DNA of 64,000 nt from assembly GCF_000429925.1 (NCBI RefSeq), contig NZ_AUCU01000009.1:62001-126000 (forward strand), written 5' to 3'. Positions 1 through 64,000 of this stretch are shown piece by piece. Within the stretch, counting starts at the first letter, position 1; every line of letters begins with the position of its first letter. Position numbers and translations under genes: made by a program. The notes beneath the pieces were generated by a model. It ran no database searches. It saw only the letters and a program-made list of their open reading frames with translations, and was not told the origin of the DNA. This DNA is from Desulfatirhabdium butyrativorans DSM 18734 (GTDB lineage Bacteria; Desulfobacterota; Desulfobacteria; Desulfobacterales; Desulfatirhabdiaceae).

Positions 1-575
1 TTGGTATCCAGCCGAACCAGCGGGTGCTGATCTATACCGGGGGGCTTCTGCCTGCCAAGGGGTTGGATGAACTGCTTGCCACTGTTCGGATGCTTCTTGA
101 AAGGCATGACGATCTGGTGTGTATTCTGGCAGGATATCCGATGGATCGGGTGAAGGAAGAAGCCCAAAATTGCCATTGGGGCGATCGTTGCATCATACCT
201 GGCGAAGTCTCTTACGATCGACTTTCCGACTGGCTGGGAGCAGGCGATGTCGCCATCGATCCAAAGCCGGATACAGCAGGGGAGGCCAGCGGCAAGATCG
301 TTCACTACATGGCAGCAGGACTTCCGGTGGTGTGTTTCGATTCGGCATCCAACCGTACGCTTTTGGGGGATGCAGGCTACTATGCCGACAGCAGCGAAGG
401 AGTCTTTGGATTGGTTGCGGCTGTCGAGAGGGTGTTGTCAGATGGGGCGGCGGCGAGGCAAAGAGGTATCGCCGGAAAACGGCGGGCGCAGAAGACCGTG
501 TCGCCGGGCGGTGTCGGGAAGCGGCTTGCCGATTTATATCGTCGTCTTGCGCAAGGGCGATTCGGTGGTCCATAA
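1..575 (+). CDS. Glycosyltransferase family 4, C-terminal part (5' end outside window)
   Basis: The reading frame is open from the left edge (first whole codon at base 3) and ends with TAA at 573-575, so only the C-terminal ~190 residues are present. The visible part is the nucleotide-sugar-binding Rossmann domain of a GT-B fold enzyme. It starts with a strand reading VLIYTGGLLPAKGLDELL and continues with the acceptor/phosphate loop around ASGKIVHYMAAGLPVVCFD, where GT4 enzymes hold the donor diphosphate. It would transfer a sugar to a growing glycan at the cytoplasmic membrane. The GTG at 24 is an internal codon, because homology runs through it upstream. It is followed after 13 bases by a sugar epimerase gene, consistent with a polysaccharide operon. 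Donor and acceptor sugars cannot be read from sequence. Confidence 0.85.
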   Translation, partial: GIQPNQRVLIYTGGLLPAKGLDELLATVRMLLERHDDLVCILAGYPMDRVKEEAQNCHWGDRCIIPGEVSYDRLSDWLGAGDVAIDPKPDTAGEASGKIVHYMAAGLPVVCFDSASNRTLLGDAGYYADSSEGVFGLVAAVERVLSDGAAARQRGIAGKRRAQKTVSPGGVGKRLADLYRRLAQGRFGGP

Positions 576-588
576 AGGAGGCGTACTT

Positions 589-1572
589 TTGAAAACAGCA
601 TTGGTGACAGGTGCCAACGGCTTTGCAGCGAGCGTGTTGTGCAGAAAGCTCCTCGAGCGGCAATACCGGGTTCGGGGGCTTGTCCGAAAGGGAGCGGATC
701 TGCGCCTGATCGACGGTTTGGATATAGAACTCTTCTATGGCAACCTCGGTGGTCCGGAACCGCTGATCGAGGCTTGCAGCGGCATCGACGTGGTCCTTCA
801 CCTTGCGGCGGCCTATCGAAAGGAAAATGTTCCCCGGAAAACCTTCTGGGATGTCAACGTCAACGGGACCCGAAAAGTCCTCGATGCCGCTGTTGAAAAC
901 GGTGTAAAGCGTTTTGTGCATTGCAGCACGATCGGCGTTCAGGGCGATATCAAGAATCCGCCTGCAACGGAAGAGCATCCCTTCGATCCCGGGGACGCCT
1001 ATCAGCGCTCGAAACTTGAAGGAGAGCTTCTGGTGCGCGAGACCTTCCGCAAAACGGGACTGGCTGGAACCATCGTTCGGCCCGTCGCCATCTATGGACC
1101 TGGAGACACGCGACTGCTCAAGCTCTTCCGGCATATCGACCGGGGAACGTTCCGGATGATCGGCTCCGGCCAAACCTGTTATCACATGGTTCATGTGAAT
1201 GATGCTGTTCAGGGCTTCCTTCTTGCCGCCGAGCATCCGAATGCCGTCGGCGAGGTCTTCGTGATCGGTGGGGAAAACTGGACGACTTTAAACGAATTGG
1301 CGGAGATGATCGGGGCCATTCTCGGGAAACCGGTTTCCAGGCAGCACATACCGGCCGGGCTTGTCTGGGCTGCCGCCGTTCTGTGCGAAGCCGTCTGCAA
1401 ACCGTTCAACCTTCCCCCCCCGCTGTACCGGCGAAGGGTGAGCTTTTTTCTGAAACATCGCGCCTTTGATATTTCCAAGGCAAAACGGCTTCTCGGGTAC
1501 ACCCCACGGATAGGGCTTGAGGAAGGCCTGCGGCAGACCGCCGAATGGTATCGCAGGCAGGGGTGGTTGTGA
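589..1572 (+). CDS. NAD(P)-dependent sugar epimerase/dehydratase (extended SDR)
   Basis: About 327 residues, the normal length for an extended short-chain dehydrogenase. The start is a TTG at 589 with AAGGAGG 7 bases upstream, which gives an N-terminus running straight into the dinucleotide motif TGANGFAAS; the longer open frame upstream is only the shadow of the preceding gene. The catalytic YxxxK is in DAYQRSKLEGE, with a preceding CSTIG serine. The family interconverts nucleotide sugars or reduces 4-keto intermediates, or acts on hydroxysteroid/dihydroflavonol-type substrates (the HLAAAYRKENV stretch is seen in those reductase-like members). Position in a glycan cluster favours nucleotide-sugar or lipid-linked sugar modification. 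Exact substrate unknown. Confidence 0.85.
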   Translation: MKTALVTGANGFAASVLCRKLLERQYRVRGLVRKGADLRLIDGLDIELFYGNLGGPEPLIEACSGIDVVLHLAAAYRKENVPRKTFWDVNVNGTRKVLDAAVENGVKRFVHCSTIGVQGDIKNPPATEEHPFDPGDAYQRSKLEGELLVRETFRKTGLAGTIVRPVAIYGPGDTRLLKLFRHIDRGTFRMIGSGQTCYHMVHVNDAVQGFLLAAEHPNAVGEVFVIGGENWTTLNELAEMIGAILGKPVSRQHIPAGLVWAAAVLCEAVCKPFNLPPPLYRRRVSFFLKHRAFDISKAKRLLGYTPRIGLEEGLRQTAEWYRRQGWL

Positions 1573-1610
1573 TAGCGAATGGCTTGAAGAATTGTTAAAA
1601 CAATGAGTTA

Positions 1611-1624
1611 GGGAACAGGGAACA
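1611..1624. repeat. Two GGGAACA heptamers plus partial third
   Basis: Two perfect copies of the 7-mer GGGAACA followed by GGGG. This is one of three unrelated heptamer repeats in this window (others at 2118 and 58876). Confidence 0.6.
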
Positions 1625-1644
1625 GGGGTGGATGGGAACGTTTT

Positions 1645-1663
1645 TAGGGGCGGATCGCCTCTA
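1645..1663. repeat. Small imperfect palindrome related to the GTAGGGGCG family
   Basis: TAGGGGCG-gat-CGCCTCTA, arms of 8 with one mismatch, resembling the outer arms of the palindromes at 12926 and 54767. It lies in the 662-base gap after the epimerase gene. Confidence 0.5.
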
Positions 1664-1722
1664 CAGGTTTTTTCACTTCGCACCACGCACATCGCATCTC
1701 CCATTTTTGATGGGCTCGCAAA

Positions 1723-2017
1723 AAGTCTAAAAGTCTCATCCGAGACGCATGGGGGGAGATACGCCTTTTTCGTTGCATCGGATAAACTCAGCCGCCCGAG
1801 CTCGTAAGGGCCGGGCATGTGGCCAGACTTCAACGATGGGTCATTGGAATGCAACTTCTTGTTATTCAAACAGATATGGCTTGAATGAGCATGCCCGGCC
1901 CAACGATCTCCGGCGGCTTCAAACAAGTATCCGATGCAACATCAAAAGGCGTATCTCCTCCCATGCTCAGGCCCGTCAAGAGCCATAGCCGGGGTAAAAG
2001 CGACTTTTTGCAAAGCC
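1723..2017. repeat. Foldback repeat element A, copy 1 (~295 bp)
   Basis: This segment has a diverged second copy at 58558-58866. Its ends are inverted repeats (left CTCGCAAAAAGTC at 1725-1737; right GACTTTTTGC at 2002-2011 and flanks). Inside, three nested arm pairs are visible: 1747-1784 with 1928-1966, GCCGCC/GGCGGC further in, and GGGCCGGGCATG (1808-1819) with CATGCCCGGCCC (1890-1901). Almost the whole element can therefore fold into one long imperfect hairpin with a ~70-base apical region. It encodes no transposase, which suits a MITE-like mobile element or a structured RNA/DNA unit. It fills much of the gap between the epimerase and acyltransferase genes. Confidence 0.8.
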
Positions 2018-2028
2018 GTCATTTTTAA

Positions 2029-2220
<192 letters not shown>

Positions 2221-2234
2221 TTTCGTAGGAATAG

Positions 2235-3008
2235 ATGAAATCCTTGCATCTGCGCAGCATCGATAAACCTGACCTGCATCGGATGCTCCATGATACCGGC
2301 ACATCCAGTATCGCCCGATATCGGGACAAAGTCTGGGGAGATGTGGGATGGAGCCAAGTGCTCGCTGGTGAGCTGATGACGGGTATTCTCGCCGGTCTTC
2401 CAGGCGGACTGGGATATTTCTGCAGGCAGCGTTGCTACAGGTTCCTCTTTCGAAACATGGGAAGGGAGGTCATTCTGGGCCGCAACATCGTGCTGCGCCA
2501 TCCCGGGCGAATCGTCCTCGGGGATGAAACTGCCATTGACGATGACACCCTGATCGATGCCGCAGGAGCCGGAGAGGATGGCATTGCGATCGGTAACCGG
2601 GTGATCGTCTCTCGCAACTGCATCATCCAGGGGAAGACGGGACCGGTGGTGATCGGGGATGGATCGGATATCGGCGCGAACACGGTGATGACCTCGGTCG
2701 GCGGCATCGTTTTGGAAGATCATGTTCTGATTGCCGGGAATGTCTATATCGGCGGCGGTCGGTATCATACCGAAGACAGGCAGTTGCCGATTCTGCGGCA
2801 GGGAGTGTATTCGCGGGGGCCGATCCGGATCGGCAGCGGAAGCTGGATCGGGGCGGGCGCCATCGTCCTGGACGGGGTGACGATCGGCCGTGGATGTGTG
2901 ATCGGCGCGGGATCGGTCGTCACGAAAGACATTCCCGATTTCTGGATGGCTGCCGGTGTACCGGCCAAACCCATGCGGTTTCGTTTTGAAGAGCAGGAGG
3001 CCGGTTGA
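2235..3008 (+). CDS. Left-handed beta-helix (hexapeptide) acyltransferase
   Basis: 257 residues. From about residue 75 the protein is a run of hexapeptide repeats (V-I-L-G-RNIVLRHPGRIVLG, then IGNRVIVSRN, IGDGSDIGANTVM, then IGSGSWIGAGAIVLDGVTIGRGCVIGAGSVVTKDIP). The last block is the classic end of the acetyl-CoA-binding coil. The N-terminal ~70 residues form a helical cap containing GELMTGILAGLPGGLGYFCRQRCYR, seen in WcaF/LbH acyltransferases of capsule clusters. It would O- or N-acetylate a sugar on the cytoplasmic side using acetyl-CoA. Its stop overlaps the next gene by one base. No strong Shine-Dalgarno precedes ATG 2235, and the heptamer array lies directly upstream. Confidence 0.85.
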   Translation: MKSLHLRSIDKPDLHRMLHDTGTSSIARYRDKVWGDVGWSQVLAGELMTGILAGLPGGLGYFCRQRCYRFLFRNMGREVILGRNIVLRHPGRIVLGDETAIDDDTLIDAAGAGEDGIAIGNRVIVSRNCIIQGKTGPVVIGDGSDIGANTVMTSVGGIVLEDHVLIAGNVYIGGGRYHTEDRQLPILRQGVYSRGPIRIGSGSWIGAGAIVLDGVTIGRGCVIGAGSVVTKDIPDFWMAAGVPAKPMRFRFEEQEAG

Positions 3009-4414
3009 TGCGATCCGGATGGGTGCAATTGATTCTGAGGCTTTTTCTACTATGGTTATGGGTGGCCTCAGAACCCGCTCCTGCCTCGACTTCCGCCATC
3101 GAGACCGTGACCGGGGCTCATACCCGGGTTGCCTGGCTGCAGGATCAGGGGGATGGAACCGATACCTTGGCTCGGGGCACCTCTTTGATGGTCATGGGAA
3201 TCGATTCCCGGGACGGCAGGGGCGAGCGTCCGCTGCTGCCATCGGTTGCCGGATACCGGAAGCCGCTCCTGACCCCGGATGGCAGGCGGGTCGTGTTTTC
3301 GATCCAGCGGCCGGAGACGATCTTTGTCGTCGACTGGGAGGGCGGCCTTCCGACGGCCTTGACCAAGGGCCTTGCGGTGGCCGTCTGGGCCGAGCCGAAA
3401 ACCGGCAAGACCTGGGTGTATGCCGTCAGAAAACCCGATCCGGAGGATGAAGACCGCTTTTCCGAGATTGTTCGGTTTCCGATCGATCGGCCGGAAGCCG
3501 AGGAGTTGGTTTGGAACAAGACGGCTGTGAACAAAGACAATTTCCAGCTTTCGAGGGATGGGAAAACGGCCTGCTCCACCCTGCCTTGGCCTTCGATTGG
3601 GCGGATGACGTTGCCGAACCGTTCTTCGCAGGTATACGCCAAAGGCTGTTGGCCTTCGATGGCCCCGGATGACAGCCGACTGGCTTGGGTGTTCGACGGT
3701 TCCCACAGGAACCTGACGATGTTCCCGGCCGATGGCGGCGAGCCGTGGCGGGTGGCTGTCGACCGGGCCAAAGGGATCGACGGTTTTGAGGTCTATCACC
3801 CCCGATGGACGAACCATCCAGGGTATCTCGTCATCACCGGACCCTACAAGATAGCTGCCGGGCCCAACGCCATCCGGGGTGGTGGGGCAGGCGTGGAGGT
3901 GTATCTCGGAAAATTTTCGGCGGACATGACCGTTGTAGTCGAATGGGTTCAGGTGAGCCGTAATCAGAAAGCCGACTTCTTCCCGGATGCCTGGATTGCC
4001 GGTGGGGAGCGGATTTCGTTGAGATCGGACAGGATCGGTCCTGGAAAAGATCGAAGCGGCGGCAAATCGATGTTGCCCGAAGCGATTGCCATCGAGGGAA
4101 CGCTTCTCGAGATGAGCGACATCCCCGATCCGTCGGCCATTTTGCCGTATCGGAATGCGTTTGCCGTTTACCGATATCGGGTGGTTTCATCCGATGCATC
4201 GCAGGGAATCGCTGTCGGGGTTGGAAAGGAAATTCTCGTGGCGCACTGGGTCATTCGGGACGGAAAGAAACTTTCTGGATTTCCGCGGAGTTCGGGACGT
4301 GTCTACCGGATGACCATCGAAGACATGGCCCTGCATCCCGAATGGGAAAGCGAGCGCCTGATCCGGGACATGGATGCCTGGGACCTGCCCCTGTATGTCG
4401 ATGTCTCGGGGTAG
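3008..4414 (+). CDS. Secreted TolB/WD40-like beta-propeller protein
   Basis: About 468 residues, start ATG 3008 (overlapping the previous TGA; GGAGG at 2996-3000). The N-terminus is a signal peptide: short basic region, LILRLFLLWLWVAS core, likely cleavage after PASTSA. The mature part shows blade-like repeats with PDGRRVVFSIQRP, LSRDGKTACSTL, PDDSRLAWVFDG and HPRWTNHPGYLVITGP, typical of TolB/DPP-IV propellers. No catalytic residues are recognised. The gene immediately precedes an MBOAT acyltransferase and two AlgJ-like proteins, so it may be a periplasmic scaffold for glycan acetylation; that role is inference from position only. Confidence 0.65.
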   Translation: MRSGWVQLILRLFLLWLWVASEPAPASTSAIETVTGAHTRVAWLQDQGDGTDTLARGTSLMVMGIDSRDGRGERPLLPSVAGYRKPLLTPDGRRVVFSIQRPETIFVVDWEGGLPTALTKGLAVAVWAEPKTGKTWVYAVRKPDPEDEDRFSEIVRFPIDRPEAEELVWNKTAVNKDNFQLSRDGKTACSTLPWPSIGRMTLPNRSSQVYAKGCWPSMAPDDSRLAWVFDGSHRNLTMFPADGGEPWRVAVDRAKGIDGFEVYHPRWTNHPGYLVITGPYKIAAGPNAIRGGGAGVEVYLGKFSADMTVVVEWVQVSRNQKADFFPDAWIAGGERISLRSDRIGPGKDRSGGKSMLPEAIAIEGTLLEMSDIPDPSAILPYRNAFAVYRYRVVSSDASQGIAVGVGKEILVAHWVIRDGKKLSGFPRSSGRVYRMTIEDMALHPEWESERLIRDMDAWDLPLYVDVSG

Positions 4415-4420
4415 CCCGGC

Positions 4421-5860
4421 ATGGTCTTCAGCTCGATCCTCTTTCTGTTCGGATTCCTCCCGCTTGTTCTTTCGGCGTATTTCCCTACTCCTTCCCGTTG
4501 GAAAAATCTCTGCCTCACCCTGTTCAGCTATGTCTTCTATGGATGGAGCAACCCCCTGTTCGTTCCCGTGATGGCGGCATCCACCATGATCGACTATGTC
4601 TGTGCGCTGAAGATTGCGAGCCATTCCGATCAGGAACCGGTACGTTCCTCCGGTGAGGCTCCTTTCCGCAGAAGACGCTGGCTGATCCTTTCTCTTTGCA
4701 CCAATTTGGGGCTACTCGGTTTTTTCAAATATTTCAATTTCGGCATCGATACGGCCAGGACCTTGTTGGCGGCATTCGGGCATGAATCGGCGCTTGCCGA
4801 CTGGACGCTTCGGGTGACGCTGCCGCTCGGGATCAGCTTCTATACGTTTCAGTCCATGAGCTATACGATCGACGTGTACCGGGGAAAAATAGCGCCGACC
4901 CGCAATTTCATCGATTTCGCCTGTTTCGTATCCCTGTTTCCGCAACTGGTTGCAGGGCCCATCGTCCGATATGCCGATCTGGCCCAGGCCCTGATCCGAC
5001 GGACCGTTACCGTTCAAGGATTTGCCAGAGGGGTTGCCTTGTTGTCTGTGGGGCTTGCCAAGAAAGTGATTCTCGCCAATCCCTGCGGCAAGATCGCAGA
5101 TATCGTCTTCAGTGCCTATGGGCTGGATGTTTGGACGGCCTGGTATGGGGCTGTGGCATACGCTTTCCAAATCTATTTCGATTTCAGCGGCTATTCGGAT
5201 ATGGCCATCGGATTGGGCATGATGTTCGGGTTCTGCTTCCCGACCAATTTCGACTCGCCCTACCGTTCCCAATCCATCACGGAATTCTGGCGGCGGTGGC
5301 ACATATCGCTTTCGACCTGGCTGCGGGATTATCTCTATTTTTCGTTGGGCGGAAACCGGCTTTCGCCGATGAAAACCTACCGCAATCTGATACTCGTGAT
5401 GCTGCTGGGAGGGCTCTGGCACGGTGCGGCGTGGACGTTTGTGGCATGGGGCGGGCTGCACGGCATTTGGTTGGCCGTAGAGCGGGCGGCAGGGAAAAAG
5501 CCGCTCTACGGTGCATTTCCCAAGCCGCTTCGGATCGGCCTGACCTTTGTTCTGGTGACCCTCGGATGGGTGATGTTCCGATCTGCGGATTTCAGCCATG
5601 CGCTTCAGTATTACGGAGCTCTCTTTGGACTTGGCAGGGTTTCGGAGAACCTTCTTCTAATCACCGGCATGGTGGCCCGGCCTTGGGACTGGGTTGTCAT
5701 GGGCATCTGTGGCCTGATTGTCTGGACGACACCTGTTTCCCGCAACTGGGTGATGGACTGGCGCCCCTGGAAGGCCGTTGTTTGCGGAGGGCTCTTTGTC
5801 TTCTCCGTTGCGATTTTGCTGACGCAGGGGTACAATCCATTCATCTATTTTATCTTCTGA
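4421..5860 (+). CDS. MBOAT-family polysaccharide O-acyltransferase (AlgI-like)
   Basis: 479 residues, polytopic (10 or more hydrophobic segments), the usual AlgI length. Family motifs are clear: WRRWHISLSTWLRDYLYFSLGG in the membrane re-entrant region and LLGGLWHGAAWTFVAWGGLHG with the catalytic histidine. AlgI-type proteins move acetyl groups from a cytoplasmic donor across the membrane for transfer to an exported polysaccharide by AlgJ/AlgX/AlgF-type partners. Two such SGNH partners follow directly (5887 and 7482), which strongly supports this job. Start ATG 4421 lies 6 bases after the upstream stop. It would sit in the cytoplasmic membrane. Confidence 0.92.
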   Translation: MVFSSILFLFGFLPLVLSAYFPTPSRWKNLCLTLFSYVFYGWSNPLFVPVMAASTMIDYVCALKIASHSDQEPVRSSGEAPFRRRRWLILSLCTNLGLLGFFKYFNFGIDTARTLLAAFGHESALADWTLRVTLPLGISFYTFQSMSYTIDVYRGKIAPTRNFIDFACFVSLFPQLVAGPIVRYADLAQALIRRTVTVQGFARGVALLSVGLAKKVILANPCGKIADIVFSAYGLDVWTAWYGAVAYAFQIYFDFSGYSDMAIGLGMMFGFCFPTNFDSPYRSQSITEFWRRWHISLSTWLRDYLYFSLGGNRLSPMKTYRNLILVMLLGGLWHGAAWTFVAWGGLHGIWLAVERAAGKKPLYGAFPKPLRIGLTFVLVTLGWVMFRSADFSHALQYYGALFGLGRVSENLLLITGMVARPWDWVVMGICGLIVWTTPVSRNWVMDWRPWKAVVCGGLFVFSVAILLTQGYNPFIYFIF

Positions 5861-5886
5861 GCGAATCCATTGAAGGCCCATCCGAC

Positions 5887-7485
5887 ATGAAGGGTGAACG
5901 AGAGGTTTCTGCTGGCGACCGGTTGATGGTCTTCGGATTTCTGACGGTCCTCTTGGGGGTGGCGGCTATCATCGGTGCCGACGCCGTACGCCGAGATTTG
6001 GGAAGGCAGGGGGATGGGTGCCCGGTCGAAGGATTTCCGGTAGGGCTTTCCCAACCGAAGACCATCGGGTGGGGAACCATCGTTCAGGCGAATGCCAGAC
6101 TGATTCAGAAGATGCGGGATGTCGAAAACGGGATGGAAGCAGCGTTTCCGATGCGAAACCGGGTCTTCGATCTGCTCCTGCCGGCCTATCGCAGCCTTGG
6201 GGCATCCGTCGACAAGGTTGTACCGGGGAGGGATGGATGGCTGTTCTACGAACCGGACCTGCTTCATCTGACCGGGCCTGGATTTCTCCAGAAGGCGGGG
6301 AGTTCAGGCGGGACTTCGGATCCATTGTCTGGGGTTCTCGATTTCTACCGGCAGCTTCAAAGACGCGGCATACAGCTCCTGGTTTTGCCGACACCCGGCA
6401 AGCCATCGATCTTGCCGGAACACCTGCAGCAGGGGGCTCGGGATACCGAAAGGCCGTTGAAAAACCCGAGCTGGGATGCCTGGGTGGCGGCGCTCCGGCG
6501 TTCGGGCGTGGATGTGCTCGATGTGCATGAGCTGCTGTGGGAGCGGAAACGGAAAGACCAGATCCCGTATCTGCGAACGGATACCCATTGGACGCCGGAT
6601 GCGGTGGATGCGGTCGCCGAGGTCGTGGCGAAGACGGTCGAACCCCGTTTGGCTGGAGGGCCGATGTTGCAGATGGAGCGGCGATCTGTTCAGGTCAGCA
6701 ACCGGGGCGACATTGCGGTGATGGTCGATCGGGCGGCATCTCGGCCGCTGCATGATCCGGAAACCGTCCGGATCGATCAAATCCTCTTCGGAGGGACGAT
6801 CGTGCCGGAGGATCGGTCCGCTCGGGTGCTCCTGATCGGAGACAGCTTCAGCAACATTTACTCCTCGGATCGCATGGGCTGGGGAGAAGGAGCCGGGCTT
6901 GCCGAGCAGTTGGCTTTCCATCTCCGGCAGCCGATCGATCGAATCGTTCACAACGATGCCGGAGCCGTTGCAGGCAGAAAAGCGCTGGCTGCAGAACGGA
7001 CTCGAGGACGGGATCGACTGGCCGGAAAGCGGGTCGTGATTTGGCAGTTTGCATGTCGGGAGCTTTCCTTCGGGAATTGGGCTCCGGTTCCGCTGGAGGC
7101 GAAGAACGCTCGGGAGGCATCGCCCGGTTTTCTGACACCGCCTGCAGGCAAGGTCTTGCGGATATCGGGTGTCGTTTCCGCAACATCCACGGTTCCTACG
7201 CCGGGATCTGTTCCCTATGCCGATCACCTCATGGCCCTGCATCTGACGGGTGTCGTTTCTGCGGATGGATCCGTATCGGATGCCGAAGCGCTCGTCTATG
7301 TGTTCAGCATGAAGGCTCATCGGAAGACGTCCCTTGCCTCCCTGCGGTCCGGGGAGCGGGTATGCCTCGATGTACGCCCGTGGGAAGAAGTGGAAGACCG
7401 GTTGGGTTCGATCAACCGGAGCGAACTGGAGGATGAAAGCTTGCTGGCTGCTGTGCCTTGCTGGGGAGAGCCGATCGGGGAATGA
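5887..7485 (+). CDS. AlgJ/AlgX-like SGNH acetyltransferase, membrane-anchored
   Basis: About 532 residues from ATG 5887; the longer open frame upstream overlaps the MBOAT gene out of frame. Residues ~12-30 are a single hydrophobic segment, giving a signal anchor with a periplasmic catalytic domain. Family signatures are present in order: VPGRDGWLFYEPDLLH (~115), RTDTHWTP with Asp232/His234, and LLIGDSFSN with nucleophile Ser320. The DxH and GDS elements form the Ser-His-Asp triad of alginate-type O-acetyltransferases. A C-terminal ~130-residue extension after the SGNH core is not recognised. It probably accepts acetyl groups delivered by the MBOAT protein. Its stop overlaps the next start (ATGA). 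Confidence 0.88.
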   Translation: MKGEREVSAGDRLMVFGFLTVLLGVAAIIGADAVRRDLGRQGDGCPVEGFPVGLSQPKTIGWGTIVQANARLIQKMRDVENGMEAAFPMRNRVFDLLLPAYRSLGASVDKVVPGRDGWLFYEPDLLHLTGPGFLQKAGSSGGTSDPLSGVLDFYRQLQRRGIQLLVLPTPGKPSILPEHLQQGARDTERPLKNPSWDAWVAALRRSGVDVLDVHELLWERKRKDQIPYLRTDTHWTPDAVDAVAEVVAKTVEPRLAGGPMLQMERRSVQVSNRGDIAVMVDRAASRPLHDPETVRIDQILFGGTIVPEDRSARVLLIGDSFSNIYSSDRMGWGEGAGLAEQLAFHLRQPIDRIVHNDAGAVAGRKALAAERTRGRDRLAGKRVVIWQFACRELSFGNWAPVPLEAKNAREASPGFLTPPAGKVLRISGVVSATSTVPTPGSVPYADHLMALHLTGVVSADGSVSDAEALVYVFSMKAHRKTSLASLRSGERVCLDVRPWEEVEDRLGSINRSELEDESLLAAVPCWGEPIGE

Positions 7486-8627
7486 AAAGAGGCGTGCTGT
7501 TTCAAAGAATATGGGTCGATCAGCGGGGAATGTTTTTCAGGCGGTTGTGTTGCTTTGTCTGGCTGGTTTTCGGATGGATGGGTGTGGTTTCGGAGGCAAT
7601 GGCCGGTGATCCGAACCTTCCACTTTCTCCTGCCCAATTTCGGGAACGCTGTCGCAGCCTGTCCGGTCAAGTGCAGACCGAGCGTTCCGGAGTCGTTCCG
7701 GGGGTCGATGGGTGGCTGTTTCTTGGAAAAGAAATCGATCACATCGCCAAAGGGCCGTTCTGGGGACCAGACGCAAAGGCTACCGGCACGGCCTCCAATG
7801 AAGCCTGGCGGGATCCGATGCCTGCCATCCGCGATTTTGCCGAGCAACTCAAGAAAAGCGGCGTGCATCTCATCCTGATGCCGGTGCCGCCCAAGGCCGT
7901 TGTCTACCCGGATCGGCTTTGGAAGGATGTGCGGGTGAATGCGAAGCAGGAGCGCCTCGATGCGGTTCATGCCGAATTTTATTCCCTGCTTCGGAAAGAC
8001 GGCATCGATATTCTCGACCTGACGCCGATTCTTCTGGCGTCTCGGCAGGAGGAAGATGAGCCGCTCTATTGTCAGACCGATTCCCATTGGTCCGGAAGAG
8101 GGATTCAGACGGCGGCCGGGGCTGCAGCCACGCGCATTCGGGAACGCTTGGGTGAAGCTGCAAAGGGGATTGTGCCGATGAAAACGGCTGAAAGCCGGGT
8201 GACATTTTCGGGCGATTTGGCCCGACTCTTGGGTACGGCCGAGTCGGAAACGCGGGTGCTGCGAATGGTCTCCGATGCATCCGGAAAGAAGCTTGCACCG
8301 GATGAACGCTCGAACGTGCTGATTCTGGCGGACAGTCACGGTCTCGTCTTTCATGCCGGAGGGGACATGCATGCCGAGGGCGCCGGTCTGTTCGAACAGC
8401 TAAGCTTCGAGCTCGGATATCCCGTCGATCTGATTGCTGTCCGCGGTTCCGGCGCAACGCCTGCAAGGATCAACCTGATGCGGAAGATTCAGCGGGATCC
8501 GGCCTATCTGCAGCGGAAGAAGGTCGTTTTGTGGTGTTTTTCGGCGAGGGAATTCACCGAAAGTGACGGATGGCGGATCGTTCCGTTAGGCCAGGCAGCA
8601 GGTGCCGGTGGAAAGTCCCGACCATGA
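7482..8627 (+). CDS. Second AlgJ/AlgX-like SGNH acetyltransferase, secreted
   Basis: About 381 residues from ATG 7482 (ATGA overlap). A later ATG at 7530 would give a more conventional signal peptide ending VSEAMA before GD; either is possible. Motifs: VPGVDGWLFLGKEID, CQTDSHWSG with Asp200/His202, and ILADSHG with Ser285 where the first protein has GDSF. It is a paralogue of the preceding gene without the long C-terminal extension. Two tandem SGNH partners for one MBOAT suggest either two acetylation sites or a catalytic plus an auxiliary subunit, as with AlgJ and AlgX in Pseudomonas. The replacement of G-D-S-F by A-D-S-H keeps the nucleophile. Confidence 0.85.
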   Translation: MKRGVLFQRIWVDQRGMFFRRLCCFVWLVFGWMGVVSEAMAGDPNLPLSPAQFRERCRSLSGQVQTERSGVVPGVDGWLFLGKEIDHIAKGPFWGPDAKATGTASNEAWRDPMPAIRDFAEQLKKSGVHLILMPVPPKAVVYPDRLWKDVRVNAKQERLDAVHAEFYSLLRKDGIDILDLTPILLASRQEEDEPLYCQTDSHWSGRGIQTAAGAAATRIRERLGEAAKGIVPMKTAESRVTFSGDLARLLGTAESETRVLRMVSDASGKKLAPDERSNVLILADSHGLVFHAGGDMHAEGAGLFEQLSFELGYPVDLIAVRGSGATPARINLMRKIQRDPAYLQRKKVVLWCFSAREFTESDGWRIVPLGQAAGAGGKSRP

Positions 8628-9751
8628 TCGGCAAACTGAAGCGGCTTCTTCTGGAAGCGCCCATCGAAATACGCCGGGTGCTTCGGGGCTGGTATCCCGA
8701 TTTCGTGACGAGCGACCGGGTATCCACCCTCGGTCGGCAGGTGCCGGTCTTCATGTTTCACAGCGATCCCAAGGAGGTCGTTGCCGAACAACTGGCCTAT
8801 CTGGCGGACAACGGCTACCGAAGCCTCCGTCTTTCGGAATTCATGGCCTTTCTGAACGGCGAGCTGGATCTGAAAGCGCCTTCCGTCGTGCTGAGCTGGG
8901 ATGATGGGGATAGGAGCTGGTTTCGCGATGTTTACCCGCTTCTGAAGCGTTTCGGGTTCTGCGGGATCGGGTTTGTGGTGACCAGCCGGATCGCCGAGAA
9001 CACGTCTTCCGAAGAAGGACCGGGATGGCTGAGCTGGGAAGAGATTCGGCAAATGGAAGCTGAAGGTGTGATGGATATCCAATCTCACGGCCACTTGCAC
9101 AACCGGGTGTTTGTGACTGATCGGGTGGTGGACTTTTTTCGGCCGGAGACGGACATCAATCCCCTTCATCTCGACCTGCCCTGGGTTTACCAGGACGGAC
9201 GGCTCCGGATGATCGATTCTCCCGGAGCACCGCTCTTCGATACGGCCTCCGCCCTGTCGGATTGGCCCATGTTTCTGGACAATGAACATGTGCGAACGAT
9301 CTGCATCGACTGGGCCGCTCAAAACAGTCGGGGCATGCCGGTCAGTGATATGGGGCGAAGATTACGCAGCGTGTACCGGGAAGCCTCCAGCCGTTTCGGA
9401 AAAGGGCGATTCGAATCCTTGACGGAGCAGCGACAGCGGATTGCGTTCGATCTGGCGGAATCCCGAAAGACGCTTGCCGATCGACTGGGAAAGCAGAGCG
9501 ATGTGATCTGCCTCCCCTATGGGGAAGGTGGGCGGACGGTTGTTGAAACGGCGATGCAGCAGCAATGGCAGGGCTTGTTCTGGGTGTGCCGTCCGGATCG
9601 TCGGACGAATCGGCCCGGGGATTCACCGTGGTTCATCCCGCGCCTGAAAAACGACTATATCTTTCGGTTGCCGGGCCGGGGGCGAAAGAGCCTTCCCGAA
9701 ATCTGGAGCGCCAAATGGAGACGTCGGATGGCCAGAAACCACATCTATTGA
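8624..9751 (+). CDS. Polysaccharide deacetylase (NodB domain)
   Basis: About 375 residues, start ATG 8624 overlapping the previous TGA. The NodB fold begins near residue 40 (VPVFMFH), with motif 1 as LSWDDGD (family usually T-F-D-D-G) and motif 2 as IQSHGHLHN (metal-binding S-H-x3-H). The late CLPYGEGG corresponds to motif 3. An insert of about 80 residues lies between motif 2 and the C-terminal part. No signal peptide is evident, so it may be cytoplasmic or lack a classical export signal. It should remove N-acetyl (or O-acetyl) groups from a sugar polymer. Encoded beside acetylation genes, it could set the final acetyl pattern. Confidence 0.82.
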   Translation: MIGKLKRLLLEAPIEIRRVLRGWYPDFVTSDRVSTLGRQVPVFMFHSDPKEVVAEQLAYLADNGYRSLRLSEFMAFLNGELDLKAPSVVLSWDDGDRSWFRDVYPLLKRFGFCGIGFVVTSRIAENTSSEEGPGWLSWEEIRQMEAEGVMDIQSHGHLHNRVFVTDRVVDFFRPETDINPLHLDLPWVYQDGRLRMIDSPGAPLFDTASALSDWPMFLDNEHVRTICIDWAAQNSRGMPVSDMGRRLRSVYREASSRFGKGRFESLTEQRQRIAFDLAESRKTLADRLGKQSDVICLPYGEGGRTVVETAMQQQWQGLFWVCRPDRRTNRPGDSPWFIPRLKNDYIFRLPGRGRKSLPEIWSAKWRRRMARNHIY

Positions 9752-9791
9752 GTATGCCGATGACAGCCAATCAAGCCATACGGATAGTCTC

Positions 9792-10874
9792 ATGTCATCC
9801 GAAATAACTGTCGGTATCGTGAATTTCAACGGCAGGGAGACGATCGGCTCGGTAATCGCCTCCATCCGCCGCCAGGATGTTCCTGTGGATCGCCTGCTGG
9901 TGGTGGACAACGCTTCGACGGACGGAAGCAGGGAGTGGATTGCAGCGCATCATCCCGAGATTGATCTCATTGCATTTCCTGAAAACCGGGGACCAGCGGC
10001 GGCCAGAAACCGGCTTCTTCAGAAGGCCCGTACTCCCTTTCTTTTTTTGCTCGACAACGACATCGTTCTCGAATCCGATGTCTGCCGGAAGCTGCTCCGC
10101 ATATTGCACATGCACCCGGATATTGCCTTGTGTCATCCGGAAATCCGCGATGAAGCGGATCCATCGGCCTATCACTACAATGGCGGATGGATTCATTATC
10201 TGGGCGCCTTCATATCTCGGGAAAAGCCCGATCCGGTTCGGCCAAGGCCCGAATTTGAAATCTTCGATACCGTTTCGGGAGCGGCCATGCTCGTCAGAAG
10301 GCGGGATGCGCTCGATGTCGGCGGCTTCGATGAAGCGTACGTGTTCAACTGGGAAGACGGGGATTTCTGCATCCGCCTCACCCTGAGCGGCAGGAAATGC
10401 GTCAACGTTCCGGAAGCGGTGGTTCATCATCGGGGGAAACCCCGGGGGATGGCCAAGGTCTATTATCAGGCCAGGAACCGGTGGATGTTTCTGCTGAAAT
10501 TCTTCGAATGGCCTACGCTGTTGCTTTCCCTGCCGATGCTGGCGCTCTTCGAGGTGGCCCAGCTGGGATTCGTCTGCCTGAAAGGCTTCGGTGGCGCCTA
10601 TCTTCGGGGACTCCGGGACGCCGTTCGGATGCTTCCCGCGCTTTTGAAGAAACGTAAGGCGTTTTTTCGATGGAAGCGCCGTAAGGATGCCGAATGGCTT
10701 CGATCCGGCGAGATGTTTGTTTCCGGAAATCTGAAGGCTTCGCAAACCGCGGCCCAATGCATGGACATCCTGAATCGCATCTTTGATCTGTGGTGGGACG
10801 CCATTGTGCTGCCCTGTCTGAAACGGCGGCCAAGCGACAAACGGCCTTGGTTCAGATTGCCACCTGCGCCATGA
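9792..10874 (+). CDS. Glycosyltransferase family 2 (rhamnosyltransferase-like)
   Basis: 360 residues. A GT-A fold starts at once: ITVGIVNFNGRETI, VVDNASTDGS (first nucleotide-binding Asp), FLLDNDIVLE with the DND metal-binding motif, then FDEAYVFNWEDGDFCIRL with the catalytic ED region. A hydrophobic stretch near residues 240-265 probably attaches it to the membrane. The family adds sugars such as rhamnose to lipid-linked O-antigen or capsule units. The 40-base gap from the deacetylase is larger than other junctions in the operon, and its stop overlaps the next gene by ATGA. Confidence 0.9.
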   Translation: MSSEITVGIVNFNGRETIGSVIASIRRQDVPVDRLLVVDNASTDGSREWIAAHHPEIDLIAFPENRGPAAARNRLLQKARTPFLFLLDNDIVLESDVCRKLLRILHMHPDIALCHPEIRDEADPSAYHYNGGWIHYLGAFISREKPDPVRPRPEFEIFDTVSGAAMLVRRRDALDVGGFDEAYVFNWEDGDFCIRLTLSGRKCVNVPEAVVHHRGKPRGMAKVYYQARNRWMFLLKFFEWPTLLLSLPMLALFEVAQLGFVCLKGFGGAYLRGLRDAVRMLPALLKKRKAFFRWKRRKDAEWLRSGEMFVSGNLKASQTAAQCMDILNRIFDLWWDAIVLPCLKRRPSDKRPWFRLPPAP

Positions 10875-11857
10875 AACGCTACTTGAAAAGCCTGTTGCAA
10901 ATGATCATCAGCATGGCTATTCTTGGCGCTCTCGTGTTCTGGATGGACCGGGAAAAGGCCAAATGGCTTCTGCATGAAGCCAGGTTCGGGTACCTGGTCC
11001 TGACGTTTCTGCTCTGCCTGGCAGATCGCTTTCTGATGGGGTTCAAGTTTCGGTTCCTGCTGCGGGCCATTTCGATCCGGATCACTCAGGTGGAGATGTT
11101 CCGGATTTATTATATCTGCAGTCTGCAGGGGCTGGTGATTCCGTTTGGCGTCGGCCCGGATCTTCTGAAATACTGGCGTATCCGGAAACTCGGTGTGCCG
11201 CATGCGGATCTGGTGGCTGCGATTCTGATGGAGCGGTTTCTGGGCATGGCCGCAACGGCATGCCTGATTCTGGGAAGCATTGCCCTTCTGGTGCTGCGGC
11301 TTTCCCGAGCCGTTTCGTCCTATTTGGTTGTGTTTTTTCTGGTGATCGCGGCAGGGGTTTCAGGCATTGCAGGCTTGGCCTTTTCGACGCCTTTTCGGAA
11401 TCGGCTGTTTCAAGTGTTCCGGATCCGGCGTCTTTCGACGATGGGTCGCATCGAGCCATACTACCAGGCGTTTGCGCGGTTCAGAGGGAATGAACGCATC
11501 ATTGCCGGTTTCTGGGGCCTTTCTTTTCTCGAGCAGTTTATTCCGGTACTGGTGATTTTTTTTGTGGCTCGGGCCCTGTCCGTCGGCGTGTCGTTTACGG
11601 ATTGTCTGGCGGTCATTCCCATCACGACATTTGTGGAGCGGCTTCCCTTGTCTTTTGACGGGATCGGGGTGCGGGAAATGAGCAACGTCTTTCTGTTTGG
11701 CCTGATACACATCGATTACGATACATCCCTGACCTTCAGTCTGGTGGCCTATGGCGTGTTTCTCGCTTCCCTGGCGCCCGCAGCCCTGTGGGCGTTCTTC
11801 GAGCCGTTGCGGCCGGAACCGGTTGTCGAAAACAGCCCCCCGGGAGGACCGGTTTGA
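10871..11857 (+). CDS. Lysylphosphatidylglycerol synthase TM-region-like membrane protein (UPF0104)
   Basis: About 328 residues from ATG 10871, with roughly eight transmembrane segments. It matches the flippase-like AglD/MprF-N family: FRIYYICSLQGLVIPFGVGPDLLKYWRI near residue 80, AAILMERFLGM near 120, and RLPLSFDGIGVREMSNVFLFG near 260. The MprF N-terminal domain flips aminoacyl-lipids and archaeal AglD is linked to glycosylation; members in glycan clusters are thought to move or modify lipid-linked intermediates. It is coupled to neighbours on both sides by overlapping stop/start codons, so it belongs to the polysaccharide operon. Substrate unknown. Confidence 0.82.
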   Translation: MKRYLKSLLQMIISMAILGALVFWMDREKAKWLLHEARFGYLVLTFLLCLADRFLMGFKFRFLLRAISIRITQVEMFRIYYICSLQGLVIPFGVGPDLLKYWRIRKLGVPHADLVAAILMERFLGMAATACLILGSIALLVLRLSRAVSSYLVVFFLVIAAGVSGIAGLAFSTPFRNRLFQVFRIRRLSTMGRIEPYYQAFARFRGNERIIAGFWGLSFLEQFIPVLVIFFVARALSVGVSFTDCLAVIPITTFVERLPLSFDGIGVREMSNVFLFGLIHIDYDTSLTFSLVAYGVFLASLAPAALWAFFEPLRPEPVVENSPPGGPV

Positions 11858-12807
11858 AGGAAGAGACTTTCCGGTACTATATCGATGAATGGACCTGCTT
11901 TGAAGGCAGGGCGCTCGTTCGCGGCTGGGCTTTCCATCGGGTATCCCCGATCATCCAGATTGGATATGCCTGGCCATCGGGAGGCGCCATCTGGAAGACC
12001 TGGCAGGGACTTCGCAGCGAAGATGTCCAGGCTGCCTTTGGCAAGGTGGGATCGCATGCCCGCTTCAAATTCGATGTCGATGTGCATGGGGAAGCGAATT
12101 TGCTCTCGCTCAGGCTCGGTTTCCGGCTTGAAAACGGCGAAGAGATCTGGATCGATGATCCTTCGATGGAGACGGTGCGACGAGGGCCCTATGCGGAGGA
12201 CGGTGTTCTGGCTGAATTCCGGAAAGCCATGGAAGCGGTGGGCCCGGGGTGCCGGGTGCTCGAGATCGGTTCTCGGGCCAGATCGGGGGTCCGCAATCGC
12301 GATGCGCTGGTCCCGGAAGGGATGGCTTTCACAGGTCTGGATATTCTGGATGGAGACGGCGTGGATGTTGTCGGCGATGCCCATGAGCTCAGCCGCCATT
12401 TTCGGAAAAACACCTTTGATTTCATCTATTCATTGAACGTTTTTGAGCATTTGCTGATGCCGTGGAAGGTTGCCGTCGAAATGAATCGGGTGATGAAGCC
12501 GGGCGGCCAGGTGCTGGTGCTCTCGCATCAGAGTTTCCCGCTGCATGATATTCCGTGCGATTTCTGGCGGTTTTCCGACAGGGCGTGGCACGGTCTTTTC
12601 AATGTCTATACCGGTTTCGAAGTTGTGCGTACCGCCCTGTACGACCGGGTGCGGGTGCTGCCCCATGTGATGTATGCAGGTACCAGGGACACACAGTATG
12701 CTTCGGCTTTCATTCATTCCATGGTATGGGCCAGAAAGACGGGAAAGACCCGGCTCGGCTGGAAGGTTCCGGTGAACAGAGTTCTTGCGGAAATCTATCC
12801 CGAGTGA
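11854..12807 (+). CDS. SAM-dependent methyltransferase with N-terminal beta domain
   Basis: About 317 residues. The start is TTG 11854 with GGAGG at 11842-11846, overlapping the upstream TGA. Residues ~1-105 form a small domain with VRGWAF and ARFKFDVDV, resembling the beta-sandwich modules attached to some O-antigen enzymes. The class I methyltransferase follows: VLEIGSRARSG (motif I), GLDILDGDGVDVVGDAHEL, FDFIYSLNVFEHLLMP and VMKPGGQVLVLSHQSF. It probably methylates a sugar or end-caps a glycan. It is the last gene before a repeat-rich gap. Confidence 0.8.
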   Translation: MKEETFRYYIDEWTCFEGRALVRGWAFHRVSPIIQIGYAWPSGGAIWKTWQGLRSEDVQAAFGKVGSHARFKFDVDVHGEANLLSLRLGFRLENGEEIWIDDPSMETVRRGPYAEDGVLAEFRKAMEAVGPGCRVLEIGSRARSGVRNRDALVPEGMAFTGLDILDGDGVDVVGDAHELSRHFRKNTFDFIYSLNVFEHLLMPWKVAVEMNRVMKPGGQVLVLSHQSFPLHDIPCDFWRFSDRAWHGLFNVYTGFEVVRTALYDRVRVLPHVMYAGTRDTQYASAFIHSMVWARKTGKTRLGWKVPVNRVLAEIYPE

Positions 12808-12829
12808 TTCCATTTTGTGATCAAAATAC

Positions 12830-13155
12830 ATGTTTATGGCGAGGGGCGCAGACCCCGGAGATGAAAATACGGCTGGCATTCCGGCGCAGATGCGGTAATA
12901 CAGACCAGGGCATTCGCAGGGACTCGTAGGGGCGACCGGCCGGTCGCCCCTACAGGCTGCCCATTGCCGACTGATGTATTTTCGCGATAATCCCCCATGC
13001 AACCGGGATTTCACCCCGATGAATGAAAGTCGCAGGAGCAACCTACAAAAAATGGGAGCCATCCGCTTTCTTCTGACTCCTGACTTCTGACTCCTGATAT
13101 TCGACTTCGGTTGGAAATGTTCATGGCGAGGGGCGCAGATCCCGGAGATGAAAAT
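12830..13155. repeat. Composite repeat block bounded by 39-bp direct repeats
   Basis: Copies at 12830-12868 and 13117-13155 are 39 bases with two differences (core GGCGAGGGGCGCAGA). Between them lie the 28-bp palindrome at 12926, a segment homologous to 2029-2117, three CTGACTY heptamers (13073-13093) and GATATTCGACTT. The 451-base gap between the methyltransferase and next glycosyltransferase holds this block and otherwise no gene. Confidence 0.8.
12926..12953. repeat. 28-bp perfect palindrome (GTAGGGGCG family)
   Basis: Half-site GTAGGGGCGACCGG followed by its exact reverse complement. A second member at 54767-54802 shares the arms and also the following bases (GGCTGCC...CACGATAA-like flank), so the repeated unit extends beyond the palindrome. 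Confidence 0.9.
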
Positions 13156-13258
13156 GGGCCGGAAACCCGTAGCCTATTTCCCATAGCCCGTATTTTCAAG
13201 ATAGACTTCCAGCAAGCATTCGAAGGTTTGGATGCGAACGGAAATAAGGAGAACGATT

Positions 13259-14218
13259 TTGGATGTTTCAGTGGTATTGCCGGTTTATAACGAGGAAGAG
13301 AATATTCCCATTCTGTATCGCGAACTTTGTGAAGCGCTCGCACCGACGAAATGGGCGTATGAAATCATTTTTGTGGATGATGGAAGCTCGGATCGAAGCT
13401 GGGAGATACTCTCCGGAATCCAGTATCAGGATGACCGCGTTGTCGCGATCCGGTTCCGGAGAAACTTCGGGCAGACGGCGGCCCTGTCAGCCGGTTTCGA
13501 TCATGCATCCGGGGATGTGGTCGTCACCCTCGATGCCGACCTGCAGAACGATCCCAAGGATATTCCGCTGCTTGTCGCAAAATTGCAGGAGGGATACGAT
13601 CTGGTCAACGGCTGGCGTTATGAGCGCAAGGACCCGTTTCTCAGCCGGAAGCTGCCTTCCCGGATCGCCAATTGGATCATCTCCACTACGACTCATGTCA
13701 AGCTTCATGACTATGGATGTACGCTGAAAGTCTTTCGCAAGGAAATCGCCGCCAATCTGCGGCTCTATGGGGAGATGCACCGTTTTATTCCAGCCATCGC
13801 CAGCGGCCTGGGGGCTGCGATCACGGAAGTTCGGGTCAACCACCGGGAACGAAAATTCGGCAAATCGAAATATGGGATTTCTCGGACCATCCGGGTGGTG
13901 CTCGACCTGATCACGGTAAAATTTTTCCTGAGTTATTCCACGCGGCCGATCCAGATCTTTGGGCTTCTGGGCGTTGTCAGCGGCGGGCTGGGATTTTTGA
14001 TGGCCTTGTGGATGACCATCCAGCGGCAGTTTTACGGCATGAGCCTGGCCAACAGGCCGCTCCTGCTGCTCGCCATCCTGCTGATGTTCACCGGTCTGCA
14101 ATTTGTCTCGCTGGGGCTCATCGCCGAATTGCAGAGCAGAACGTACCACGAGTCCCAGAACAAACCCATTTATGTGATCCGAAAAACGCTTCAGACCGAA
14201 AATCATCAGAGACAATGA
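13259..14218 (+). CDS. Polyprenyl-phosphate glycosyltransferase (DPM1/GtrB-like GT2)
   Basis: About 319 residues from TTG 13259, chosen because AAGGAG lies 7 bases upstream; ATG 13232 is the alternative with a weaker site. The catalytic domain begins DVSVVLPVYNEEENIP and contains FVDDGSSD and TLDADLQNDP (the DxD motif), typical of dolichyl/undecaprenyl-phosphate mannosyl or glucosyl transferases. Two C-terminal transmembrane helices (around 230-255 and 265-290) match GtrB/DPMS class proteins. It would make a polyprenyl-phosphate sugar in the cytoplasmic membrane as donor for periplasmic glycan decoration. It starts a new operon segment after the repeat block. Confidence 0.9.
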   Translation: MDVSVVLPVYNEEENIPILYRELCEALAPTKWAYEIIFVDDGSSDRSWEILSGIQYQDDRVVAIRFRRNFGQTAALSAGFDHASGDVVVTLDADLQNDPKDIPLLVAKLQEGYDLVNGWRYERKDPFLSRKLPSRIANWIISTTTHVKLHDYGCTLKVFRKEIAANLRLYGEMHRFIPAIASGLGAAITEVRVNHRERKFGKSKYGISRTIRVVLDLITVKFFLSYSTRPIQIFGLLGVVSGGLGFLMALWMTIQRQFYGMSLANRPLLLLAILLMFTGLQFVSLGLIAELQSRTYHESQNKPIYVIRKTLQTENHQRQ

Positions 14219-14225
14219 GGTGGAT

Positions 14226-15032
14226 ATGATCCGCAACATCACGCTATGGGGGCTGGCATGCCTGATCGGATGGGGAGCGGCAGCCCTCCACGCGCAGGAT
14301 GCTTCCCTGTCTTCGACCATAGCCGTCTGGTCACAGGCCGACGGCTCGAGTCGTCAGATTTACTGCTCCCGGCAGGTTGATGGCCTCTGGTCGGCGCCTG
14401 TCGTCTTGAGCCGGGATACCGGTCAGAACGTCACCCCCAGTGTCGCCCGATCCTCCGATGGCCGCATCTGGGTCGTCTGGACAACACTTCTGGCGGGAGA
14501 GGCCAAGCTTTCCCTGTGCCATTCGCAGGGAGAAGGGTGGTCCGCTCCATCCATCATCGATACGGGCATGCGATCCAATACCGCGCCCGGTATTCTGGTC
14601 GATGCCGAAGGCGTTCTGTGGCTGGTCTGGTCGGGGAACAACGGCGGCAATGATGACATTTATGTGATGCGCCATGATGGCAAGAGCTGGAGTGGTGTCG
14701 AACGGGTGCATCCGGCAAACGAGGTGCCGGACGTGCTTCCCTCGATTGAAACCGGTCCCGATGGCATGCCGCTGGTGAAGTGGTCCCGATTTTCGGACGG
14801 GCAGTATCGGGTTTTCTACGCGAGCTGGCAGGGCAAGCAGTGGAGTACGCCGGTGGAAATCGGCGCGAACACGGCTTCCCGGGCGGTGCAGCCCAACAGC
14901 ACGGATTTGCCGGCGGAAGTGCAGGAGCCCGACAAGGCCTCTGTGTTGGAATCGGGCAGAATGGAAGGGACATCGATCCGGGATCGCTTTGAGAATTTCC
15001 GGAAAAGAACGGACAGACTGAACGGGAAATAG
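14226..15032 (+). CDS. Secreted sialidase-like (BNR) beta-propeller protein
   Basis: About 268 residues from ATG 14226, with GAGG 6 bases upstream. A signal peptide ([17 protein letters not shown]) should be cleaved before QD. The mature part has repeated strands [27 protein letters not shown] and [17 protein letters not shown], resembling exo-sialidase/BNR propeller blades with Ser/Asp-box-like turns. Catalytic residues of true sialidases are not evident, so it may only bind carbohydrate. It is followed 7 bases later by a secreted GDSL esterase, suggesting the two act together outside the cell or in the periplasm. Confidence 0.6.
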
Positions 15033-15039
15033 AGAAACG

Positions 15040-16140
15040 ATGAAAGCGATTCCATATTTTTCGAAGATCATAGCGGCATGGATCCTTTTGTTGCCAACAC
15101 TGATGGGCGTAGCTGGAAGCGCTTCTGCGGATGTAACGGATCCGATAGGGGAAGATACGACGACAACCACCACAACCACGATTCCTGTGGTGGTTGTGCC
15201 GCAGGTAGCCATTGGATTTGGGGATAGCATTGCGGTGGGCTATCCGTACGTCAGCGGACCGGGGGATGGCCGGCGTGTGGGCGCGTGGGAACCGCTGGTG
15301 GAAAGCGCGCTCAATGCCAACAACGGTTCCTGGCAGGTCCTCAACTACGGGGTGGAAGGGGAGACGAGCTATCAGGGGCTCAGCAGAATCGGCAGTGTGC
15401 TCGATGGGCGGGGAGGCGCCTATATCCTCATCCTGGAGGGAACCAACGATTTCGAGTGGGGCATATCCTACAATACAACGGTATACAATCTCGGTGCGAT
15501 GCTCGACAAGGCTTCCGCAGCCGGGCTGACGCCGATCATTTCCACCCTGACGCCGGATTCACAGCCGATCATCGGCGGCCTGAAGAACATTCCCAACACC
15601 TACAATCCGGCCATCACATCCATGGCCCAGCAGAAAAAAATCACGGTCTGCGATCAGTATGCCGCTCTCATCGGTAACTGGAGCAGCATGACCTATGACA
15701 ACCTTCATCCGAACAGCGCCGGCTATCAGGTGATGGCCAGCACCTGGTATGGGACACTAAGTTCGGTTCTGCCGAAAAAGGGTTCGGGCGGCGGGGGCGG
15801 TTGTTTCATTGCGACGGCGGCATACGGTTCGATGGAAGAGCCTCATGTCCGGATGCTTCGGGCCTTTCGGGATCGCTTCCTGATGACATCTGCCGCGGGT
15901 CGGGCGCTGGTGGAAGGCTATTATCGGGTTTCCCCACCCATCGCGCAGGTCATTGCCTCCTCGACATTTCTCAGGAGCCTCGTCCGCATACTGCTGCTGC
16001 CCGTGATCGCCCTGGCGTGGGGGATGCTGCATTTTCAGTTGGCCGGATGGATCGCGGCGGCAGCCGCTCTCGTTGCGATGGGCTTTGCATGGCATTCCGG
16101 CAGAAGTTTTCTGCAGTGGGATCGATCCGGCAGACGATGA
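15040..16140 (+). CDS. GDSL/SGNH esterase with C-terminal CFI-box and membrane tail
   Basis: 366 residues. A signal peptide ([21 protein letters not shown]) is followed by a TTTTTTT linker. The SGNH domain has [12 protein letters not shown] (nucleophile Ser63), GTND, and [10 protein letters not shown] (Asp220/His223). It is joined by a Gly-rich run to [14 protein letters not shown] (Cys255), then a conserved region ending in two hydrophobic segments. That C-terminal part matches the uncharacterised CFI-box-CTERM domain found on exported proteins of many Proteobacteria and Desulfobacterota. It likely deacylates a glycan while anchored at the envelope by the tail. The tail's processing route is not known. 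Confidence 0.82.
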
Positions 16141-17198
16141 AAGAACCGGCATGGCCTTTGTCCATCGTTATCCCCAACTGGAACGGAATGGGTGTCCTTC
16201 CTGCCTGTCTGGCCTCCATCGACGCCCAGAACGCCGGCGATCTTCAGGTTATCGTTGTGGACAACGGCTCACAGGATGGCTCGTTGGAATGGGTCCGCGG
16301 CCATTATCCACAAGTTCAACTGATTGTTCATGAACGGAACCTGGGTTTCGGGCCGGCCGTCAATGCGGGAATCCGGGCGTGTGATGCCCCGCTTGTCTTT
16401 TTGCTGAACAACGATACGGAACTGTGCGAACATTGTATCGCACGGCTCATGAAGGCGGCTGCGGACCATCCCGAATACCACAGTTTCGCTCCCAAAATGA
16501 TCGCCGATGCCGACCGCTCTGTCCTGGACGGCGCCGGAGACGGCATGATGCGCACGGGCGCGGGGTATCGTATCGGGACAGGGGAGAGGGATGGGGGCCG
16601 ATTCGATACCTGTCGACCGGTGTTTGGCCCCTGCGCGGGTGCTGCCCTGTATCGAAGGGAACTTTTCGATCGGATCGGGCTATTCGATGAAGCCTATTTT
16701 GCCTATCTGGAGGATGTCGATCTGAATTTTCGGGCGAACCTTGCGGGTTACAGATGTCTGTATGTGCCCGATGCCCGGCTCTACCATATCGGCAGCCGAT
16801 CGAGCGATGGGAAAATGGGCGATACCGTCGTTCGGCTGACGACCCGGAACCTCATCCGGATGATCATCAAAAATTATTCGATTCCGATGCTCTTCTCCTG
16901 GTGGCCGCTGATTCTCGGATATCAGCTCTGGTGGCTCCTGGTTTGCCTGAGGCGCGAAAAGATGTGCGCCTATCGGCAGGGGCTCCGGGATGCAAAGAAG
17001 CATTGTCGGGATATGGTGGCCAGCCGCAAGGCGCCTTGCGCCGGCAGTCCGGAAGAGAAACGCATGCGTGAGGTTATCCGGGCATCCGAGGCGGAGATTT
17101 TTCACTCGGTTGTCAGAAGAAGGGCCGACGCCGGAAAATCGACCGGGATGCTGAAAGCATTCGGGCGGATGATGGGCTATCCGGAGATGGCACCGTGA
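16137..17198 (+). CDS. Glycosyltransferase family 2 (rhamnosyltransferase-like)
   Basis: About 353 residues from ATG 16137, overlapping the previous TGA. GT-A motifs: [45 protein letters not shown]-type acceptor loop and [18 protein letters not shown] (catalytic ED). The C-terminal ~90 residues carry an amphipathic membrane segment. It resembles the adjacent gene at 17195 and the first half of the gene at 18169, so three successive GT2 domains may add successive sugars of one repeat unit. Specificity cannot be assigned. Confidence 0.9.
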
Positions 17199-18172
17199 TT
17201 ACGGTGATTGTGGTGAACTGGAACGGGGCGGCGATGCTGGTGGATTGCCTGGCCTCGCTTGAATTGCAGCGAATGCGCCCATCGCGGGTGGTGGTGGTGG
17301 ACAACGGATCGAGCGATCATTCGGTTGCCGTTGTGCGCAAACGCTTCCCGAATGTGGACATCATCGCGTTGAATCGGAACGAGGGGTTTGCGGCGGCCAA
17401 CAACGCAGCGCTTCGCACCGTCACCACGCCTTATGTCGCCCTGATCAACAACGATGCCCTGGCCCACAGGGATTGGATCGGATGCAGCGTGGAATCCCTG
17501 CAGCGCTATCCCGAAGCCGGCATGGCGGCATCCAAAATGCTGTTTGCGGATCGACCCGACACCATCGATCGGGTCGGGGACGGTTACAGCAGAGCAGGCG
17601 CAGGCATTCTCCGCGGCAGAAACGCGCCCGCAGGCGCATTCAGCGAAGGCGAGTGGATATTTGGCGCCTGCGCCGGTGCAGCCGTGTACCGGATGGATAT
17701 GTTGAGACGGATCGGCTGGTTTGATCCGGCATTTTTTCTGCTGTACGAGGATGTCGACCTGAGTTTCCGGGCGCAGCTTGCCGGATACAAATGCCGCTAT
17801 GTTCCGGAGGCCATTGTGTTTCATCGTTCCTGCGCCACCATCGGCAGGGACAGCGCTGTCTCCGTATATTACGGCCACCGAAACGGAGAATGGGTGTATT
17901 TCCGAAACATGCCGATCGGCTTGATTCAAAAGTCCTTTCTCCTGCATGTTCGATATATCGTCCTTTCCGGATTGTATTTTCTCAGCCGTGGTTTTGGAGC
18001 GGTCTATCTCAAAGCCAAAAAGGATGCATTTGCCGCGTTGCCCGCTATTCTGCGGCAAAGGGCGGGCATTCAGATGAACCGGAACATCAACGACACCTGT
18101 CTTTGGGAACTTTTTACACCAGATCGGCCGCTCGATCGGCTTCGATCGAGGCGGATACGGAACACTTCATGA
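17195..18172 (+). CDS. Glycosyltransferase family 2
   Basis: 325 residues, GTG start at 17195 overlapping the previous stop. Motifs: [63 protein letters not shown] and FLLYEDVDLSFRAQLAG. The order and spacing match the preceding GT2. The C-terminus has a hydrophobic region around residues 245-270 for membrane association. It overlaps the next gene by ATGA, keeping the three glycosyltransferases translationally coupled. Confidence 0.9.
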   Translation: MITVIVVNWNGAAMLVDCLASLELQRMRPSRVVVVDNGSSDHSVAVVRKRFPNVDIIALNRNEGFAAANNAALRTVTTPYVALINNDALAHRDWIGCSVESLQRYPEAGMAASKMLFADRPDTIDRVGDGYSRAGAGILRGRNAPAGAFSEGEWIFGACAGAAVYRMDMLRRIGWFDPAFFLLYEDVDLSFRAQLAGYKCRYVPEAIVFHRSCATIGRDSAVSVYYGHRNGEWVYFRNMPIGLIQKSFLLHVRYIVLSGLYFLSRGFGAVYLKAKKDAFAALPAILRQRAGIQMNRNINDTCLWELFTPDRPLDRLRSRRIRNTS

Positions 18173-20343
18173 ATCTTTCTCCTGCGGCGTTGGCCTTCGA
18201 TATCATCATCGTCAATTACAACAGCACCGACTACCTCTTCGAATGTTTGCGTACGGTTTACGAAGCGCTCGGTGAGATGGCCGCGACTGTATATGTGGAA
18301 GACAATGCTTCCCATGATCAACCGGAGCGGATTCTCGAAGTTTTTCCGGCTGTCCGGTTGCATCGGAACAGCACCAACATCGGTTTTGCCGCAGCCGTCA
18401 ACCAGGCCATCCGCCGTGGTCTTTCGCCCTATGTGGTTCTGCTCAATCCCGACTCCCTGATGGATCGCCGGTTTTTCCAGAACCTGATCCCGTTCCTGGA
18501 AGCCAATCCGGATGTCGGTCTGATCGGGCCGAAAATTCTGGACGGAGACGGTTCGGTACAGGGGTCTGCCCGGGCGTTTCCGACGCCCCTGACGGCTTTT
18601 TTCGGCAGGAAATCCCTTTTTACCAGACTTTTCCCGACAAACCGGATTACCAGCGCCAATGTGCTGACCAGCCGCTGCGACGGGATCAACCCCATGTGCG
18701 TGGACTGGGTGTCGGGCGCCTGCATGATCGTTCGCCGAAAGGCGATCGATGAAGTCGGTTTGCTGGATGAGCGATTTTTCATGTACTGGGAGGATGCCGA
18801 CTGGTGCAGGCGGATGTGGGACAAGGGCTGGAAGGTGCAGTACTATCCGCTGTCAACGGTGATGCATTATGTCGGGGTGAGCAGCGATCAGTTGATGATC
18901 CGCTCCCTGTATGAATTTCACAGAAGCGTCTATCTGCTCTTCGATAAATACAGCAAGCCTTCCCCATGGATACTCAAGCCACTGATCATGGCCGGGCTTT
19001 TTTTCCGGCTGTGTTTCGTCACGTTATCCGGGTGCCTGCAACTGTGGATCGGACGCGCCAAGCCAGGAGCGGCCGCTCACCGTGCGACAAGAACGGAGAA
19101 GGCTCCTGAGCGGATCCGGGTGTTGCGGATGATCGCACGGTTGAACATTGGCGGACCGGCAATCCATGTGCATCTGCTGACAACCCGGATGGATCCGGCG
19201 AAGTTTCGTACGCTTCTGGTAACGGGCAATATCTCCTCGCAGGAAGGCGATATGAGCTATTTGTTTGAAGACGACGAAAACAAACCGGTGCTCATACCCG
19301 AGCTGCAGCGGGACATCAGCCTCTTTCTCGACATGCAGGCCATGTTCCGGATTTTCCGGATACTGAATCGCTTCCGGCCCCACATCGTCGATACGCACAC
19401 GGCCAAGGCGGGATTCAGCGCCCGGTTCGCCGTGTTGATCTATAATGTGCTTTTCCGCCAGCATGTTCATATCGTACACACCTTCCACGGCCATGTCTTC
19501 GAAGGGTATTTCAGCAAGACCAAATCCGCCCTGTTTGTCTGGATCGAACGGCAGATCGCGCGGTTGACCAACGTGATCATCGCTATCAGCCCGATTCAGA
19601 GAAGGGAGCTGGTGGAGCGGTACCGGATCGCACCGGCATGGAAGGTGCGCACCATTGAGCTGGGTTTCGATCTGGATCCCTTCGTGAAGTGCCGGGAAAG
19701 ATCCGGAAAATTCCGGAGTCTGCTGGGTGTGGATGAAACGACGATTCTGATCGGGATTGTCGGAAGGCTGGTGCCGATCAAAAATCACGGGCTTTTCCTG
19801 GAGGCGGCAAAACGCCTGCGATTGCAGACACCGGATGGGAATGTTCGTTTTGTTATCGTTGGCGACGGGGAATGCCGAAGCGAGCTGGAACGGCAGGTAC
19901 ATCGTCTCGGGATTTCGGGCGATGTACTCTTTTGCGGCTGGATCCGGGATATCCCGGATGTGTACGCCGATCTTGACATTCTCGCGCTGACTTCCCTGAA
20001 CGAAGGGACGCCATTTTCCATTATCGAGGCCATGGCGGCCCGGGTCCCGGTCGTTGCGACCTGTGTGGGCGGTGTGCCGGATTTGCTGGGGTCACCGGTC
20101 GGACAGATAACCGAGCATGGCTATTGCGTATGCGATCGGGGCGTGCTTTGCCGAAGCGAGGATCCGGATGGATTTTTCCGGGCGATGCATTATCTCCTCG
20201 ATGAAAATGAATCGGTTCGTGAAGACCGCATATCGAGAGCCATGGATTTTGCGGTTCGGAAGTACTCGCAGGAGCGTTTGTTGAAGGATATGGAACGGCT
20301 GTATCTGGAATTGGTGGGACGATCTCCCGATGAAAGTGCGTGA
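18169..20343 (+). CDS. Bifunctional glycosyltransferase: GT2 fused to GT4
   Basis: About 724 residues from ATG 18169. Residues 1-300 are a GT2 domain (IIIVNYNSTDYL, VVLLNPDSL, FMYWEDADWC). After a short linker with a hydrophobic segment (~275-290), residues 310-720 are a complete GT-B GT4 enzyme: RMIARLNIGGPAIHVHLL, HTHTAKAG-like DTHTAKAGF, HTFHGHVFEGYF, VGRLVPIKNHGLFLEA, VGDGECRSEL and LNEGTPFSIIEAMAARVPVVA. No stop or frameshift separates the halves. One polypeptide could add two consecutive sugars. Such fusions occur but are uncommon; the sugars are unknown. Confidence 0.9.
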   Translation: MNLSPAALAFDIIIVNYNSTDYLFECLRTVYEALGEMAATVYVEDNASHDQPERILEVFPAVRLHRNSTNIGFAAAVNQAIRRGLSPYVVLLNPDSLMDRRFFQNLIPFLEANPDVGLIGPKILDGDGSVQGSARAFPTPLTAFFGRKSLFTRLFPTNRITSANVLTSRCDGINPMCVDWVSGACMIVRRKAIDEVGLLDERFFMYWEDADWCRRMWDKGWKVQYYPLSTVMHYVGVSSDQLMIRSLYEFHRSVYLLFDKYSKPSPWILKPLIMAGLFFRLCFVTLSGCLQLWIGRAKPGAAAHRATRTEKAPERIRVLRMIARLNIGGPAIHVHLLTTRMDPAKFRTLLVTGNISSQEGDMSYLFEDDENKPVLIPELQRDISLFLDMQAMFRIFRILNRFRPHIVDTHTAKAGFSARFAVLIYNVLFRQHVHIVHTFHGHVFEGYFSKTKSALFVWIERQIARLTNVIIAISPIQRRELVERYRIAPAWKVRTIELGFDLDPFVKCRERSGKFRSLLGVDETTILIGIVGRLVPIKNHGLFLEAAKRLRLQTPDGNVRFVIVGDGECRSELERQVHRLGISGDVLFCGWIRDIPDVYADLDILALTSLNEGTPFSIIEAMAARVPVVATCVGGVPDLLGSPVGQITEHGYCVCDRGVLCRSEDPDGFFRAMHYLLDENESVREDRISRAMDFAVRKYSQERLLKDMERLYLELVGRSPDESA

Positions 20344-20349
20344 GCCGTC

Positions 20350-21738
20350 ATGTCCGGGAGCGGAGAGACAGAATTCGAGAAATCAAGGGACGGGCTGAAA
20401 GAGAGGCCTTTCCGGTTCCCGTGGAGATTTTTCAACCGGGCAAACCGGTATTCTTCGGAAATGGGATGGGTCGTCTTCGGCCAGGCAGGACTGGCTGCAG
20501 GCTATGTCCTTGCCATCAAGCTCATCAGCGCCGTGCTCGATGTGGAAGAATTCGGGCGTTTTTCATTGGGATTGACCCTGATCAACCTGGTGCAACTGAC
20601 CCTCTTCACCCCTTTGGCTCAGGGGCTCATGCGGTATTGGTCCGTCTCGGTTCAGCAAGGGAACATGGCCGCGTTTCAGGGAGTTTCCGGAAAATGGATG
20701 CTCCGGTTGGTTTTCGGTTCAATATTGGGTGCCATTGCGCTCATGGCGGGTGCCATGGCACTCCATCAGGACGGATGGGTCATCGTCATCGGTCTTTCCA
20801 TCTTGTCGGGGGCGCTGGGCGGATGCGTCAACGGCGATGTTTTTGTCATGAATGCCGATCGAAGCCGAAAGGCAGCCGCCTGGTTCAATGTTTTCTTCGC
20901 CTGTCTCAGACCGGGCTTGGGATTTGCCCTTGCCATCGGTTTCTGGAAAAGGGCTGAAGCGGTATTGTTGGGATATTTTCTTGTTTCCCTGGTGATGGCG
21001 CCTGTCAGCCGCGGCTTTCTCCGGGGCTGGATGGCAAAATCCGCAGAAAAGCCTGCTGAACCGGAACCCGCGCATCAGAATTTGTCCAATCAAATCTTCG
21101 CCTTTTCCTGGCCGTTTCTTCCCCTCGGGATTTTTTCCTGGATTCAGCAATCTTCCGATAGATGGGCTCTGCAAGCGATGTTCGGGGCAGAGGCGGTCGG
21201 GCGATTTGCCGTCGTTTCCCAGATGGCTTTTTATCCGATGGTATTTTTGTCGGGAATCTTGCAATTGTTTTTCATGCCCATCGCCTATGGCAAAGCGCAA
21301 GCGCATCCGGGCGCCAGGGGGGCCGCCTTCCCCGTGCTGATATGGCTGGTAGGCGCTTTTCTGCTGCTTGCCCTCGTCGTTGTCGGTTTTCTCGGGTTGT
21401 TCCAGGAAGAGCTGGTTGTTCTGGTCAGCCGCAGCGCCTATACCGGCTACCATGTCTATCTGGTCGGCATGGGAGTCGCCTGGGCCCTGTATTATCTGGG
21501 GGTTGTGCTTTCCGGATTCGGTCTGGTAGCGGAAAGGTCCCGCGTCTATCTGCCTGCGGGTTTTGCTTCTGCCATCGTTGCGGCTGTTGGCTGCTTCCTG
21601 GGTGCGTTTCTCCTTGGTCCCAGAGGGGTGGTGGCGGCCCTGTGGATCAGTGGCGGCATGTATGCGGCATGGAATGGATGGACGGCGTATCGCATCGTTT
21701 CCGGCATCAGGAAAGCGCATCCTTCCGGATCATGTTGA
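20350..21738 (+). CDS. Wzx-type polysaccharide flippase
   Basis: 462 residues with about 12-14 transmembrane segments, an oligosaccharide flippase of the MOP superfamily. It opens with FGQAGLAAGYVLAIKLISAVLDVEEFGRFSLGL, the usual Wzx TM1-2 pattern, and has a central SWPFLPLGIFSWIQQSSDRWALQ stretch. It would turn undecaprenyl-diphosphate-linked repeat units to the periplasm. No Wzy polymerase or ligase is in the window, so those must lie to the left or elsewhere. Its 3' end overlaps the 3' end of the convergent gene by 32 bases. Confidence 0.85.
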   Translation: MSGSGETEFEKSRDGLKERPFRFPWRFFNRANRYSSEMGWVVFGQAGLAAGYVLAIKLISAVLDVEEFGRFSLGLTLINLVQLTLFTPLAQGLMRYWSVSVQQGNMAAFQGVSGKWMLRLVFGSILGAIALMAGAMALHQDGWVIVIGLSILSGALGGCVNGDVFVMNADRSRKAAAWFNVFFACLRPGLGFALAIGFWKRAEAVLLGYFLVSLVMAPVSRGFLRGWMAKSAEKPAEPEPAHQNLSNQIFAFSWPFLPLGIFSWIQQSSDRWALQAMFGAEAVGRFAVVSQMAFYPMVFLSGILQLFFMPIAYGKAQAHPGARGAAFPVLIWLVGAFLLLALVVVGFLGLFQEELVVLVSRSAYTGYHVYLVGMGVAWALYYLGVVLSGFGLVAERSRVYLPAGFASAIVAAVGCFLGAFLLGPRGVVAALWISGGMYAAWNGWTAYRIVSGIRKAHPSGSC

Positions 21739-24142
21739 ACAGAATGGCGGCCGCCAGGTAGGTGAGCAAGGCCGCGATGAGTGTCCAATGGAATCCGACG
21801 GCAACGGACAGGATCACGCTGATCAACCCGCCAATGACCGTGAAAAAACCGTTCATTGCCCATACCCATGCAATGGCGCCGGCATGACGGTTCCGGATGA
21901 CCAGTATGCCCAGCGGAAAGGGCATGCCCATGAAAAATCCCAGGGGAATGATAAGTAGAAACGATACGGCGATGCGGATCGCGGTGGGTGATGCGAGGAG
22001 AAGCTGGAAGAGTGTTTGGTGCAACCCCAACAATGCGAGGCCCCAGCCAATGATGCCGAGGAAGGGGATCTGCCATTTCTTTCGGATGTCGATGCCGAGC
22101 CGGCCCGAAAGGTAACTGCCCGTACCGGCGCCTGCCAGCAGGGAGAAGACGACGGTCGAGTAGGTATACAGGGGGTAGCCGATCACTTTCATGAAAAGCT
22201 GGATAAATGTCAGCTCGATGAGAATGAATCCGGCACCGAGACAGGAAAAATAGCTCAGCGTCGGCAGTTTTCGATCCCAGGGGCTGCGGCCGACGGAAGA
22301 GAAGAGCAGCGGTATGAAAAGAAACACGATGGAAAAGAGAATGGCCGCCGCTGCCGTGATGAACAGATGAACCCAGTCCATCGGAATCCCGTTGGACAGC
22401 TGCTCATTGAGCAGCATGGCGGTGGATATATTGAGAAATGACTTGGGATCGGGTTTCAGGGTACGGATGTGTTTTCGCAGGAATCCGAAATAGGGTTTGT
22501 CGTCTAAGGGGGGCGTGATTCGGAACGGGATTTTCTCGACAAGATCCTTCGGCAGATCCCCTGTATAGAATTCAGGGGAGAGAAAACTCTTTTCCGGATG
22601 CAGCGGATTTTCTACCAGTACACGGTTGCCCTGGAAAAAGCGGTTCATCTCCTCCACTTCTTCCGGGGTCCAGGGGCTCATTTTGATGAGGATGGTGGGC
22701 AGATTGTCCTGAACGCCTGGTGCTTCATAAACGGCGACGTGGCGCTGGAAATCGCTGCGTCCGGCCATTTTCCACCCGAGGGCCGCAGTGGTGACGATGC
22801 GTGGATAAATGTGGTGGTTGATGTGCAGGATGCCATTGGCAGACAGATGCTCGAAATAGTCTTTATAGGCTTCGGCAGTCTGCAGATAGTTCGATTCCAT
22901 CGCGCCGTTTCCGGCCGCGATGCTGGAGCTCGTGTGGTTGCTGAAAATCTGGATGATGTCGTATGGTATCTTGACCGTCCGGAGATAGCTTCTGCCTTCG
23001 CCGGTTCGGGCGTTTACCCGCGGATCGTTGAAAATGTAGCCTGCATAGCGTGCATACACCGTCTTGCACAATTGGACGACCGAATGCACCAGTTCGATGG
23101 CATCGACGTGCCCTGCGCCGTACATCAATGCCGCCCGGGTTTCCTGGCCGCCTGCGCTGCCGATCACCAGCACCCGCTGATTCGAATCCCGTTTCAGGAA
23201 ATGGGAGATCAGCACCATTCTTTCCCAGAAATGCCGGTTTGCTCCTTCGGGCATGCCCTGGCGGATATCGGCATGGTTGCCGTCAAACGGATAGATATAG
23301 CTGGTCTGGGAACCGCCGTCATAGGCGATCCATTTCTTCGTAAGGGTATCGATGACATCGATTTTGGATATTGGATCCCAGACGGTGATTTCCAGGCGGT
23401 TTCGTTCTTTCCAGGACAATATCCCCCGTTTGGATCCGTGTTCCGAAAAATCGATGTAGGCCGGCCGTTTCAACACCGGTATGGAAACCAGCAGCGCGGC
23501 GGCAACCAGAGACAAGCAGAGGAACTTCGTTTTTCCGATGAAACAGGCCGATGCGATCAGGCAGAGCGCGCAGGCGGCGAACAGGATCCCTCCCGGGCCG
23601 ATCATTGGGAGCATGGGAATGAGAACGATGCAGCCGATGGCTGCGCCCGTAAGGTCCCAGAAATAGAGCGATTGGATTTTATCGGAAAATGCGCTGAATA
23701 TCGTTGAAAAAATCATCCCCGCGCAGAAAAATGGTACGGCAAGGGTCGTATAGATGCCGAAACTGTACAGGATGCCTTGGATGGGGTGTTGGAAGATATC
23801 TGCGGAAACTCTTGAAAGCGCATTCAGGATGGGCAGAATCAGCAGGGTGAACAATCCATAGAGCAGCGCCCAGAAGGCCAGGATACGCCTGGGGGATGAA
23901 TCGGGCGATAGGGGTTTGATCGTCGAGATGACACCTGCAAGACCCAGGCAGAACATGGCGCAGGTAATCACCATATAGGCAAGGTTGCTGGTCCAGATGA
24001 CATCAAAAACGCGGATCAGGGAAAGCTCCACCATCAATGTGGTGAGCGCGGTCAGCATCAACCCGAAAGAAATCAATATCATGAACACACCCGTTTCAAA
24101 TGAAGGATTTCGGTTTTTCCCATGGAACACCATGGAATTCAA
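21707..24142 (-). CDS. Membrane protein with spermidine-synthase-like domain
   Basis: 811 residues. The N-terminal part (to ~220) has about seven transmembrane segments. A soluble Rossmann domain with VLVIGSAGGQETRAALMYGAGHVDAIEL and ARTGEGRSYLRT (~305-480) resembles spermidine synthase/class I methyltransferases, and a second membrane block with about six segments ends the protein. This is the fused MFS/spermidine-synthase-like architecture seen in many bacteria; polyamine synthesis by it is unproven. Start codon uncertain: Met at 24142 or Met at 24082 (MILISFG, giving a cleaner first helix), with no good Shine-Dalgarno at either. It is convergent with the wzx gene. Confidence 0.75.
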   Translation of the reverse strand: MNSMVFHGKNRNPSFETGVFMILISFGLMLTALTTLMVELSLIRVFDVIWTSNLAYMVITCAMFCLGLAGVISTIKPLSPDSSPRRILAFWALLYGLFTLLILPILNALSRVSADIFQHPIQGILYSFGIYTTLAVPFFCAGMIFSTIFSAFSDKIQSLYFWDLTGAAIGCIVLIPMLPMIGPGGILFAACALCLIASACFIGKTKFLCLSLVAAALLVSIPVLKRPAYIDFSEHGSKRGILSWKERNRLEITVWDPISKIDVIDTLTKKWIAYDGGSQTSYIYPFDGNHADIRQGMPEGANRHFWERMVLISHFLKRDSNQRVLVIGSAGGQETRAALMYGAGHVDAIELVHSVVQLCKTVYARYAGYIFNDPRVNARTGEGRSYLRTVKIPYDIIQIFSNHTSSSIAAGNGAMESNYLQTAEAYKDYFEHLSANGILHINHHIYPRIVTTAALGWKMAGRSDFQRHVAVYEAPGVQDNLPTILIKMSPWTPEEVEEMNRFFQGNRVLVENPLHPEKSFLSPEFYTGDLPKDLVEKIPFRITPPLDDKPYFGFLRKHIRTLKPDPKSFLNISTAMLLNEQLSNGIPMDWVHLFITAAAAILFSIVFLFIPLLFSSVGRSPWDRKLPTLSYFSCLGAGFILIELTFIQLFMKVIGYPLYTYSTVVFSLLAGAGTGSYLSGRLGIDIRKKWQIPFLGIIGWGLALLGLHQTLFQLLLASPTAIRIAVSFLLIIPLGFFMGMPFPLGILVIRNRHAGAIAWVWAMNGFFTVIGGLISVILSVAVGFHWTLIAALLTYLAAAILFNMIRKDALS

Positions 24143-24590
24143 CCGCTTTTCAACAGAAATGCCGTGTGGTGGCTGGAACGGTTTTGGAAGAGCCTGCCTG
24201 AATGTTGGCAGATGTGCAGTATGCCGGCTGAATCAGTCGAATTCTATAAAATACACGAGGATATTTGTTTGCACAAGCGAAATGGTTGAGGAAAACAACG
24301 TTGGGTTGAAAGCTACAGAAAGCTCGTGCGGAACGGAACCCCTTGTTTTGAGAAGTGGATTGCCTACGGGGTGGTCCGGCAAAAAGCGGGGTTTGTGTTC
24401 AGGTATCCGGTAGAACATCCGGGTCTTCTTTTTATGCACGCAATCCGATTTTATGATATTCTCGAATGAAAACCTTGAAAATTGCGGCTGCAGATGGGCG
24501 GGGGATCGTTGTGGCGCTGGTCTATCGGAATATCGCCGCCCGGGATCCGCTCGGAAACGGATGAAAATCAGACAAGGAGCTCGATGAACC
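24143..24590. other. Intergenic region, no gene supported
   Basis: 448 bases between the divergent spermidine-synthase-like gene and the carboxylase operon, so it should carry promoters for both. No convincing -35/-10 pair was found. A 32-codon ATG frame at 24466-24564 has no ribosome-binding site and no recognised relative. AAGGAG at 24574-24579 serves the next gene. Confidence 0.6.
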
Positions 24591-26144
24591 ATGGTCATGC
24601 TGCTTCATGACAATTTGCAGAAACTGTCGACGATGCGGGAGGAGGCGCTGCGTGGCGGCGGGGAAAAGCGCATTGCCGATCAGCACCGGCGGGGGAAACT
24701 GACAGCAAGGGAACGAATCGATCTGCTGCTCGACGAAGAGAGCTTCGAGGAGTTCGATATTCTCAAGACCGGGAGAGGGGATGCCCTGGGTGGTGACCGG
24801 CAGTATCTGAGCGACGGGGTGATTACCGGACACGGTGCGATCGACGGCCGGGAAGTGTTTGTCTTCAGCCAGGATTTTACGGTGATCGGCGGATCCCTTG
24901 GTGAGGCGCACTCCCAGAAAATCGCCAAGGTCATGGACCATGCCGTTCGGGTGGGGTGTCCCATTATCGGGCTGAACGATTCGGGCGGTGCCCGAATTCA
25001 GGAAGGCGTGGACGCTCTTGCGGCCTACGGTGAGATTTTTCATCGGAATGTCGAGGCAAGCGGTGTGGTGCCACAGATTTCCTGCATCATGGGGCCCTGT
25101 GCGGGAGGGGCAGTGTACAGTCCTGCGATGACGGATTTCACCTTCATGGTCAAGCAGACCAGCAACATGTTCGTCACCGGTCCCAACGTGGTGAAGACGG
25201 TCATCCATCAGGACATCACATCCGAGGAGTTGGGGGGAGCTGCAATGCATGGATCGGTGAGCGGCGTCGCCCATTTCGTTTTGCCAAACGATATCCTGTG
25301 CCTTCGGGAGGTGCGGCGTCTCATCAGCTATCTTCCTTCGAACAACAAGCAGCGGTCGCCGTTTCTCGATCTGCGGGATCCGCCCTGGCGGACGGATCCG
25401 GCGCTCGATTTTCTGGTGCCATCCAATCCGAACCAGACATACGACATGAACGTTCTCATTTACAGCATTCTGGACGGGGCCGAATTTCTGGAAGTTCATG
25501 CGGGGTTTGCACGGAACATCATCTGCGGGTTCGGGCGGCTCGGCGGTCAGACCATCGGCCTGGTGGCCAACCAGCCTGCCGTTCTGGCCGGGGTGCTCGA
25601 TAACAATGCATCGGTGAAGGCCGCCCGGTTCGTGAGATTCTGCGATGCCTTCAATATCCCGTTGATCTGCCTGGTGGATGTGCCGGGATTCATGCCCGGT
25701 CCCGAGCAGGAGCATGGCGGAATCATCCGGCATGGGGCAAAACTCCTGTATGCGTTCATCGAAGCCACCGTTCCCCGCATCACGGTCATCATCCGGAAAG
25801 CCTATGGCGGCGCCTATATCGTTATGAATTCCAAGCATATCCACGCGGACATCAACTATGCCTGGCCGACGGCGGAGATCGCTGTCCTGGGGCCCAGAGG
25901 CGCTTCGGAAGTCATCTACCGGAAGGAAATTCAGGAATCGGATGATCCGGATGCAACGCTGAGTCAAAAAATGGAAGAGTACCGCAAAACGTTTGTCAAT
26001 CCCTTCCTGGCTGCCAAAAGAGGGTATATCGACGATGTCATCTTTCCGAGGGATACGCGGCATCGGCTGATTCGTACGCTCCAGGTTCTGGAGGGAAAAA
26101 CCACCAAAAGGCCGGATTGCAAACACGGCAACATTCCTTTGTGA
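24591..26144 (+). CDS. Acyl-CoA carboxylase, carboxyltransferase (beta) subunit
   Basis: 517 residues, the normal length for propionyl-/acetyl-CoA carboxylase beta chains. It has both crotonase-fold halves: GGSLGEAHSQKIAKVMDHA with NDSGGARIQEGVDAL (acyl-CoA side) and PGFMPGPEQEHGGIIRHGAKLLYA with RKAYGGAYIVMNSK (carboxybiotin side). It transfers CO2 from carboxybiotin to an acyl-CoA in the cytoplasm. Residue 410 is Ile (AYIVMNSK), where propionyl-CoA carboxylases have Asp. That position controls acyl-chain choice in Streptomyces enzymes, so acetyl-CoA or a broader substrate is possible. The biotin subunit gene follows after 10 bases. Confidence 0.9.
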   Translation: MVMLLHDNLQKLSTMREEALRGGGEKRIADQHRRGKLTARERIDLLLDEESFEEFDILKTGRGDALGGDRQYLSDGVITGHGAIDGREVFVFSQDFTVIGGSLGEAHSQKIAKVMDHAVRVGCPIIGLNDSGGARIQEGVDALAAYGEIFHRNVEASGVVPQISCIMGPCAGGAVYSPAMTDFTFMVKQTSNMFVTGPNVVKTVIHQDITSEELGGAAMHGSVSGVAHFVLPNDILCLREVRRLISYLPSNNKQRSPFLDLRDPPWRTDPALDFLVPSNPNQTYDMNVLIYSILDGAEFLEVHAGFARNIICGFGRLGGQTIGLVANQPAVLAGVLDNNASVKAARFVRFCDAFNIPLICLVDVPGFMPGPEQEHGGIIRHGAKLLYAFIEATVPRITVIIRKAYGGAYIVMNSKHIHADINYAWPTAEIAVLGPRGASEVIYRKEIQESDDPDATLSQKMEEYRKTFVNPFLAAKRGYIDDVIFPRDTRHRLIRTLQVLEGKTTKRPDCKHGNIPL

Positions 26145-26154
26145 GGCGCCGACC

Positions 26155-28167
26155 ATGTTTACGAAAATTCTGATTGCCAATCGCGGCGAAATCGCTGTCC
26201 GGATCATGAAAACCTGTGCCCGCCTGGGCATTCGCACCGTAGCGGTCTATAGTGAAATCGATGCGAGAAGCCTGCATGTCCAGTGCGCGGATGAAGCTTT
26301 TCTGCTGGGGCCCGCCCGCGCTTCCGAATCCTATCTCGTAAAGGAAAAGCTGATCGATATCGCGAAATCGAGCGGTGCGCAGGCCGTTCATCCGGGATAC
26401 GGATTTTTGTCGGAAAATGCCGACTTTGCCCGGATGGTGGCCGAGGCCGGGCTGGTATTCATCGGCCCTCCGGCAGAGGCTATCGTAAAACTTGGCGACA
26501 AGATCGCATCCAAGGTGCTTGCCGAAAAAGCAGGTGTTTCGGTCGTGCCTGGCCGGATCGGCGCCGTTCGGGATGCGGATGAGGCCATTGCCATCGCAAA
26601 TGAAATCGGGTTCCCGGTGCTGCTCAAACCCGCTGCAGGTGGCGGGGGGAAGGGCATGCGCATCGTTTTTGAACCGGAGCAGATGGCCCCCGCTCTTCAG
26701 TCGTGCATCCAGGAAACCCGAAAAGCATTTGACGATAACCAGATCTTCATCGAACGCTACATCGAAAAGCCCCGGCATATCGAAATGCAGATTTTCGCCG
26801 ATCGTTATGGCAATGTTGTCCATATCGGTGAGCGTGAATGCAGCATTCAAAGACGCTACCAGAAGATCATCGAGGAGAGTCCATCGGTTGCCGTGAGCGA
26901 AGAGCTGCGCGAGCGCATGGGCCAGATGGCCTGCAGTCTCGCACGAGAGGCGGGATATACGAATGCGGGAACCGTCGAATTCATCATGGACCCGGATGGT
27001 GCGGTGTATTTTCTGGAGATGAACACCCGGTTGCAGGTGGAACACCCGGTTACGGAAATGGTTTCGGGGCTCGATCTGGTAGAGCTCCAACTGAAGATCG
27101 CCTACGGAGAGCCGCTTCCGCTGCAACAGGCCGATATCAAGCTGACAGGGCATGCGATCGAGGCCCGGATCTGTGCGGAGGACCCGGGAAGGAATTTTCT
27201 GCCGGCAACCGGCATGATCACCCGCTATGCCGCTCCGCGGGGTAGAAATGCCCGTGTGGATTCGGGGGTGGAGGCGGGAAGTCTTGTCGGCGTTTACTAT
27301 GATTCATTGCTGGCCAAGGTGATCTGCTGGGGCACGAACCGGGAGGAGGCTTGCAATACGCTGGTGGATGCGCTCAATGGGTATCACATCGAAGGGGTGA
27401 CGACAAACGTTGATTTCGTCAATCGGATTCTGACCCATCCGGAATTTGTGGCCGGGAATCTGACCACGGGCTTCATTTCCCAGCATTTCGAAGGGGATCG
27501 AGCCCGGCTGCCAGCCAATGACGACTGTTTGCGCAGGATGGCAGCGGTTGCGGCGCTGCTCTACGATGCCAGGCAGCGTTCCGTGCGGGAATCCCTCAAG
27601 CCGATGGCAGCCCATGTGGGGCCCGGTATCAAGCCGAAAATCTGGAACGAATATCGGACAAAATCCGGAGATGACAGTTTCCCGGTCCGGGTTCAGGGAA
27701 ACACCGAAACCCGGAACTGGATTGTCTGGGTGGAAGATCATCCGTATCAGATTGTCACACCGGAGTTTGAATTTTACAGAAGACGGATCCGGTTGTCGAT
27801 CAATGGTCGAAAACAGCGATTTCGGCTTCAATTTGACGGAAGCCATCTGACACGGGTGGCGTTCTGCGGTATCCTCAGGGAGTTTGAAATCTACAGTCCC
27901 AAGGAATGGGCTTTGACCCGATTCATGCCGAAGCCCGAAACGAAATCGAAAGACAATGCAATGGTCTGTCCGATGCCGGGACTTGTGGTGGATGTGCTGG
28001 TCAAACCGGGGGACCGTGTTTACAAGGGGCAGGAGCTCGTCATTGTCGAATCGATGAAGATGGAAAGCGGGGTGGCCTCTCCCTGTGACGGAGAAGTGCT
28101 GAACGTCATGGTGGAAAAGGGAAATCCCGTGGATACAGGGGATATTCTGATCACTTTTGTGAAATAG
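26155..28167 (+). CDS. Acyl-CoA carboxylase alpha subunit (biotin carboxylase + BCCP)
   Basis: 670 residues. Biotin carboxylase occupies ~1-450: KILIANRGEIAVRI, HPGYGFLSENADFA, the ATP-grasp glycine loop KPAAGGGGKGMRIV, and EMNTRLQVEHPVTEMVSG with catalytic residues. A linker domain follows, then a biotinyl domain with VESMKMESG, where Lys635 is the biotinylation site. It carboxylates biotin using ATP and bicarbonate and delivers it to the beta subunit encoded upstream. The two genes form a compact operon and probably a complete acyl-CoA carboxylase, for example in propionate/methylmalonyl-CoA metabolism or CO2 fixation on another acyl-CoA. Confidence 0.92.
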   Translation: MFTKILIANRGEIAVRIMKTCARLGIRTVAVYSEIDARSLHVQCADEAFLLGPARASESYLVKEKLIDIAKSSGAQAVHPGYGFLSENADFARMVAEAGLVFIGPPAEAIVKLGDKIASKVLAEKAGVSVVPGRIGAVRDADEAIAIANEIGFPVLLKPAAGGGGKGMRIVFEPEQMAPALQSCIQETRKAFDDNQIFIERYIEKPRHIEMQIFADRYGNVVHIGERECSIQRRYQKIIEESPSVAVSEELRERMGQMACSLAREAGYTNAGTVEFIMDPDGAVYFLEMNTRLQVEHPVTEMVSGLDLVELQLKIAYGEPLPLQQADIKLTGHAIEARICAEDPGRNFLPATGMITRYAAPRGRNARVDSGVEAGSLVGVYYDSLLAKVICWGTNREEACNTLVDALNGYHIEGVTTNVDFVNRILTHPEFVAGNLTTGFISQHFEGDRARLPANDDCLRRMAAVAALLYDARQRSVRESLKPMAAHVGPGIKPKIWNEYRTKSGDDSFPVRVQGNTETRNWIVWVEDHPYQIVTPEFEFYRRRIRLSINGRKQRFRLQFDGSHLTRVAFCGILREFEIYSPKEWALTRFMPKPETKSKDNAMVCPMPGLVVDVLVKPGDRVYKGQELVIVESMKMESGVASPCDGEVLNVMVEKGNPVDTGDILITFVK

Positions 28168-28290
28168 GGGGCAAGACCACGAATTCTTTCTTGACTTCAG
28201 GAGGCGGGTAATGTAGCTGTAACGTAGCTTAAATATGACTATCCACCCATACCCACGATGTGTTGATCAACCGACAAGGAGGAGAAAGAA

Positions 28291-29454
28291 ATGGATTTTG
28301 CCCTTTCCAAGGACCTGGAGATGTTACGAAAATCCGTTCGGGAATTCGCAACGAAAAAGATTGCACCCTATGCCAACGAATGGGATGCCAATCATTATTT
28401 TCCCTACAAGGAAGCCCTGAAACCCATGGGTGAGCTGGGTTTTTTCGGGACGGTCATACCCGAAGAATACGGCGGAGAGAACATGGGATTTCTGGCTGCC
28501 ATGATTGTTACCGAAGAAATCGCCCGGGTGTCGAGTTCCCTTCGGGTTCAGGTGAACATGCAAACGCTTGGATGTGCGTATACCATTTATCGATACGGCA
28601 GCGAGGCCCTGCGCCAGAAATATATCGCCAAGCTGGTCAGCGCAGACTATGTGGGCGGCTTCGGGATTACAGAACCGGATGCCGGATCGGATGTCATGGC
28701 CATGCAATCGACTGCCGAGGACAAGGGGGATCACTGGCTGCTCAACGGATCGAAAACCTGGATTTCCAACGCCAATGCCGCAGACATCATTATCTATTAT
28801 GCGTATACCGACAAGTCGAAAGGATCGAAGGGGCTTTCGGCCTTTGTTCTCGAAATGAAAAACTTCAATGGCGTCAAGACAAGCGCTCTCGACAAAATGG
28901 GCTCCCATTCCTCGCCGACCGGGGAAATCTTTTTGACCGATACCCGAATTCCCAAGGAGAATATCTTGGGAAATCCGGGGGATGGCGCCAAGATCGTTTT
29001 CAGTTCCCTGAATCAGACGAGGCTGTCTGCAGCCGCAGGCGCCGTGGGGCTTGCCCAGGGATGTCTGGAAACGGCCATCAAATACTGCAACCAGCGAAAA
29101 CAGTTCGGTAAACCCATCGGCGAATTTCAGATGAACCAGGACATGATCGCCCAGATGTCGGCAGAGATCGAAGCTGCAAGGCTGCTGGTATACAAGGCAG
29201 CCTGGGCCAAGGACAAGGGGCAGCTCAACAACGGGCTCGATGTGGCCCAGGCTAAATACTTTGCGGGAGAGGTTGTGACCAAGGCTGCCAATTACGCCAT
29301 GCGGATACTGGGCGCCTATGGCTATTCGACGGAATATCCGGTTGCACGGTTCTACCGGGATGCGCCCACCTATACCATGGTCGAGGGTTCGGCCAATATC
29401 TGCAAATGGATCATCGCCCAGGATCAGCTCGGGATCCGCAAGGCCAACCGATAA
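28291..29454 (+). CDS. Glutaryl-CoA dehydrogenase, predicted non-decarboxylating
   Basis: 387 residues, acyl-CoA dehydrogenase fold; start ATG 28291 with AAGGAGG just upstream. FAD motifs: GGFGITEPDAGSDVMAM and NGSKTWISNA. The catalytic base is Glu365 in TMVEGSANI. Arg85 (SSLRVQV) matches the arginine that binds the distal carboxylate of glutaryl-CoA. The residue before the base is Val364, where decarboxylating glutaryl-CoA dehydrogenases have Tyr (TYEGT). A Tyr-to-Val exchange is the known key difference in the Desulfococcus multivorans enzyme, which stops at glutaconyl-CoA. GcdA is encoded two genes downstream, fitting a pathway in which decarboxylation is done separately by a Na+-pumping decarboxylase. 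Confidence 0.88.
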   Translation: MDFALSKDLEMLRKSVREFATKKIAPYANEWDANHYFPYKEALKPMGELGFFGTVIPEEYGGENMGFLAAMIVTEEIARVSSSLRVQVNMQTLGCAYTIYRYGSEALRQKYIAKLVSADYVGGFGITEPDAGSDVMAMQSTAEDKGDHWLLNGSKTWISNANAADIIIYYAYTDKSKGSKGLSAFVLEMKNFNGVKTSALDKMGSHSSPTGEIFLTDTRIPKENILGNPGDGAKIVFSSLNQTRLSAAAGAVGLAQGCLETAIKYCNQRKQFGKPIGEFQMNQDMIAQMSAEIEAARLLVYKAAWAKDKGQLNNGLDVAQAKYFAGEVVTKAANYAMRILGAYGYSTEYPVARFYRDAPTYTMVEGSANICKWIIAQDQLGIRKANR

Positions 29455-29477
29455 GAGCGGCGATCGGAGAAACAGAC

Positions 29478-29876
29478 ATGAGTGACGATACCGCGGCCAA
29501 AACCCAGAAAACGGCGGCCTTGTACTTCGCTGGGGTGCAGGATGAAAAACCCTACGATTTGTGGCGGTCCTTCGACAAGGAGCTTGCCAAAGACATGTCG
29601 CTCTTCATCACCGGAAAGGTCTATGCCCGGGAGAGAATACCGCACGCCACACGCCAATTGGTCACTGTGGCGGCATTGACGGTACTGTCGAGGCTCGATG
29701 AATTGCGGCTCCACATTCAGGCGGCTCTGAATGTGGGATGCACCCCCACTGAAATTGCTGAAGTCATGTTTCAGACAATGATTTACGGCGGGGTTCCGGC
29801 CGCCAATGCCGGGCTGAAAACCCTTAAAGAAGTGCTTGTCGAAAAAGGGCTCTGGCCCCTTCCCAAAGAAACCTGA
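29478..29876 (+). CDS. Carboxymuconolactone decarboxylase-family protein
   Basis: 132 residues from ATG 29478; the longer frame upstream overlaps the dehydrogenase gene. It has the CMD/AhpD-like helical core: RELVTVAAL-type RQLVTVAALTVL, LRLHIQAALNVGCTPTEIAEVMFQTMIYGGVPAANAG. The CxxC of AhpD peroxidases is absent, so thiol peroxidase activity is unlikely. It lies between glutaryl-CoA dehydrogenase and gcdA, 23 and 54 bases from its neighbours, so it is probably co-expressed. Its role in glutaconyl-CoA metabolism is not established; gamma-carboxymuconolactone decarboxylase itself belongs to an aerobic pathway. Confidence 0.8.
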   Translation: MSDDTAAKTQKTAALYFAGVQDEKPYDLWRSFDKELAKDMSLFITGKVYARERIPHATRQLVTVAALTVLSRLDELRLHIQAALNVGCTPTEIAEVMFQTMIYGGVPAANAGLKTLKEVLVEKGLWPLPKET

Positions 29877-29930
29877 CGCATCGATACGGATCGATGCGAA
29901 TCTGTTGACCCTTTAGCCATGGAGCACAGC

Positions 29931-31664
29931 ATGAGACCCTATTTCGAGAAGATGGCGGAGTTTGGGCATCCGCTTTCCGAAGGTCAGATCAAGAGCAGCG
30001 AAAAAAATGTCGAAAGCATCAAGGAAGTGGAAAACCAGATCAAGGCGGAAGTCGAAAAGGTGAAAAACGCCGGATTTCCCGAAGCCAAGATCAACGCCCG
30101 TGGAGAGATGACCATCTGGCAGCGCCTGCGCTATCTGGTCGATCCGGGAACCTGGTGCCCGCTCAACAGCCTCTATAATCCGATGAACAACGAGGAAGGC
30201 ACGACCAACGTGATCAATGGGTTGGCCAGGATTTCGGGGAAATGGGCGGTTGTGATCGGGTTTGATAACAAAGTGCTTGCCGGGGCCTGGCTGCCCGGTC
30301 AATCCGAAAACATTCTGCGGGCTACAGACCTGGCCAAGCGTCTCAATATTCCCCTCGTCTGGCTGGTGAACTGCAGCGGCGTGAAACTGACCGAGCAGGA
30401 AAAATTCTATGCGGGCAGAAGAGGCGGCGGCACGACGTTTTTCCGGCATGCCGAGCTGGAAATCGGCGGGATTCCGATTCTTGCCGGCATTTACGGAACC
30501 AATCCCGCGGGCGGCGGTTATCAGGGGATCAGTCCGACAGTTCTCTTTGCCCATAAGAACTGCAACATCGCTGTCGGCGGCGGCGGCATCCTGAGCGGCA
30601 TGTCTCCCAAAGGGCATTTCGATCTGGAAGGGGCCGAGCAGTTGATCAAGGCGGCCCGCCAGTACAAGGAAAAACCGCCGGGAGGCGTGGAGATTCATTA
30701 TGATGCGACCGGCTTTTTCCGCTATGTCTATGAAGAGGAAACCGGCGTATTGGATGGCCTCAAGGATTATATGAAGGATATGCCCGGCTACAATCCGAAA
30801 TTCTTCCGGGTCGCCGAGCCGAAAAATCCGAAATTCGCCGCGGACGATCTGTACCGGCTCGTTCCTTTCAATCAGAAACAGATGTACAGTTTCGACGAAG
30901 TGCTGGCCAGACTCTCCGACGGCAGTGAACACATGGAATACAAGCCCAATTACGGCCCCGAAATCTATACCGGTTTGATCAAGATTGACGGGTTTCTGGT
31001 GGGCGCCATCGGTAACCGGCAGGGATATCTGGGGGAAGACTATCCGGAATACGCTCCCTATCCGGGCATCGGTGGAAAGCTGTATCGCCAGGGGCTCATC
31101 AAAATGAACGAATTTGTGACGCTCTGTGGAAGGGATCGCCTGCCTGTCATCTGGTTTCAGGATACGACAGGCATCGATGTCGGCAACATCGCCGAAAAGG
31201 CGGAGCTGCTGGGCCTTGGGCAAAGCCTGATTTACTCGATCCAGCAGACCGATGTGCCGATGATGCTTGTCGTCCTGCGAAAGGGAACGGCTGCGGCCCA
31301 TTACGTCATGGGCGGGCCGACTGCAAACCGGCACAATGCCTTCACGCTGGGGATACCGACGACTGAAATTTACGTCATGCATGGCGAAACCGCTGCTGCT
31401 GCGACCTTTTCAAGACGGCTTGTCAAGGAAAAGGATGCGGGCAGACCGCTGGAGCCGGTCATTGAAAACATGAACAAAATGGTCAAGGAATACTACGACA
31501 ACAGTCGGCCAGCTTATTGTGCGAAGCATGGACTGGTCGATGAAATCGTCAATATGACCGATGTGCGCAAATATCTTGCGGCTTTTGCCGGAGCGGCCTA
31601 CCAGAATCCCAAATCGATCTGCCCGCACCATCACCTGATGCTGCCCCGGATCATCAAAGGCTGA
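29931..31664 (+). CDS. gcdA: Glutaconyl-CoA decarboxylase alpha subunit (carboxyltransferase)
   Basis: About 577 residues. Start taken as ATG 29931 with GGAG 6 bases upstream; ATG 29919 is four codons earlier. The sequence follows GcdA of Acidaminococcus closely across its length, including LAGAWLPGQSENILRA, LVNCSGVKLTEQEKFY, GIYGTNPAGGGY, GIGGKLYRQGLIKMNEFVTLC, RDRLPVIWFQDTTGIDVGN and NPKSICPHHH. The subunit moves CO2 from glutaconyl-CoA to biotin, giving crotonyl-CoA, at the inner face of the membrane. The Na+-pumping GcdB, biotin carrier GcdC and GcdD are not in this window and must be elsewhere. Confidence 0.93.
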   Translation: MRPYFEKMAEFGHPLSEGQIKSSEKNVESIKEVENQIKAEVEKVKNAGFPEAKINARGEMTIWQRLRYLVDPGTWCPLNSLYNPMNNEEGTTNVINGLARISGKWAVVIGFDNKVLAGAWLPGQSENILRATDLAKRLNIPLVWLVNCSGVKLTEQEKFYAGRRGGGTTFFRHAELEIGGIPILAGIYGTNPAGGGYQGISPTVLFAHKNCNIAVGGGGILSGMSPKGHFDLEGAEQLIKAARQYKEKPPGGVEIHYDATGFFRYVYEEETGVLDGLKDYMKDMPGYNPKFFRVAEPKNPKFAADDLYRLVPFNQKQMYSFDEVLARLSDGSEHMEYKPNYGPEIYTGLIKIDGFLVGAIGNRQGYLGEDYPEYAPYPGIGGKLYRQGLIKMNEFVTLCGRDRLPVIWFQDTTGIDVGNIAEKAELLGLGQSLIYSIQQTDVPMMLVVLRKGTAAAHYVMGGPTANRHNAFTLGIPTTEIYVMHGETAAAATFSRRLVKEKDAGRPLEPVIENMNKMVKEYYDNSRPAYCAKHGLVDEIVNMTDVRKYLAAFAGAAYQNPKSICPHHHLMLPRIIKG

Positions 31665-31993
31665 AACATCTGTCTGTCCTTATCGTTATCCCATTTTGCG
31701 ATCAACATGATATTCCGGCAAACATTCGACTGGAGACCGCGAAGGCAGGCGAGCAGCGATGAGACGGTATATCGCGTACGTCGAATCGCAGCACAGCGGT
31801 GCTGACAAAGGTGTCCGTTCGAATGCGAACTGGAATTACAAAGGTTTCCGGGAGACCGGGAATGCCTTCCGGAGGCTTCCCGGTCACCAGGAAGTCATAT
31901 CAGGGGGATGCTGCCGGAGCATGGTCTATCGATATCGATTTCAATTCTTTGGTCGAACCCAACAGCCGTCGCACATTTTCAAGGAAGATGCCC
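31665..31993. other. Intergenic region, no gene supported
   Basis: 329 bases after gcdA. Two overlapping open frames cross it (one from ATG 31759) but have no ribosome-binding site and no recognisable product. No clear terminator hairpin was seen. Confidence 0.5.
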
Positions 31994-32188
31994 ATGATGG
32001 ACGAAGCTGAAAAGGTTAACGGTGATGACGATCTTCAACCGGAGCCTTCCACCAAGCGGAAAGTGAAATTCGAGATTTATGGTGAAGAAATGCTCGAAAA
32101 AGAGGTGAAATCCAGCGGCAATAGTGGTAGAGTCTATTTGCCTCCCGATTGGGTGGGACATCATGTCAAGATCGTCCGCATCGATTGA
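31994..32188 (+). CDS. Small DUF2080-like protein
   Basis: 64 residues from ATG 31994 (AAGGAAG 6 bases upstream; ATGs at 31988 and 31997 are alternatives). The N-terminal third is acidic and probably disordered. The rest (KFEIYGEEMLEKEVKSSGNSGRVYLPPDWVGHHVKIVRID) matches DUF2080, a short SpoVT/AbrB-like beta fold first described as transposon-encoded in archaea. GNSGRVYLP is its hallmark. DNA binding is plausible but unproven. It stands 21 bases before a GNAT gene, and the pair may be co-transcribed. Confidence 0.7.
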   Translation: MMDEAEKVNGDDDLQPEPSTKRKVKFEIYGEEMLEKEVKSSGNSGRVYLPPDWVGHHVKIVRID

Positions 32189-32209
32189 AATCCGAAAGAG
32201 GTGAATGCC

Positions 32210-32647
32210 GTGGATCAAGTAATGATCAGAAGACTTCTGCCCCAGGATGCCGAAGCCATTAAAAACATCAGTTCGGCCATTACCCATGTGCCCAGTGATC
32301 TCGATCTCAAGCGAATGGTTGTGGAACAGGCCGGGAGAAGCGATGATGCGAGCTTTGTCGCTGAAATCGATGGCGAAGTGCGCGGATACATCCTCATCTC
32401 GATTTTTTCAGGCGTGTTCGGCATCAAGAGAAGCGCCTGGATTTCACTGTTGGGCGTCCACCCTCGATATATGGGCAGAAGAATCGGTGAGCGATTGGCA
32501 GAGGAGGGTTTCCGATACTGCTGCAGCCTCGGGATCAAGGATGTCTATACAACCGTTCGCTGGGATTCAACCGATCTGTTGTCCTTTTTCAAGACCCTTG
32601 GGTTTGATCGGAGCAATTTCATCAATTTGAGAAAAGTATTGGAGTGA
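32210..32647 (+). CDS. GNAT-family N-acetyltransferase
   Basis: About 145 residues. The start is uncertain: GTG 32201, GTG 32210 (AGAGG 8 bases upstream, chosen) or ATG 32222. The GNAT acetyl-CoA site is in LLGVHPRYMGRRIGERLAEEGF (Q/R-x-x-G-x-G/A pattern as MGRRIG), preceded by EIDGEVRGYILIS. The domain fills the protein, so this is a single-domain acetyltransferase of unknown target (protein N-terminus, lysine or small molecule). It is convergent with the response-regulator gene, whose stop lies 18 bases downstream. Confidence 0.82.
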   Translation: MDQVMIRRLLPQDAEAIKNISSAITHVPSDLDLKRMVVEQAGRSDDASFVAEIDGEVRGYILISIFSGVFGIKRSAWISLLGVHPRYMGRRIGERLAEEGFRYCCSLGIKDVYTTVRWDSTDLLSFFKTLGFDRSNFINLRKVLE

Positions 32648-32665
32648 AGAGCTTGATTGCACCCT

Positions 32666-34072
32666 TCAGGAAAGGCTTTTGTTCGAGCCCGCGCTGTCGA
32701 TGAGCCGGATGTTGTATCGTTTGATTTTTTGGTTGAGATTGCTTTTCCCGATCCCAAGCAATTCTGCCGCTTTCGATTGGACATATCCCGCCTTCTGAAG
32801 CGCCTTTTCGATCAGGCGTTTTTCATGCCCGGCCAGGTTTTCATACAAAGATACGCCTTCCAACCACGTTTCATCCGGATTTGCCCGCATGGATCCGGCA
32901 GAAAAATCCGCAGGCAGATCCTCCATTCGAATGTGTTCTCCCGGGCAAAGAATCATGGCCCGCTCAATGATGTTTTCCAGCTCCCGAACATTTCCTGGCC
33001 AGGAATATCGCAGAAAGGCCCTTTCAACTTCCGGGTCGATTGTTTCCACTCTTGGAATGTCTGGCCTTCGTTCAATCGAAAATTTGGAAATGAAGTGCTG
33101 GGTCAGCAATCGAATGTCTTCAGGGCGTTCTCTTAACGGCGGCAGGGTCAGATGGATGACGTTCAACCGAAAGAACAGATCTTCGCGAAATCGATCTTTT
33201 GCCATTTCCTCCTTCAGATTTTTGTTGGTCGCGGCAATGATGCGAATATCCACCGGTATCGGGGCGGAGCCGCCAACCCGTTCAAACACACGTTCCTGCA
33301 GCACACGAAGCAATTTGACCTGAAGGTTGGGGGAAAGTTCTCCGATTTCATCCAGGAAAAGGGTCCCGCTGTCTGCCAGTTCGAAGCGGCCTTTTTTCGT
33401 GGCTATGGCGCCGGTAAACGCACCTTTTTCATGGCCGAAGAGTTCACTCTCGAGCAGGGATTCCGAGAGTGCGGAGCAGTTGACGGCGATGAAAGGCTTG
33501 TTGCGCCTCGGGCTGTTGAAATGGATGGATTTGGCGACCAGTTCTTTGCCGGTTCCGCTTTCGCCTTCGATGAGAACGGTCGCGGAGGAAAAGGCCACTT
33601 TTTCGATCAAAGCGAACAACTCGAGCATGCTTTTGCTTTTGCCGATCAAGTTGCCGAATTGAAACCGTGATTGAACCGCTTCCCGAAGCTGCCTGTTTTC
33701 CTTGATGACACGGTATCCTTCCAGGGCCTTTTTGACAAAAACAATCAACCTGTCGTTGTCGAATGGTTTCTGGATATAGGTGAATGCGCCCTTTTGCATG
33801 GCCTCCACCGCTTTTTCGATTGTCCCGAAGGCTGTCATCACAATGATCGGAATGTCCGGATGCCCTTTCTTCAGCGATTCCAACAGCTCGATCCCGTCCA
33901 TTTCGGGCATCTTCATATCTGTAATGACCAGATCGATGTCGGCCGCATTCAACAGGTCGAGGGCTTTCTGCCCGCTGTTGGCCGTCAATGTCTCGTAGCC
34001 TTCTTCCTGCAACACCGCGCTCAGGATCAAGGTATAATTCTTCTCGTCATCGACAATCAGGATCGTTTCCAT
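32666..34072 (-). CDS. NtrC-family sigma54-dependent response regulator
   Basis: 468 residues. The receiver domain (1-120) has phosphoacceptor Asp52 in VITDMKMPEMDG. The AAA+ domain has Walker A GESGTGKE, sigma54-contact loop HEKGAFTGA and DEIGELSPNLQVKLLRVLQE. The C-terminal Fis-type helix-turn-helix is ALQKAGYVQSKAAELLGIGKSNLNQKIKRY. When phosphorylated it would activate sigma54 promoters from an enhancer. It lies 113 bases downstream of a sensor kinase gene on the same strand, forming a two-component pair, divergent from pilMNOPQ. Its targets are not visible here. Confidence 0.95.
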   Translation of the reverse strand: METILIVDDEKNYTLILSAVLQEEGYETLTANSGQKALDLLNAADIDLVITDMKMPEMDGIELLESLKKGHPDIPIIVMTAFGTIEKAVEAMQKGAFTYIQKPFDNDRLIVFVKKALEGYRVIKENRQLREAVQSRFQFGNLIGKSKSMLELFALIEKVAFSSATVLIEGESGTGKELVAKSIHFNSPRRNKPFIAVNCSALSESLLESELFGHEKGAFTGAIATKKGRFELADSGTLFLDEIGELSPNLQVKLLRVLQERVFERVGGSAPIPVDIRIIAATNKNLKEEMAKDRFREDLFFRLNVIHLTLPPLRERPEDIRLLTQHFISKFSIERRPDIPRVETIDPEVERAFLRYSWPGNVRELENIIERAMILCPGEHIRMEDLPADFSAGSMRANPDETWLEGVSLYENLAGHEKRLIEKALQKAGYVQSKAAELLGIGKSNLNQKIKRYNIRLIDSAGSNKSLS

Positions 34073-34185
34073 GGCTGTATCGATTCTATGATAGCGTCTG
34101 AATGGAAAATTCGCCTTTTGCCCAGCCCGAGCCTGTCCGCGGCCGGGGCGCAGTCCCGATGATGGGTTTCCGTTCAGGCACTGGT

Positions 34186-35634
34186 CTATGGTTCGATGGG
34201 CAGCTCGATGCGAACGATTGCACCCTGCGCATCGTTGCGGTTTTCGATTGAAACTTTTCCATGATGGGCCTCTACAATGGATTTGACGATGCCAAGACCA
34301 AGGCCCGTCCCTTTTTGCTTGGTTGTGAAGAACGGGTCCCAGATATTGCCAAAAATATCCGGATCGATTCCGACTCCCTGATCCAAGAACAGAATCGAAA
34401 TACGATGTTCATCGACATTGACATGAATATCGATTCTTCCGCCCTGCGGCATGGCATCCATCGCGTTGATCAGAACATTCAAAAATGCCTGATAGAGCAT
34501 GTCCGGATCAACGAGCAGGGGAGGAATGTGGTCCGGGAAGTTCGTTTGGACTTGAATTCCCTTGGATTCGAGTTGTGAGCCGAGAAAACCGATATTCTTT
34601 TCGAGCAGTTCGGTGATGATCGAGGGGGTGAGATTTGGCGTTCTTGGTCTTGCACAGTTGAGAAAATCGGTGATGATGTCATTGAGACGGTTGGCTTCCT
34701 CAACGATAATGTCGATAAAGGTATTGTTGGGGTTCTGTGCGTCAGCTTTCTTCTTGAGCAGGGCGGCCGAGCTGGTGATGATGCCGAGGGGGTTGCGGAT
34801 TTCATGCGAAATTCCGGCTACCATGCCCGCGACGGAAGATAGTTTTTCAGCCTGGGCGAGCTTTTCCCGCAGTTTGATCTGTTCGAGGTTTCGCTCCTGA
34901 ATGATGGCCTCTCCACGTTTAACGACCAGAATCATGATGACAAGCAGCACCACCATGACGATGGTGCATGTCGATATGACCAATGTCTGGTATTTTAAGA
35001 TTGATCGATAATCTTCGGTAATGTCCTGGGTCAGCTCGATGACACCCAATACAGGGCCTGTTATTCGGAGAAACTGGCGTTCCGCTCGCAATGGAGCGAA
35101 GGTGATGAGTTTGCTTTCCTTGGCAAAGCCGAGTGGGAGCTTCAAAAGGCTTCCGCGCTGAATCTGCCTGGAGGTTGGTTTCCCGGAAAGTGCATACTCA
35201 AACCCTGGCCCCCCAAGGTGCCGTTTACCGACCAGGTCTTTATCGAAGCTGTATGAAATGATATCGCTGATATCATAGATGGTAACCATCTCGACCTTGA
35301 AGCTGTGCAGCGTGTTTCGAACGATCGTATCCATCCGTTCGAATTGCTCGGGGTTGCTCAATTCGATTTTCCCGTATTTCAATACAACCGGAATCACAAA
35401 CTGTAGAAAAATCTGATGGTTGAGGTTCTCGATGAGTGCCAGTGCATAGTCTTCGCTTTTTTTCATATGCAGCGACTTTGCCCAGTGAATATTCAGCACA
35501 CTCAGGAGGATGGCGCCGATCAGAAGGACAACAAGGCTCGCTATGGTGAAGTACTTGACGAGACGAAAGGGTTTGGCCCTTTCGTCTGGATTGCCTGTTT
35601 TCAGGTGACTGATCGGTTTCAGGGTGGATTGCAT
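34186..35634 (-). CDS. Membrane sensor histidine kinase
   Basis: 482 residues. Transmembrane helices at ~28-48 and ~217-238 enclose a periplasmic sensor of about 170 residues of single-Cache/PAS-like size. The DHp domain has phosphoacceptor His277 in GISHEIRNPLG. The ATPase domain has NVLINAMDAMPQGG (N box), LFLDQGVGI and DPFFTTKQKGTGLGLGIVKSI (F and G2 boxes). It should phosphorylate the sigma54 activator encoded next on the strand. PilS of Pseudomonas has six membrane helices, so despite the neighbouring pil genes this is not an obvious PilS. Signal unknown. Confidence 0.93.
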   Translation of the reverse strand: MQSTLKPISHLKTGNPDERAKPFRLVKYFTIASLVVLLIGAILLSVLNIHWAKSLHMKKSEDYALALIENLNHQIFLQFVIPVVLKYGKIELSNPEQFERMDTIVRNTLHSFKVEMVTIYDISDIISYSFDKDLVGKRHLGGPGFEYALSGKPTSRQIQRGSLLKLPLGFAKESKLITFAPLRAERQFLRITGPVLGVIELTQDITEDYRSILKYQTLVISTCTIVMVVLLVIMILVVKRGEAIIQERNLEQIKLREKLAQAEKLSSVAGMVAGISHEIRNPLGIITSSAALLKKKADAQNPNNTFIDIIVEEANRLNDIITDFLNCARPRTPNLTPSIITELLEKNIGFLGSQLESKGIQVQTNFPDHIPPLLVDPDMLYQAFLNVLINAMDAMPQGGRIDIHVNVDEHRISILFLDQGVGIDPDIFGNIWDPFFTTKQKGTGLGLGIVKSIVEAHHGKVSIENRNDAQGAIVRIELPIEP

Positions 35635-35811
35635 GACAGTTTCCCAGAATCGGGGTTTGGCCAGAGCATGTTGATCAACGGCTGATCATGAGTGTATAAA
35701 ATAAAATAATTTATTGACAAAAAAAAAGATTCAAGGCAATTAAAAAAAGGATGAAATCAAACAGTTCTGTACCATAAAGCCTTCCAACTATCCGAGCCGG
35801 ATCAATCGACC
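35635..35811. promoter_or_regulatory. Divergent A/T-rich promoter region between kinase and pilM genes
   Basis: This is one of the most A/T-rich stretches in the window. On the + strand TTGACA at 35714-35719 is a good -35, but the -10 about 18 bases on (AATTAA) is weak. On the - strand TTGTCA (complement of 35715-35720) is followed 15 bases later by TATACA (complement of 35694-35699), a usable but short-spaced promoter for the kinase gene. Assignment is tentative. Confidence 0.4.
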
Positions 35812-36867
35812 ATGCAACTGAAGAAAAAAAATCACTTGATAGGACTGGATATCGGATCGAGGTCGATCAAGGTGGCTGAAGCCGTCGAAACCAAAAATGG
35901 CTTCACCCTGATGAAATTCGGGAAAACCGATATTCCGACCGGTTGGATTCTGGATGGTCAAATCAAAGAACCCACGCTTGTAGCCGACGCGATTCGGAAA
36001 CTGATTGCGGAAACCAAAATCAGGGAGAAAAATACGGCCATTTCCATCGGTGGGTATTCCGTTATCGTCAAGAAGATTCAAATCCCTTTTCAAACACTCG
36101 ACACCCTGCAGGATACCATTCAAATAGAAGCGGAACAATACATTCCATTCGATATTTCCGAAGTGAACCTGGATTTTGATATTCTGGGAGAAGCGGACCC
36201 TGCTACAAACCGCATGGATGTCCTGCTGGTGGCCGCAAAAAAGGAACTGGTGGAAGATGTTGTCGGAGTGGTGGAATTGGCCGGTTTAAGGGCATGTGTT
36301 GTGGATATCGATGCGTTTGCTTTGCAGAATATCTTCGAATTATCCCAAGGGGTTAAAGAAGATGCCATGGTGTTGCTCGATATCGGCGCCCACAAGACGA
36401 CCCTGAATATCGTTCAGAATGGCGTTTCCCTGCTGATGCGCGATGTACCACTGGGTTGTGAGCAGATCACCCTGAAAATTGCCAAACTGGAAGGATGTTC
36501 TTTCGAAGAAGCGGAAACCATCAAAATCAGCCGCAAGGCGGGCAAGAAATCATCCGTTCAGGAAATTACACGAATCTTTTCTGAGGTAATGGCTGACTGG
36601 TGTATGGAAATCCGCAGGGCGATCGATTTTTTCTATTCCACCTATCCGGATCATCAACTCAAAGGGGTTGCGATCAGCGGTGGTGGAAGCAGCATCAGTG
36701 AATTCACAGCGATTCTGGCTGCCGAAATCGGCATGCCGGTCGAGGTGTTGCGCCCTTTTCAGGCATTCCAAATCCATCGAAAAATGAAAGAAATGGATTT
36801 CGATTCGATTTCTCCGCAAGCTGCCATTTGTCTGGGGCTTTCCATCAGGAGGCTGGACGATAAATGA
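35812..36867 (+). CDS. pilM: Type IV pilus assembly protein PilM
   Basis: 351 residues, actin/FtsA-like ATPase. It begins LIGLDIGSRSIKVAEAVE (phosphate-1 motif), with MVLLDIGAHKTTLNIVQNG (phosphate-2) and GVAISGGGSSISEF (adenosine motif). PilM is the cytoplasmic ring component that binds the N-terminal tail of PilN and couples the alignment complex to the pilus motor. Gene order pilM-N-O-P-Q with overlapping stops and starts is the standard alignment operon. The start is followed by a Lys-rich N-terminus; no strong Shine-Dalgarno was seen. Confidence 0.95.
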   Translation: MQLKKKNHLIGLDIGSRSIKVAEAVETKNGFTLMKFGKTDIPTGWILDGQIKEPTLVADAIRKLIAETKIREKNTAISIGGYSVIVKKIQIPFQTLDTLQDTIQIEAEQYIPFDISEVNLDFDILGEADPATNRMDVLLVAAKKELVEDVVGVVELAGLRACVVDIDAFALQNIFELSQGVKEDAMVLLDIGAHKTTLNIVQNGVSLLMRDVPLGCEQITLKIAKLEGCSFEEAETIKISRKAGKKSSVQEITRIFSEVMADWCMEIRRAIDFFYSTYPDHQLKGVAISGGGSSISEFTAILAAEIGMPVEVLRPFQAFQIHRKMKEMDFDSISPQAAICLGLSIRRLDDK

Positions 36868-37445
36868 TCCGGATCAATCTTCTTCCGTACCGCAAGGCGC
36901 GCAAAAAGGAAAATGTCCGCAGGCAACTGTCCATATTTGGCCTTGGGATCGTACTGGTGGGATTCTGTTTGTATTATGGAACAATCGTCTTCGATCGCTC
37001 GTTGAAACAGGAACAGGATCGGCTCAGCCAAGCTCGGGCAGAGCTGGCGCAGATGAAAAAAATTACCAAAGAGATCGAGGAGATCAAGAAAAAACTCAAT
37101 ACCATCAAGAAAAAAACGGAAATTATCCGGTCTCTTGAAGATGGGCGCAAGCAACAGGTTATCCTGCTCGACACCCTCACCCGGGTCATTATCCCGCAGC
37201 GCATGTGGTTCACCAGTCTGGCGGTTGTCCGGGATACGGTCGGTATCGGGGGCTATGCTCTTGATCAGACAACCGTGGCGGATTTCATGAAGCAGTTGGA
37301 AACCTGCGGCCTGTTTTCATCTGTAACATTGAAAAGCATCAAACATCAGGTGATCAAAGGGGTTGAGCTGAAGAATTTCGATATTGCCTGCAGAAAAATT
37401 CCGTTGAAGAAGAGCGAACCCCCAAAAGAAAAGGGGGGAGCATGA
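36864..37445 (+). CDS. pilN: Type IV pilus assembly protein PilN
   Basis: 193 residues. It opens MIRINLLPYR, the conserved cytoplasmic motif (INLLP) that binds PilM, followed by one transmembrane helix (LSIFGLGIVLVGFCLYYG, ~25-45). A coiled coil (Glu/Lys-rich, ~55-100) and a periplasmic ferredoxin-like domain complete it. PilN pairs with PilO in the inner-membrane alignment complex. It overlaps pilM by ATGA. The C-terminal tail is Lys/Pro-rich. Confidence 0.95.
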   Translation: MIRINLLPYRKARKKENVRRQLSIFGLGIVLVGFCLYYGTIVFDRSLKQEQDRLSQARAELAQMKKITKEIEEIKKKLNTIKKKTEIIRSLEDGRKQQVILLDTLTRVIIPQRMWFTSLAVVRDTVGIGGYALDQTTVADFMKQLETCGLFSSVTLKSIKHQVIKGVELKNFDIACRKIPLKKSEPPKEKGGA

Positions 37446-38071
37446 AAGCGCCTCAATTTTCTCTGGAGTCTTTCATCGAGAAGGTGGAAGGATTGAGCGT
37501 AGGTCGACGCATAGCCATATGTGTGCTTTCCTATGTTCTTCCGATCATCCTGGTTGGGTATTTTTCTTATTATCCGACATATCTGGAAACTCAGGATATC
37601 CGCAGCCAGGCGGAGCAAGTGGAAAAGGAATTGGAAACTGCTCGGAGCCTCGCAAAACAGTATGAACGGTTCAAAAGAGAATTGGCCGATGTGGAAAAGG
37701 AATTTACCACGGCAAGGAGCGCGCTGCCGGAAAAGGAAGAAATTCCTTCCTTGCTGAAAGGGATCACGACCTGCGGCCACATGGCCGGCATGGAGTTCTT
37801 GCTGTTTGAACCGAAAGCCGATGTTCCGAAGGATTTTTATGTCGAAATTCCGGTTGCCATCACTGTAGTGGGTGACTACCACCATGTGGCGATGTTTTTT
37901 GATAATGTATCGAGTCTCAACAGAATCGTCAACATTGTGGAAGTCAGGATGGCACCTCAGAAAGACAACAAGGGGTTGATCGCTACATGTACCGCCGTGA
38001 CCTACAAATTTATGGAAGAAGGTCCGAGTTCCGGCAAAGCGGCAAAAGGCAAGCCCAAACCGAATCCATGA
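37442..38071 (+). CDS. pilO: Type IV pilus assembly protein PilO
   Basis: 209 residues. One transmembrane helix (~25-43, ICVLSYVLPIILVGYFSYY), a coiled coil of about 45 residues, and a ferredoxin-like periplasmic domain with VEIPVAITVVGDYHHVAMFFDNVSSLNRIVNI, which is the typical PilO signature. It forms heterodimers with PilN and contacts the lipoprotein PilP. ATGA overlap with pilN and with pilP. Confidence 0.94.
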   Translation: MKAPQFSLESFIEKVEGLSVGRRIAICVLSYVLPIILVGYFSYYPTYLETQDIRSQAEQVEKELETARSLAKQYERFKRELADVEKEFTTARSALPEKEEIPSLLKGITTCGHMAGMEFLLFEPKADVPKDFYVEIPVAITVVGDYHHVAMFFDNVSSLNRIVNIVEVRMAPQKDNKGLIATCTAVTYKFMEEGPSSGKAAKGKPKPNP

Positions 38072-38733
38072 GTTACCGTTTGAGGACATGGATTGGTCTT
38101 TTGCTGGTCGCCATGCTTATCGGCATATGCGGTTGCGGAAAATCGGAGCAGCAGGCTGCATCCGAACCGGAAGTTGTTCGCATGAAGCTTCCCGCAAGGG
38201 CGGTCGCAACGGTCAAACCGCCTCCTCCCGGTACCGCTCATGCTCCAGTCGCAACACCGAAAGCAGGTGTGGACGGATCAAAGGGTGTCCAAAACGAAAC
38301 TGCGGCTCCTGAAACAGGACCGCAAGTGCCAATGCTTCCGGATCCCAATCGGATATCCTATCACCCCGAAGGCAAAATCGATCCATTTCAACCCATGATC
38401 AAAGAAGAGCCGGCTGCTCCAGCGGCCAATGCAGCAAAACCGAGGCGAAACAAGCGAGAGCCCCAAACTCCGCTTGAGCGGCTCGATCTCTCGCAGCTCC
38501 GGCTCACGGCAATTGTTCGGACCGCCTCCGGCTATCGGGCGTTGGTGGAGGAAAGCAGCGGCAAGGGATATATGATCGGGGTGGGTACGTATATGGGGTT
38601 GAATGGCGGGAAGGTGGTGGCCATCTACAAGGATCGATTCATTGTAGAGGAAGAACTGGAAGACGCTCTTGGCAATGTCAAAACGGAACGCCGTGAAATC
38701 AAGTTGCCCAAACCGAGTGGAGATCCATCATGA
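38068..38733 (+). CDS. pilP: Type IV pilus lipoprotein PilP
   Basis: About 221 residues from ATG 38068. The signal sequence ends in a lipobox-like LIGICGCGK, so the mature protein is probably lipidated. A Pro/Ala-rich linker (~45-105) is followed by LERLDLSQLRLTAIVRTASGYRALVEESSGKGYMIGVGTYMGLNGGKVVAI, the beta domain that binds the secretin PilQ. PilP connects PilNO in the inner membrane with PilQ in the outer membrane. It overlaps pilQ by ATGA. Confidence 0.93.
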   Translation: MSYRLRTWIGLLLVAMLIGICGCGKSEQQAASEPEVVRMKLPARAVATVKPPPPGTAHAPVATPKAGVDGSKGVQNETAAPETGPQVPMLPDPNRISYHPEGKIDPFQPMIKEEPAAPAANAAKPRRNKREPQTPLERLDLSQLRLTAIVRTASGYRALVEESSGKGYMIGVGTYMGLNGGKVVAIYKDRFIVEEELEDALGNVKTERREIKLPKPSGDPS

Positions 38734-41147
38734 AAGCTATTTTCCGGAATACGAAGCTTGGGTGGTGTTGCTGGCTGATCCTGGCTCTTCTGGCGGGGGG
38801 ATGCACAACGCCGAATGCGGTGCGGCAGGATACAGATCAACGGCAATCGGGTGTACCTGAATTGCGCAGCATTGTCGAGATCGATACCCGAAAAGCAGAA
38901 AATTCGGTTACGGTTGGCATCCATTCCACCAGCCCATTGACCTATACATCCGTCAAACAGCCGGGCAATCCGGGTATTTCGCTCTATTTTCCGGAAACGA
39001 ATCTGGGACCATTGCCCCCGGAAATAGCGGGTGATGGTTCTCCGGTGGTGCGCATTTCAGCATCTGCATTGGATGTCAGTCCGCCAACGGCAAGAATCGA
39101 TATCGATCTGGTCGAGGATATTCCTTATAATGTCATCAAGAAGGAAAACGAGCTGGCCGTTGTATTTGAGATGCCCTCCGGGGTGGCAAGGTACCAATCT
39201 CCGGCCATGACTTCTCCTGATGCCGATGTTCATGCGGTTCGGAACGAAAAGCCAGCCGTTTCTCCCGCTGCAAGTGCTGCTACCGAAGGGCCTGTCCGAA
39301 AGAGCGCTCCTGCGGCAGGCAGATCCGGCAGAAAAGCCGCCTGGCTGGATCGCATCGACTTTTCAGCGGATGATTCCGGTGTGGCGACAATTACTTTGGG
39401 AACCACCCAACCGGTTGCTTATCGGATTGAAAAAGTGAATCCCACTCAGGTCCGCCTGCGACTGGAAAAGACGCGCCTTTCCGAAAATCGAAAATATCCC
39501 CTGATCACGGATCGGTTCCAGGGGGCGGTCAATCGCATTGTACCCACACAGACGACAAAACAACCCGATACGGCTTATGTCACCATCGATTTGCGGGAAA
39601 GCACGCCGTATCGTGTCGAACAGGATGGAAATTTGATCCGGATTCATTTCGATCCCTCCATTGTCACGGCAGAACAAACCATTCAGCCTTCTTTTCAAGA
39701 AAAGCCGGTAAGTCAATTGCCGGAAAAGAGCGCAGTGGCGGCATTGCCATCCGAGTCGAAATTGCAAGCTGAACCATCCAAACAGCAACAAACGGCCGCC
39801 GCCTCCGGTTCGCAAGGGAAATCCTTCGATCCTTACCGGATCGGCGCACCCAAGGTTTATACCGGCGAAAAAATTGCCATCGATTTCTTCGATACGGATA
39901 TTCGGAACGTATTCAAGATCATTGCCGAGATCAGTGGCAAAAACTTTGCCATCGATCCGGCGGTAAACGGAAAAATCACGCTGACGCTGGAAAAGCCGGT
40001 CCCATGGGATCAGGTGCTGGATATGGTCTTGAGAATGAACAATCTGGACAAGGTAGAAGACGGGGATATTGTCCGGATTGCAACCGTTGCCCAATTGCAG
40101 AAGGAGCAGGAAGCCCAGAAAAATCTGATGATCGCCGAAAAGGCGTCCCAGGATCAAATGGTTAGTCTTGAACCACTGACCACGGAATATTTGCCGATCA
40201 ATTACGCCAAGGCGGCAGATGAGATGAAGCCCCACCTCGATGGACTTCTGACGCCTGGTCGGGGCACCTTGACGGTGGATGCAAGGACCAATCAGCTCAT
40301 CATGACGGATGTGCCTGCGAAAATCCGCAAGGCCAAGGAAATTATCCAGAAACTCGATCGCGTGACGCCACAGGTGGTCATCGAGGCCAAAATTGTCGAG
40401 GCCAGCACGGACTTCTCCAGAGATCTGGGCGTGACATGGGATGCGTCGGGCGGCATTCAGGGCGATGATGCCCGGGCAGGCATCGGGCCGCAAAAAGGGT
40501 TCGACGTGCTCAATGGGACGTATGGCTGGGATGCAGCGGTGAATTTTCCAATTACGAGTTCCAACAACGGCCAGATCGGCATCAATTTCACGAAAATCGC
40601 CGGCACACCGCTCGTCATCAATGCCCGGCTCTATGCGATGGAGCAGAACAATCAAGGGCGAATCGTTTCTTCACCGAAAATCCTGACCATGGACAACAAA
40701 GAGGCGTTTATCGAACAAGGGGTGGAGGTCGGTTATACTGAAAAGGGTAAAACGGATGAAGTTCCTTCGGTGAAATTCAAGAAAGTGACGCTCAATTTGA
40801 AGGTGGTTCCGCATGTGACCCTCGACAATCGGATTTCGATGAAAATCGAATTGGTCAAGGATGATATCTTGAGCTATTATCAGGGTGTTCCGACGATCAA
40901 TACGAAGAAGGCTTCCACGGAGCTGCTGGTCGATGACGGGGATACGCTCGTCATTGGCGGTATCACCAAAACTTCCGATAAGGAGTCCGAATCCGGGATA
41001 CCGGGGTTAGCCAATATCCCGCTTCTGGGCTGGCTGTTCAAAACGACGTCAAATACCCGCACGAATGAGGAGTTGCTGATTTTCATGACGCCAAGGATCG
41101 TTCAACTGGAGCAGCGTGTGATGATCAACGATCCCGGAAAAGGATAG
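38730..41147 (+). CDS. pilQ: Type IV pilus secretin PilQ
   Basis: 805 residues. The leader ends LALLAGGC, a good lipobox. Two AMIN domains (~45-150 and ~210-315) would bind peptidoglycan. A low-complexity linker leads to the STN/N0 domain (AIDFFDTDIRNVFKIIAEISGKNFAIDPAVNGKITL), an N1/NolW domain, and the C-terminal secretin channel (RIVSSPKILTMDNKEAFIEQG, LVVPHVT-like KVVPHVTLDNRI, GGITKTSDKESESGIPGLANIPLLGWLFK, LLIFMTPRIV). It forms the outer-membrane pore for the pilus. It is the last gene of the alignment operon. Confidence 0.95.
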   Translation: MKAIFRNTKLGWCCWLILALLAGGCTTPNAVRQDTDQRQSGVPELRSIVEIDTRKAENSVTVGIHSTSPLTYTSVKQPGNPGISLYFPETNLGPLPPEIAGDGSPVVRISASALDVSPPTARIDIDLVEDIPYNVIKKENELAVVFEMPSGVARYQSPAMTSPDADVHAVRNEKPAVSPAASAATEGPVRKSAPAAGRSGRKAAWLDRIDFSADDSGVATITLGTTQPVAYRIEKVNPTQVRLRLEKTRLSENRKYPLITDRFQGAVNRIVPTQTTKQPDTAYVTIDLRESTPYRVEQDGNLIRIHFDPSIVTAEQTIQPSFQEKPVSQLPEKSAVAALPSESKLQAEPSKQQQTAAASGSQGKSFDPYRIGAPKVYTGEKIAIDFFDTDIRNVFKIIAEISGKNFAIDPAVNGKITLTLEKPVPWDQVLDMVLRMNNLDKVEDGDIVRIATVAQLQKEQEAQKNLMIAEKASQDQMVSLEPLTTEYLPINYAKAADEMKPHLDGLLTPGRGTLTVDARTNQLIMTDVPAKIRKAKEIIQKLDRVTPQVVIEAKIVEASTDFSRDLGVTWDASGGIQGDDARAGIGPQKGFDVLNGTYGWDAAVNFPITSSNNGQIGINFTKIAGTPLVINARLYAMEQNNQGRIVSSPKILTMDNKEAFIEQGVEVGYTEKGKTDEVPSVKFKKVTLNLKVVPHVTLDNRISMKIELVKDDILSYYQGVPTINTKKASTELLVDDGDTLVIGGITKTSDKESESGIPGLANIPLLGWLFKTTSNTRTNEELLIFMTPRIVQLEQRVMINDPGKG

Positions 41148-41325
41148 CGGTGAAGGGAGCGGTTGTTTGTTTTCCGTTACACTATAGCCCGTCATCAATT
41201 GCGATTTCCGTTTTATCATCTTTTCCGTGTGTAAAAAGGTCGGGATGAGGGTATAAGTTGCTGAAAGTCAATCGGGTTGTCTTACCACCAGCTGGAATCG
41301 ATTTCGAACAGATGAAAGAGGCAAT

Positions 41326-42360
41326 ATGAATCAACGAAAATGGATGTGGATTACCGGTGTGTTGTGCTGCATGGCATGGGGTATGACGTTTTCCGGATGT
41401 GGATCGAGTGGTGGGCTGGTCGAAATTGGTGGCGGCATTACGCTTTCCGCCGACCCCACCGTGATTGCGGCAGACGGGAAAAGTGCTTCGGTGATAACGG
41501 CAACCATTACATCGACAGGGGGAACAGCGGTCCCGATCGGCACTGAAGTAAACTTTTCGACGGACCTGGGTCGTTTCAGCAATGGCGCAACCGCCTTTAC
41601 GACAACAATCGGGAATTCGACCGGCACGATTACCGTAAGCCTCATTGCGGGAACTGTTGAGGGAACGGCCACTGTCAAATGCAGCGCCGGGGGTGCATCG
41701 CAGACCATCCAGATCTACATCGGAAACGTCGCCATTTCGACGGTCACGCTGAACGCTTCTCCAAACAGCATTGCAGCGAGCGGTGTGCAATCCGCTTCGA
41801 TTACGGCGACCATAAAAGATACCTTGGGCAAGGCTGTTAAAGCCGGAACGTCTGTTTCGTTCCGAACGACACTGGGTTTTTTCTCAAACAAAAGCCAGGT
41901 ATATGGCACGCAAACGGATTCCAATGGAATTGCGTATGCAACGCTTTTCGCCGGAGATACGACGGGTATTGCTGAAATTACCTGCACGGCCGGTGGGGTC
42001 AGCTCTGTCACCTATGTGGAGATTACGGTCAATACAAAGCCGACACCCGGAGAGGTGTCCAATATTGCCCTGAGCGCTTCGCCTCTGTCAATCAAAGCGG
42101 ATGGAATCAGCTCCTCGACCATTACCGCTATTTTAACCGACAGTAATGGTACGGCTGTAGCGATGGGAACGCCGGTGACTTTTGCGACGAATCTCGGATC
42201 GTTTTCAAATGCAGCCAAAACATTTTCAACAACGACTTCTGGAACGGATGGGAAAGCGACGGCTACCCTGTTTGCCGGAACAACGCCTGGAAATGCAAAG
42301 ATCACTGCCAGCTCGGGATCGGTCAGCAGCATCATCTATATAGAGTTCAAATCATTTTAG
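41326..42360 (+). CDS. Lipoprotein with three bacterial Ig-like (Big_1) repeats
   Basis: 344 residues. The leader ends TFSGCGSSGG, a lipobox with Cys25. The rest is three repeats of about 100 residues, each starting ITLSADPTVIAADG, VTLNASPNSIAASG or IALSASPLSIKADG and ending in a GTA-x-ITCTAGG-like strand. This is the invasin/intimin Big_1 pattern (GTxVxFxTxLGxFSN). No enzymatic domain is present. It is probably a surface-exposed adhesin or spacer anchored by lipid. It lies 178 bases after pilQ and may have its own promoter. Confidence 0.88.
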   Translation: MNQRKWMWITGVLCCMAWGMTFSGCGSSGGLVEIGGGITLSADPTVIAADGKSASVITATITSTGGTAVPIGTEVNFSTDLGRFSNGATAFTTTIGNSTGTITVSLIAGTVEGTATVKCSAGGASQTIQIYIGNVAISTVTLNASPNSIAASGVQSASITATIKDTLGKAVKAGTSVSFRTTLGFFSNKSQVYGTQTDSNGIAYATLFAGDTTGIAEITCTAGGVSSVTYVEITVNTKPTPGEVSNIALSASPLSIKADGISSSTITAILTDSNGTAVAMGTPVTFATNLGSFSNAAKTFSTTTSGTDGKATATLFAGTTPGNAKITASSGSVSSIIYIEFKSF

Positions 42361-42723
42361 CCAAGATGACTCGCCTATAAAGAGCGAAGTCTCGGCGAAA
42401 GGACAAATGTGTAGGCAATGGACAATAGCCGCTGATTGATCCTCCAAAAGGCTGGTTATTACGGAGTGGAGATCGAGAAAGGATCGTTTGAGCTGTTTGC
42501 CAAGATAACGATAGGGTGTAATGATCTTTTTACGACGCAGTGCCTGAACGGAAAACCCCTATTTGGAGCAACGCGCCGCCTGCGGGCAGGCAATGTTGCG
42601 ATACAGCGTGAAATCCTGTGGAACACAGGACAGCCGCCCGATCTCTGCGGGTCGGGCGGATCCGGATCCATCAAGAAAATCCGAATCTCTGACTCCGCAA
42701 AACGGTGCGTCCGTCCCTGCTCC
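42361..42723. other. Intergenic region with two hairpins
   Basis: 363 bases between convergent genes. TCCTGTG-GAA-CACAGGA at 42614-42630 is a perfect 7-bp-arm hairpin. CCGCCCGA (42634-42641) and TCGGGCGG (42652-42659) form a second with 8-bp arms. Neither has a U-tract, so they are not classical intrinsic terminators. No gene supported. Confidence 0.6.
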
Positions 42724-43365
42724 CTATTTATGAACCAGCAGGATATGCGCCTTCTGAAGACGGAAGCGCCGGTTTTCCTGTACGTGATAACCAGCCTGTT
42801 CCACAAGCGGCAGTAAACCGCCATTTCGCAGGAAATGCCGGAAATTGCGGTAATGGTGCAAACCGGCGATGCGCTCCACCAAATGTGTTCCCAGCCAGGA
42901 AAGACGATTTGCGCCTGTCCAGACTTCCTTCTGGGCGTCATAATCGATCAGCAAAAAAACCCCATTTTTCCGCAGCATTCTTTTCGCTTCTCTCAACACC
43001 CGAATACGTGTTCCCATCGGCATTTCATGCAATGCATAGACGATACTGATGCGGTCGAATGCTTCCGATGGAAACGGGCTATGGGTGGCATCTGCACGGA
43101 TCCACAGCGTGGATGCGGCGTGGCGCTTTCGTACGGCCTGGCGCAGCATGCTCTGCGACATATCGATCCCATAAGAATGGCATCCCTGGCATTCGCTCTC
43201 CGCCATCTGAAGGCCGGTTCCGCAGGCGATGTCCAGAATCCGCATGCCGGACTCGATGGGAGCCATGGCAAGGGCTGATTTTCGCAGATCACGAAGGGCC
43301 GGTTCCACGAAGATATCATATATTGGAGAAAGCCATCGATAGGGATCGTCAGACGAGGAGGGCAT
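42724..43365 (-). CDS. Class I SAM-dependent methyltransferase (type 11), end of dsr operon
   Basis: About 213 residues from ATG 43365 (MPSSSDDPYRW); an upstream TTG at 43410 would extend it. Motif I is RILDIACGTGLQMAESE, followed by GIDMSQSMLRQA, ADATHSPFPSEAFDRISIVYALHEMP and AKRMLRKNGVFLLIDYD, a standard UbiE/COQ5-like methyltransferase. The start lies inside the 3' end of dsrN (17 bases overlap), so translation is coupled. The substrate is unknown; position suggests a tetrapyrrole, quinone or other respiratory cofactor, but that is inference. It could also be an unrelated passenger. Confidence 0.8.
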   Translation of the reverse strand: MPSSSDDPYRWLSPIYDIFVEPALRDLRKSALAMAPIESGMRILDIACGTGLQMAESECQGCHSYGIDMSQSMLRQAVRKRHAASTLWIRADATHSPFPSEAFDRISIVYALHEMPMGTRIRVLREAKRMLRKNGVFLLIDYDAQKEVWTGANRLSWLGTHLVERIAGLHHYRNFRHFLRNGGLLPLVEQAGYHVQENRRFRLQKAHILLVHK

Positions 43366-44800
43366 TGGCGGACTTGCTTTTTTGGCTGCGGTAAACCTTG
43401 GCATTTTCAATCAGGGCCGGCGCCCATTGGGGTGTACCGAGGGCATGGATGTGCGTGTACGTGGCCAGTGTCTGATGCACGCGGAACCCGTCCCGATCCG
43501 CAAGAAGTCCGCTGCCGCGTTTCATGGCGAATACGGTTTGCCCCTCGGGACACTCGAGTGCTTTGGAGTAATGAAATTCGTGGCCTTTGAGAATCGTTCC
43601 GATGGAATAGAAGGGATTGGGTTGATCGACCAGCATTTCGGTGTAGCCATGACCCTGGGGCCGCTTGAACAGGCCAAAAACGATGGGCAGGACGCCAGCC
43701 ATCGGATAGTGAGCATCGCCGATGAGCAGGGATTGCCCGAGAAACATGAGTCCGCCACACTCGGCATAAATCGGCATGCCGTCTTCGGCCAATTTTCGAA
43801 TGTCGTTGCGAAATCCCGTATTGGCGGCAAGCCGTTCGGCGTGGGTTTCCGGAAAACCGCCTCCGATATAGAGGGCATCGATCGGTGGAAGCGGGGTGGT
43901 GTCGAGTGCGCTGATATACGTGAGGGTGGCACCGCAGCGTTCCAGCGCTTCGAGATTTTCGGGATAATAGAACTGGAAGGCGCTGTCACGGACGATGCCG
44001 ATGCGGACAGGAGAGGTTTGAGAAGGGGATGGGGCTTTGTTGGCGGAACATTGCTCCGGTTCTTTGAAAGAATGGGTTGGCATAGGCAGGGGGGCGGCGC
44101 TATCGGCAATTTCAGTGAGCCATTGCAGGTCGATATGCGTCAAGGCAAGTCTTGTGGCTTCTTCAAGTGCCAGATGCGCCCATTCATGCTCCTGTGTTGG
44201 AACCAGCCCCATGTGTCGTTCCGGGAAATGCTGCTCATCCAGTTTGGGAAGAGCGCCCAACACCGGTATGCCGCAATGGAATTCGATGCTCTTCTGCACC
44301 ATCCGTTCATGTCGTTTCCCGGAAACCCGGTTTAGAATGACGGCCTTGAGAGGTGTTTCCGGATCGAACATCATGCAACCGAGTACAGCTGCTGCAACGG
44401 TTCGGGTGGTTTTGGTGCAATCGACGCACAGGACGACAGGGGCCTGAATCAGCTTGGACAGCTCGGCCGTACTGGTGGATCCTTCCATGTCGATGCCGTC
44501 ATAGAGCCCGCGGTTGCCTTCGATGACAGCGATACAATCGGCGGATGCATGGGAATGAAACGACTGCAGAAGCGCTTCGGGGCGGAGGAGATAGGAATCC
44601 AGATTGTAGCATGGCCGGCCTGCTGCAAGGGCAAGCCAGCCCGCATCGATATAGTCCGGCCCTTTCTTGAAAGGGGCAACGGGCCTTCCCAGTGATTTGA
44701 AGGCCCCAATGATGCCGATGCTGAGGGTGGTCTTTCCGGCACCACCGCGAAGGGCCGAGAGAATCAGTCTGGGATAGTCCAATCGTGGCGAAGGTTGCAT
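43349..44800 (-). CDS. dsrN: Siroheme amidase / cobyrinate a,c-diamide synthase homologue DsrN
   Basis: 483 residues, CobB/CbiA family. The N-terminal ATP-dependent domain has the P-loop-like SALRGGAGKTTLSIGI and DYIDAGWLALAAGRPCYNLD. The C-terminal class I glutaminase-like domain has YIGGGFPETHAERLA and IYAECGGLMFLGQSL with the cysteine nucleophile. It starts 18 bases after dsrD. In sulfate reducers a CbiA-like gene in this position, dsrN, is proposed to amidate siroheme to the siroamide cofactor of DsrAB. A cobalamin role cannot be excluded from sequence alone, but no other cob genes are nearby. Confidence 0.88.
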   Translation of the reverse strand: MQPSPRLDYPRLILSALRGGAGKTTLSIGIIGAFKSLGRPVAPFKKGPDYIDAGWLALAAGRPCYNLDSYLLRPEALLQSFHSHASADCIAVIEGNRGLYDGIDMEGSTSTAELSKLIQAPVVLCVDCTKTTRTVAAAVLGCMMFDPETPLKAVILNRVSGKRHERMVQKSIEFHCGIPVLGALPKLDEQHFPERHMGLVPTQEHEWAHLALEEATRLALTHIDLQWLTEIADSAAPLPMPTHSFKEPEQCSANKAPSPSQTSPVRIGIVRDSAFQFYYPENLEALERCGATLTYISALDTTPLPPIDALYIGGGFPETHAERLAANTGFRNDIRKLAEDGMPIYAECGGLMFLGQSLLIGDAHYPMAGVLPIVFGLFKRPQGHGYTEMLVDQPNPFYSIGTILKGHEFHYSKALECPEGQTVFAMKRGSGLLADRDGFRVHQTLATYTHIHALGTPQWAPALIENAKVYRSQKSKSANALLV

Positions 44801-44818
44801 GAAAAGGGTGAGTCGGCT

Positions 44819-45061
44819 TTAGGCCTCGTCCTCTGCCGCAGCCTGTTTTCCGGCTCCCTTCAGACCGATCAGCGTGGTGCTCCCGCTGGACCAGTATTCC
44901 AGGATTCCATCCTTGACCATCTCATTGACGAGATTCTTGACTTCCCGGTTCTTTTCGTCCGGAAGGACCGAATAGAAGTCTTTCAGATAAAATTTCGACT
45001 TCGATTTCGCCTTGCTCTTCAAAAACTCGATAATGGCTGTTTTGGCAGCTTCTTTATCCAT
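44819..45061 (-). CDS. dsrD: Dissimilatory sulfite reductase-associated protein DsrD
   Basis: 80 residues from ATG 45061 (AAGGGC upstream); the longer frame runs back toward dsrB. The sequence AKTAIIEFLKSKAKSKSKFYLKDFYSVLPDEKNREVKNLVNEMVKDGILEYWSSGSTT is the winged-helix DsrD of sulfate reducers. DsrD is found next to dsrAB in reductive-type organisms and has been shown to stimulate sulfite reduction by DsrAB in other species. It therefore marks this dsr set as reductive. The Ala/Glu-rich C-terminal tail is short. Confidence 0.95.
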   Translation of the reverse strand: MDKEAAKTAIIEFLKSKAKSKSKFYLKDFYSVLPDEKNREVKNLVNEMVKDGILEYWSSGSTTLIGLKGAGKQAAAEDEA

Positions 45062-45119
45062 ATTCTTGCCCTTTTCTGAAAGAGGTTTCCGCCCGGTTTG
45101 CACCGGGCGGACGTGTTGA

Positions 45120-46265
45120 TTAGAACTTGAACTGCGTGGTGTGTCTCCAGGTGTAGTAAGCCGGATCACGGAAATCATCGATCAGGTGATGCGTGAAGGG
45201 CAGTTCGCATTTTTCGAAGAACCGTTCCCAACCGATTCTTTCGGCCCATTCGCCAAGTCTTTCGTACTTGTTGGCGTTTGCGGCATACACATCGACGATT
45301 TTCTTGATGGTTGCCGTCGTGGTGGGCCATCTGGGCGTTTCGTTGGGGATGAAGGCCACGACGACCTTGGAGAAGGTCGGACGGCTGATCCGGTTGGAAA
45401 CCTTGCCGCCGACCATCAGGACGATACCATCACCATCTGTATCGGCAAGCGGCATGGAGGGACACATCGTGTAGCAGTTGCCGCAGAACATGCACCGTTC
45501 CTGTTTCACCGCCACGCTGTTGTAGGTCTTCCCTTCGTATTCCACCTTCGCGGGACGAATGGCAGCCGTCGGGCATGCTGCAACGGCCAGCGGGATTTCG
45601 CACATCTTGTCGAGATATTCATGATCCTGCATTGGCGGCTTACGGTGGAAGCCGAGGATGGCGATATCGGAGCAATGGACGGCGCCGCACATGTTCAGAC
45701 AGCAGGCCAGGGAGACCCGAAGATGGGCGGGAAGCCGCATGTTCTTGAAGTCATCGAACAGCACGTCCATGGTCGCCTTGACGGGTCCGGAAGCATCCGT
45801 TGCCGGGGTGTGGCAGTGAACCCAGCCCTGGGTGTGGACGATGTTGGTAATACCTGCGCCAGTTCCACCCACGGGGAACTTGTAGCTGCCGCCCGCAAAT
45901 TTCCGGCCTTCCAAATCAGCCTTCAGGGCATAGGCTTTGTCTTTGGAATCGGTGAGGAATTCGATGTTGTTCCGGGTTGTGAAACGGAGATAGCCGCCGC
46001 AATATTTATCCGCAATTTCGCAGATTTCCCGAATATGGGTGACGGTCATCAATCTGGCGCCGCCCACGCGGACCGTGTAGACTTCGGCCCCGGTTTCGGA
46101 AACGTGCACATATACGCCGGGCTCCAGAATTTCATGATACAGCCATTTGCCCTTGTTGGCCTTGATGATCGGTGGATAAAATTCTTCGTAATGACGCGGG
46201 CCGATATCGGTGATCCGGTCTTCCATCGGTTTGTCGGGATTGTATCCAGATGAAATGAATGCCAT
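45120..46265 (-). CDS. dsrB: Dissimilatory sulfite reductase beta subunit
   Basis: 381 residues from ATG 46265 ([10 protein letters not shown]), with GGGGGTG just upstream; a GTG three codons earlier is less likely. It contains the siroheme/[4Fe-4S] region [16 protein letters not shown] and the inserted ferredoxin domain [15 protein letters not shown], plus VAACPTAAI. With DsrA it forms the alpha2beta2 enzyme that reduces sulfite with electrons relayed via DsrC in the cytoplasm. It starts 12 bases after the dsrA stop. Length and motifs are normal. Confidence 0.98.
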
Positions 46266-46277
46266 TGTCGTCACCCC

Positions 46278-47591
46278 CTATCGCTGATGATATTTTCGGA
46301 ATTCTTTGATATCGCGCTGCCAACCGCCCGGTACTTCCTCTTCTTTCCAGAAGATGTAAGGATTGTGGCGCGGTTCCTGGACATGTTGCGGCATTGGATC
46401 GATACCGGTGACTTCAAGAAGCTTCTGGAAGCCCTGACGTTTGATCAATTCACCGAGGCGTTCACGGTTTTTGCCTTCTTCCATCCACCAATCCCAGATA
46501 TTCTCGATGACTTCCTTGATTTCATCGTAGGGATCTTCCACTTTGATGAAAGGAACCAGCAGGGAGCCCATCTGTGCGCCATCCAGAATGGGAGCTTTTG
46601 CGCCGACCAGGATGGCCAGACCGCGGTCATCACCGATTCTCAGGGCCCTGGGCATGACGTTGATGCAATGCATGCAGTGGTTGCATTCCTTGTCATCGAT
46701 GACCAGCTTGCCGCCTTCCATCCACATGCATTTGGTGGGGCAAAGGTCCAGGACTTCCTTCTGAATATCGAATTTTCCCCAGTCGCGTCCGGCATGGGCG
46801 CCGGCATTGGGCTTGAGCTCGCCGCCGATGTATGCCTGAACGGCTTTCTGGTCGATTTTGATGGCATCTTTCCACACGCCGATGAAGGACATGTCGGATC
46901 GGGCAATGGATGCCACGCAGCAGTTCGGGCAGCCGTCGAACTTGAACTTGAATTTATAGGGGAAGGCCGGGCGGTGCAGTTCGTCCTGATATTCCATGGT
47001 CAGGGCATAGCACAGGGCCTGGGTGTCATAGCAGGCATATTCGCATCGGGCTTCGCCGATACAATCGGACGGGGTACGCAGGTTGGAGCCGGAGCCGCCG
47101 AGATCCTGGTTCAGGTTGTGGGTCAGTTCAAAGAAAATTTCTTCGAGTTGGGGGGTGGTCGTGCCGATGAAAACGATGTCTCCCGTCGAACCGTGCATGT
47201 TGGTCAGACCGCTGCCGCGCAGTTCCCACAGATCACAAAGCTGGCGCAGATATTCGGTGGTGTAAAACTTGCCGCCGGGCTGGTTGACGCGGATGGTATG
47301 AAAGTGGGCGACACCCGGGAACATTTCCGGCTGGTCGCAATACCGGCCAATGACGCCGCCGCCATAGCCGAAAACGCCGACGATTCCGCCATGTTTCCAG
47401 TGGGTTCGCTTATGGACGTAGGAAAGCTCCATTACACCCAAAAGGTCTTCGCAAGCATCTACCGGTATCTGGTAATCGATGCCTTTTTCGTTTTTTGCTC
47501 TTGATGCCGCTTCCTGCTTGATGTCGGACACAAAACTCGGCCACGGCCCGCTCTCAAGCTGGTCCAACAAAGGGGTAGCATGTTTTGCCAT
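46278..47591 (-). CDS. dsrA: Dissimilatory sulfite reductase alpha subunit
   Basis: 437 residues, ATG 47591 with GGAGG upstream. The siroheme-coupled [4Fe-4S] ligands are in place as Cys177/Cys183 (DCIGEARC) and Cys221/Cys225 (CPNCC), the family's own numbering. The inserted ferredoxin domain has CPTKCMWM and ECNHCMHCINVMP. FGYGGGVIGRYCDQPEMFP and TNMHGSTGDIVFIG are conserved DsrA stretches. It is the active-site subunit of the terminal reductase of sulfate respiration. First gene of dsrABDN; a promoter is predicted about 160 bases upstream. Confidence 0.98.
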   Translation of the reverse strand: MAKHATPLLDQLESGPWPSFVSDIKQEAASRAKNEKGIDYQIPVDACEDLLGVMELSYVHKRTHWKHGGIVGVFGYGGGVIGRYCDQPEMFPGVAHFHTIRVNQPGGKFYTTEYLRQLCDLWELRGSGLTNMHGSTGDIVFIGTTTPQLEEIFFELTHNLNQDLGGSGSNLRTPSDCIGEARCEYACYDTQALCYALTMEYQDELHRPAFPYKFKFKFDGCPNCCVASIARSDMSFIGVWKDAIKIDQKAVQAYIGGELKPNAGAHAGRDWGKFDIQKEVLDLCPTKCMWMEGGKLVIDDKECNHCMHCINVMPRALRIGDDRGLAILVGAKAPILDGAQMGSLLVPFIKVEDPYDEIKEVIENIWDWWMEEGKNRERLGELIKRQGFQKLLEVTGIDPMPQHVQEPRHNPYIFWKEEEVPGGWQRDIKEFRKYHQR

Positions 47592-47613
47592 CGTTTTACC
47601 TCCATTCAGAATT

Positions 47614-47629
47614 GATATTGATCAGTATC
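47614..47629. promoter_or_regulatory. 16-bp dyad 22 bases upstream of dsrA start
   Basis: GATATTGATCAGTATC is a palindrome with one mismatched pair. It lies in the predicted 5' leader of dsrA, between the promoter and the Shine-Dalgarno. It could be an operator or a leader hairpin; no regulator is identified. Confidence 0.45.
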
Positions 47630-47751
47630 CATCCATACAGGGCTCAGGGCTTGATCGATCCGTTGTCCAGGGTTCACCTCCTCTCGATGGGTAATGGGTT
47701 TGTTCAAAGATCAGGCAAATGCCATGAGCATTCTAAAAGAATCAGAGGGAA

Positions 47752-47780
47752 GATATAGTTGGGATGATAGGGTTTGTCAA
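47752..47780 (-). promoter_or_regulatory. Predicted sigma70-type promoter of dsrABDN
   Basis: Read on the - strand: TTGACA (47780-47775), a 17-base spacer, then TATATC (47757-47752). The consensus -35, ideal spacing and near-consensus -10 make this the best promoter seen in the window. Transcription should start near 47745, giving a leader of about 150 bases before dsrA. Confidence 0.6.
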
Positions 47781-47957
47781 TCAAAAATGAATACAGGACC
47801 GGAGCATGCCTTTGGGGAAGCAAGCACATTTCTTTTTCGGGATTTTGTGATATATTGTAAAGGAAGCTCTTGCGTGAAATCATATGCGCAAGCAGCCGTT
47901 AATCGAATATCAACCATTCACTGGCGCTGTTTTGAACTGTCAATGAAGGAGGTCAAT

Positions 47958-48941
47958 ATGGGAAAAAGCGGATTCCGATCGATATGGGTGATTGGAGTGC
48001 TGGCCGTCGTCCTGTTCGCATGGATGGCAAACGAATCATTTGCCCGCGTGGGTTCTGGCGGGAGATCTTTCGGCGGATCGGGACGTTCGTTTTCCTCCCC
48101 GTCTTCTCCACCGCTCCGGTCCGTGCCGCCCCCGCCTCCAGGCGGAGGAATGGGCGGAAGTGGTTTCGGAAGGAGCATGCCGGGGGCCGGCGGAACGGGC
48201 AGCAGTTTTTTGAGAGGAGTCGGCGGCGGGCTTCTGGGTGGAATGATCGGTGGGATGCTTTTCGGAAGGCCCAGTTATGGGTATGGCGCCGGCGGTTTCG
48301 GCGGAAGCGGTATCGGTCTGATCGAGCTGCTGCTCCTGGCGGGTCTGGGCTATTTTCTCTACAAACGTTTCATTAAAAATCCTTCCGGTGGCGGCAGACC
48401 CGCATCTCCGGCAAGTGGGTGGGAGAATGTCATGGGCAGCCCCGGTCCGCCCCCCGTTCCGGGTTCCGGCTATGGGAATGAAATGACATCTGCCGATCCC
48501 GTCGCCGAGACGTTTCGCACCATCCGGCAGACGGAGCCGGATTTCGATCCGGAGCGTTTCAAGGAAATCGCGCAGGATGTTTTTTTCCGCATCCAGGCAG
48601 CCTGGATGCGAAGGGATTTGACACCCGTCCTCGGGTTGATCGGCGATCAGCTCAAATCCGAGTATCTGGCAACAATGGCTGAGCTCAAACAAAAAGGGCA
48701 TATCAACAAGCTGGAAAACATTGCGGTTCGCAGAATCGAAATCGTGGATGCCGGTGTTCAGGGGAACGAAGTGTATATCACCCTGCTGTTTACGGCGAAC
48801 CTCCTCGATTATACGGTTGCCGAATCAAGCGGTGAAATCGTTTCGGGCAGCAACACGGAGCCTGTCAAATTCGAGGAGCGATGGACATTCGCAAGGCCGC
48901 TGAACGGCACCTCCTGGAAACTGGAGGCGGTGTCGTCCTGA
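47958..48941 (+). CDS. Exported Tim44-like domain protein
   Basis: About 327 residues from ATG 47958 (GAAGGAGG upstream); the longer frame begins in the dsr promoter region. A signal sequence (WVIGVLAVVLFAWMANESFA) is followed by a Gly/Ser/Pro-rich stretch with GGSG and PPPPPGGGM, a glycine-zipper-like LLGGMIGGMLFG and a transmembrane helix (IGLIELLLLAGLGYFLY, ~120). The C-terminal ~170 residues form a Tim44/MRPL45-like domain (PERFKEIAQDVFFRIQAAWMRRDLTPVLGLIGDQL). Bacterial members are membrane-associated and of unknown function. Divergent from dsrA. Confidence 0.82.
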   Translation: MGKSGFRSIWVIGVLAVVLFAWMANESFARVGSGGRSFGGSGRSFSSPSSPPLRSVPPPPPGGGMGGSGFGRSMPGAGGTGSSFLRGVGGGLLGGMIGGMLFGRPSYGYGAGGFGGSGIGLIELLLLAGLGYFLYKRFIKNPSGGGRPASPASGWENVMGSPGPPPVPGSGYGNEMTSADPVAETFRTIRQTEPDFDPERFKEIAQDVFFRIQAAWMRRDLTPVLGLIGDQLKSEYLATMAELKQKGHINKLENIAVRRIEIVDAGVQGNEVYITLLFTANLLDYTVAESSGEIVSGSNTEPVKFEERWTFARPLNGTSWKLEAVSS

Positions 48942-48944
48942 AAG

Positions 48945-49009
48945 GGCGGCCGGTCACCCCACAGGCATCATGCTGCGGGTTTGAGATGAATCGGCTTTTT
49001 GCGAGTCCA
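48945..49009. repeat. Remnants of palindrome and element-A end sequences
   Basis: GGCGGCCGGTCACCCCACAGG at the left resembles half of the 12926 palindrome plus its flank. GGCTTTTTGCGAGTCCA at 48993-49009 matches, in reverse complement, 16 of 17 bases of the left end of repeat A at 58558. They lie between the Tim44-like and permease genes. Confidence 0.5.
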
Positions 49010-49031
49010 CCGACACGGAAGAGCATGTTGC

Positions 49032-50063
49032 ATGATCGCGTACATCCTGCGCAGACTGGCCTTGATCGTCCCGACGTTTGTGGGAATCACCATCGTGGTG
49101 TTTGCCATCACCCGTTTTGTTCCGGGCGGACCTGTGGAGCGGATGATGCTCGAGGCCCAACGCATGCGGACCTCCCAGTTCGGCGGCAGAACAGGCGGTA
49201 TCGGCCAGACGGGAAACCAGCCGCTTTCCGCGGATCAGATCGCACAGCTCAAGGCCTATTACGGTTTTGACAAACCAGTGCTGGAAAGCTACCTGGGCTG
49301 GATGCACCGGGTGCTCAGCGGGGATCTGGGGACATCCACCCGTTATTATGAGCCGGTGTGGGACATGATCCGCCAGCGGATACCCATTTCCCTGTATTTC
49401 GGGTTGTTCTCCCTGTTCCTCACCTATGGCATCTGCATACCGCTCGGCATCGCCAAGGCCGTGCGGCATAAAAGCGGGTTCGACAATCTGACCTCGATCG
49501 TGGTGTTTGTGGCGCATGCCATTCCGGGGTGGGTGATCGGTGTGCTGCTGTTGCTGTTGTTCGCTTCGACATGGGAGATTTTTCCGCTTGGCGGATTGAC
49601 CAGCGACGATTTTGCGGATTTCACCCTGCTGCAGCAGGCAATCGATATCCTCTGGCATACCGTGCTGCCGCTCGTCGCCTACGTGGCAGGTTCGTTTTCG
49701 GTGCTGACCTTCCTGATGAAAAACAGCCTGATGGACAATCTCGCTTCCGACTACATGAGAACGGCCATGGCCAAGGGGCTCTCCTTCAAGCAGGCCGTAT
49801 TCCGCCATGCCCTGCAGAACAGCCTGGTCCCCATCGCCACCAGTTTCGGAAACAACATCTCCATCGTGTTATCGGGGTCGTTTCTCATCGAGAAAGTGTT
49901 CAATATCAACGGGATGGGGTTGCTCGGTTATGAAGCCGTCATGGATCGGGACTATCCGGTCGTCATGGGGATTCTGGTCATTTCCGCCCTGCTGTTCATG
50001 ATCGGCAACATCCTTTCCGACATCTGCGTGGCCATCGTGGATCCGAGGGTGTCCTTCGAATGA
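49032..50063 (+). CDS. yejB: ABC transporter permease, oligopeptide type (YejB-like)
   Basis: About 343 residues from ATG 49032. The N-terminal helix (AYILRRLALIVPTFVGITIVVFAITRFVPGGP) is the DppB/OppB signature. The variable insert MRTSQFGGRTGGIGQTG with ADQIAQLKAYYGFDKP is typical of YejB. The EAA-type loop that contacts the ATPase is DYMRTAMAKGLSFKQAVFRHALQNSLVPIAT. It should import peptides or peptide-like compounds with YejE. No binding protein or ATPase gene is adjacent, so YejA and YejF must be encoded elsewhere. ATGA overlap with the next gene. Confidence 0.88.
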   Translation: MIAYILRRLALIVPTFVGITIVVFAITRFVPGGPVERMMLEAQRMRTSQFGGRTGGIGQTGNQPLSADQIAQLKAYYGFDKPVLESYLGWMHRVLSGDLGTSTRYYEPVWDMIRQRIPISLYFGLFSLFLTYGICIPLGIAKAVRHKSGFDNLTSIVVFVAHAIPGWVIGVLLLLLFASTWEIFPLGGLTSDDFADFTLLQQAIDILWHTVLPLVAYVAGSFSVLTFLMKNSLMDNLASDYMRTAMAKGLSFKQAVFRHALQNSLVPIATSFGNNISIVLSGSFLIEKVFNINGMGLLGYEAVMDRDYPVVMGILVISALLFMIGNILSDICVAIVDPRVSFE

Positions 50064-51112
50064 AGCTGTCCATCTCCGCGCAGAATCGTCTCATTCTGCA
50101 TCGTTTTGTCTCCATCAGGCGCGGGTACTGGTCGTTCATCCTGATGGTCGTTCTCATCGCCCTGTCGCTTGCGGCGGAGCTTCTGGTGAACAGCAGGGCG
50201 CTGGTGGTGCGGTATCAGGGGCGGTGGTATTTTCCGACATACGGAGAGATGATACCGGGCAGAGCATTTGGCCTCGGCTATGATTACGAAACCAACTACC
50301 GGAAGCTGAAGCGCGTTTTCGATCAGCGTCAGACGGGGGATTTTGCGCTGCTGCCTCCCGTGCCATACAATCCTTACGAAAACGACCTGAAGCAGGACAG
50401 CTATCCGCCGTTTGCTCCCTCCCTTGCCGAGCGCCATTTCCTGGGCACGGACATCACCGGAAGGGATGTTCTGGCGAGACTGGTCTATGGATTCCGGATT
50501 GCCATCCTTTTTTCGCTGTTGCTGACAGCCGTCAATTATCTGATCGGCATCGCCATCGGCTGTACCATGGGCTATTTCGGGCGGTGGTTCGATCTGTTTT
50601 TCCAGCGGCTGATCGAAATCTGGTCGAACATACCGGTTCTTTATATCATCATTATCCTGTCTTCGCTGATGGTCCCCAATTTTTCCATGCTGATTCTGAT
50701 CATGGTCATTTTCGGATGGGTCGGGATTACCTGGGTCATGCGGACGGCGACCTACAAGGAGAAGGCCCGGGAATACGTGCTGGCAGCCAGGGCCTTGGGT
50801 GCATCGGATTTTCGGATCATTTTCCGGCATATCATCCCCAACACGCTTTCCGTGATCGTGACGTTCGTGCCGTTTTCGATATCCGGCGGAATCGTGGCGC
50901 TGACCGCTCTGGATTATCTGGGATTCGGCCTGCCCGCTCCCACGCCGTCCTGGGGGGAGCTGCTTCAGCAGGGATGGGAAAACCTCGATTCCTGGTGGAT
51001 CGTCGGTTCGGTCATCACCGCCATGATCGTGACGCTGACGGCGGTCACCTTCGTGGGGGAGGCGGTTCGCGAGGCCTTCGATCCCAAGCGGCATACCTTG
51101 TATGAAGGATAA
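50060..51112 (+). CDS. yejE: ABC transporter permease, oligopeptide type (YejE-like)
   Basis: 350 residues. After the first helix (~25-45) there is a periplasmic insert of about 80 residues containing YPPFAPSLAERHFLGTDITGRDVLARLVYG, characteristic of YejE/DppC. The EAA loop is REYVLAARALGASDFRIIFRHIIPNTLSVIV. Six or so transmembrane helices. It pairs with the YejB-like permease by overlapping codons. The next gene begins 12 bases later but is functionally unrelated. Confidence 0.88.
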   Translation: MKLSISAQNRLILHRFVSIRRGYWSFILMVVLIALSLAAELLVNSRALVVRYQGRWYFPTYGEMIPGRAFGLGYDYETNYRKLKRVFDQRQTGDFALLPPVPYNPYENDLKQDSYPPFAPSLAERHFLGTDITGRDVLARLVYGFRIAILFSLLLTAVNYLIGIAIGCTMGYFGRWFDLFFQRLIEIWSNIPVLYIIIILSSLMVPNFSMLILIMVIFGWVGITWVMRTATYKEKAREYVLAARALGASDFRIIFRHIIPNTLSVIVTFVPFSISGGIVALTALDYLGFGLPAPTPSWGELLQQGWENLDSWWIVGSVITAMIVTLTAVTFVGEAVREAFDPKRHTLYEG

Positions 51113-51124
51113 AGGGGTGGTGTC

Positions 51125-52822
51125 TTGCTGAGCATTCGGAAAATCGGACGGATCGGAAGGACGTATCGGCATCTCAACCGTTACAGCCAGATACTGGGTG
51201 TGCTGTTTGCCTATGGCTTTGGCGAAGTGATCGATATGCTTCGGATCGACAGCCTGATTGACCTTGGAATGCGCGCCGCATCGCCGCGTAGAAAGGAGAA
51301 AATCGAGAAACTCGGCCGCGCCGAGCGTGTCCGGCTGGCGCTGGAAGAATTGGGGCCGACCTACGTGAAGCTGGGGCAGCTTCTGTCTACAAGGCCCGAT
51401 CTGATCCCCGCCGATTTCATCCGGGAACTGAGCAAGCTGCAGGACAATGCCACGCCATTCGATTACAAGGAGGCGCTTGCCATCCTGGAAAAAGAACTCT
51501 CCGCCCCCATCGATACCATCTTCGATACCATCGATCCGCAACCCATTGCGGCCGCTTCCATTGCGCAGGTATACCAGGCCACCCTGAAGGACGGGGACAG
51601 GGTTGCCATCAAGATTCAGCGGCCGGGTATCCGGCGCATCATCGAAATCGATCTGGAAATCATGCTCCACCTGGCGACCCTGATGGAGCGGCATGTCGAG
51701 GAGGTGGCTTTCTTTCGACCGGTCAAACTGGTGGAGGAGTTTGCGCGGGTTCTGGAGAAGGAAATCGATTTCACCATGGAAGCCGCCAATATGGAGCGGG
51801 TTTCCCGAAATTTCCTGGGGGATCCGACTGTCTATTTGCCGACGGTTTACAAGGCTTTTTCAACTGCGGCAGTCCTGGTGATGGAATTGGTCGAGGGGAT
51901 CAAGATCAGCGAGATCGAGCGGATCGAGGCTGCCGGTCTCGACAAGAAGTTGCTGACCGTTCGGGGGGCCGATGTCTGTCTGAAACAGATCTTCGAACAT
52001 GGCTTTTTCCATGCCGATCCCCATCCGGGAAACCTGCAGGTGCTGCAGGACAACGTCATTTGCATGCTCGATCTCGGGATGGTAGGCACGCTCGATCAGA
52101 AGACCCGGGAAGATTTCATCGAGCTGGTGGACAGCGTGGTGTTGCGCCAGGAGGCCAGGACCGCACGATCCATCCTCAAATTGACCGATTGGGAAGAAGA
52201 GCCGCAAATGCGGATTTTCGAGCGGGATGTGGCGGATTTCATGGCCAACCATCTGTACCGGCCGCTGAAGGAAATCCGGATCGGCAAATTGTTTCAGGAT
52301 GTGCTCATACTCGCATTCCGGTACCGCCTTCGGATCCCGGCCGACATTTTCCTGATGCTCAAGGCTCTGGCAACGGTGGAAGGGGTTGCACAGCGGCTTG
52401 ATCCGGATTTCGACATGATTTCGCATGCCGCGCCTTACATCCGGAAAATCCGTTTCCGGAAGATGGCCCCCGGTCGGATGGCGGCAGAGGCGCTATATCT
52501 TGTGGAGCAGGGCTTCGGTTTTATCAAGCAAATGCCCCAGGATGTGCTTGAAATCGCCAAGATGATCCGCCTGCAGCGGTTGACGCTGAACCTTCGCATC
52601 GAACATCTCGAAAAAATTCTTTCGGCAAACGATCAAAGCAGCAACCGCATTGCCTTCAGCATTCTCATCGCGGGCCTTGTCATCGGTTCGGCGCTCATCG
52701 TCATTTCGCAAACCCCACCGCTGGTTTTCGGTATATCCCTCATCGGTTTCATCGGGTTCATCACGGCCGTCATACTGGGTATTTGGCTGCTGGCTGCCAT
52801 TATCCGGAAAGGCAGGCTGTAA
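51125..52822 (+). CDS. UbiB/AarF (ABC1) family atypical kinase
   Basis: 565 residues, TTG start at 51125. The KxGQ signature is YVKLGQLLSTRPDLIP. It is followed by AAASIAQVYQATLKDGDRVAIKIQRPGI (Ala-rich loop and catalytic-lysine strand), ELVEGIKISE, and HADPHPGNLQVLQDNVICMLDLGMVG (catalytic and metal-binding Asp). Two C-terminal transmembrane helices (~500-560) match bacterial UbiB. UbiB has ATPase activity and supports isoprenoid quinone synthesis or movement; in a sulfate reducer this would mean menaquinone. No other quinone gene is adjacent. Confidence 0.9.
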   Translation: MLSIRKIGRIGRTYRHLNRYSQILGVLFAYGFGEVIDMLRIDSLIDLGMRAASPRRKEKIEKLGRAERVRLALEELGPTYVKLGQLLSTRPDLIPADFIRELSKLQDNATPFDYKEALAILEKELSAPIDTIFDTIDPQPIAAASIAQVYQATLKDGDRVAIKIQRPGIRRIIEIDLEIMLHLATLMERHVEEVAFFRPVKLVEEFARVLEKEIDFTMEAANMERVSRNFLGDPTVYLPTVYKAFSTAAVLVMELVEGIKISEIERIEAAGLDKKLLTVRGADVCLKQIFEHGFFHADPHPGNLQVLQDNVICMLDLGMVGTLDQKTREDFIELVDSVVLRQEARTARSILKLTDWEEEPQMRIFERDVADFMANHLYRPLKEIRIGKLFQDVLILAFRYRLRIPADIFLMLKALATVEGVAQRLDPDFDMISHAAPYIRKIRFRKMAPGRMAAEALYLVEQGFGFIKQMPQDVLEIAKMIRLQRLTLNLRIEHLEKILSANDQSSNRIAFSILIAGLVIGSALIVISQTPPLVFGISLIGFIGFITAVILGIWLLAAIIRKGRL

Positions 52823-53171
52823 ACAACGATGATGGGGCGATCCGCGGCTGAAACGATGACCATGGCCGGGGCGGTGCGTAGACTGGCGCATCGCAAAACC
52901 GCTTGCCCTCCGGCTCAGGTCGGTCAAAAAAGCGAAGTTTTTTTGCAGGCGTTGCTAAAAGATCGGTCCGAACGCCGGGCGATATTCGTGGTGGTGGATG
53001 TGGCAGAAGGCGCCATAGAATGGTGTTGACCTTCCTGGGATTTGCGGATAGTTTTACGGTTTGAAATTTGCGATCAATGGGCGCGGCTTATGGAAAAGGG
53101 CGAAAGCGTCCGTGTGTTTTGGATCGAAGAATTTCGATATCAACCATCATGGAAGTGAGGATTGAAGCATC
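52823..53171. other. Intergenic region, no gene supported
   Basis: 349 bases before pdxS. A 66-codon frame (52829-53029) directly follows the UbiB stop but has no Shine-Dalgarno and no recognised product. No promoter or riboswitch structure could be assigned; GAGGA at 53158-53162 serves pdxS. Confidence 0.5.
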
Positions 53172-54059
53172 ATGGAACAGGAAGTCGGGACTGTGGCCCT
53201 CAAGCGGGGGCTTGCGCAGATGTTGAAGGGCGGGGTCATCATGGATGTGGTGACGCCGGATCAGGCCAAGATCGCCGAAGAAGCGGGGGCTGTGGCTGTC
53301 ATGGCTCTGGAGCGGGTGCCTGCGGACATCCGCGCCCACGGCGGTGTGGCGCGCATGAGCGATCCGGATGTCATTTACCGGATCATGGAAGCCGTATCCA
53401 TTCCGGTCATGGCCAAGTGCCGCATCGGCCATTTCGTCGAAGCCCAGGTGCTCGAGTCCATCGGTGTCGATTACATCGACGAATCCGAAGTGCTGACCCC
53501 AGCGGACCGGGAACACCATGTGGACAAACATGCGTTCAAGGTGCCGTTTGTATGCGGTTGCCGAAACCTTGGCGAGGCGCTGAGGCGCATCGGGGAAGGG
53601 GCCGCGATGATCCGGACGAAAGGCGAGGCGGGAACCGGGGATGTGGTGGAGGCGGTATACCATGCCCGGACGGTTCTGGGAGATATCCGGAAACTGTGCT
53701 CCCTTCCCGATGATGAACTGATGGCTTTTGCCAAAACCATCGGAGCGCCTTACGAGCTTGTGAAGGAAACCAAGGCCCTGGGGCGGATGCCTGTCGTCAA
53801 TTTTGCCGCAGGCGGCATTGCCACACCTGCCGATGCCGCCCTGATGATGCAGCTTGGGGTAGACGGTGTATTCGTCGGATCGGGGATTTTCAAATCCGGC
53901 GATCCGGCCAAACGCGCCAAAGCCATCGTCGAGGCCACCACCCATTTCCGTGATCCCAAAATCATTGCGGAAGTCAGCCGGAACCTGGGCGAAGCAATGG
54001 TGGGGCGCACGGTTGCATCCCTGCCCGAGTCCGAGCAACTGGCTGTTCGCGGCTGGTAG
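53172..54059 (+). CDS. pdxS: Pyridoxal 5'-phosphate synthase, lyase subunit
   Basis: 295 residues, a very conserved (beta/alpha)8 enzyme. [46 protein letters not shown] is a family hallmark. The two catalytic lysines are Lys82 (VMAKCRIGH) and Lys150 ([12 protein letters not shown]). It makes PLP from ribose 5-phosphate, glyceraldehyde 3-phosphate and ammonia supplied by PdxT. The gene for PdxT follows after 8 bases. This is the DXP-independent route; pdxJ-type genes are not expected. Confidence 0.98.
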
Positions 54060-54067
54060 GATGTGTC

Positions 54068-54673
54068 ATGGTCGAAGAACGATCCATCGTCATCGGTGTG
54101 CTGGCCATTCAGGGTGGGGTCATCGAGCATATCCACAAGATCGCCGCAGTTGGCGCCCTACCCAAGGAAGTGCGACTTCCCGAAGATTTGCGGGGGATTG
54201 ACGGGCTGATTCTTCCAGGCGGGGAATCGACCACCATCGGGAAGCTGGCGGTTCGGTTCGGCCTGGTCGATCCCATCCGGCAATTCGCGAAGAGCAATCC
54301 CGTTTGGGGAACGTGTGCCGGGGCGATTCTGATGGCCAAGGACAGCGGCAGCGAGCAACCCCTATTGGGAATACTCGATATCACGGTACGTCGGAACGCA
54401 TTCGGCAGGCAGGTGGACAGCTTCGAGATGGACCTCGATGTTCCGGCCCTCGCTTCGGTTTCGGATGGTGAAAACTGCCCCTTTCATGCCGTTTTTATCC
54501 GCGGCCCCCGTATCGAAGACGCCGGGCCGCAGGTCGAAATTCTGGCCACGCTGCCGGACGGCGGCATTGTGGGGGTACGGCAGGGCCTGCTCATGGCCAC
54601 TGCCTTCCATCCCGAGCTGTCCCGGGATGATCGGTTTCACCGGTATTTTCTAAAGCTCATCCGGCATGGATGA
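54068..54673 (+). CDS. pdxT: Pyridoxal 5'-phosphate synthase, glutaminase subunit
   Basis: 201 residues. Class I glutaminase with oxyanion loop LPGGESTTIGKL, nucleophile Cys83 in WGTCAGAILMA, and His/Glu in TAFHPELSRD. It releases ammonia from glutamine and channels it into PdxS, with which it forms a 12+12 complex in other species. Normal length; ATG at 54068. The FIRGPRI motif is typical. Confidence 0.97.
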   Translation: MVEERSIVIGVLAIQGGVIEHIHKIAAVGALPKEVRLPEDLRGIDGLILPGGESTTIGKLAVRFGLVDPIRQFAKSNPVWGTCAGAILMAKDSGSEQPLLGILDITVRRNAFGRQVDSFEMDLDVPALASVSDGENCPFHAVFIRGPRIEDAGPQVEILATLPDGGIVGVRQGLLMATAFHPELSRDDRFHRYFLKLIRHG

Positions 54674-54766
54674 ATTCCCAAAAAGCCGAGGAATATCTCC
54701 TTCCGCCATTCCGGCGAAACCCCGACCGTGGCGGAAGGAATCCATAACGCTGGCCTACACGCTGGG

Positions 54767-54802
54767 CCTCGTAGGGGCGAGCGGCCGGTCGCCCCTACGA
54801 GG
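54767..54802. repeat. Palindrome of the GTAGGGGCG family (36 bp)
   Basis: CCTCGTAGGGGCGA and its exact complement TCGCCCCTACGAGG flank an 8-base centre (GCGGCCGG). The bases that follow (GGCTGCCGACTGCC, then TATTTCCACGATAA) resemble those after the 12926 palindrome. It lies between pdxT and the convergent GalT-like gene and might terminate transcription from either side. Confidence 0.85.
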
Positions 54803-54871
54803 CTGCCGACTGCCCACTGCAGTATTTCCACGATAAAATGGACCTGGCCCTGATATTCGCGTGAAAAGGGC

Positions 54872-55963
54872 TTACGGATTCGATTCGAAAAATGCCCTTG
54901 CCTGCAGCGCCACCTGCTCGGGAAGCGTGAATGTCGCCATATCCCCGAGCCCGATTTCAAACCCCGTAAAATCGCTTCTCACCCATGGGGCGTAGTTGGA
55001 ACGCACCGTCATCACCACCCGCAATTCGAGATCGTTGGACGGATCTTCGGTCAGCAACAGCCCAAGATTGTAGCCGTTTCGGTTGAGGCTTCGATAAAGG
55101 CGCTGTACCGACACGATCCCCCGGGCCAGATCCGCCCAGTCGGAATCGGATGGATCGGCAAGACGGGTTGCCTGGGGCAGGATGGCCCAGATTTCGAAAA
55201 ATCCCTCCGGCGCAAATGCCGCCATCCACTGCCATTGTCCGGTGCTGCCGATCATTCGGGTGCCGTCTTCCCGTTCATGCGCCAGATAGTCCGAAAGCAA
55301 CCTTCTCCCGGTTCGTTTCCGATATGAACTGGCCCGGATTCCCAGATCCCGGTGATGATTCGATGCTACCGGATCGGCCTGAATCTGCAGATGGGGGTGC
55401 AACAGCGATCCGCCTGCAGAGGGCAGGTGGTTCTGAGTGATGGCCATGTAAACGGCTGCAGGATCGACCGAAAGGATGGCTTCGAGATAAGCCTTTGCAT
55501 TTAGAAACCCGTCCCGATAGGATTCGGCGGAAGCCGTTCCGATCTCGACGAAATGCCGGTCATCGAAGATGCAAACGGCCGAATGGGCGCCATAGGGAAA
55601 GAGATTCGGAAACAAAATGGATGCGCCGTAGCGAAACCGCCCGTCCGGGCGGAGCGCTTCGATAAAGGAAGGCGTCCTGCTCTCCACCATGGGGCTGCAG
55701 AACGGGCATTTGCTGCGATCTTCGGCAAAGGGCGGGGGATCGGGGAGGCTTTCCGTCCCCGGCTCCCGTTCCGCACCGCGGTGAACCGTAATCCGGCAGC
55801 TCCTTCCGGTTATCGGGTTCGTCCTGACCTGGACGGGTTTTTCGACAAGCCTGCCGGAAGGTGAAATGAACTGCGCCGCAATGGTTTGAATGTCGAATGG
55901 TCCCATTCCCGTTGTCCCGTTTCCTTTCCCGAAATCCTCCCGTTCTCCCCGGTCCCCATTCAT
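54872..55963 (-). CDS. Galactose-1-phosphate uridylyltransferase-like (HIT superfamily) protein
   Basis: 363 residues. Zinc-site cysteines Cys86/Cys89 are in KCPFCS, and the active-site HPHLQ (His189, His191) follows PSAGGSLL, matching the GalT/Ap4A-phosphorylase branch (GalT has HPHxQ). TNPITGRSCRITVHRG near residue 48 is the GalT N-terminal pattern. It may transfer nucleotidyl groups to a sugar phosphate, but the strict substrate is not certain. Its start codon shares a base with the stop of the acyl-CoA ligase gene, so the two are translationally coupled. Start ATG 55963; Met20 is an alternative. Confidence 0.8.
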   Translation of the reverse strand: MNGDRGEREDFGKGNGTTGMGPFDIQTIAAQFISPSGRLVEKPVQVRTNPITGRSCRITVHRGAEREPGTESLPDPPPFAEDRSKCPFCSPMVESRTPSFIEALRPDGRFRYGASILFPNLFPYGAHSAVCIFDDRHFVEIGTASAESYRDGFLNAKAYLEAILSVDPAAVYMAITQNHLPSAGGSLLHPHLQIQADPVASNHHRDLGIRASSYRKRTGRRLLSDYLAHEREDGTRMIGSTGQWQWMAAFAPEGFFEIWAILPQATRLADPSDSDWADLARGIVSVQRLYRSLNRNGYNLGLLLTEDPSNDLELRVVMTVRSNYAPWVRSDFTGFEIGLGDMATFTLPEQVALQARAFFESNP

Positions 55964-57459
55964 CAGGCCCCGTACCTTTCCTTGACCAGCTTGCGGTCGA
56001 TCGCACCGGATGCCGTTCTGGGAAGCGCATCGACAAACTGCACATACCGGGGCTTCTTGTAGCGGGCGATTTTCCCTGCCACAAAATCGATCAGGGCTTC
56101 CGCTGACAGGCTGCTGCCGGATTTGAGCACACAGACGGCCTTGATGCCTTCCCCGAATTTCGGATCGGGCACGCCGATGACCGAAACCGCCTCGATATCG
56201 GGATGTTCCAGCACGACGGCTTCAACCTCGGCAGGATAGACATTTTCACCGCCCGGTTTGATGAGCTCCTTTTCGGGTTTTCTGCCGGCGAACCAGAGAT
56301 AGCCATCGGCATCGAGTTTTCCCATATCGCCCGTATGGTGCCATCCGTTCCGGAAGGTGAATCGGTTGGCTTCCTGCTGGTTCCAGAAGCCTTGAAAGAC
56401 CAGCGGCCCCTGCACCACGATCTCACCGGGTTCGCCAACCGCCACGGGTAGTTCCCGCTCGTCCACCAACTGCATGCGAACGAGCATTCCCTGCCTGCCT
56501 GCAGACCCGGGTTTTTCCCGGGCCGGTGAAAACGTGACGAGGCCCGTGGTTTCCGTCTGCCCGTAGAGCGTCCAGAACAGGGCTGCGGTCTGTGCTTCGA
56601 ATCGGGCGATGGTTTCGGGATTGTCGAGACCCAGCACATGGCGAAGCGATGTCAGCCGGAAAACGGCGCCATCCATTTCAGAAAGCAGATTCGAGAGGAT
56701 GGGCGGGAAGCTGCCGATGATGGAAATGGATTCGGCATCGATCAGCTCGAGGGTTTTTCGGGCGTCGAATCGCTCGAGGATGACGTTTTTTCCGCCTGCA
56801 TGCAGCACGGACAAGGCAAGGTTGAGACCTGTGATGTGAAAAATGGGCAGCATGTTGAGGTAGCTGTCTGCAGGGGAGAGCAGCATGGTGGCAATGGTTT
56901 GCATGTTGGCGGCCACGAGATTGCCGTGGCTGAGCACGGCCCCCCGGGCTTTTCCTTCCACGGCTGCCGTATAGATGATGCAAAACGGATCGTCGCTTCG
57001 GACATCCTGCGTCTTTGGCGCCGCCCCGGCCCGGATCAGGCCATCGAGCGGCGCGGGGGCATCGGCGTGGAACCCATAAAGCAGGGGAATGTTGCAGGAA
57101 GCGTGGAGCTCTGCGGCCGTATCGGCAAGGGCTTTGTCCACGCATAGGGCTTTGGGGGAGCAATCGAGCAGGATGTGGCGGATTTCTTCGGTGCTCAGCC
57201 GCCAGTTGATCGGCACCAGAATGGCGCCGATAGCCGATGCGGCGCCGAACAATTCCAGAAAACGCCGGTCGTTATAGGCCAGAACGGCGATCCGGTCCCC
57301 TTTTTGAATCCCTGCACCCGCAAGACCCGATGCAAGCCCGTCAACTCGGGCAAGGACATCCTTGTGGGAAAGCCGGAGGTCATTTTGAACCAGCGCCGTC
57401 CGGTCCGGATAGATGCGTGCGTTACGGATGAACAGATCGTACATGGTGAGATCTCTCAT
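55963..57459 (-). CDS. AMP-forming acyl-CoA synthetase/ligase, divergent P-loop
   Basis: 498 residues, ATG 57459 with AGGAGG 7 bases upstream. ANL-superfamily motifs: LYGQTETTG, VVQGPLVFQGFWNQ, GWHHTGDMGKLDADGYLWFAGR, PGGENVYPAEVE and catalytic lysine in PRTASGAIDRKLVKE. The ATP-phosphate loop, normally T-S-G-T-T-G-x-P-K-G, reads YTAAVEGKARGAVLSH, keeping only the flanks. It probably activates a carboxylic acid to its CoA thioester, with reduced certainty because of that loop. The coupled GalT-like gene is an odd partner. Confidence 0.85.
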   Translation of the reverse strand: MRDLTMYDLFIRNARIYPDRTALVQNDLRLSHKDVLARVDGLASGLAGAGIQKGDRIAVLAYNDRRFLELFGAASAIGAILVPINWRLSTEEIRHILLDCSPKALCVDKALADTAAELHASCNIPLLYGFHADAPAPLDGLIRAGAAPKTQDVRSDDPFCIIYTAAVEGKARGAVLSHGNLVAANMQTIATMLLSPADSYLNMLPIFHITGLNLALSVLHAGGKNVILERFDARKTLELIDAESISIIGSFPPILSNLLSEMDGAVFRLTSLRHVLGLDNPETIARFEAQTAALFWTLYGQTETTGLVTFSPAREKPGSAGRQGMLVRMQLVDERELPVAVGEPGEIVVQGPLVFQGFWNQQEANRFTFRNGWHHTGDMGKLDADGYLWFAGRKPEKELIKPGGENVYPAEVEAVVLEHPDIEAVSVIGVPDPKFGEGIKAVCVLKSGSSLSAEALIDFVAGKIARYKKPRYVQFVDALPRTASGAIDRKLVKERYGA

Positions 57460-57915
57460 GCGGCCGCCTCCTGTAAGGTTGGATCAACATGGGGAAGAAG
57501 GGAAAAACGAAGATAGTCATTCATTACGCCATCCGGGGCAGATTTTCAACCCACATTCCACACCCTTTTGAGGCGTTATCCGGTTGATTTTTCCTGGAAG
57601 GGAGGCGGTTGGCTGGATGTAAAGATATCCTCGGTAAGGCCAAGCGTCTGGAGATAGGCAAGTTGAACCGGTTTGAAAGGCAGGGCAGTTGTACCCAAGG
57701 TAGTGCCTGAACGAAAAGTGGCATTTTCGAAATTTCACGGAGCAGGATTTGCGCAAAATTGGCGATCAATTCGTGGCTGGAAGGCCTCATTGTCAATAAA
57801 ATCTGAAAATGCCGTTGAATAAATGGAATTCGGGAAAAAATTGGGAATGAGTGGTACCATTTGAATATGCATATCCCTTATCCTCATAAACAAGGTTTTG
57901 AAAATCTCTCTTGAC
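57460..57915. other. Intergenic region, no gene supported
   Basis: 456 bases upstream of the ligase gene. Several short overlapping frames cross it without ribosome-binding sites or recognisable products. It borders the transposase fragment and may be degraded accessory DNA. Confidence 0.5.
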
Positions 57916-58146
57916 TTAAGCAGCAAGCAAGTACTTTTTCCGTTGCTCTTTTTGTTGCTTTCGAAGTTCTTTGATTTCTAATGCTCTACCAATGATCTGG
58001 ATATTTCGAGCGATTACAGCAAAGGCAACATAGCGTTTGAATCCTTCTATGCCATGATCGGGACATCTGTCGAGGCCATGATTCTCCAGAGCATTGATGG
58101 AGGATCCACAGACGAATGCTGATGTCGTAACCTGATAAATTTTTAT
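57916..58146 (-). pseudogene. Transposase C-terminal fragment
   Basis: On the - strand a frame ending TAA at 57916-57918 reads SSINALENHGLDRCPDHG, then IEGFKRYVAFAVIARNIQIIGRA and a Lys/Gln-rich tail ending KKYLLAA. This is the conserved C-terminus of an IS transposase of the ISNCY-like type (ENHGLDRCPD...GFKRYV...ARN). Just upstream, SIRLWI appears in a neighbouring frame, implying a frameshift near 58115, and nothing recognisable extends beyond about 58146. The rest of the gene is missing, so it is a remnant. Confidence 0.7.
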
Positions 58147-58363
58147 GGTTATGGAAAACCCTGAGGAGAGATATCATTTTTTCATCGCAAATGGGATTGC
58201 AGATTAAAAATGGCCAGGCGTGAAGCCTGTCAGAATTTAAAGCGCCGGCCTCGGAGTACGGCAACTGCCGCAAAGCGGCTTACTTGAACAAAGGGCGAAA
58301 TGTATGCTTGACATGTAAAAGAACAATTTTTACACTCTCTCCCCAATCATCCTTCACTACCTC

Positions 58364-58383
58364 TCAACCCTTAAAACTTAAAA
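58364..58383. repeat. 20-bp direct repeat, left copy
   Basis: TCAACCCTTAAAACTTAAAA, identical to 58867-58886. The two copies flank exactly the block of foldback elements at 58384-58866. Confidence 0.85.
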
Positions 58384-58385
58384 GT

Positions 58386-58521
58386 GACGACTCCGCAAAA
58401 AGGCTGGATGTCCCGCGTTCCGCGGGATCGTGCTGCATCCCTCGTCGCTGAGGCGTACGTATAAGTACGCCTCACAGACGGGATTTGCATTCCTTGCCTG
58501 CGGCCTTTTTTCGAAGTCGTC
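58386..58521. repeat. Foldback element B (136 bp)
   Basis: Terminal inverted repeats of 19 bases with two mismatches (GACGACTCCGCAAAAAGGC at 58386-58404; complement at 58503-58521). Inside are two perfect hairpins: TCCCGCG-TTC-CGCGGGA (58411-58427) and TGAGGCGTAC with GTACGCCTCA around a 6-base loop (58449-58474). No coding capacity. A three-hairpin non-autonomous element by appearance. Confidence 0.75.
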
Positions 58522-58527
58522 CATATC

Positions 58528-58577
58528 TTGGACTTTTTGCGAGACCATCAAAACTGATGGACTCGCAAAAAGTCCAA
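58528..58577. repeat. Long hairpin at junction of elements B and A
   Basis: Arms of 23 bases (58528-58550 and 58555-58577) with a single A-A mismatch and the loop AAAC; core GGACTTTTTGCGAG. The right arm is the left end of element A copy 2, so the hairpin may represent two abutting element ends in opposite orientation. Confidence 0.8.
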
Positions 58578-58866
58578 AAGTCTCATTCGAGTCGCATGGG
58601 GGGAGATACGCCTTTTTCGTTGCATCGGATAAACTCAGCCGCCCGAGCTCGTAAGGGTCGGGCATGTGGCCAGGCTTCAGCGATAAGCCATTGGAAAGCA
58701 ATATCTTGTTATTCAAACAGATATGGCTTGGTAGCGCATGCCCGACCCAACGATCTCCGGCGGCTTCAAACAAGTATCCGATGCAAGATCAAAAGGCGGT
58801 TCTCTCCCCATGCTCAGGCAAGGAAATCCCCCAAAATCGGAGGTAGAGCGACTTTTTGCAAGTCCA
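58558..58866. repeat. Foldback repeat element A, copy 2 (309 bp)
   Basis: Second copy of the element at 1723-2017. Terminal repeats TGGACTCGCAAAAAGTC (58558-58574) and its complement (58850-58866, one mismatch). Inner arms GGGTCGGGCATG (58655-58666) and CATGCCCGACCC (58737-58748) differ from copy 1 by a C-G to T-A pair change that keeps the helix. The right end abuts the direct repeat at 58867 exactly. Confidence 0.8.
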
Positions 58867-58910
58867 TCAACCCTTAAAACTTAAAACTTAAAACTTAAAA
58901 CTTCTAACTT
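58867..58910. repeat. Right 20-bp direct repeat and AAAACTT heptamer array
   Basis: 58867-58886 repeats 58364-58383. Four AAAACTT heptamers run from 58876 to 58903, with a fifth, changed copy (CTAACTT) to 58910. Confidence 0.85.
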
Positions 58911-58969
58911 TTAACCCTGAAACCCTATTTTGGTCTAATTGAGGGCTGTACCATGAAAGCTGGTATGTA

Positions 58970-60181
58970 ATGGACCAAACAAGCAGCTCGGGGCCTGCCA
59001 TTCGAAGAGAAACGGATCTTCCGTTCGAGTCGGTGGTGTTGATTGTCGGCGGGATGACAATGCTGATCACCGGCGCTTTGCTTTTCCCCATCTATCAGGG
59101 AACCCTTCCTTACTATGAAAACGGCTTGCATGGACTTCTTCTGATCATTTTTGCACTGCAAATGATCGCCCTGGGCAAAACACCATTCGGTGACATGCCC
59201 AGATCGAAGCCCCTCTTCTTGACAGGCATGCTGATTGCGACAGTCGGCATGACCACCTGTTTTATCCCTCTCTTCACTCCCCTTCCTCGCATCTTGCTGA
59301 TTCTATGTTTCGGTCCGGGCGGCCTACTCCTTCTTCTGCAAATGTGTTTTTCCAAAGACAAGCTTCCAAAATGGGCGGCATACGGAGGCATCTTCCGACA
59401 TCTCATTCTGAGCTGCGCGGCAGTGTATGGTTTTTCCATCGTGATCGGACTTCTTCTTTGGAAGCAGAACCTGGCCTCTACGCGCCTGACGGCATTGTCG
59501 GTTCTCGTTTTCGGCGCAGCGATCTTATACCTTGCGGTAGTGCTCCGGGAAATCTATCGCAGATATCCCCAAGCTCAGAAAAATCTCCCGGGAGATGTCG
59601 CGCTTTCCGCGGATCGGGCCATGCTCATTCTGGTGGGCCTATTTATGGTGATTCTCGGCGTTCTGCTCATTCCGGTCAGTCTGGGGGCGCTTCCATTCTC
59701 GGAAAGCGCCCAGCTTGGCCTGTTGATGGTGATTTTTGCCGTTCAGATGTTGGCCTTCGGAAACACGCCGATTGGCCCCTTCCCCCGTAGGTGGCTAGTT
59801 ACCGGATTGGGGCTGCTGTTTGGGGGCCTGGGCGTCGTCTCCTGTATTCTTCCCCATGTGCTGGTTCCGTCGCTTACGGTTCTTGTCGGCGTCCTCAATC
59901 TTGCGGGGGGAATCATCACTCTTGCGAAGATGTGGGCTGAGCGCCGCAGACAACCGCTGCCTCCCGGTTTCGCTCATCCCGTGCTGACGCGACTGTTCCT
60001 TACACAGCTGACCTTGAATATTCTTGCCGTCATGTTCGGCGCTTCGATGCTCCTGCCCGGACTGGTGCATGGGGGAATCATCGGAGCGATTCTCATCGCG
60101 AACGGCGGTGTCCTTTTGTATCTTATTCACCTCCTGACGGTTGTGGATAGGATCCGTATGGATATGGAAGGTAACCCATAA
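58970..60181 (+). CDS. Polytopic membrane protein with internal duplication
   Basis: 403 residues and about eleven or twelve hydrophobic segments. The two halves are related: SVVLIVGGMTMLITGALLFPIYQGTLPYYENGLHGLLLIIFALQMIALGKTPFGDMPRS near the start matches AMLILVGLFMVILGVLLIPVSLGALPFSESAQLGLLMVIFAVQMLAFGNTPIGPFPRR from about residue 213. I do not recognise the family. It precedes an acetoacetate-decarboxylase-like gene by 20 bases and an SDR gene, so it could transport or sense their substrate. No strong Shine-Dalgarno at ATG 58970. Confidence 0.75.
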   Translation: MDQTSSSGPAIRRETDLPFESVVLIVGGMTMLITGALLFPIYQGTLPYYENGLHGLLLIIFALQMIALGKTPFGDMPRSKPLFLTGMLIATVGMTTCFIPLFTPLPRILLILCFGPGGLLLLLQMCFSKDKLPKWAAYGGIFRHLILSCAAVYGFSIVIGLLLWKQNLASTRLTALSVLVFGAAILYLAVVLREIYRRYPQAQKNLPGDVALSADRAMLILVGLFMVILGVLLIPVSLGALPFSESAQLGLLMVIFAVQMLAFGNTPIGPFPRRWLVTGLGLLFGGLGVVSCILPHVLVPSLTVLVGVLNLAGGIITLAKMWAERRRQPLPPGFAHPVLTRLFLTQLTLNILAVMFGASMLLPGLVHGGIIGAILIANGGVLLYLIHLLTVVDRIRMDMEGNP

Positions 60182-60201
60182 ACGCAAGGAAGGAGGTCCC
60201 C

Positions 60202-60987
60202 ATGTTCAAGTTCGAAGACGACAAGTGCTACCGGATGCCGGCCCATTTTGGCGGATCGCCTTTTGATCCCGAGGCCAAGGCGAATTACAACGATGTCACG
60301 AGTCTAACGTACCGATACAGGACAGACGGGGATAAACTGGCAGACTACATTCCCGAAGGTTTCGAGCTGACAAGCCCGGAGTTGATCATTCAGTACCAGC
60401 AGTGCAGGCAGGTCGAGTGGATGGCCGGATCGTATTATAACCTGGTTTCCGTTGGGGCTCCCGTGCGCTTCAACGGACGAGAAGATCGGCTGGAAGGAAC
60501 CTACTCTCTGGTGATCTGGGAGAACAAGACCACCCCCATTCTGACAGGAAATATGATGGGCGTTCCCAAGATTTACGCAGACATCGAAGACTTGCATATC
60601 CTTGCAGACACGTACCGCGCCTGCCTCAGCTATGAAGGAAACACTTTCCTGCAGATGGAAATGAAACCCACGAAGGCGCTGAAGAAACAGCAAGTCAACG
60701 TCCTCACGACGGACTTCAATTCTTTCGGATGGCGTTACATTCCGAAGGTGGGCGGGCCGGGCGCGGATTTGAGCCAGCCCATTCTTTTTCCCATGCGGAA
60801 CGAACCCGATTGCGGTTGGCAGGGCAATGGGGCGATTCAATGGACCGAATTGAGCTGGGAGCAGAATCCAATGCAGTGGCATATCATCAAAGCCCTGGCG
60901 CAGTTGCCCATTGTCGAGCTGGCCCCTGTAATTCTAACGAAAGGCCGAATGGTCCTCATGGAGGCTCGGGGAAAAGTCCTTCGGTAG
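60202..60987 (+). CDS. Acetoacetate decarboxylase-family protein
   Basis: 261 residues, ATG 60202 with GGAGG upstream. The fold signature is GNMMGVPKIYADI, in which Lys123 matches the Schiff-base lysine of acetoacetate decarboxylase. The usual E-D-x3-G-R-E motif before it is replaced by NKTTPILTGN. Homologues lacking part of that motif act as decarboxylases, aldolase-dehydratases or unknown enzymes, so acetone formation is only one option. It lies between the duplicated membrane protein and an SDR oxidoreductase, consistent with a small catabolic operon handling a keto acid or keto-acyl compound. Confidence 0.82.
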   Translation: MFKFEDDKCYRMPAHFGGSPFDPEAKANYNDVTSLTYRYRTDGDKLADYIPEGFELTSPELIIQYQQCRQVEWMAGSYYNLVSVGAPVRFNGREDRLEGTYSLVIWENKTTPILTGNMMGVPKIYADIEDLHILADTYRACLSYEGNTFLQMEMKPTKALKKQQVNVLTTDFNSFGWRYIPKVGGPGADLSQPILFPMRNEPDCGWQGNGAIQWTELSWEQNPMQWHIIKALAQLPIVELAPVILTKGRMVLMEARGKVLR

Positions 60988-61047
60988 GTTCCATGGCTTT
61001 CGCATCTACACCATTGAAAACCAAGATCGAAAGGGGAGTGTCGCGAC

Positions 61048-61851
61048 ATGAACGATTATTACAGGGATCAGGTGGCCGTGGTCACCGGCGGAGCGTCTGG
61101 AATCGGTCTTGCTTTGTGTGAACAGCTTCTCTCGCTTGGCGCCAGAGCCGTCGTTCTGGCGGACTTGAACGCGGAAAAACTGAAAGCGGAGTCGGAGCGG
61201 CTGGGGCAAGCGTATCCGGGCAAGGCGCTGGGAATTCAGACCGATGTGGCCAAACAGGAAAGCGTTTCTGCGATGATCCAACAGGCGGCGAAGTTTGGGG
61301 GAGGGCAGATTCATTTCCTCTTCAACAACGCAGGGCTTGGCTCGATGAAATCCTTCGATGAGACGACAGACGAGGATTGGCAGTTTGCTTTCAGCGTCAA
61401 TTTCTTTGGCGCCCTATACGGAATCAGAGCCGTATTGCCGATCATGCGCGCTCAAGGAGGCGGGCATATCGCCAATACCGCTTCGGGAATCGCTTTTGCG
61501 CCTATGGCCTATCAGAGCATGTACAGCGCGACCAAGTCCGCGCTGGTCGGTCTGACCGGTTCGTTGCGCTACGAGTATTGGGATGAGAACATTCGTTTTT
61601 CTACGGTCATTCCCGGAACCGTCGCCACCCCCATCTGGGGGGCGGGAGGTGCTCCGGATTCCGCCATCACACCGCAGGAATCCGCTGCCGGCATTCTCCG
61701 GGGAGTAGCGGCAAATGAACGGATCATCATTGTTACAGAGGCCGATCGCAGCGGAGCGATCAATGCCTTCCGGCCCGAAGCAGCCGAAGGGATGGATCAA
61801 TATCTCCTGAATGTCGCCCGACAGAGAAAGGCTGGAAAAATGGCGATTTGA
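61048..61851 (+). CDS. Classical SDR oxidoreductase
   Basis: 267 residues. NAD(P)-binding VVTGGASGIGLALCEQ, FNNAGLGS, catalytic Ser in TASGIAFAP and Tyr/Lys in YSATKSAL. ADLNAEK after beta-2 has Asp at the end of the strand, favouring NAD(H). GGGAG-type Shine-Dalgarno upstream. It reduces or oxidises a hydroxyl/keto group, perhaps on the same substrate as the ADC-like protein encoded 60 bases earlier. Confidence 0.9.
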   Translation: MNDYYRDQVAVVTGGASGIGLALCEQLLSLGARAVVLADLNAEKLKAESERLGQAYPGKALGIQTDVAKQESVSAMIQQAAKFGGGQIHFLFNNAGLGSMKSFDETTDEDWQFAFSVNFFGALYGIRAVLPIMRAQGGGHIANTASGIAFAPMAYQSMYSATKSALVGLTGSLRYEYWDENIRFSTVIPGTVATPIWGAGGAPDSAITPQESAAGILRGVAANERIIIVTEADRSGAINAFRPEAAEGMDQYLLNVARQRKAGKMAI

Positions 61852-62063
61852 TGAGCGCTAAGATGAGAAAGGCCGGGAATGCGGACTTGCATTGGAAAAC
61901 GAAATGGTATCCTCTGACCCGGCTCCTGAAGTTCTATCTTTCTAAATGCTTCCAGCGTGGGGCGTCGTCCCCACGGAGATGGAAATCCAATCCTTACTGC
62001 CGGGAGGGTGGCCCCCTTCGCCAGGAACATTGATGGAACGGAAGACGGATAGAGGATTGATTT

Positions 62064-62497
62064 TCAGACGACATTCATTTGGTTGAATTTTCGGCCGACC
62101 AGAGAAGCGGTTACGACAAGGGCTGAGGAAATGAAAATCATGATGATGCCCAGAGCCGAGAGCCTTCCCCAAAGCCCGTCTTCCGCAAAGCGCAGAATTT
62201 GAACGGCAAGCACTAGAGAAATTTGAAGGGAATGTTGGTCCGGGTGTTCATGTAGGCCAGGAAAAGCGCCAGTGCCGTCGTCACCAAGGCCGATCCTGTG
62301 GTGAATACGAGGGTATTCCACAGGACGGTGAGAAATTCCGGGTCGCTGTAAGCCTCGATGTATTTGATCCAGGTGAAGCGATCGAAGCGGCCGAATCCGG
62401 CGGAAAAACTGCCGATCGCCAGCATGACGACGGGACACACCGTCAGAAAGCCGACGATCACCAGAAGGGATGTGGTCAGGAGGGGTTTTCGGTTCAT
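62064..62497 (-). pseudogene. ABC transporter permease (iron/thiamine type), internally deleted
   Basis: Two pieces of one permease lie in different frames. The N-terminal 94 residues (62497-62213) read MNRKPLLTTSLLVIVGFL through LFLAYMNTRTNIPFKFL and end at a stop. The C-terminal ~47 residues (VLAVQILRFAEDGLWG to VGRKFNQMNVV) follow in another frame from about 62210 to 62064. FbpB-type permeases have about 550 residues, so roughly 400 are missing at this point. The start is 11 bases after the ATPase fragment's stop. A decayed transporter. Confidence 0.8.
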
Positions 62498-62507
62498 GAG
62501 GCGACCA

Positions 62508-63060
62508 TCAGGGGGAGGAGGTGGGATTGGCGGCTGAGGGGATCAGAAAACAGTGGTCGGCTTCGAAGGCAACGGTGATATCGCTTCCGGCTTCGATGGC
62601 CACCTCCGGATCGATGGTCGTCATCAACAAGGTCTCTCCAATGCGGACTTCCGCTTCGTAAGCCTCGCCGACGAAAATCCGATGGATCACCTTCCCTTGG
62701 AAAACGTTCGGACGGGTGTCGCCTGTCGGGGGCCCGATCCGAATGAATTCCGGACGTGCGCAGAGCATGGCCTGCCCGCCGACGGGGATGCGGCGGGAGT
62801 TGCATGCCTGGATCGGTCCGATGGCCGTATCGACCGTGGCATGGGTTTCGGTGTTGTGACGGACGGTGGCCGGGATCAGGTTGGCCCGGCCGATGAAATC
62901 GGCCACGAAGGAATCGTCCGTGTCGAAATAGATCTTCTTCGGATCGCCCACCTCGACGATCCGTCCCTTCTTCATGACGGCGATCCGATCGGAAAGCGCC
63001 AGGGCTTCGACCCGGTCATGGGTCACATAGACGGCCGTGATTTCGAGTTCGGTCAAAAAG
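62508..63060 (-). pseudogene. ABC transporter ATPase, C-terminal fragment (FbpC/PotA type)
   Basis: The frame starts within the helical domain just before LTELEITAVYVTHDRVEALALSDRIAVM (H-loop) and continues through KGRIVEVGDPKKIYFDTDDSFVADFIG and a C-terminal TOBE domain (LCARPEFIRIG). Walker A, signature motif and Walker B are missing, so it cannot hydrolyse ATP. Upstream it runs directly into a truncated gene of a different family (63016-63591), showing a recombination junction near 63050-63060. It lies just upstream of the deleted permease. Confidence 0.8.
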
Positions 63061-63591
63061 CAGTTCATTCAACTGCGGGAAATACTGACCACAGGAGAAA
63101 ACACCGATCTGAGATTCCGAATGTTCGAACGCATTGACATAGAGCTCCAGCACCCGCTCGACAATGGCGTTCTTCAGCGTCTCGCTGACATGGGTATGCA
63201 CCCATCCTTTACCGAGCCAGTTATCCGACAGGTAGTCGGCGGCTTCATCGGGATGGAACTCCCGATCTTCCCGGTACCGGATCGAGGTTCCGTCCCACGG
63301 CGCGGAGGCATCCCCGAAGGCGCAAGCGAAGCCGTTTTGCCGAATGGTGGTTCTTACCCAGGAATCACGTAAGGTGGTCCAGTCGAAAGTGACCGTTCCC
63401 ATGCGTGACTCAATCAGCCGCGCCAAGCCGCCGAGAAAGGCGACGGCATTGGGCCGGAGAAACCAGCAGGTCGAAAAATCAAAGCGCACATCCTCGAAAT
63501 AGTCATTCGTCTGACTCCAGATCGAAAAGAGCGTGGCAAAGTCAGCCCTCCCATCGTTGACCCGGGGAATCTGGATCACCTTCTGCGCCAT
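63016..63591 (-). CDS. STAS-like/GHKL ATPase protein linked to type I R-M, C-terminally truncated
   Basis: 191 residues, ATG 63591, two bases after the hsdS stop. An N-terminal STAS-like part has FDFSTCWFLRPNAVAFLGGLARLIE. Near residue 155, NAIVERVLELYVNAFEHSES looks like the N box of a GHKL (histidine-kinase-type) ATPase. The frame then runs into the ABC-ATPase fragment in the wrong frame and stops (RTRNHGRLCDP), so the G1/G2 boxes are gone and it should be inactive as an ATPase. Such proteins occur with restriction-modification genes, role unknown. Confidence 0.6.
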   Translation of the reverse strand: MAQKVIQIPRVNDGRADFATLFSIWSQTNDYFEDVRFDFSTCWFLRPNAVAFLGGLARLIESRMGTVTFDWTTLRDSWVRTTIRQNGFACAFGDASAPWDGTSIRYREDREFHPDEAADYLSDNWLGKGWVHTHVSETLKNAIVERVLELYVNAFEHSESQIGVFSCGQYFPQLNELLFDRTRNHGRLCDP

Positions 63592-63593
63592 AC

Positions 63594-64000
63594 CTACAAT
63601 TCCCCCCGAAAGGCCTTGGCGAGCAGGGCGGCATGAAAGGCCTTGAGTTCCTCCTCGATGCCAGCGGATTCAAGCTGGATGAGCTGCCGACGCTTGGCAA
63701 TTTCAGCGAAGCGTTTCTGTTCGTCGTATTCCGGAACGGGTACGAGAATCTTTTCCAGCTTTTTGAGTCCAAGTGTCCGGTTTCTTCCTGCCGAGCCAGG
63801 GGACGCGGCACGGATGTCTTCGATACCGCGTTCTCCCAGAAAGTGGTGACAGAGGAATTCTGACGTGGCCTGCCCTTCGTGGGGTACATAGGTGATGAAC
63901 CGGTGTGAACCGACCCGGCCATGGTCTTCGGCCTTGGCGACGGCTATCGCCTTTTCCCAGGCAAAGACGTTATTGAAGACGAGATCGCCTTCGTGGATTG
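63594..64000 (-). CDS. hsdS: Type I restriction-modification specificity subunit, C-terminal part
   Basis: Open from the right edge on the - strand to TAG at 63594-63596, about 134 residues; the N-terminus is outside the window. It reads IHEGDLVFNNVFAWEKAIAVA, HRFITYVP, LGLKKLEKILVPVPEYDEQKRFAEIAKRR and ELKAFHAALLAKAFRGEL. The KILVPVP...EQ pattern followed by a helical region is the usual end of an HsdS target-recognition half. It directs the R-M complex to its DNA site. hsdM and hsdR are presumably further right. Confidence 0.82.
   Translation of the reverse strand, partial: IHEGDLVFNNVFAWEKAIAVAKAEDHGRVGSHRFITYVPHEGQATSEFLCHHFLGERGIEDIRAASPGSAGRNRTLGLKKLEKILVPVPEYDEQKRFAEIAKRRQLIQLESAGIEEELKAFHAALLAKAFRGEL

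Follow-up and report, generated by a model that had tools for sequence, protein, structure and literature searches.

Two foldback elements 4 bp apart in a heptamer array of Desulfatirhabdium butyrativorans, and the 4-bp target duplication of their family

Layout of the locus

The window analysed here (the whole stretch of 64,000 nucleotides from Desulfatirhabdium butyrativorans DSM 18734) contains two foldback elements, B and A, which stand side by side within an array of heptamers (Table 1). As the preliminary description had reported, exact 20-bp repeats lie beside this block. The window has exactly two copies of TCAACCCTTAAAACTTAAAA, both on the + strand (58364-58383 and 58867-58886), and the rest of the genome has no further exact copy. 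Measured against random sequence, a repeat of 20 bp is far beyond chance.

The block had been placed at 58384-58866. Its reading as a composite of B and A stands, but its bounds are corrected to 58385-58869: B begins with TGACG at 58385, and A finishes with ...GTCCATCA at 58869. The first three bases of the right 20-mer are the terminal TCA of element A and the remainder is the start of the array; the flank sequence truly common to both sides is the array sequence ACCCTTAAAACTTAAAA. What had been taken for a separate element, a hairpin with 23-bp arms (58528-58577), consists of the right end of B, AAAC and the left end of A. Read across, the present flanks are TTAAAAG-B-AAAC-A-ACCCTTAAAAC, and heptamers continue beyond the start of the right 20-mer (58873-58903, 4.4 units).

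Table 1. Features of the block and its surroundings, in window coordinates
Feature	Position	Strand	Remarks
Heptamer array, left part (TCAACCC TTAAAAC TTAAAAG)	58364..58384	+	includes left 20-mer 58364-58383
Element B, 166-bp MITE-like foldback	58385..58550	+	ends TGACGACTCCGCAAAAAGGC / GACTTTTTGCGAGACCATCA
Spacer AAAC, 4 bp	58551..58554	+	length equals the family's target duplication
Element A, 315-bp MITE-like foldback	58555..58869	+	ends TGATGGACTCGCAAAAAGTC / GACTTTTTGCAAGTCCATCA
Heptamer array, right part (ACCC TTAAAAC x4 ...)	58870..58911	+	
Second element A copy in window	1708..2021	+	87% identical; TTTT/TTTT flanks

The - strand at ~57920-58175 carries what is left of a transposase C-terminus; its NCBIfam match, ISNCY_1, covers 40 residues with E 1.2e-14 and falls far short of the cut-off. 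The intergenic region has therefore received other insertions too.

The heptamer array and the 20-bp repeats

When up to two mismatches are allowed, the 20-mer matches 39 sites in the genome (21 forward, 18 reverse), as against 0 forward and 1 reverse for the reversed control pattern. Beyond the two exact copies, the 37 sites with one or two mismatches nearly all have TTAACCC in place of TCAACCC. These 20-mer-like sites lie in intergenic arrays of TTAACCC and TTAAAAC units. Seven of the 27 array sites in the genome hold at least two copies (with at most two mismatches) within 60 bp, mostly at 21-bp spacing. An insertion anywhere in such an array would therefore be flanked by long direct repeats that predate it. 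The 20-bp repeats beside the block are almost certainly array sequence and not a target duplication. Another such array, at L060 on contig C69, has a family member of ~105 bp inside it, with ACCC on one side and ACCT on the other.

Arrays of TTAACCC/TTAAAAC are also dispersed in several genomes elsewhere in the taxonomic family and order (G001, G002, G005, G006, G013 and G021). In the window's own genome (loci L033-L060), a conserved stretch resembling AAAATCAAAACGTTCCCATCCACCCC often precedes them. Heptamer arrays of a different unit, CTGACTC, occur in the window at 2118-2212 and 13070-13106, with 13.6 copies at 2118. The former lies ~100 bp from the second copy of A, and at a further locus (L083) an element end is shortly followed by an array of the CTGACTC type.

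Short tandemly repeated heptanucleotide sequences are known in bacteria, for example the cyanobacterial STRR. Like the arrays described here, these are dispersed intergenic 7-bp arrays able to hold insertions of mobile elements; in contrast, the unit here is TTAACCC/TTAAAAC and the host group is distant.

Elements A and B are probable MITEs of one family

When the region was searched with BLAST against the genome that the window comes from (G000; 4.48 Mb in 73 contigs), the block resolved into two families of repeats. A and B each have about 20 copies there, dispersed and in some cases partial, and the same search returned no second instance of A and B as a pair. Aligning the flanks of the copies recovered a terminal repeat of 20 bp that is common to both elements, TGATGGACTCGCAAAAAGTC. 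Ends of this kind occur at 128 sites in the genome at three or fewer mismatches, vs 0 for the reversed control. B folds much better than its shuffles do, with a z of -6.8, and A is one long imperfect hairpin with a z of -12.4.

Very probably, A and B are non-autonomous transposons (MITEs) of one family, with ends that belong to an IS1182-like transposase group. Like other bacterial MITEs they are short, non-coding and foldback-forming, with terminal inverted repeats and many dispersed copies. A short target duplication is found across the copies, although it is not intact at the window's A and B. Their ends are common to a larger, autonomous, transposase-bearing element (IS1182-like, in other genomes of the order), which is again as in bacterial MITEs; the difference is that the presumed source transposase of A and B is seen only in those other genomes. 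A literature search on MITEs in Desulfobacter-related bacteria returned no matching paper. The kind of element is ordinary, and its targeting is somewhat notable.

Of 194 genomes of the order, 57 have family ends (at most one mismatch). One genome of this order, G016, carries 158 near-exact ends, on elements that are mostly ~134 bp among the copies read. The IS1182-like protein has no match there, and the source of this large MITE expansion is not visible. At 1440-1735 of L012 (contig C4 of the window's own genome), a copy of B lies between two partial elements with TGGA on each side, and ~40 bp of surrounding sequence is directly repeated. Longer direct repeats can therefore also come from adjacent elements with common ends.

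The family duplicates 4 bp at a probable sequence motif

Both ends could be recognised for 37 elements of the genome, the window's A and B included. The outer 4-mers are identical in 20 of these (0.5 expected from swapped flanks); elsewhere in the order, 34 of 54 copies show such identity (1.4 expected). The second copy of A in the window likewise has a 4-bp duplication and no 20-bp repeat. The longest repeat in the 40-bp flanks of own-genome elements outside the block is 10 bp, at L060, which itself lies within a heptamer array.

These counts bear on the proposal, made in the preliminary description, of a long (20-bp) target duplication. The exact repeats on both sides would fit a single insertion of the whole 483-bp block as one unit with a duplication of 17-20 bp. 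The flanks of other copies, which had been named as the check, contradict this: they carry 4-bp duplications, and identical stretches of at least 6 bp were found in 0 of 37 and 0 of 54. Moreover, the 20-mer is array sequence, B and A are found apart elsewhere and never in this pairing, and A would be left without its own terminal TCA. We regard a single insertion as very improbable, and the 20-bp repeats are better read as array sequence. Neither element of the window has an exact 4-bp duplication, the flanks being AAAG/AAAC for B and AAAC/ACCC for A.

The ambiguous positions are T in 88 of 96 sites and A in 91 of 96. For this reason, and because the terminal T and A are inseparable from the target, the family may in truth duplicate 6 bp (ANNNNT), with ends GATGG...CCATC; exceptions point both ways. 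The target motif derived from 68 solo sites is TNA-ANNT-TNA, in which the A and T beside the 4-mer reach 94% and the outer bases resemble the element ends TCA/TGA. Within the heptamer array, 36% of positions are above the window's 99th percentile for likeness to the target, vs 14% in shuffles, and TTAACCC is also acceptable as a target.

In the 68 reconstructed empty targets, we found no pairing or covariation of the arms beyond composition, so the target looks like a sequence motif rather than a stem-loop. IS1272, a member of the IS1182 family, replaces stem-loops and leaves no duplication (PMC5678879). Stem-loop replacement of this type was considered for the family here and rejected, as 4-bp duplications are present and the arms lack pairing beyond composition.

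A candidate transposase in other genomes of the order

Genome G033 contains an element of 1,879 bp between family ends, of which the left has one mismatch and the right has three; its single ORF, of 558+ aa, has the domains DUF772 and DDE_Tnp_1_6. Related elements of 1.88-1.92 kb with family ends encode a transposase of the same two domains. In NCBIfam, the transposase matches IS1182 best (NF033551, E 6.6e-44), with a score of 150.6 that falls below the curated cut-off of 270; for this reason it is termed IS1182-like and is not filed as a member of IS1182. Relatives of the G033 transposase were found in 36 of the 194 genomes of the order. Where ends could be recognised, they are versions of the family terminal repeat, and six of these elements are flanked by 4-bp duplications (ATTT, ATTA, AAGT, ATCT, AACT and ACCT).

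Within the IS1182 family, ISPse1 is 1653 bp long with 16-bp ends and a 4-bp duplication (PMC3281130). A duplication of 4 bp is also seen in the family here, and the associated transposase resembles those of the IS1182 family in its best NCBIfam match and its one ORF.

No family transposase was found in the window's own genome, an incomplete draft of 73 contigs. The search that matched 36 other genomes gave no match to the G033 protein there, and among the end sites listed of the 128, none encloses a transposase. Contigs C67 and C14 have IS1182-like matches at their ends, which were set aside as weak partials without good family ends. Movement of A and B probably depended on a DDE transposase of the IS1182-like kind that acted in trans and duplicated 4 bp on insertion; this enzyme may now be lost, or its gene may lie in unassembled sequence.

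Apparent recurrent insertion beside a resident copy

Across 242 genomes of the order, we searched for a right end followed, after a gap of 0-14 bp, by a left end. Such tandem junctions occur at 41 sites in 24 genomes, and the gap is 4 bp in 35, 5 bp in five and 1 bp in one. Comparison of the spacer with the outer 4-mers of 29 tandem loci showed identity for 13 of 21 left sides (0.5 expected) and for 13 of 18 right sides (0.4 expected). Two loci have the same 4-mer three times, as ATTT-IS-ATTT-MITE-ATTT (L174) and ACCT-IS-ACCT-MITE-ACCT (L183). Given that the spacer usually equals the outer 4-mer in tandem loci, new copies seem to go into the 4-bp duplication next to a resident copy, rather than to arrive as part of a transposed dimer.

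IS30 has two kinds of target, hot spots and sites next to its own ends (PMC9333248). The family here is like IS30 in that insertion beside an existing copy gives end-to-end tandems. It differs in its transposase group, judging from family matches, and in having a 4-bp spacer equal to the duplication, which fits repeated use of a duplicated target. The abutted ends and short spacer of the block also resemble the IR-IR junctions of IS30 (PMC9333248), and B-A could have moved into the array as a preformed tandem dimer, an end-to-end junction intermediate. The inner spacer of such a dimer should be unrelated to the outer duplication, yet the two are usually identical in related tandem loci, as in the threefold ATTT and ACCT above, and the genome lacks a second copy of the B-A pair. 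Entry as a dimer is improbable.

The tandems would be accounted for by a self-renewing target. Insertion at TNA-ANNT-TNA would duplicate the core 4 bp, and the ends TGA...TCA would rebuild that target on both sides, so that copies could stack with the 4-bp spacer unchanged. We lean slightly towards the proposal that an IS1182-like clade, together with its MITEs, restores its own target in this way, and that heptamer arrays of target-like units act as landing strips.

History of the block

The preliminary description had seen the block as mobile foldback elements within a heptamer array, and the present analysis agrees. We hold with good confidence that the core of its history was two MITE insertions into a pre-existing heptamer array. 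This confidence covers the core only; the likelihoods that we attach to the alternatives concern the history of the pair, and they overlap with it and with one another rather than summing to one.

We infer the following order of events, insertion history and heptamer loss. B probably entered first, into an AAAC of the pre-existing array (TTA-AAAC-TTA). A probably came next, into the AAAC directly to the right of B, which would give B-AAAC-A. The flanking 20-bp repeats would be adjacent 21-bp units (TTAACCC TTAAAAC TTAAAAC) split by the insertion, and the outer 4-mer mismatch (AAAG on the left, ACCC on the right) would come from one substitution and the loss of one heptamer beside A. In a drift model that starts from an ancestral array of two 21-bp units, the present flanks are obtained exactly with one C-to-G change and one 7-bp loss.

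An entry of A at the 4 bp next to B, and not independently of it, is fairly likely. The two could instead have inserted separately, B at AAAC and A at ACCC, with the intervening heptamer lost later and the 4-bp spacer a coincidence. The family member at L060, between ACCC and ACCT in a similar array, and the acceptability of TTAACCC as a target are consistent with such a history. Coincidence, however, leaves the exact 4-bp spacer unexplained, and this spacer is a family-wide pattern; we consider independent insertion unlikely.

Recombination into a heptamer array had also been suggested; the array is there, but recombination is unnecessary for explaining the flanks. As a dispersed repeat, the array could recombine, and the block could have arrived through homologous recombination of one array repeat with another. 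The two elements have kept their ends to the base, though, other copies insert outside arrays with 4-bp duplications, and no other array of the genome carries the B-A pair, all of which makes this route most unlikely. Two successive insertions remain the preferred reading, and the block is probably an old example, in an array rich in targets. A search for an empty site among relatives, which included no genome of the same genus, found none; the region upstream of the neighbouring gene was not conserved in the 9 inspected of 12 orthologues.

Implications

The analysis disposes of the 20-bp duplication, which was a misleading claim, and it cautions that direct repeats around an element inside a tandem array should not be equated with target duplications. 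It also delineates a MITE/IS family that is widespread and is marked by a clear duplication of 4 bp, a target motif, recurrent self-adjacent insertion and a candidate transposase. The standout feature of these MITEs of the IS1182-like group is the recurrent tandem with a 4-bp spacing, in which the spacer is unchanged.
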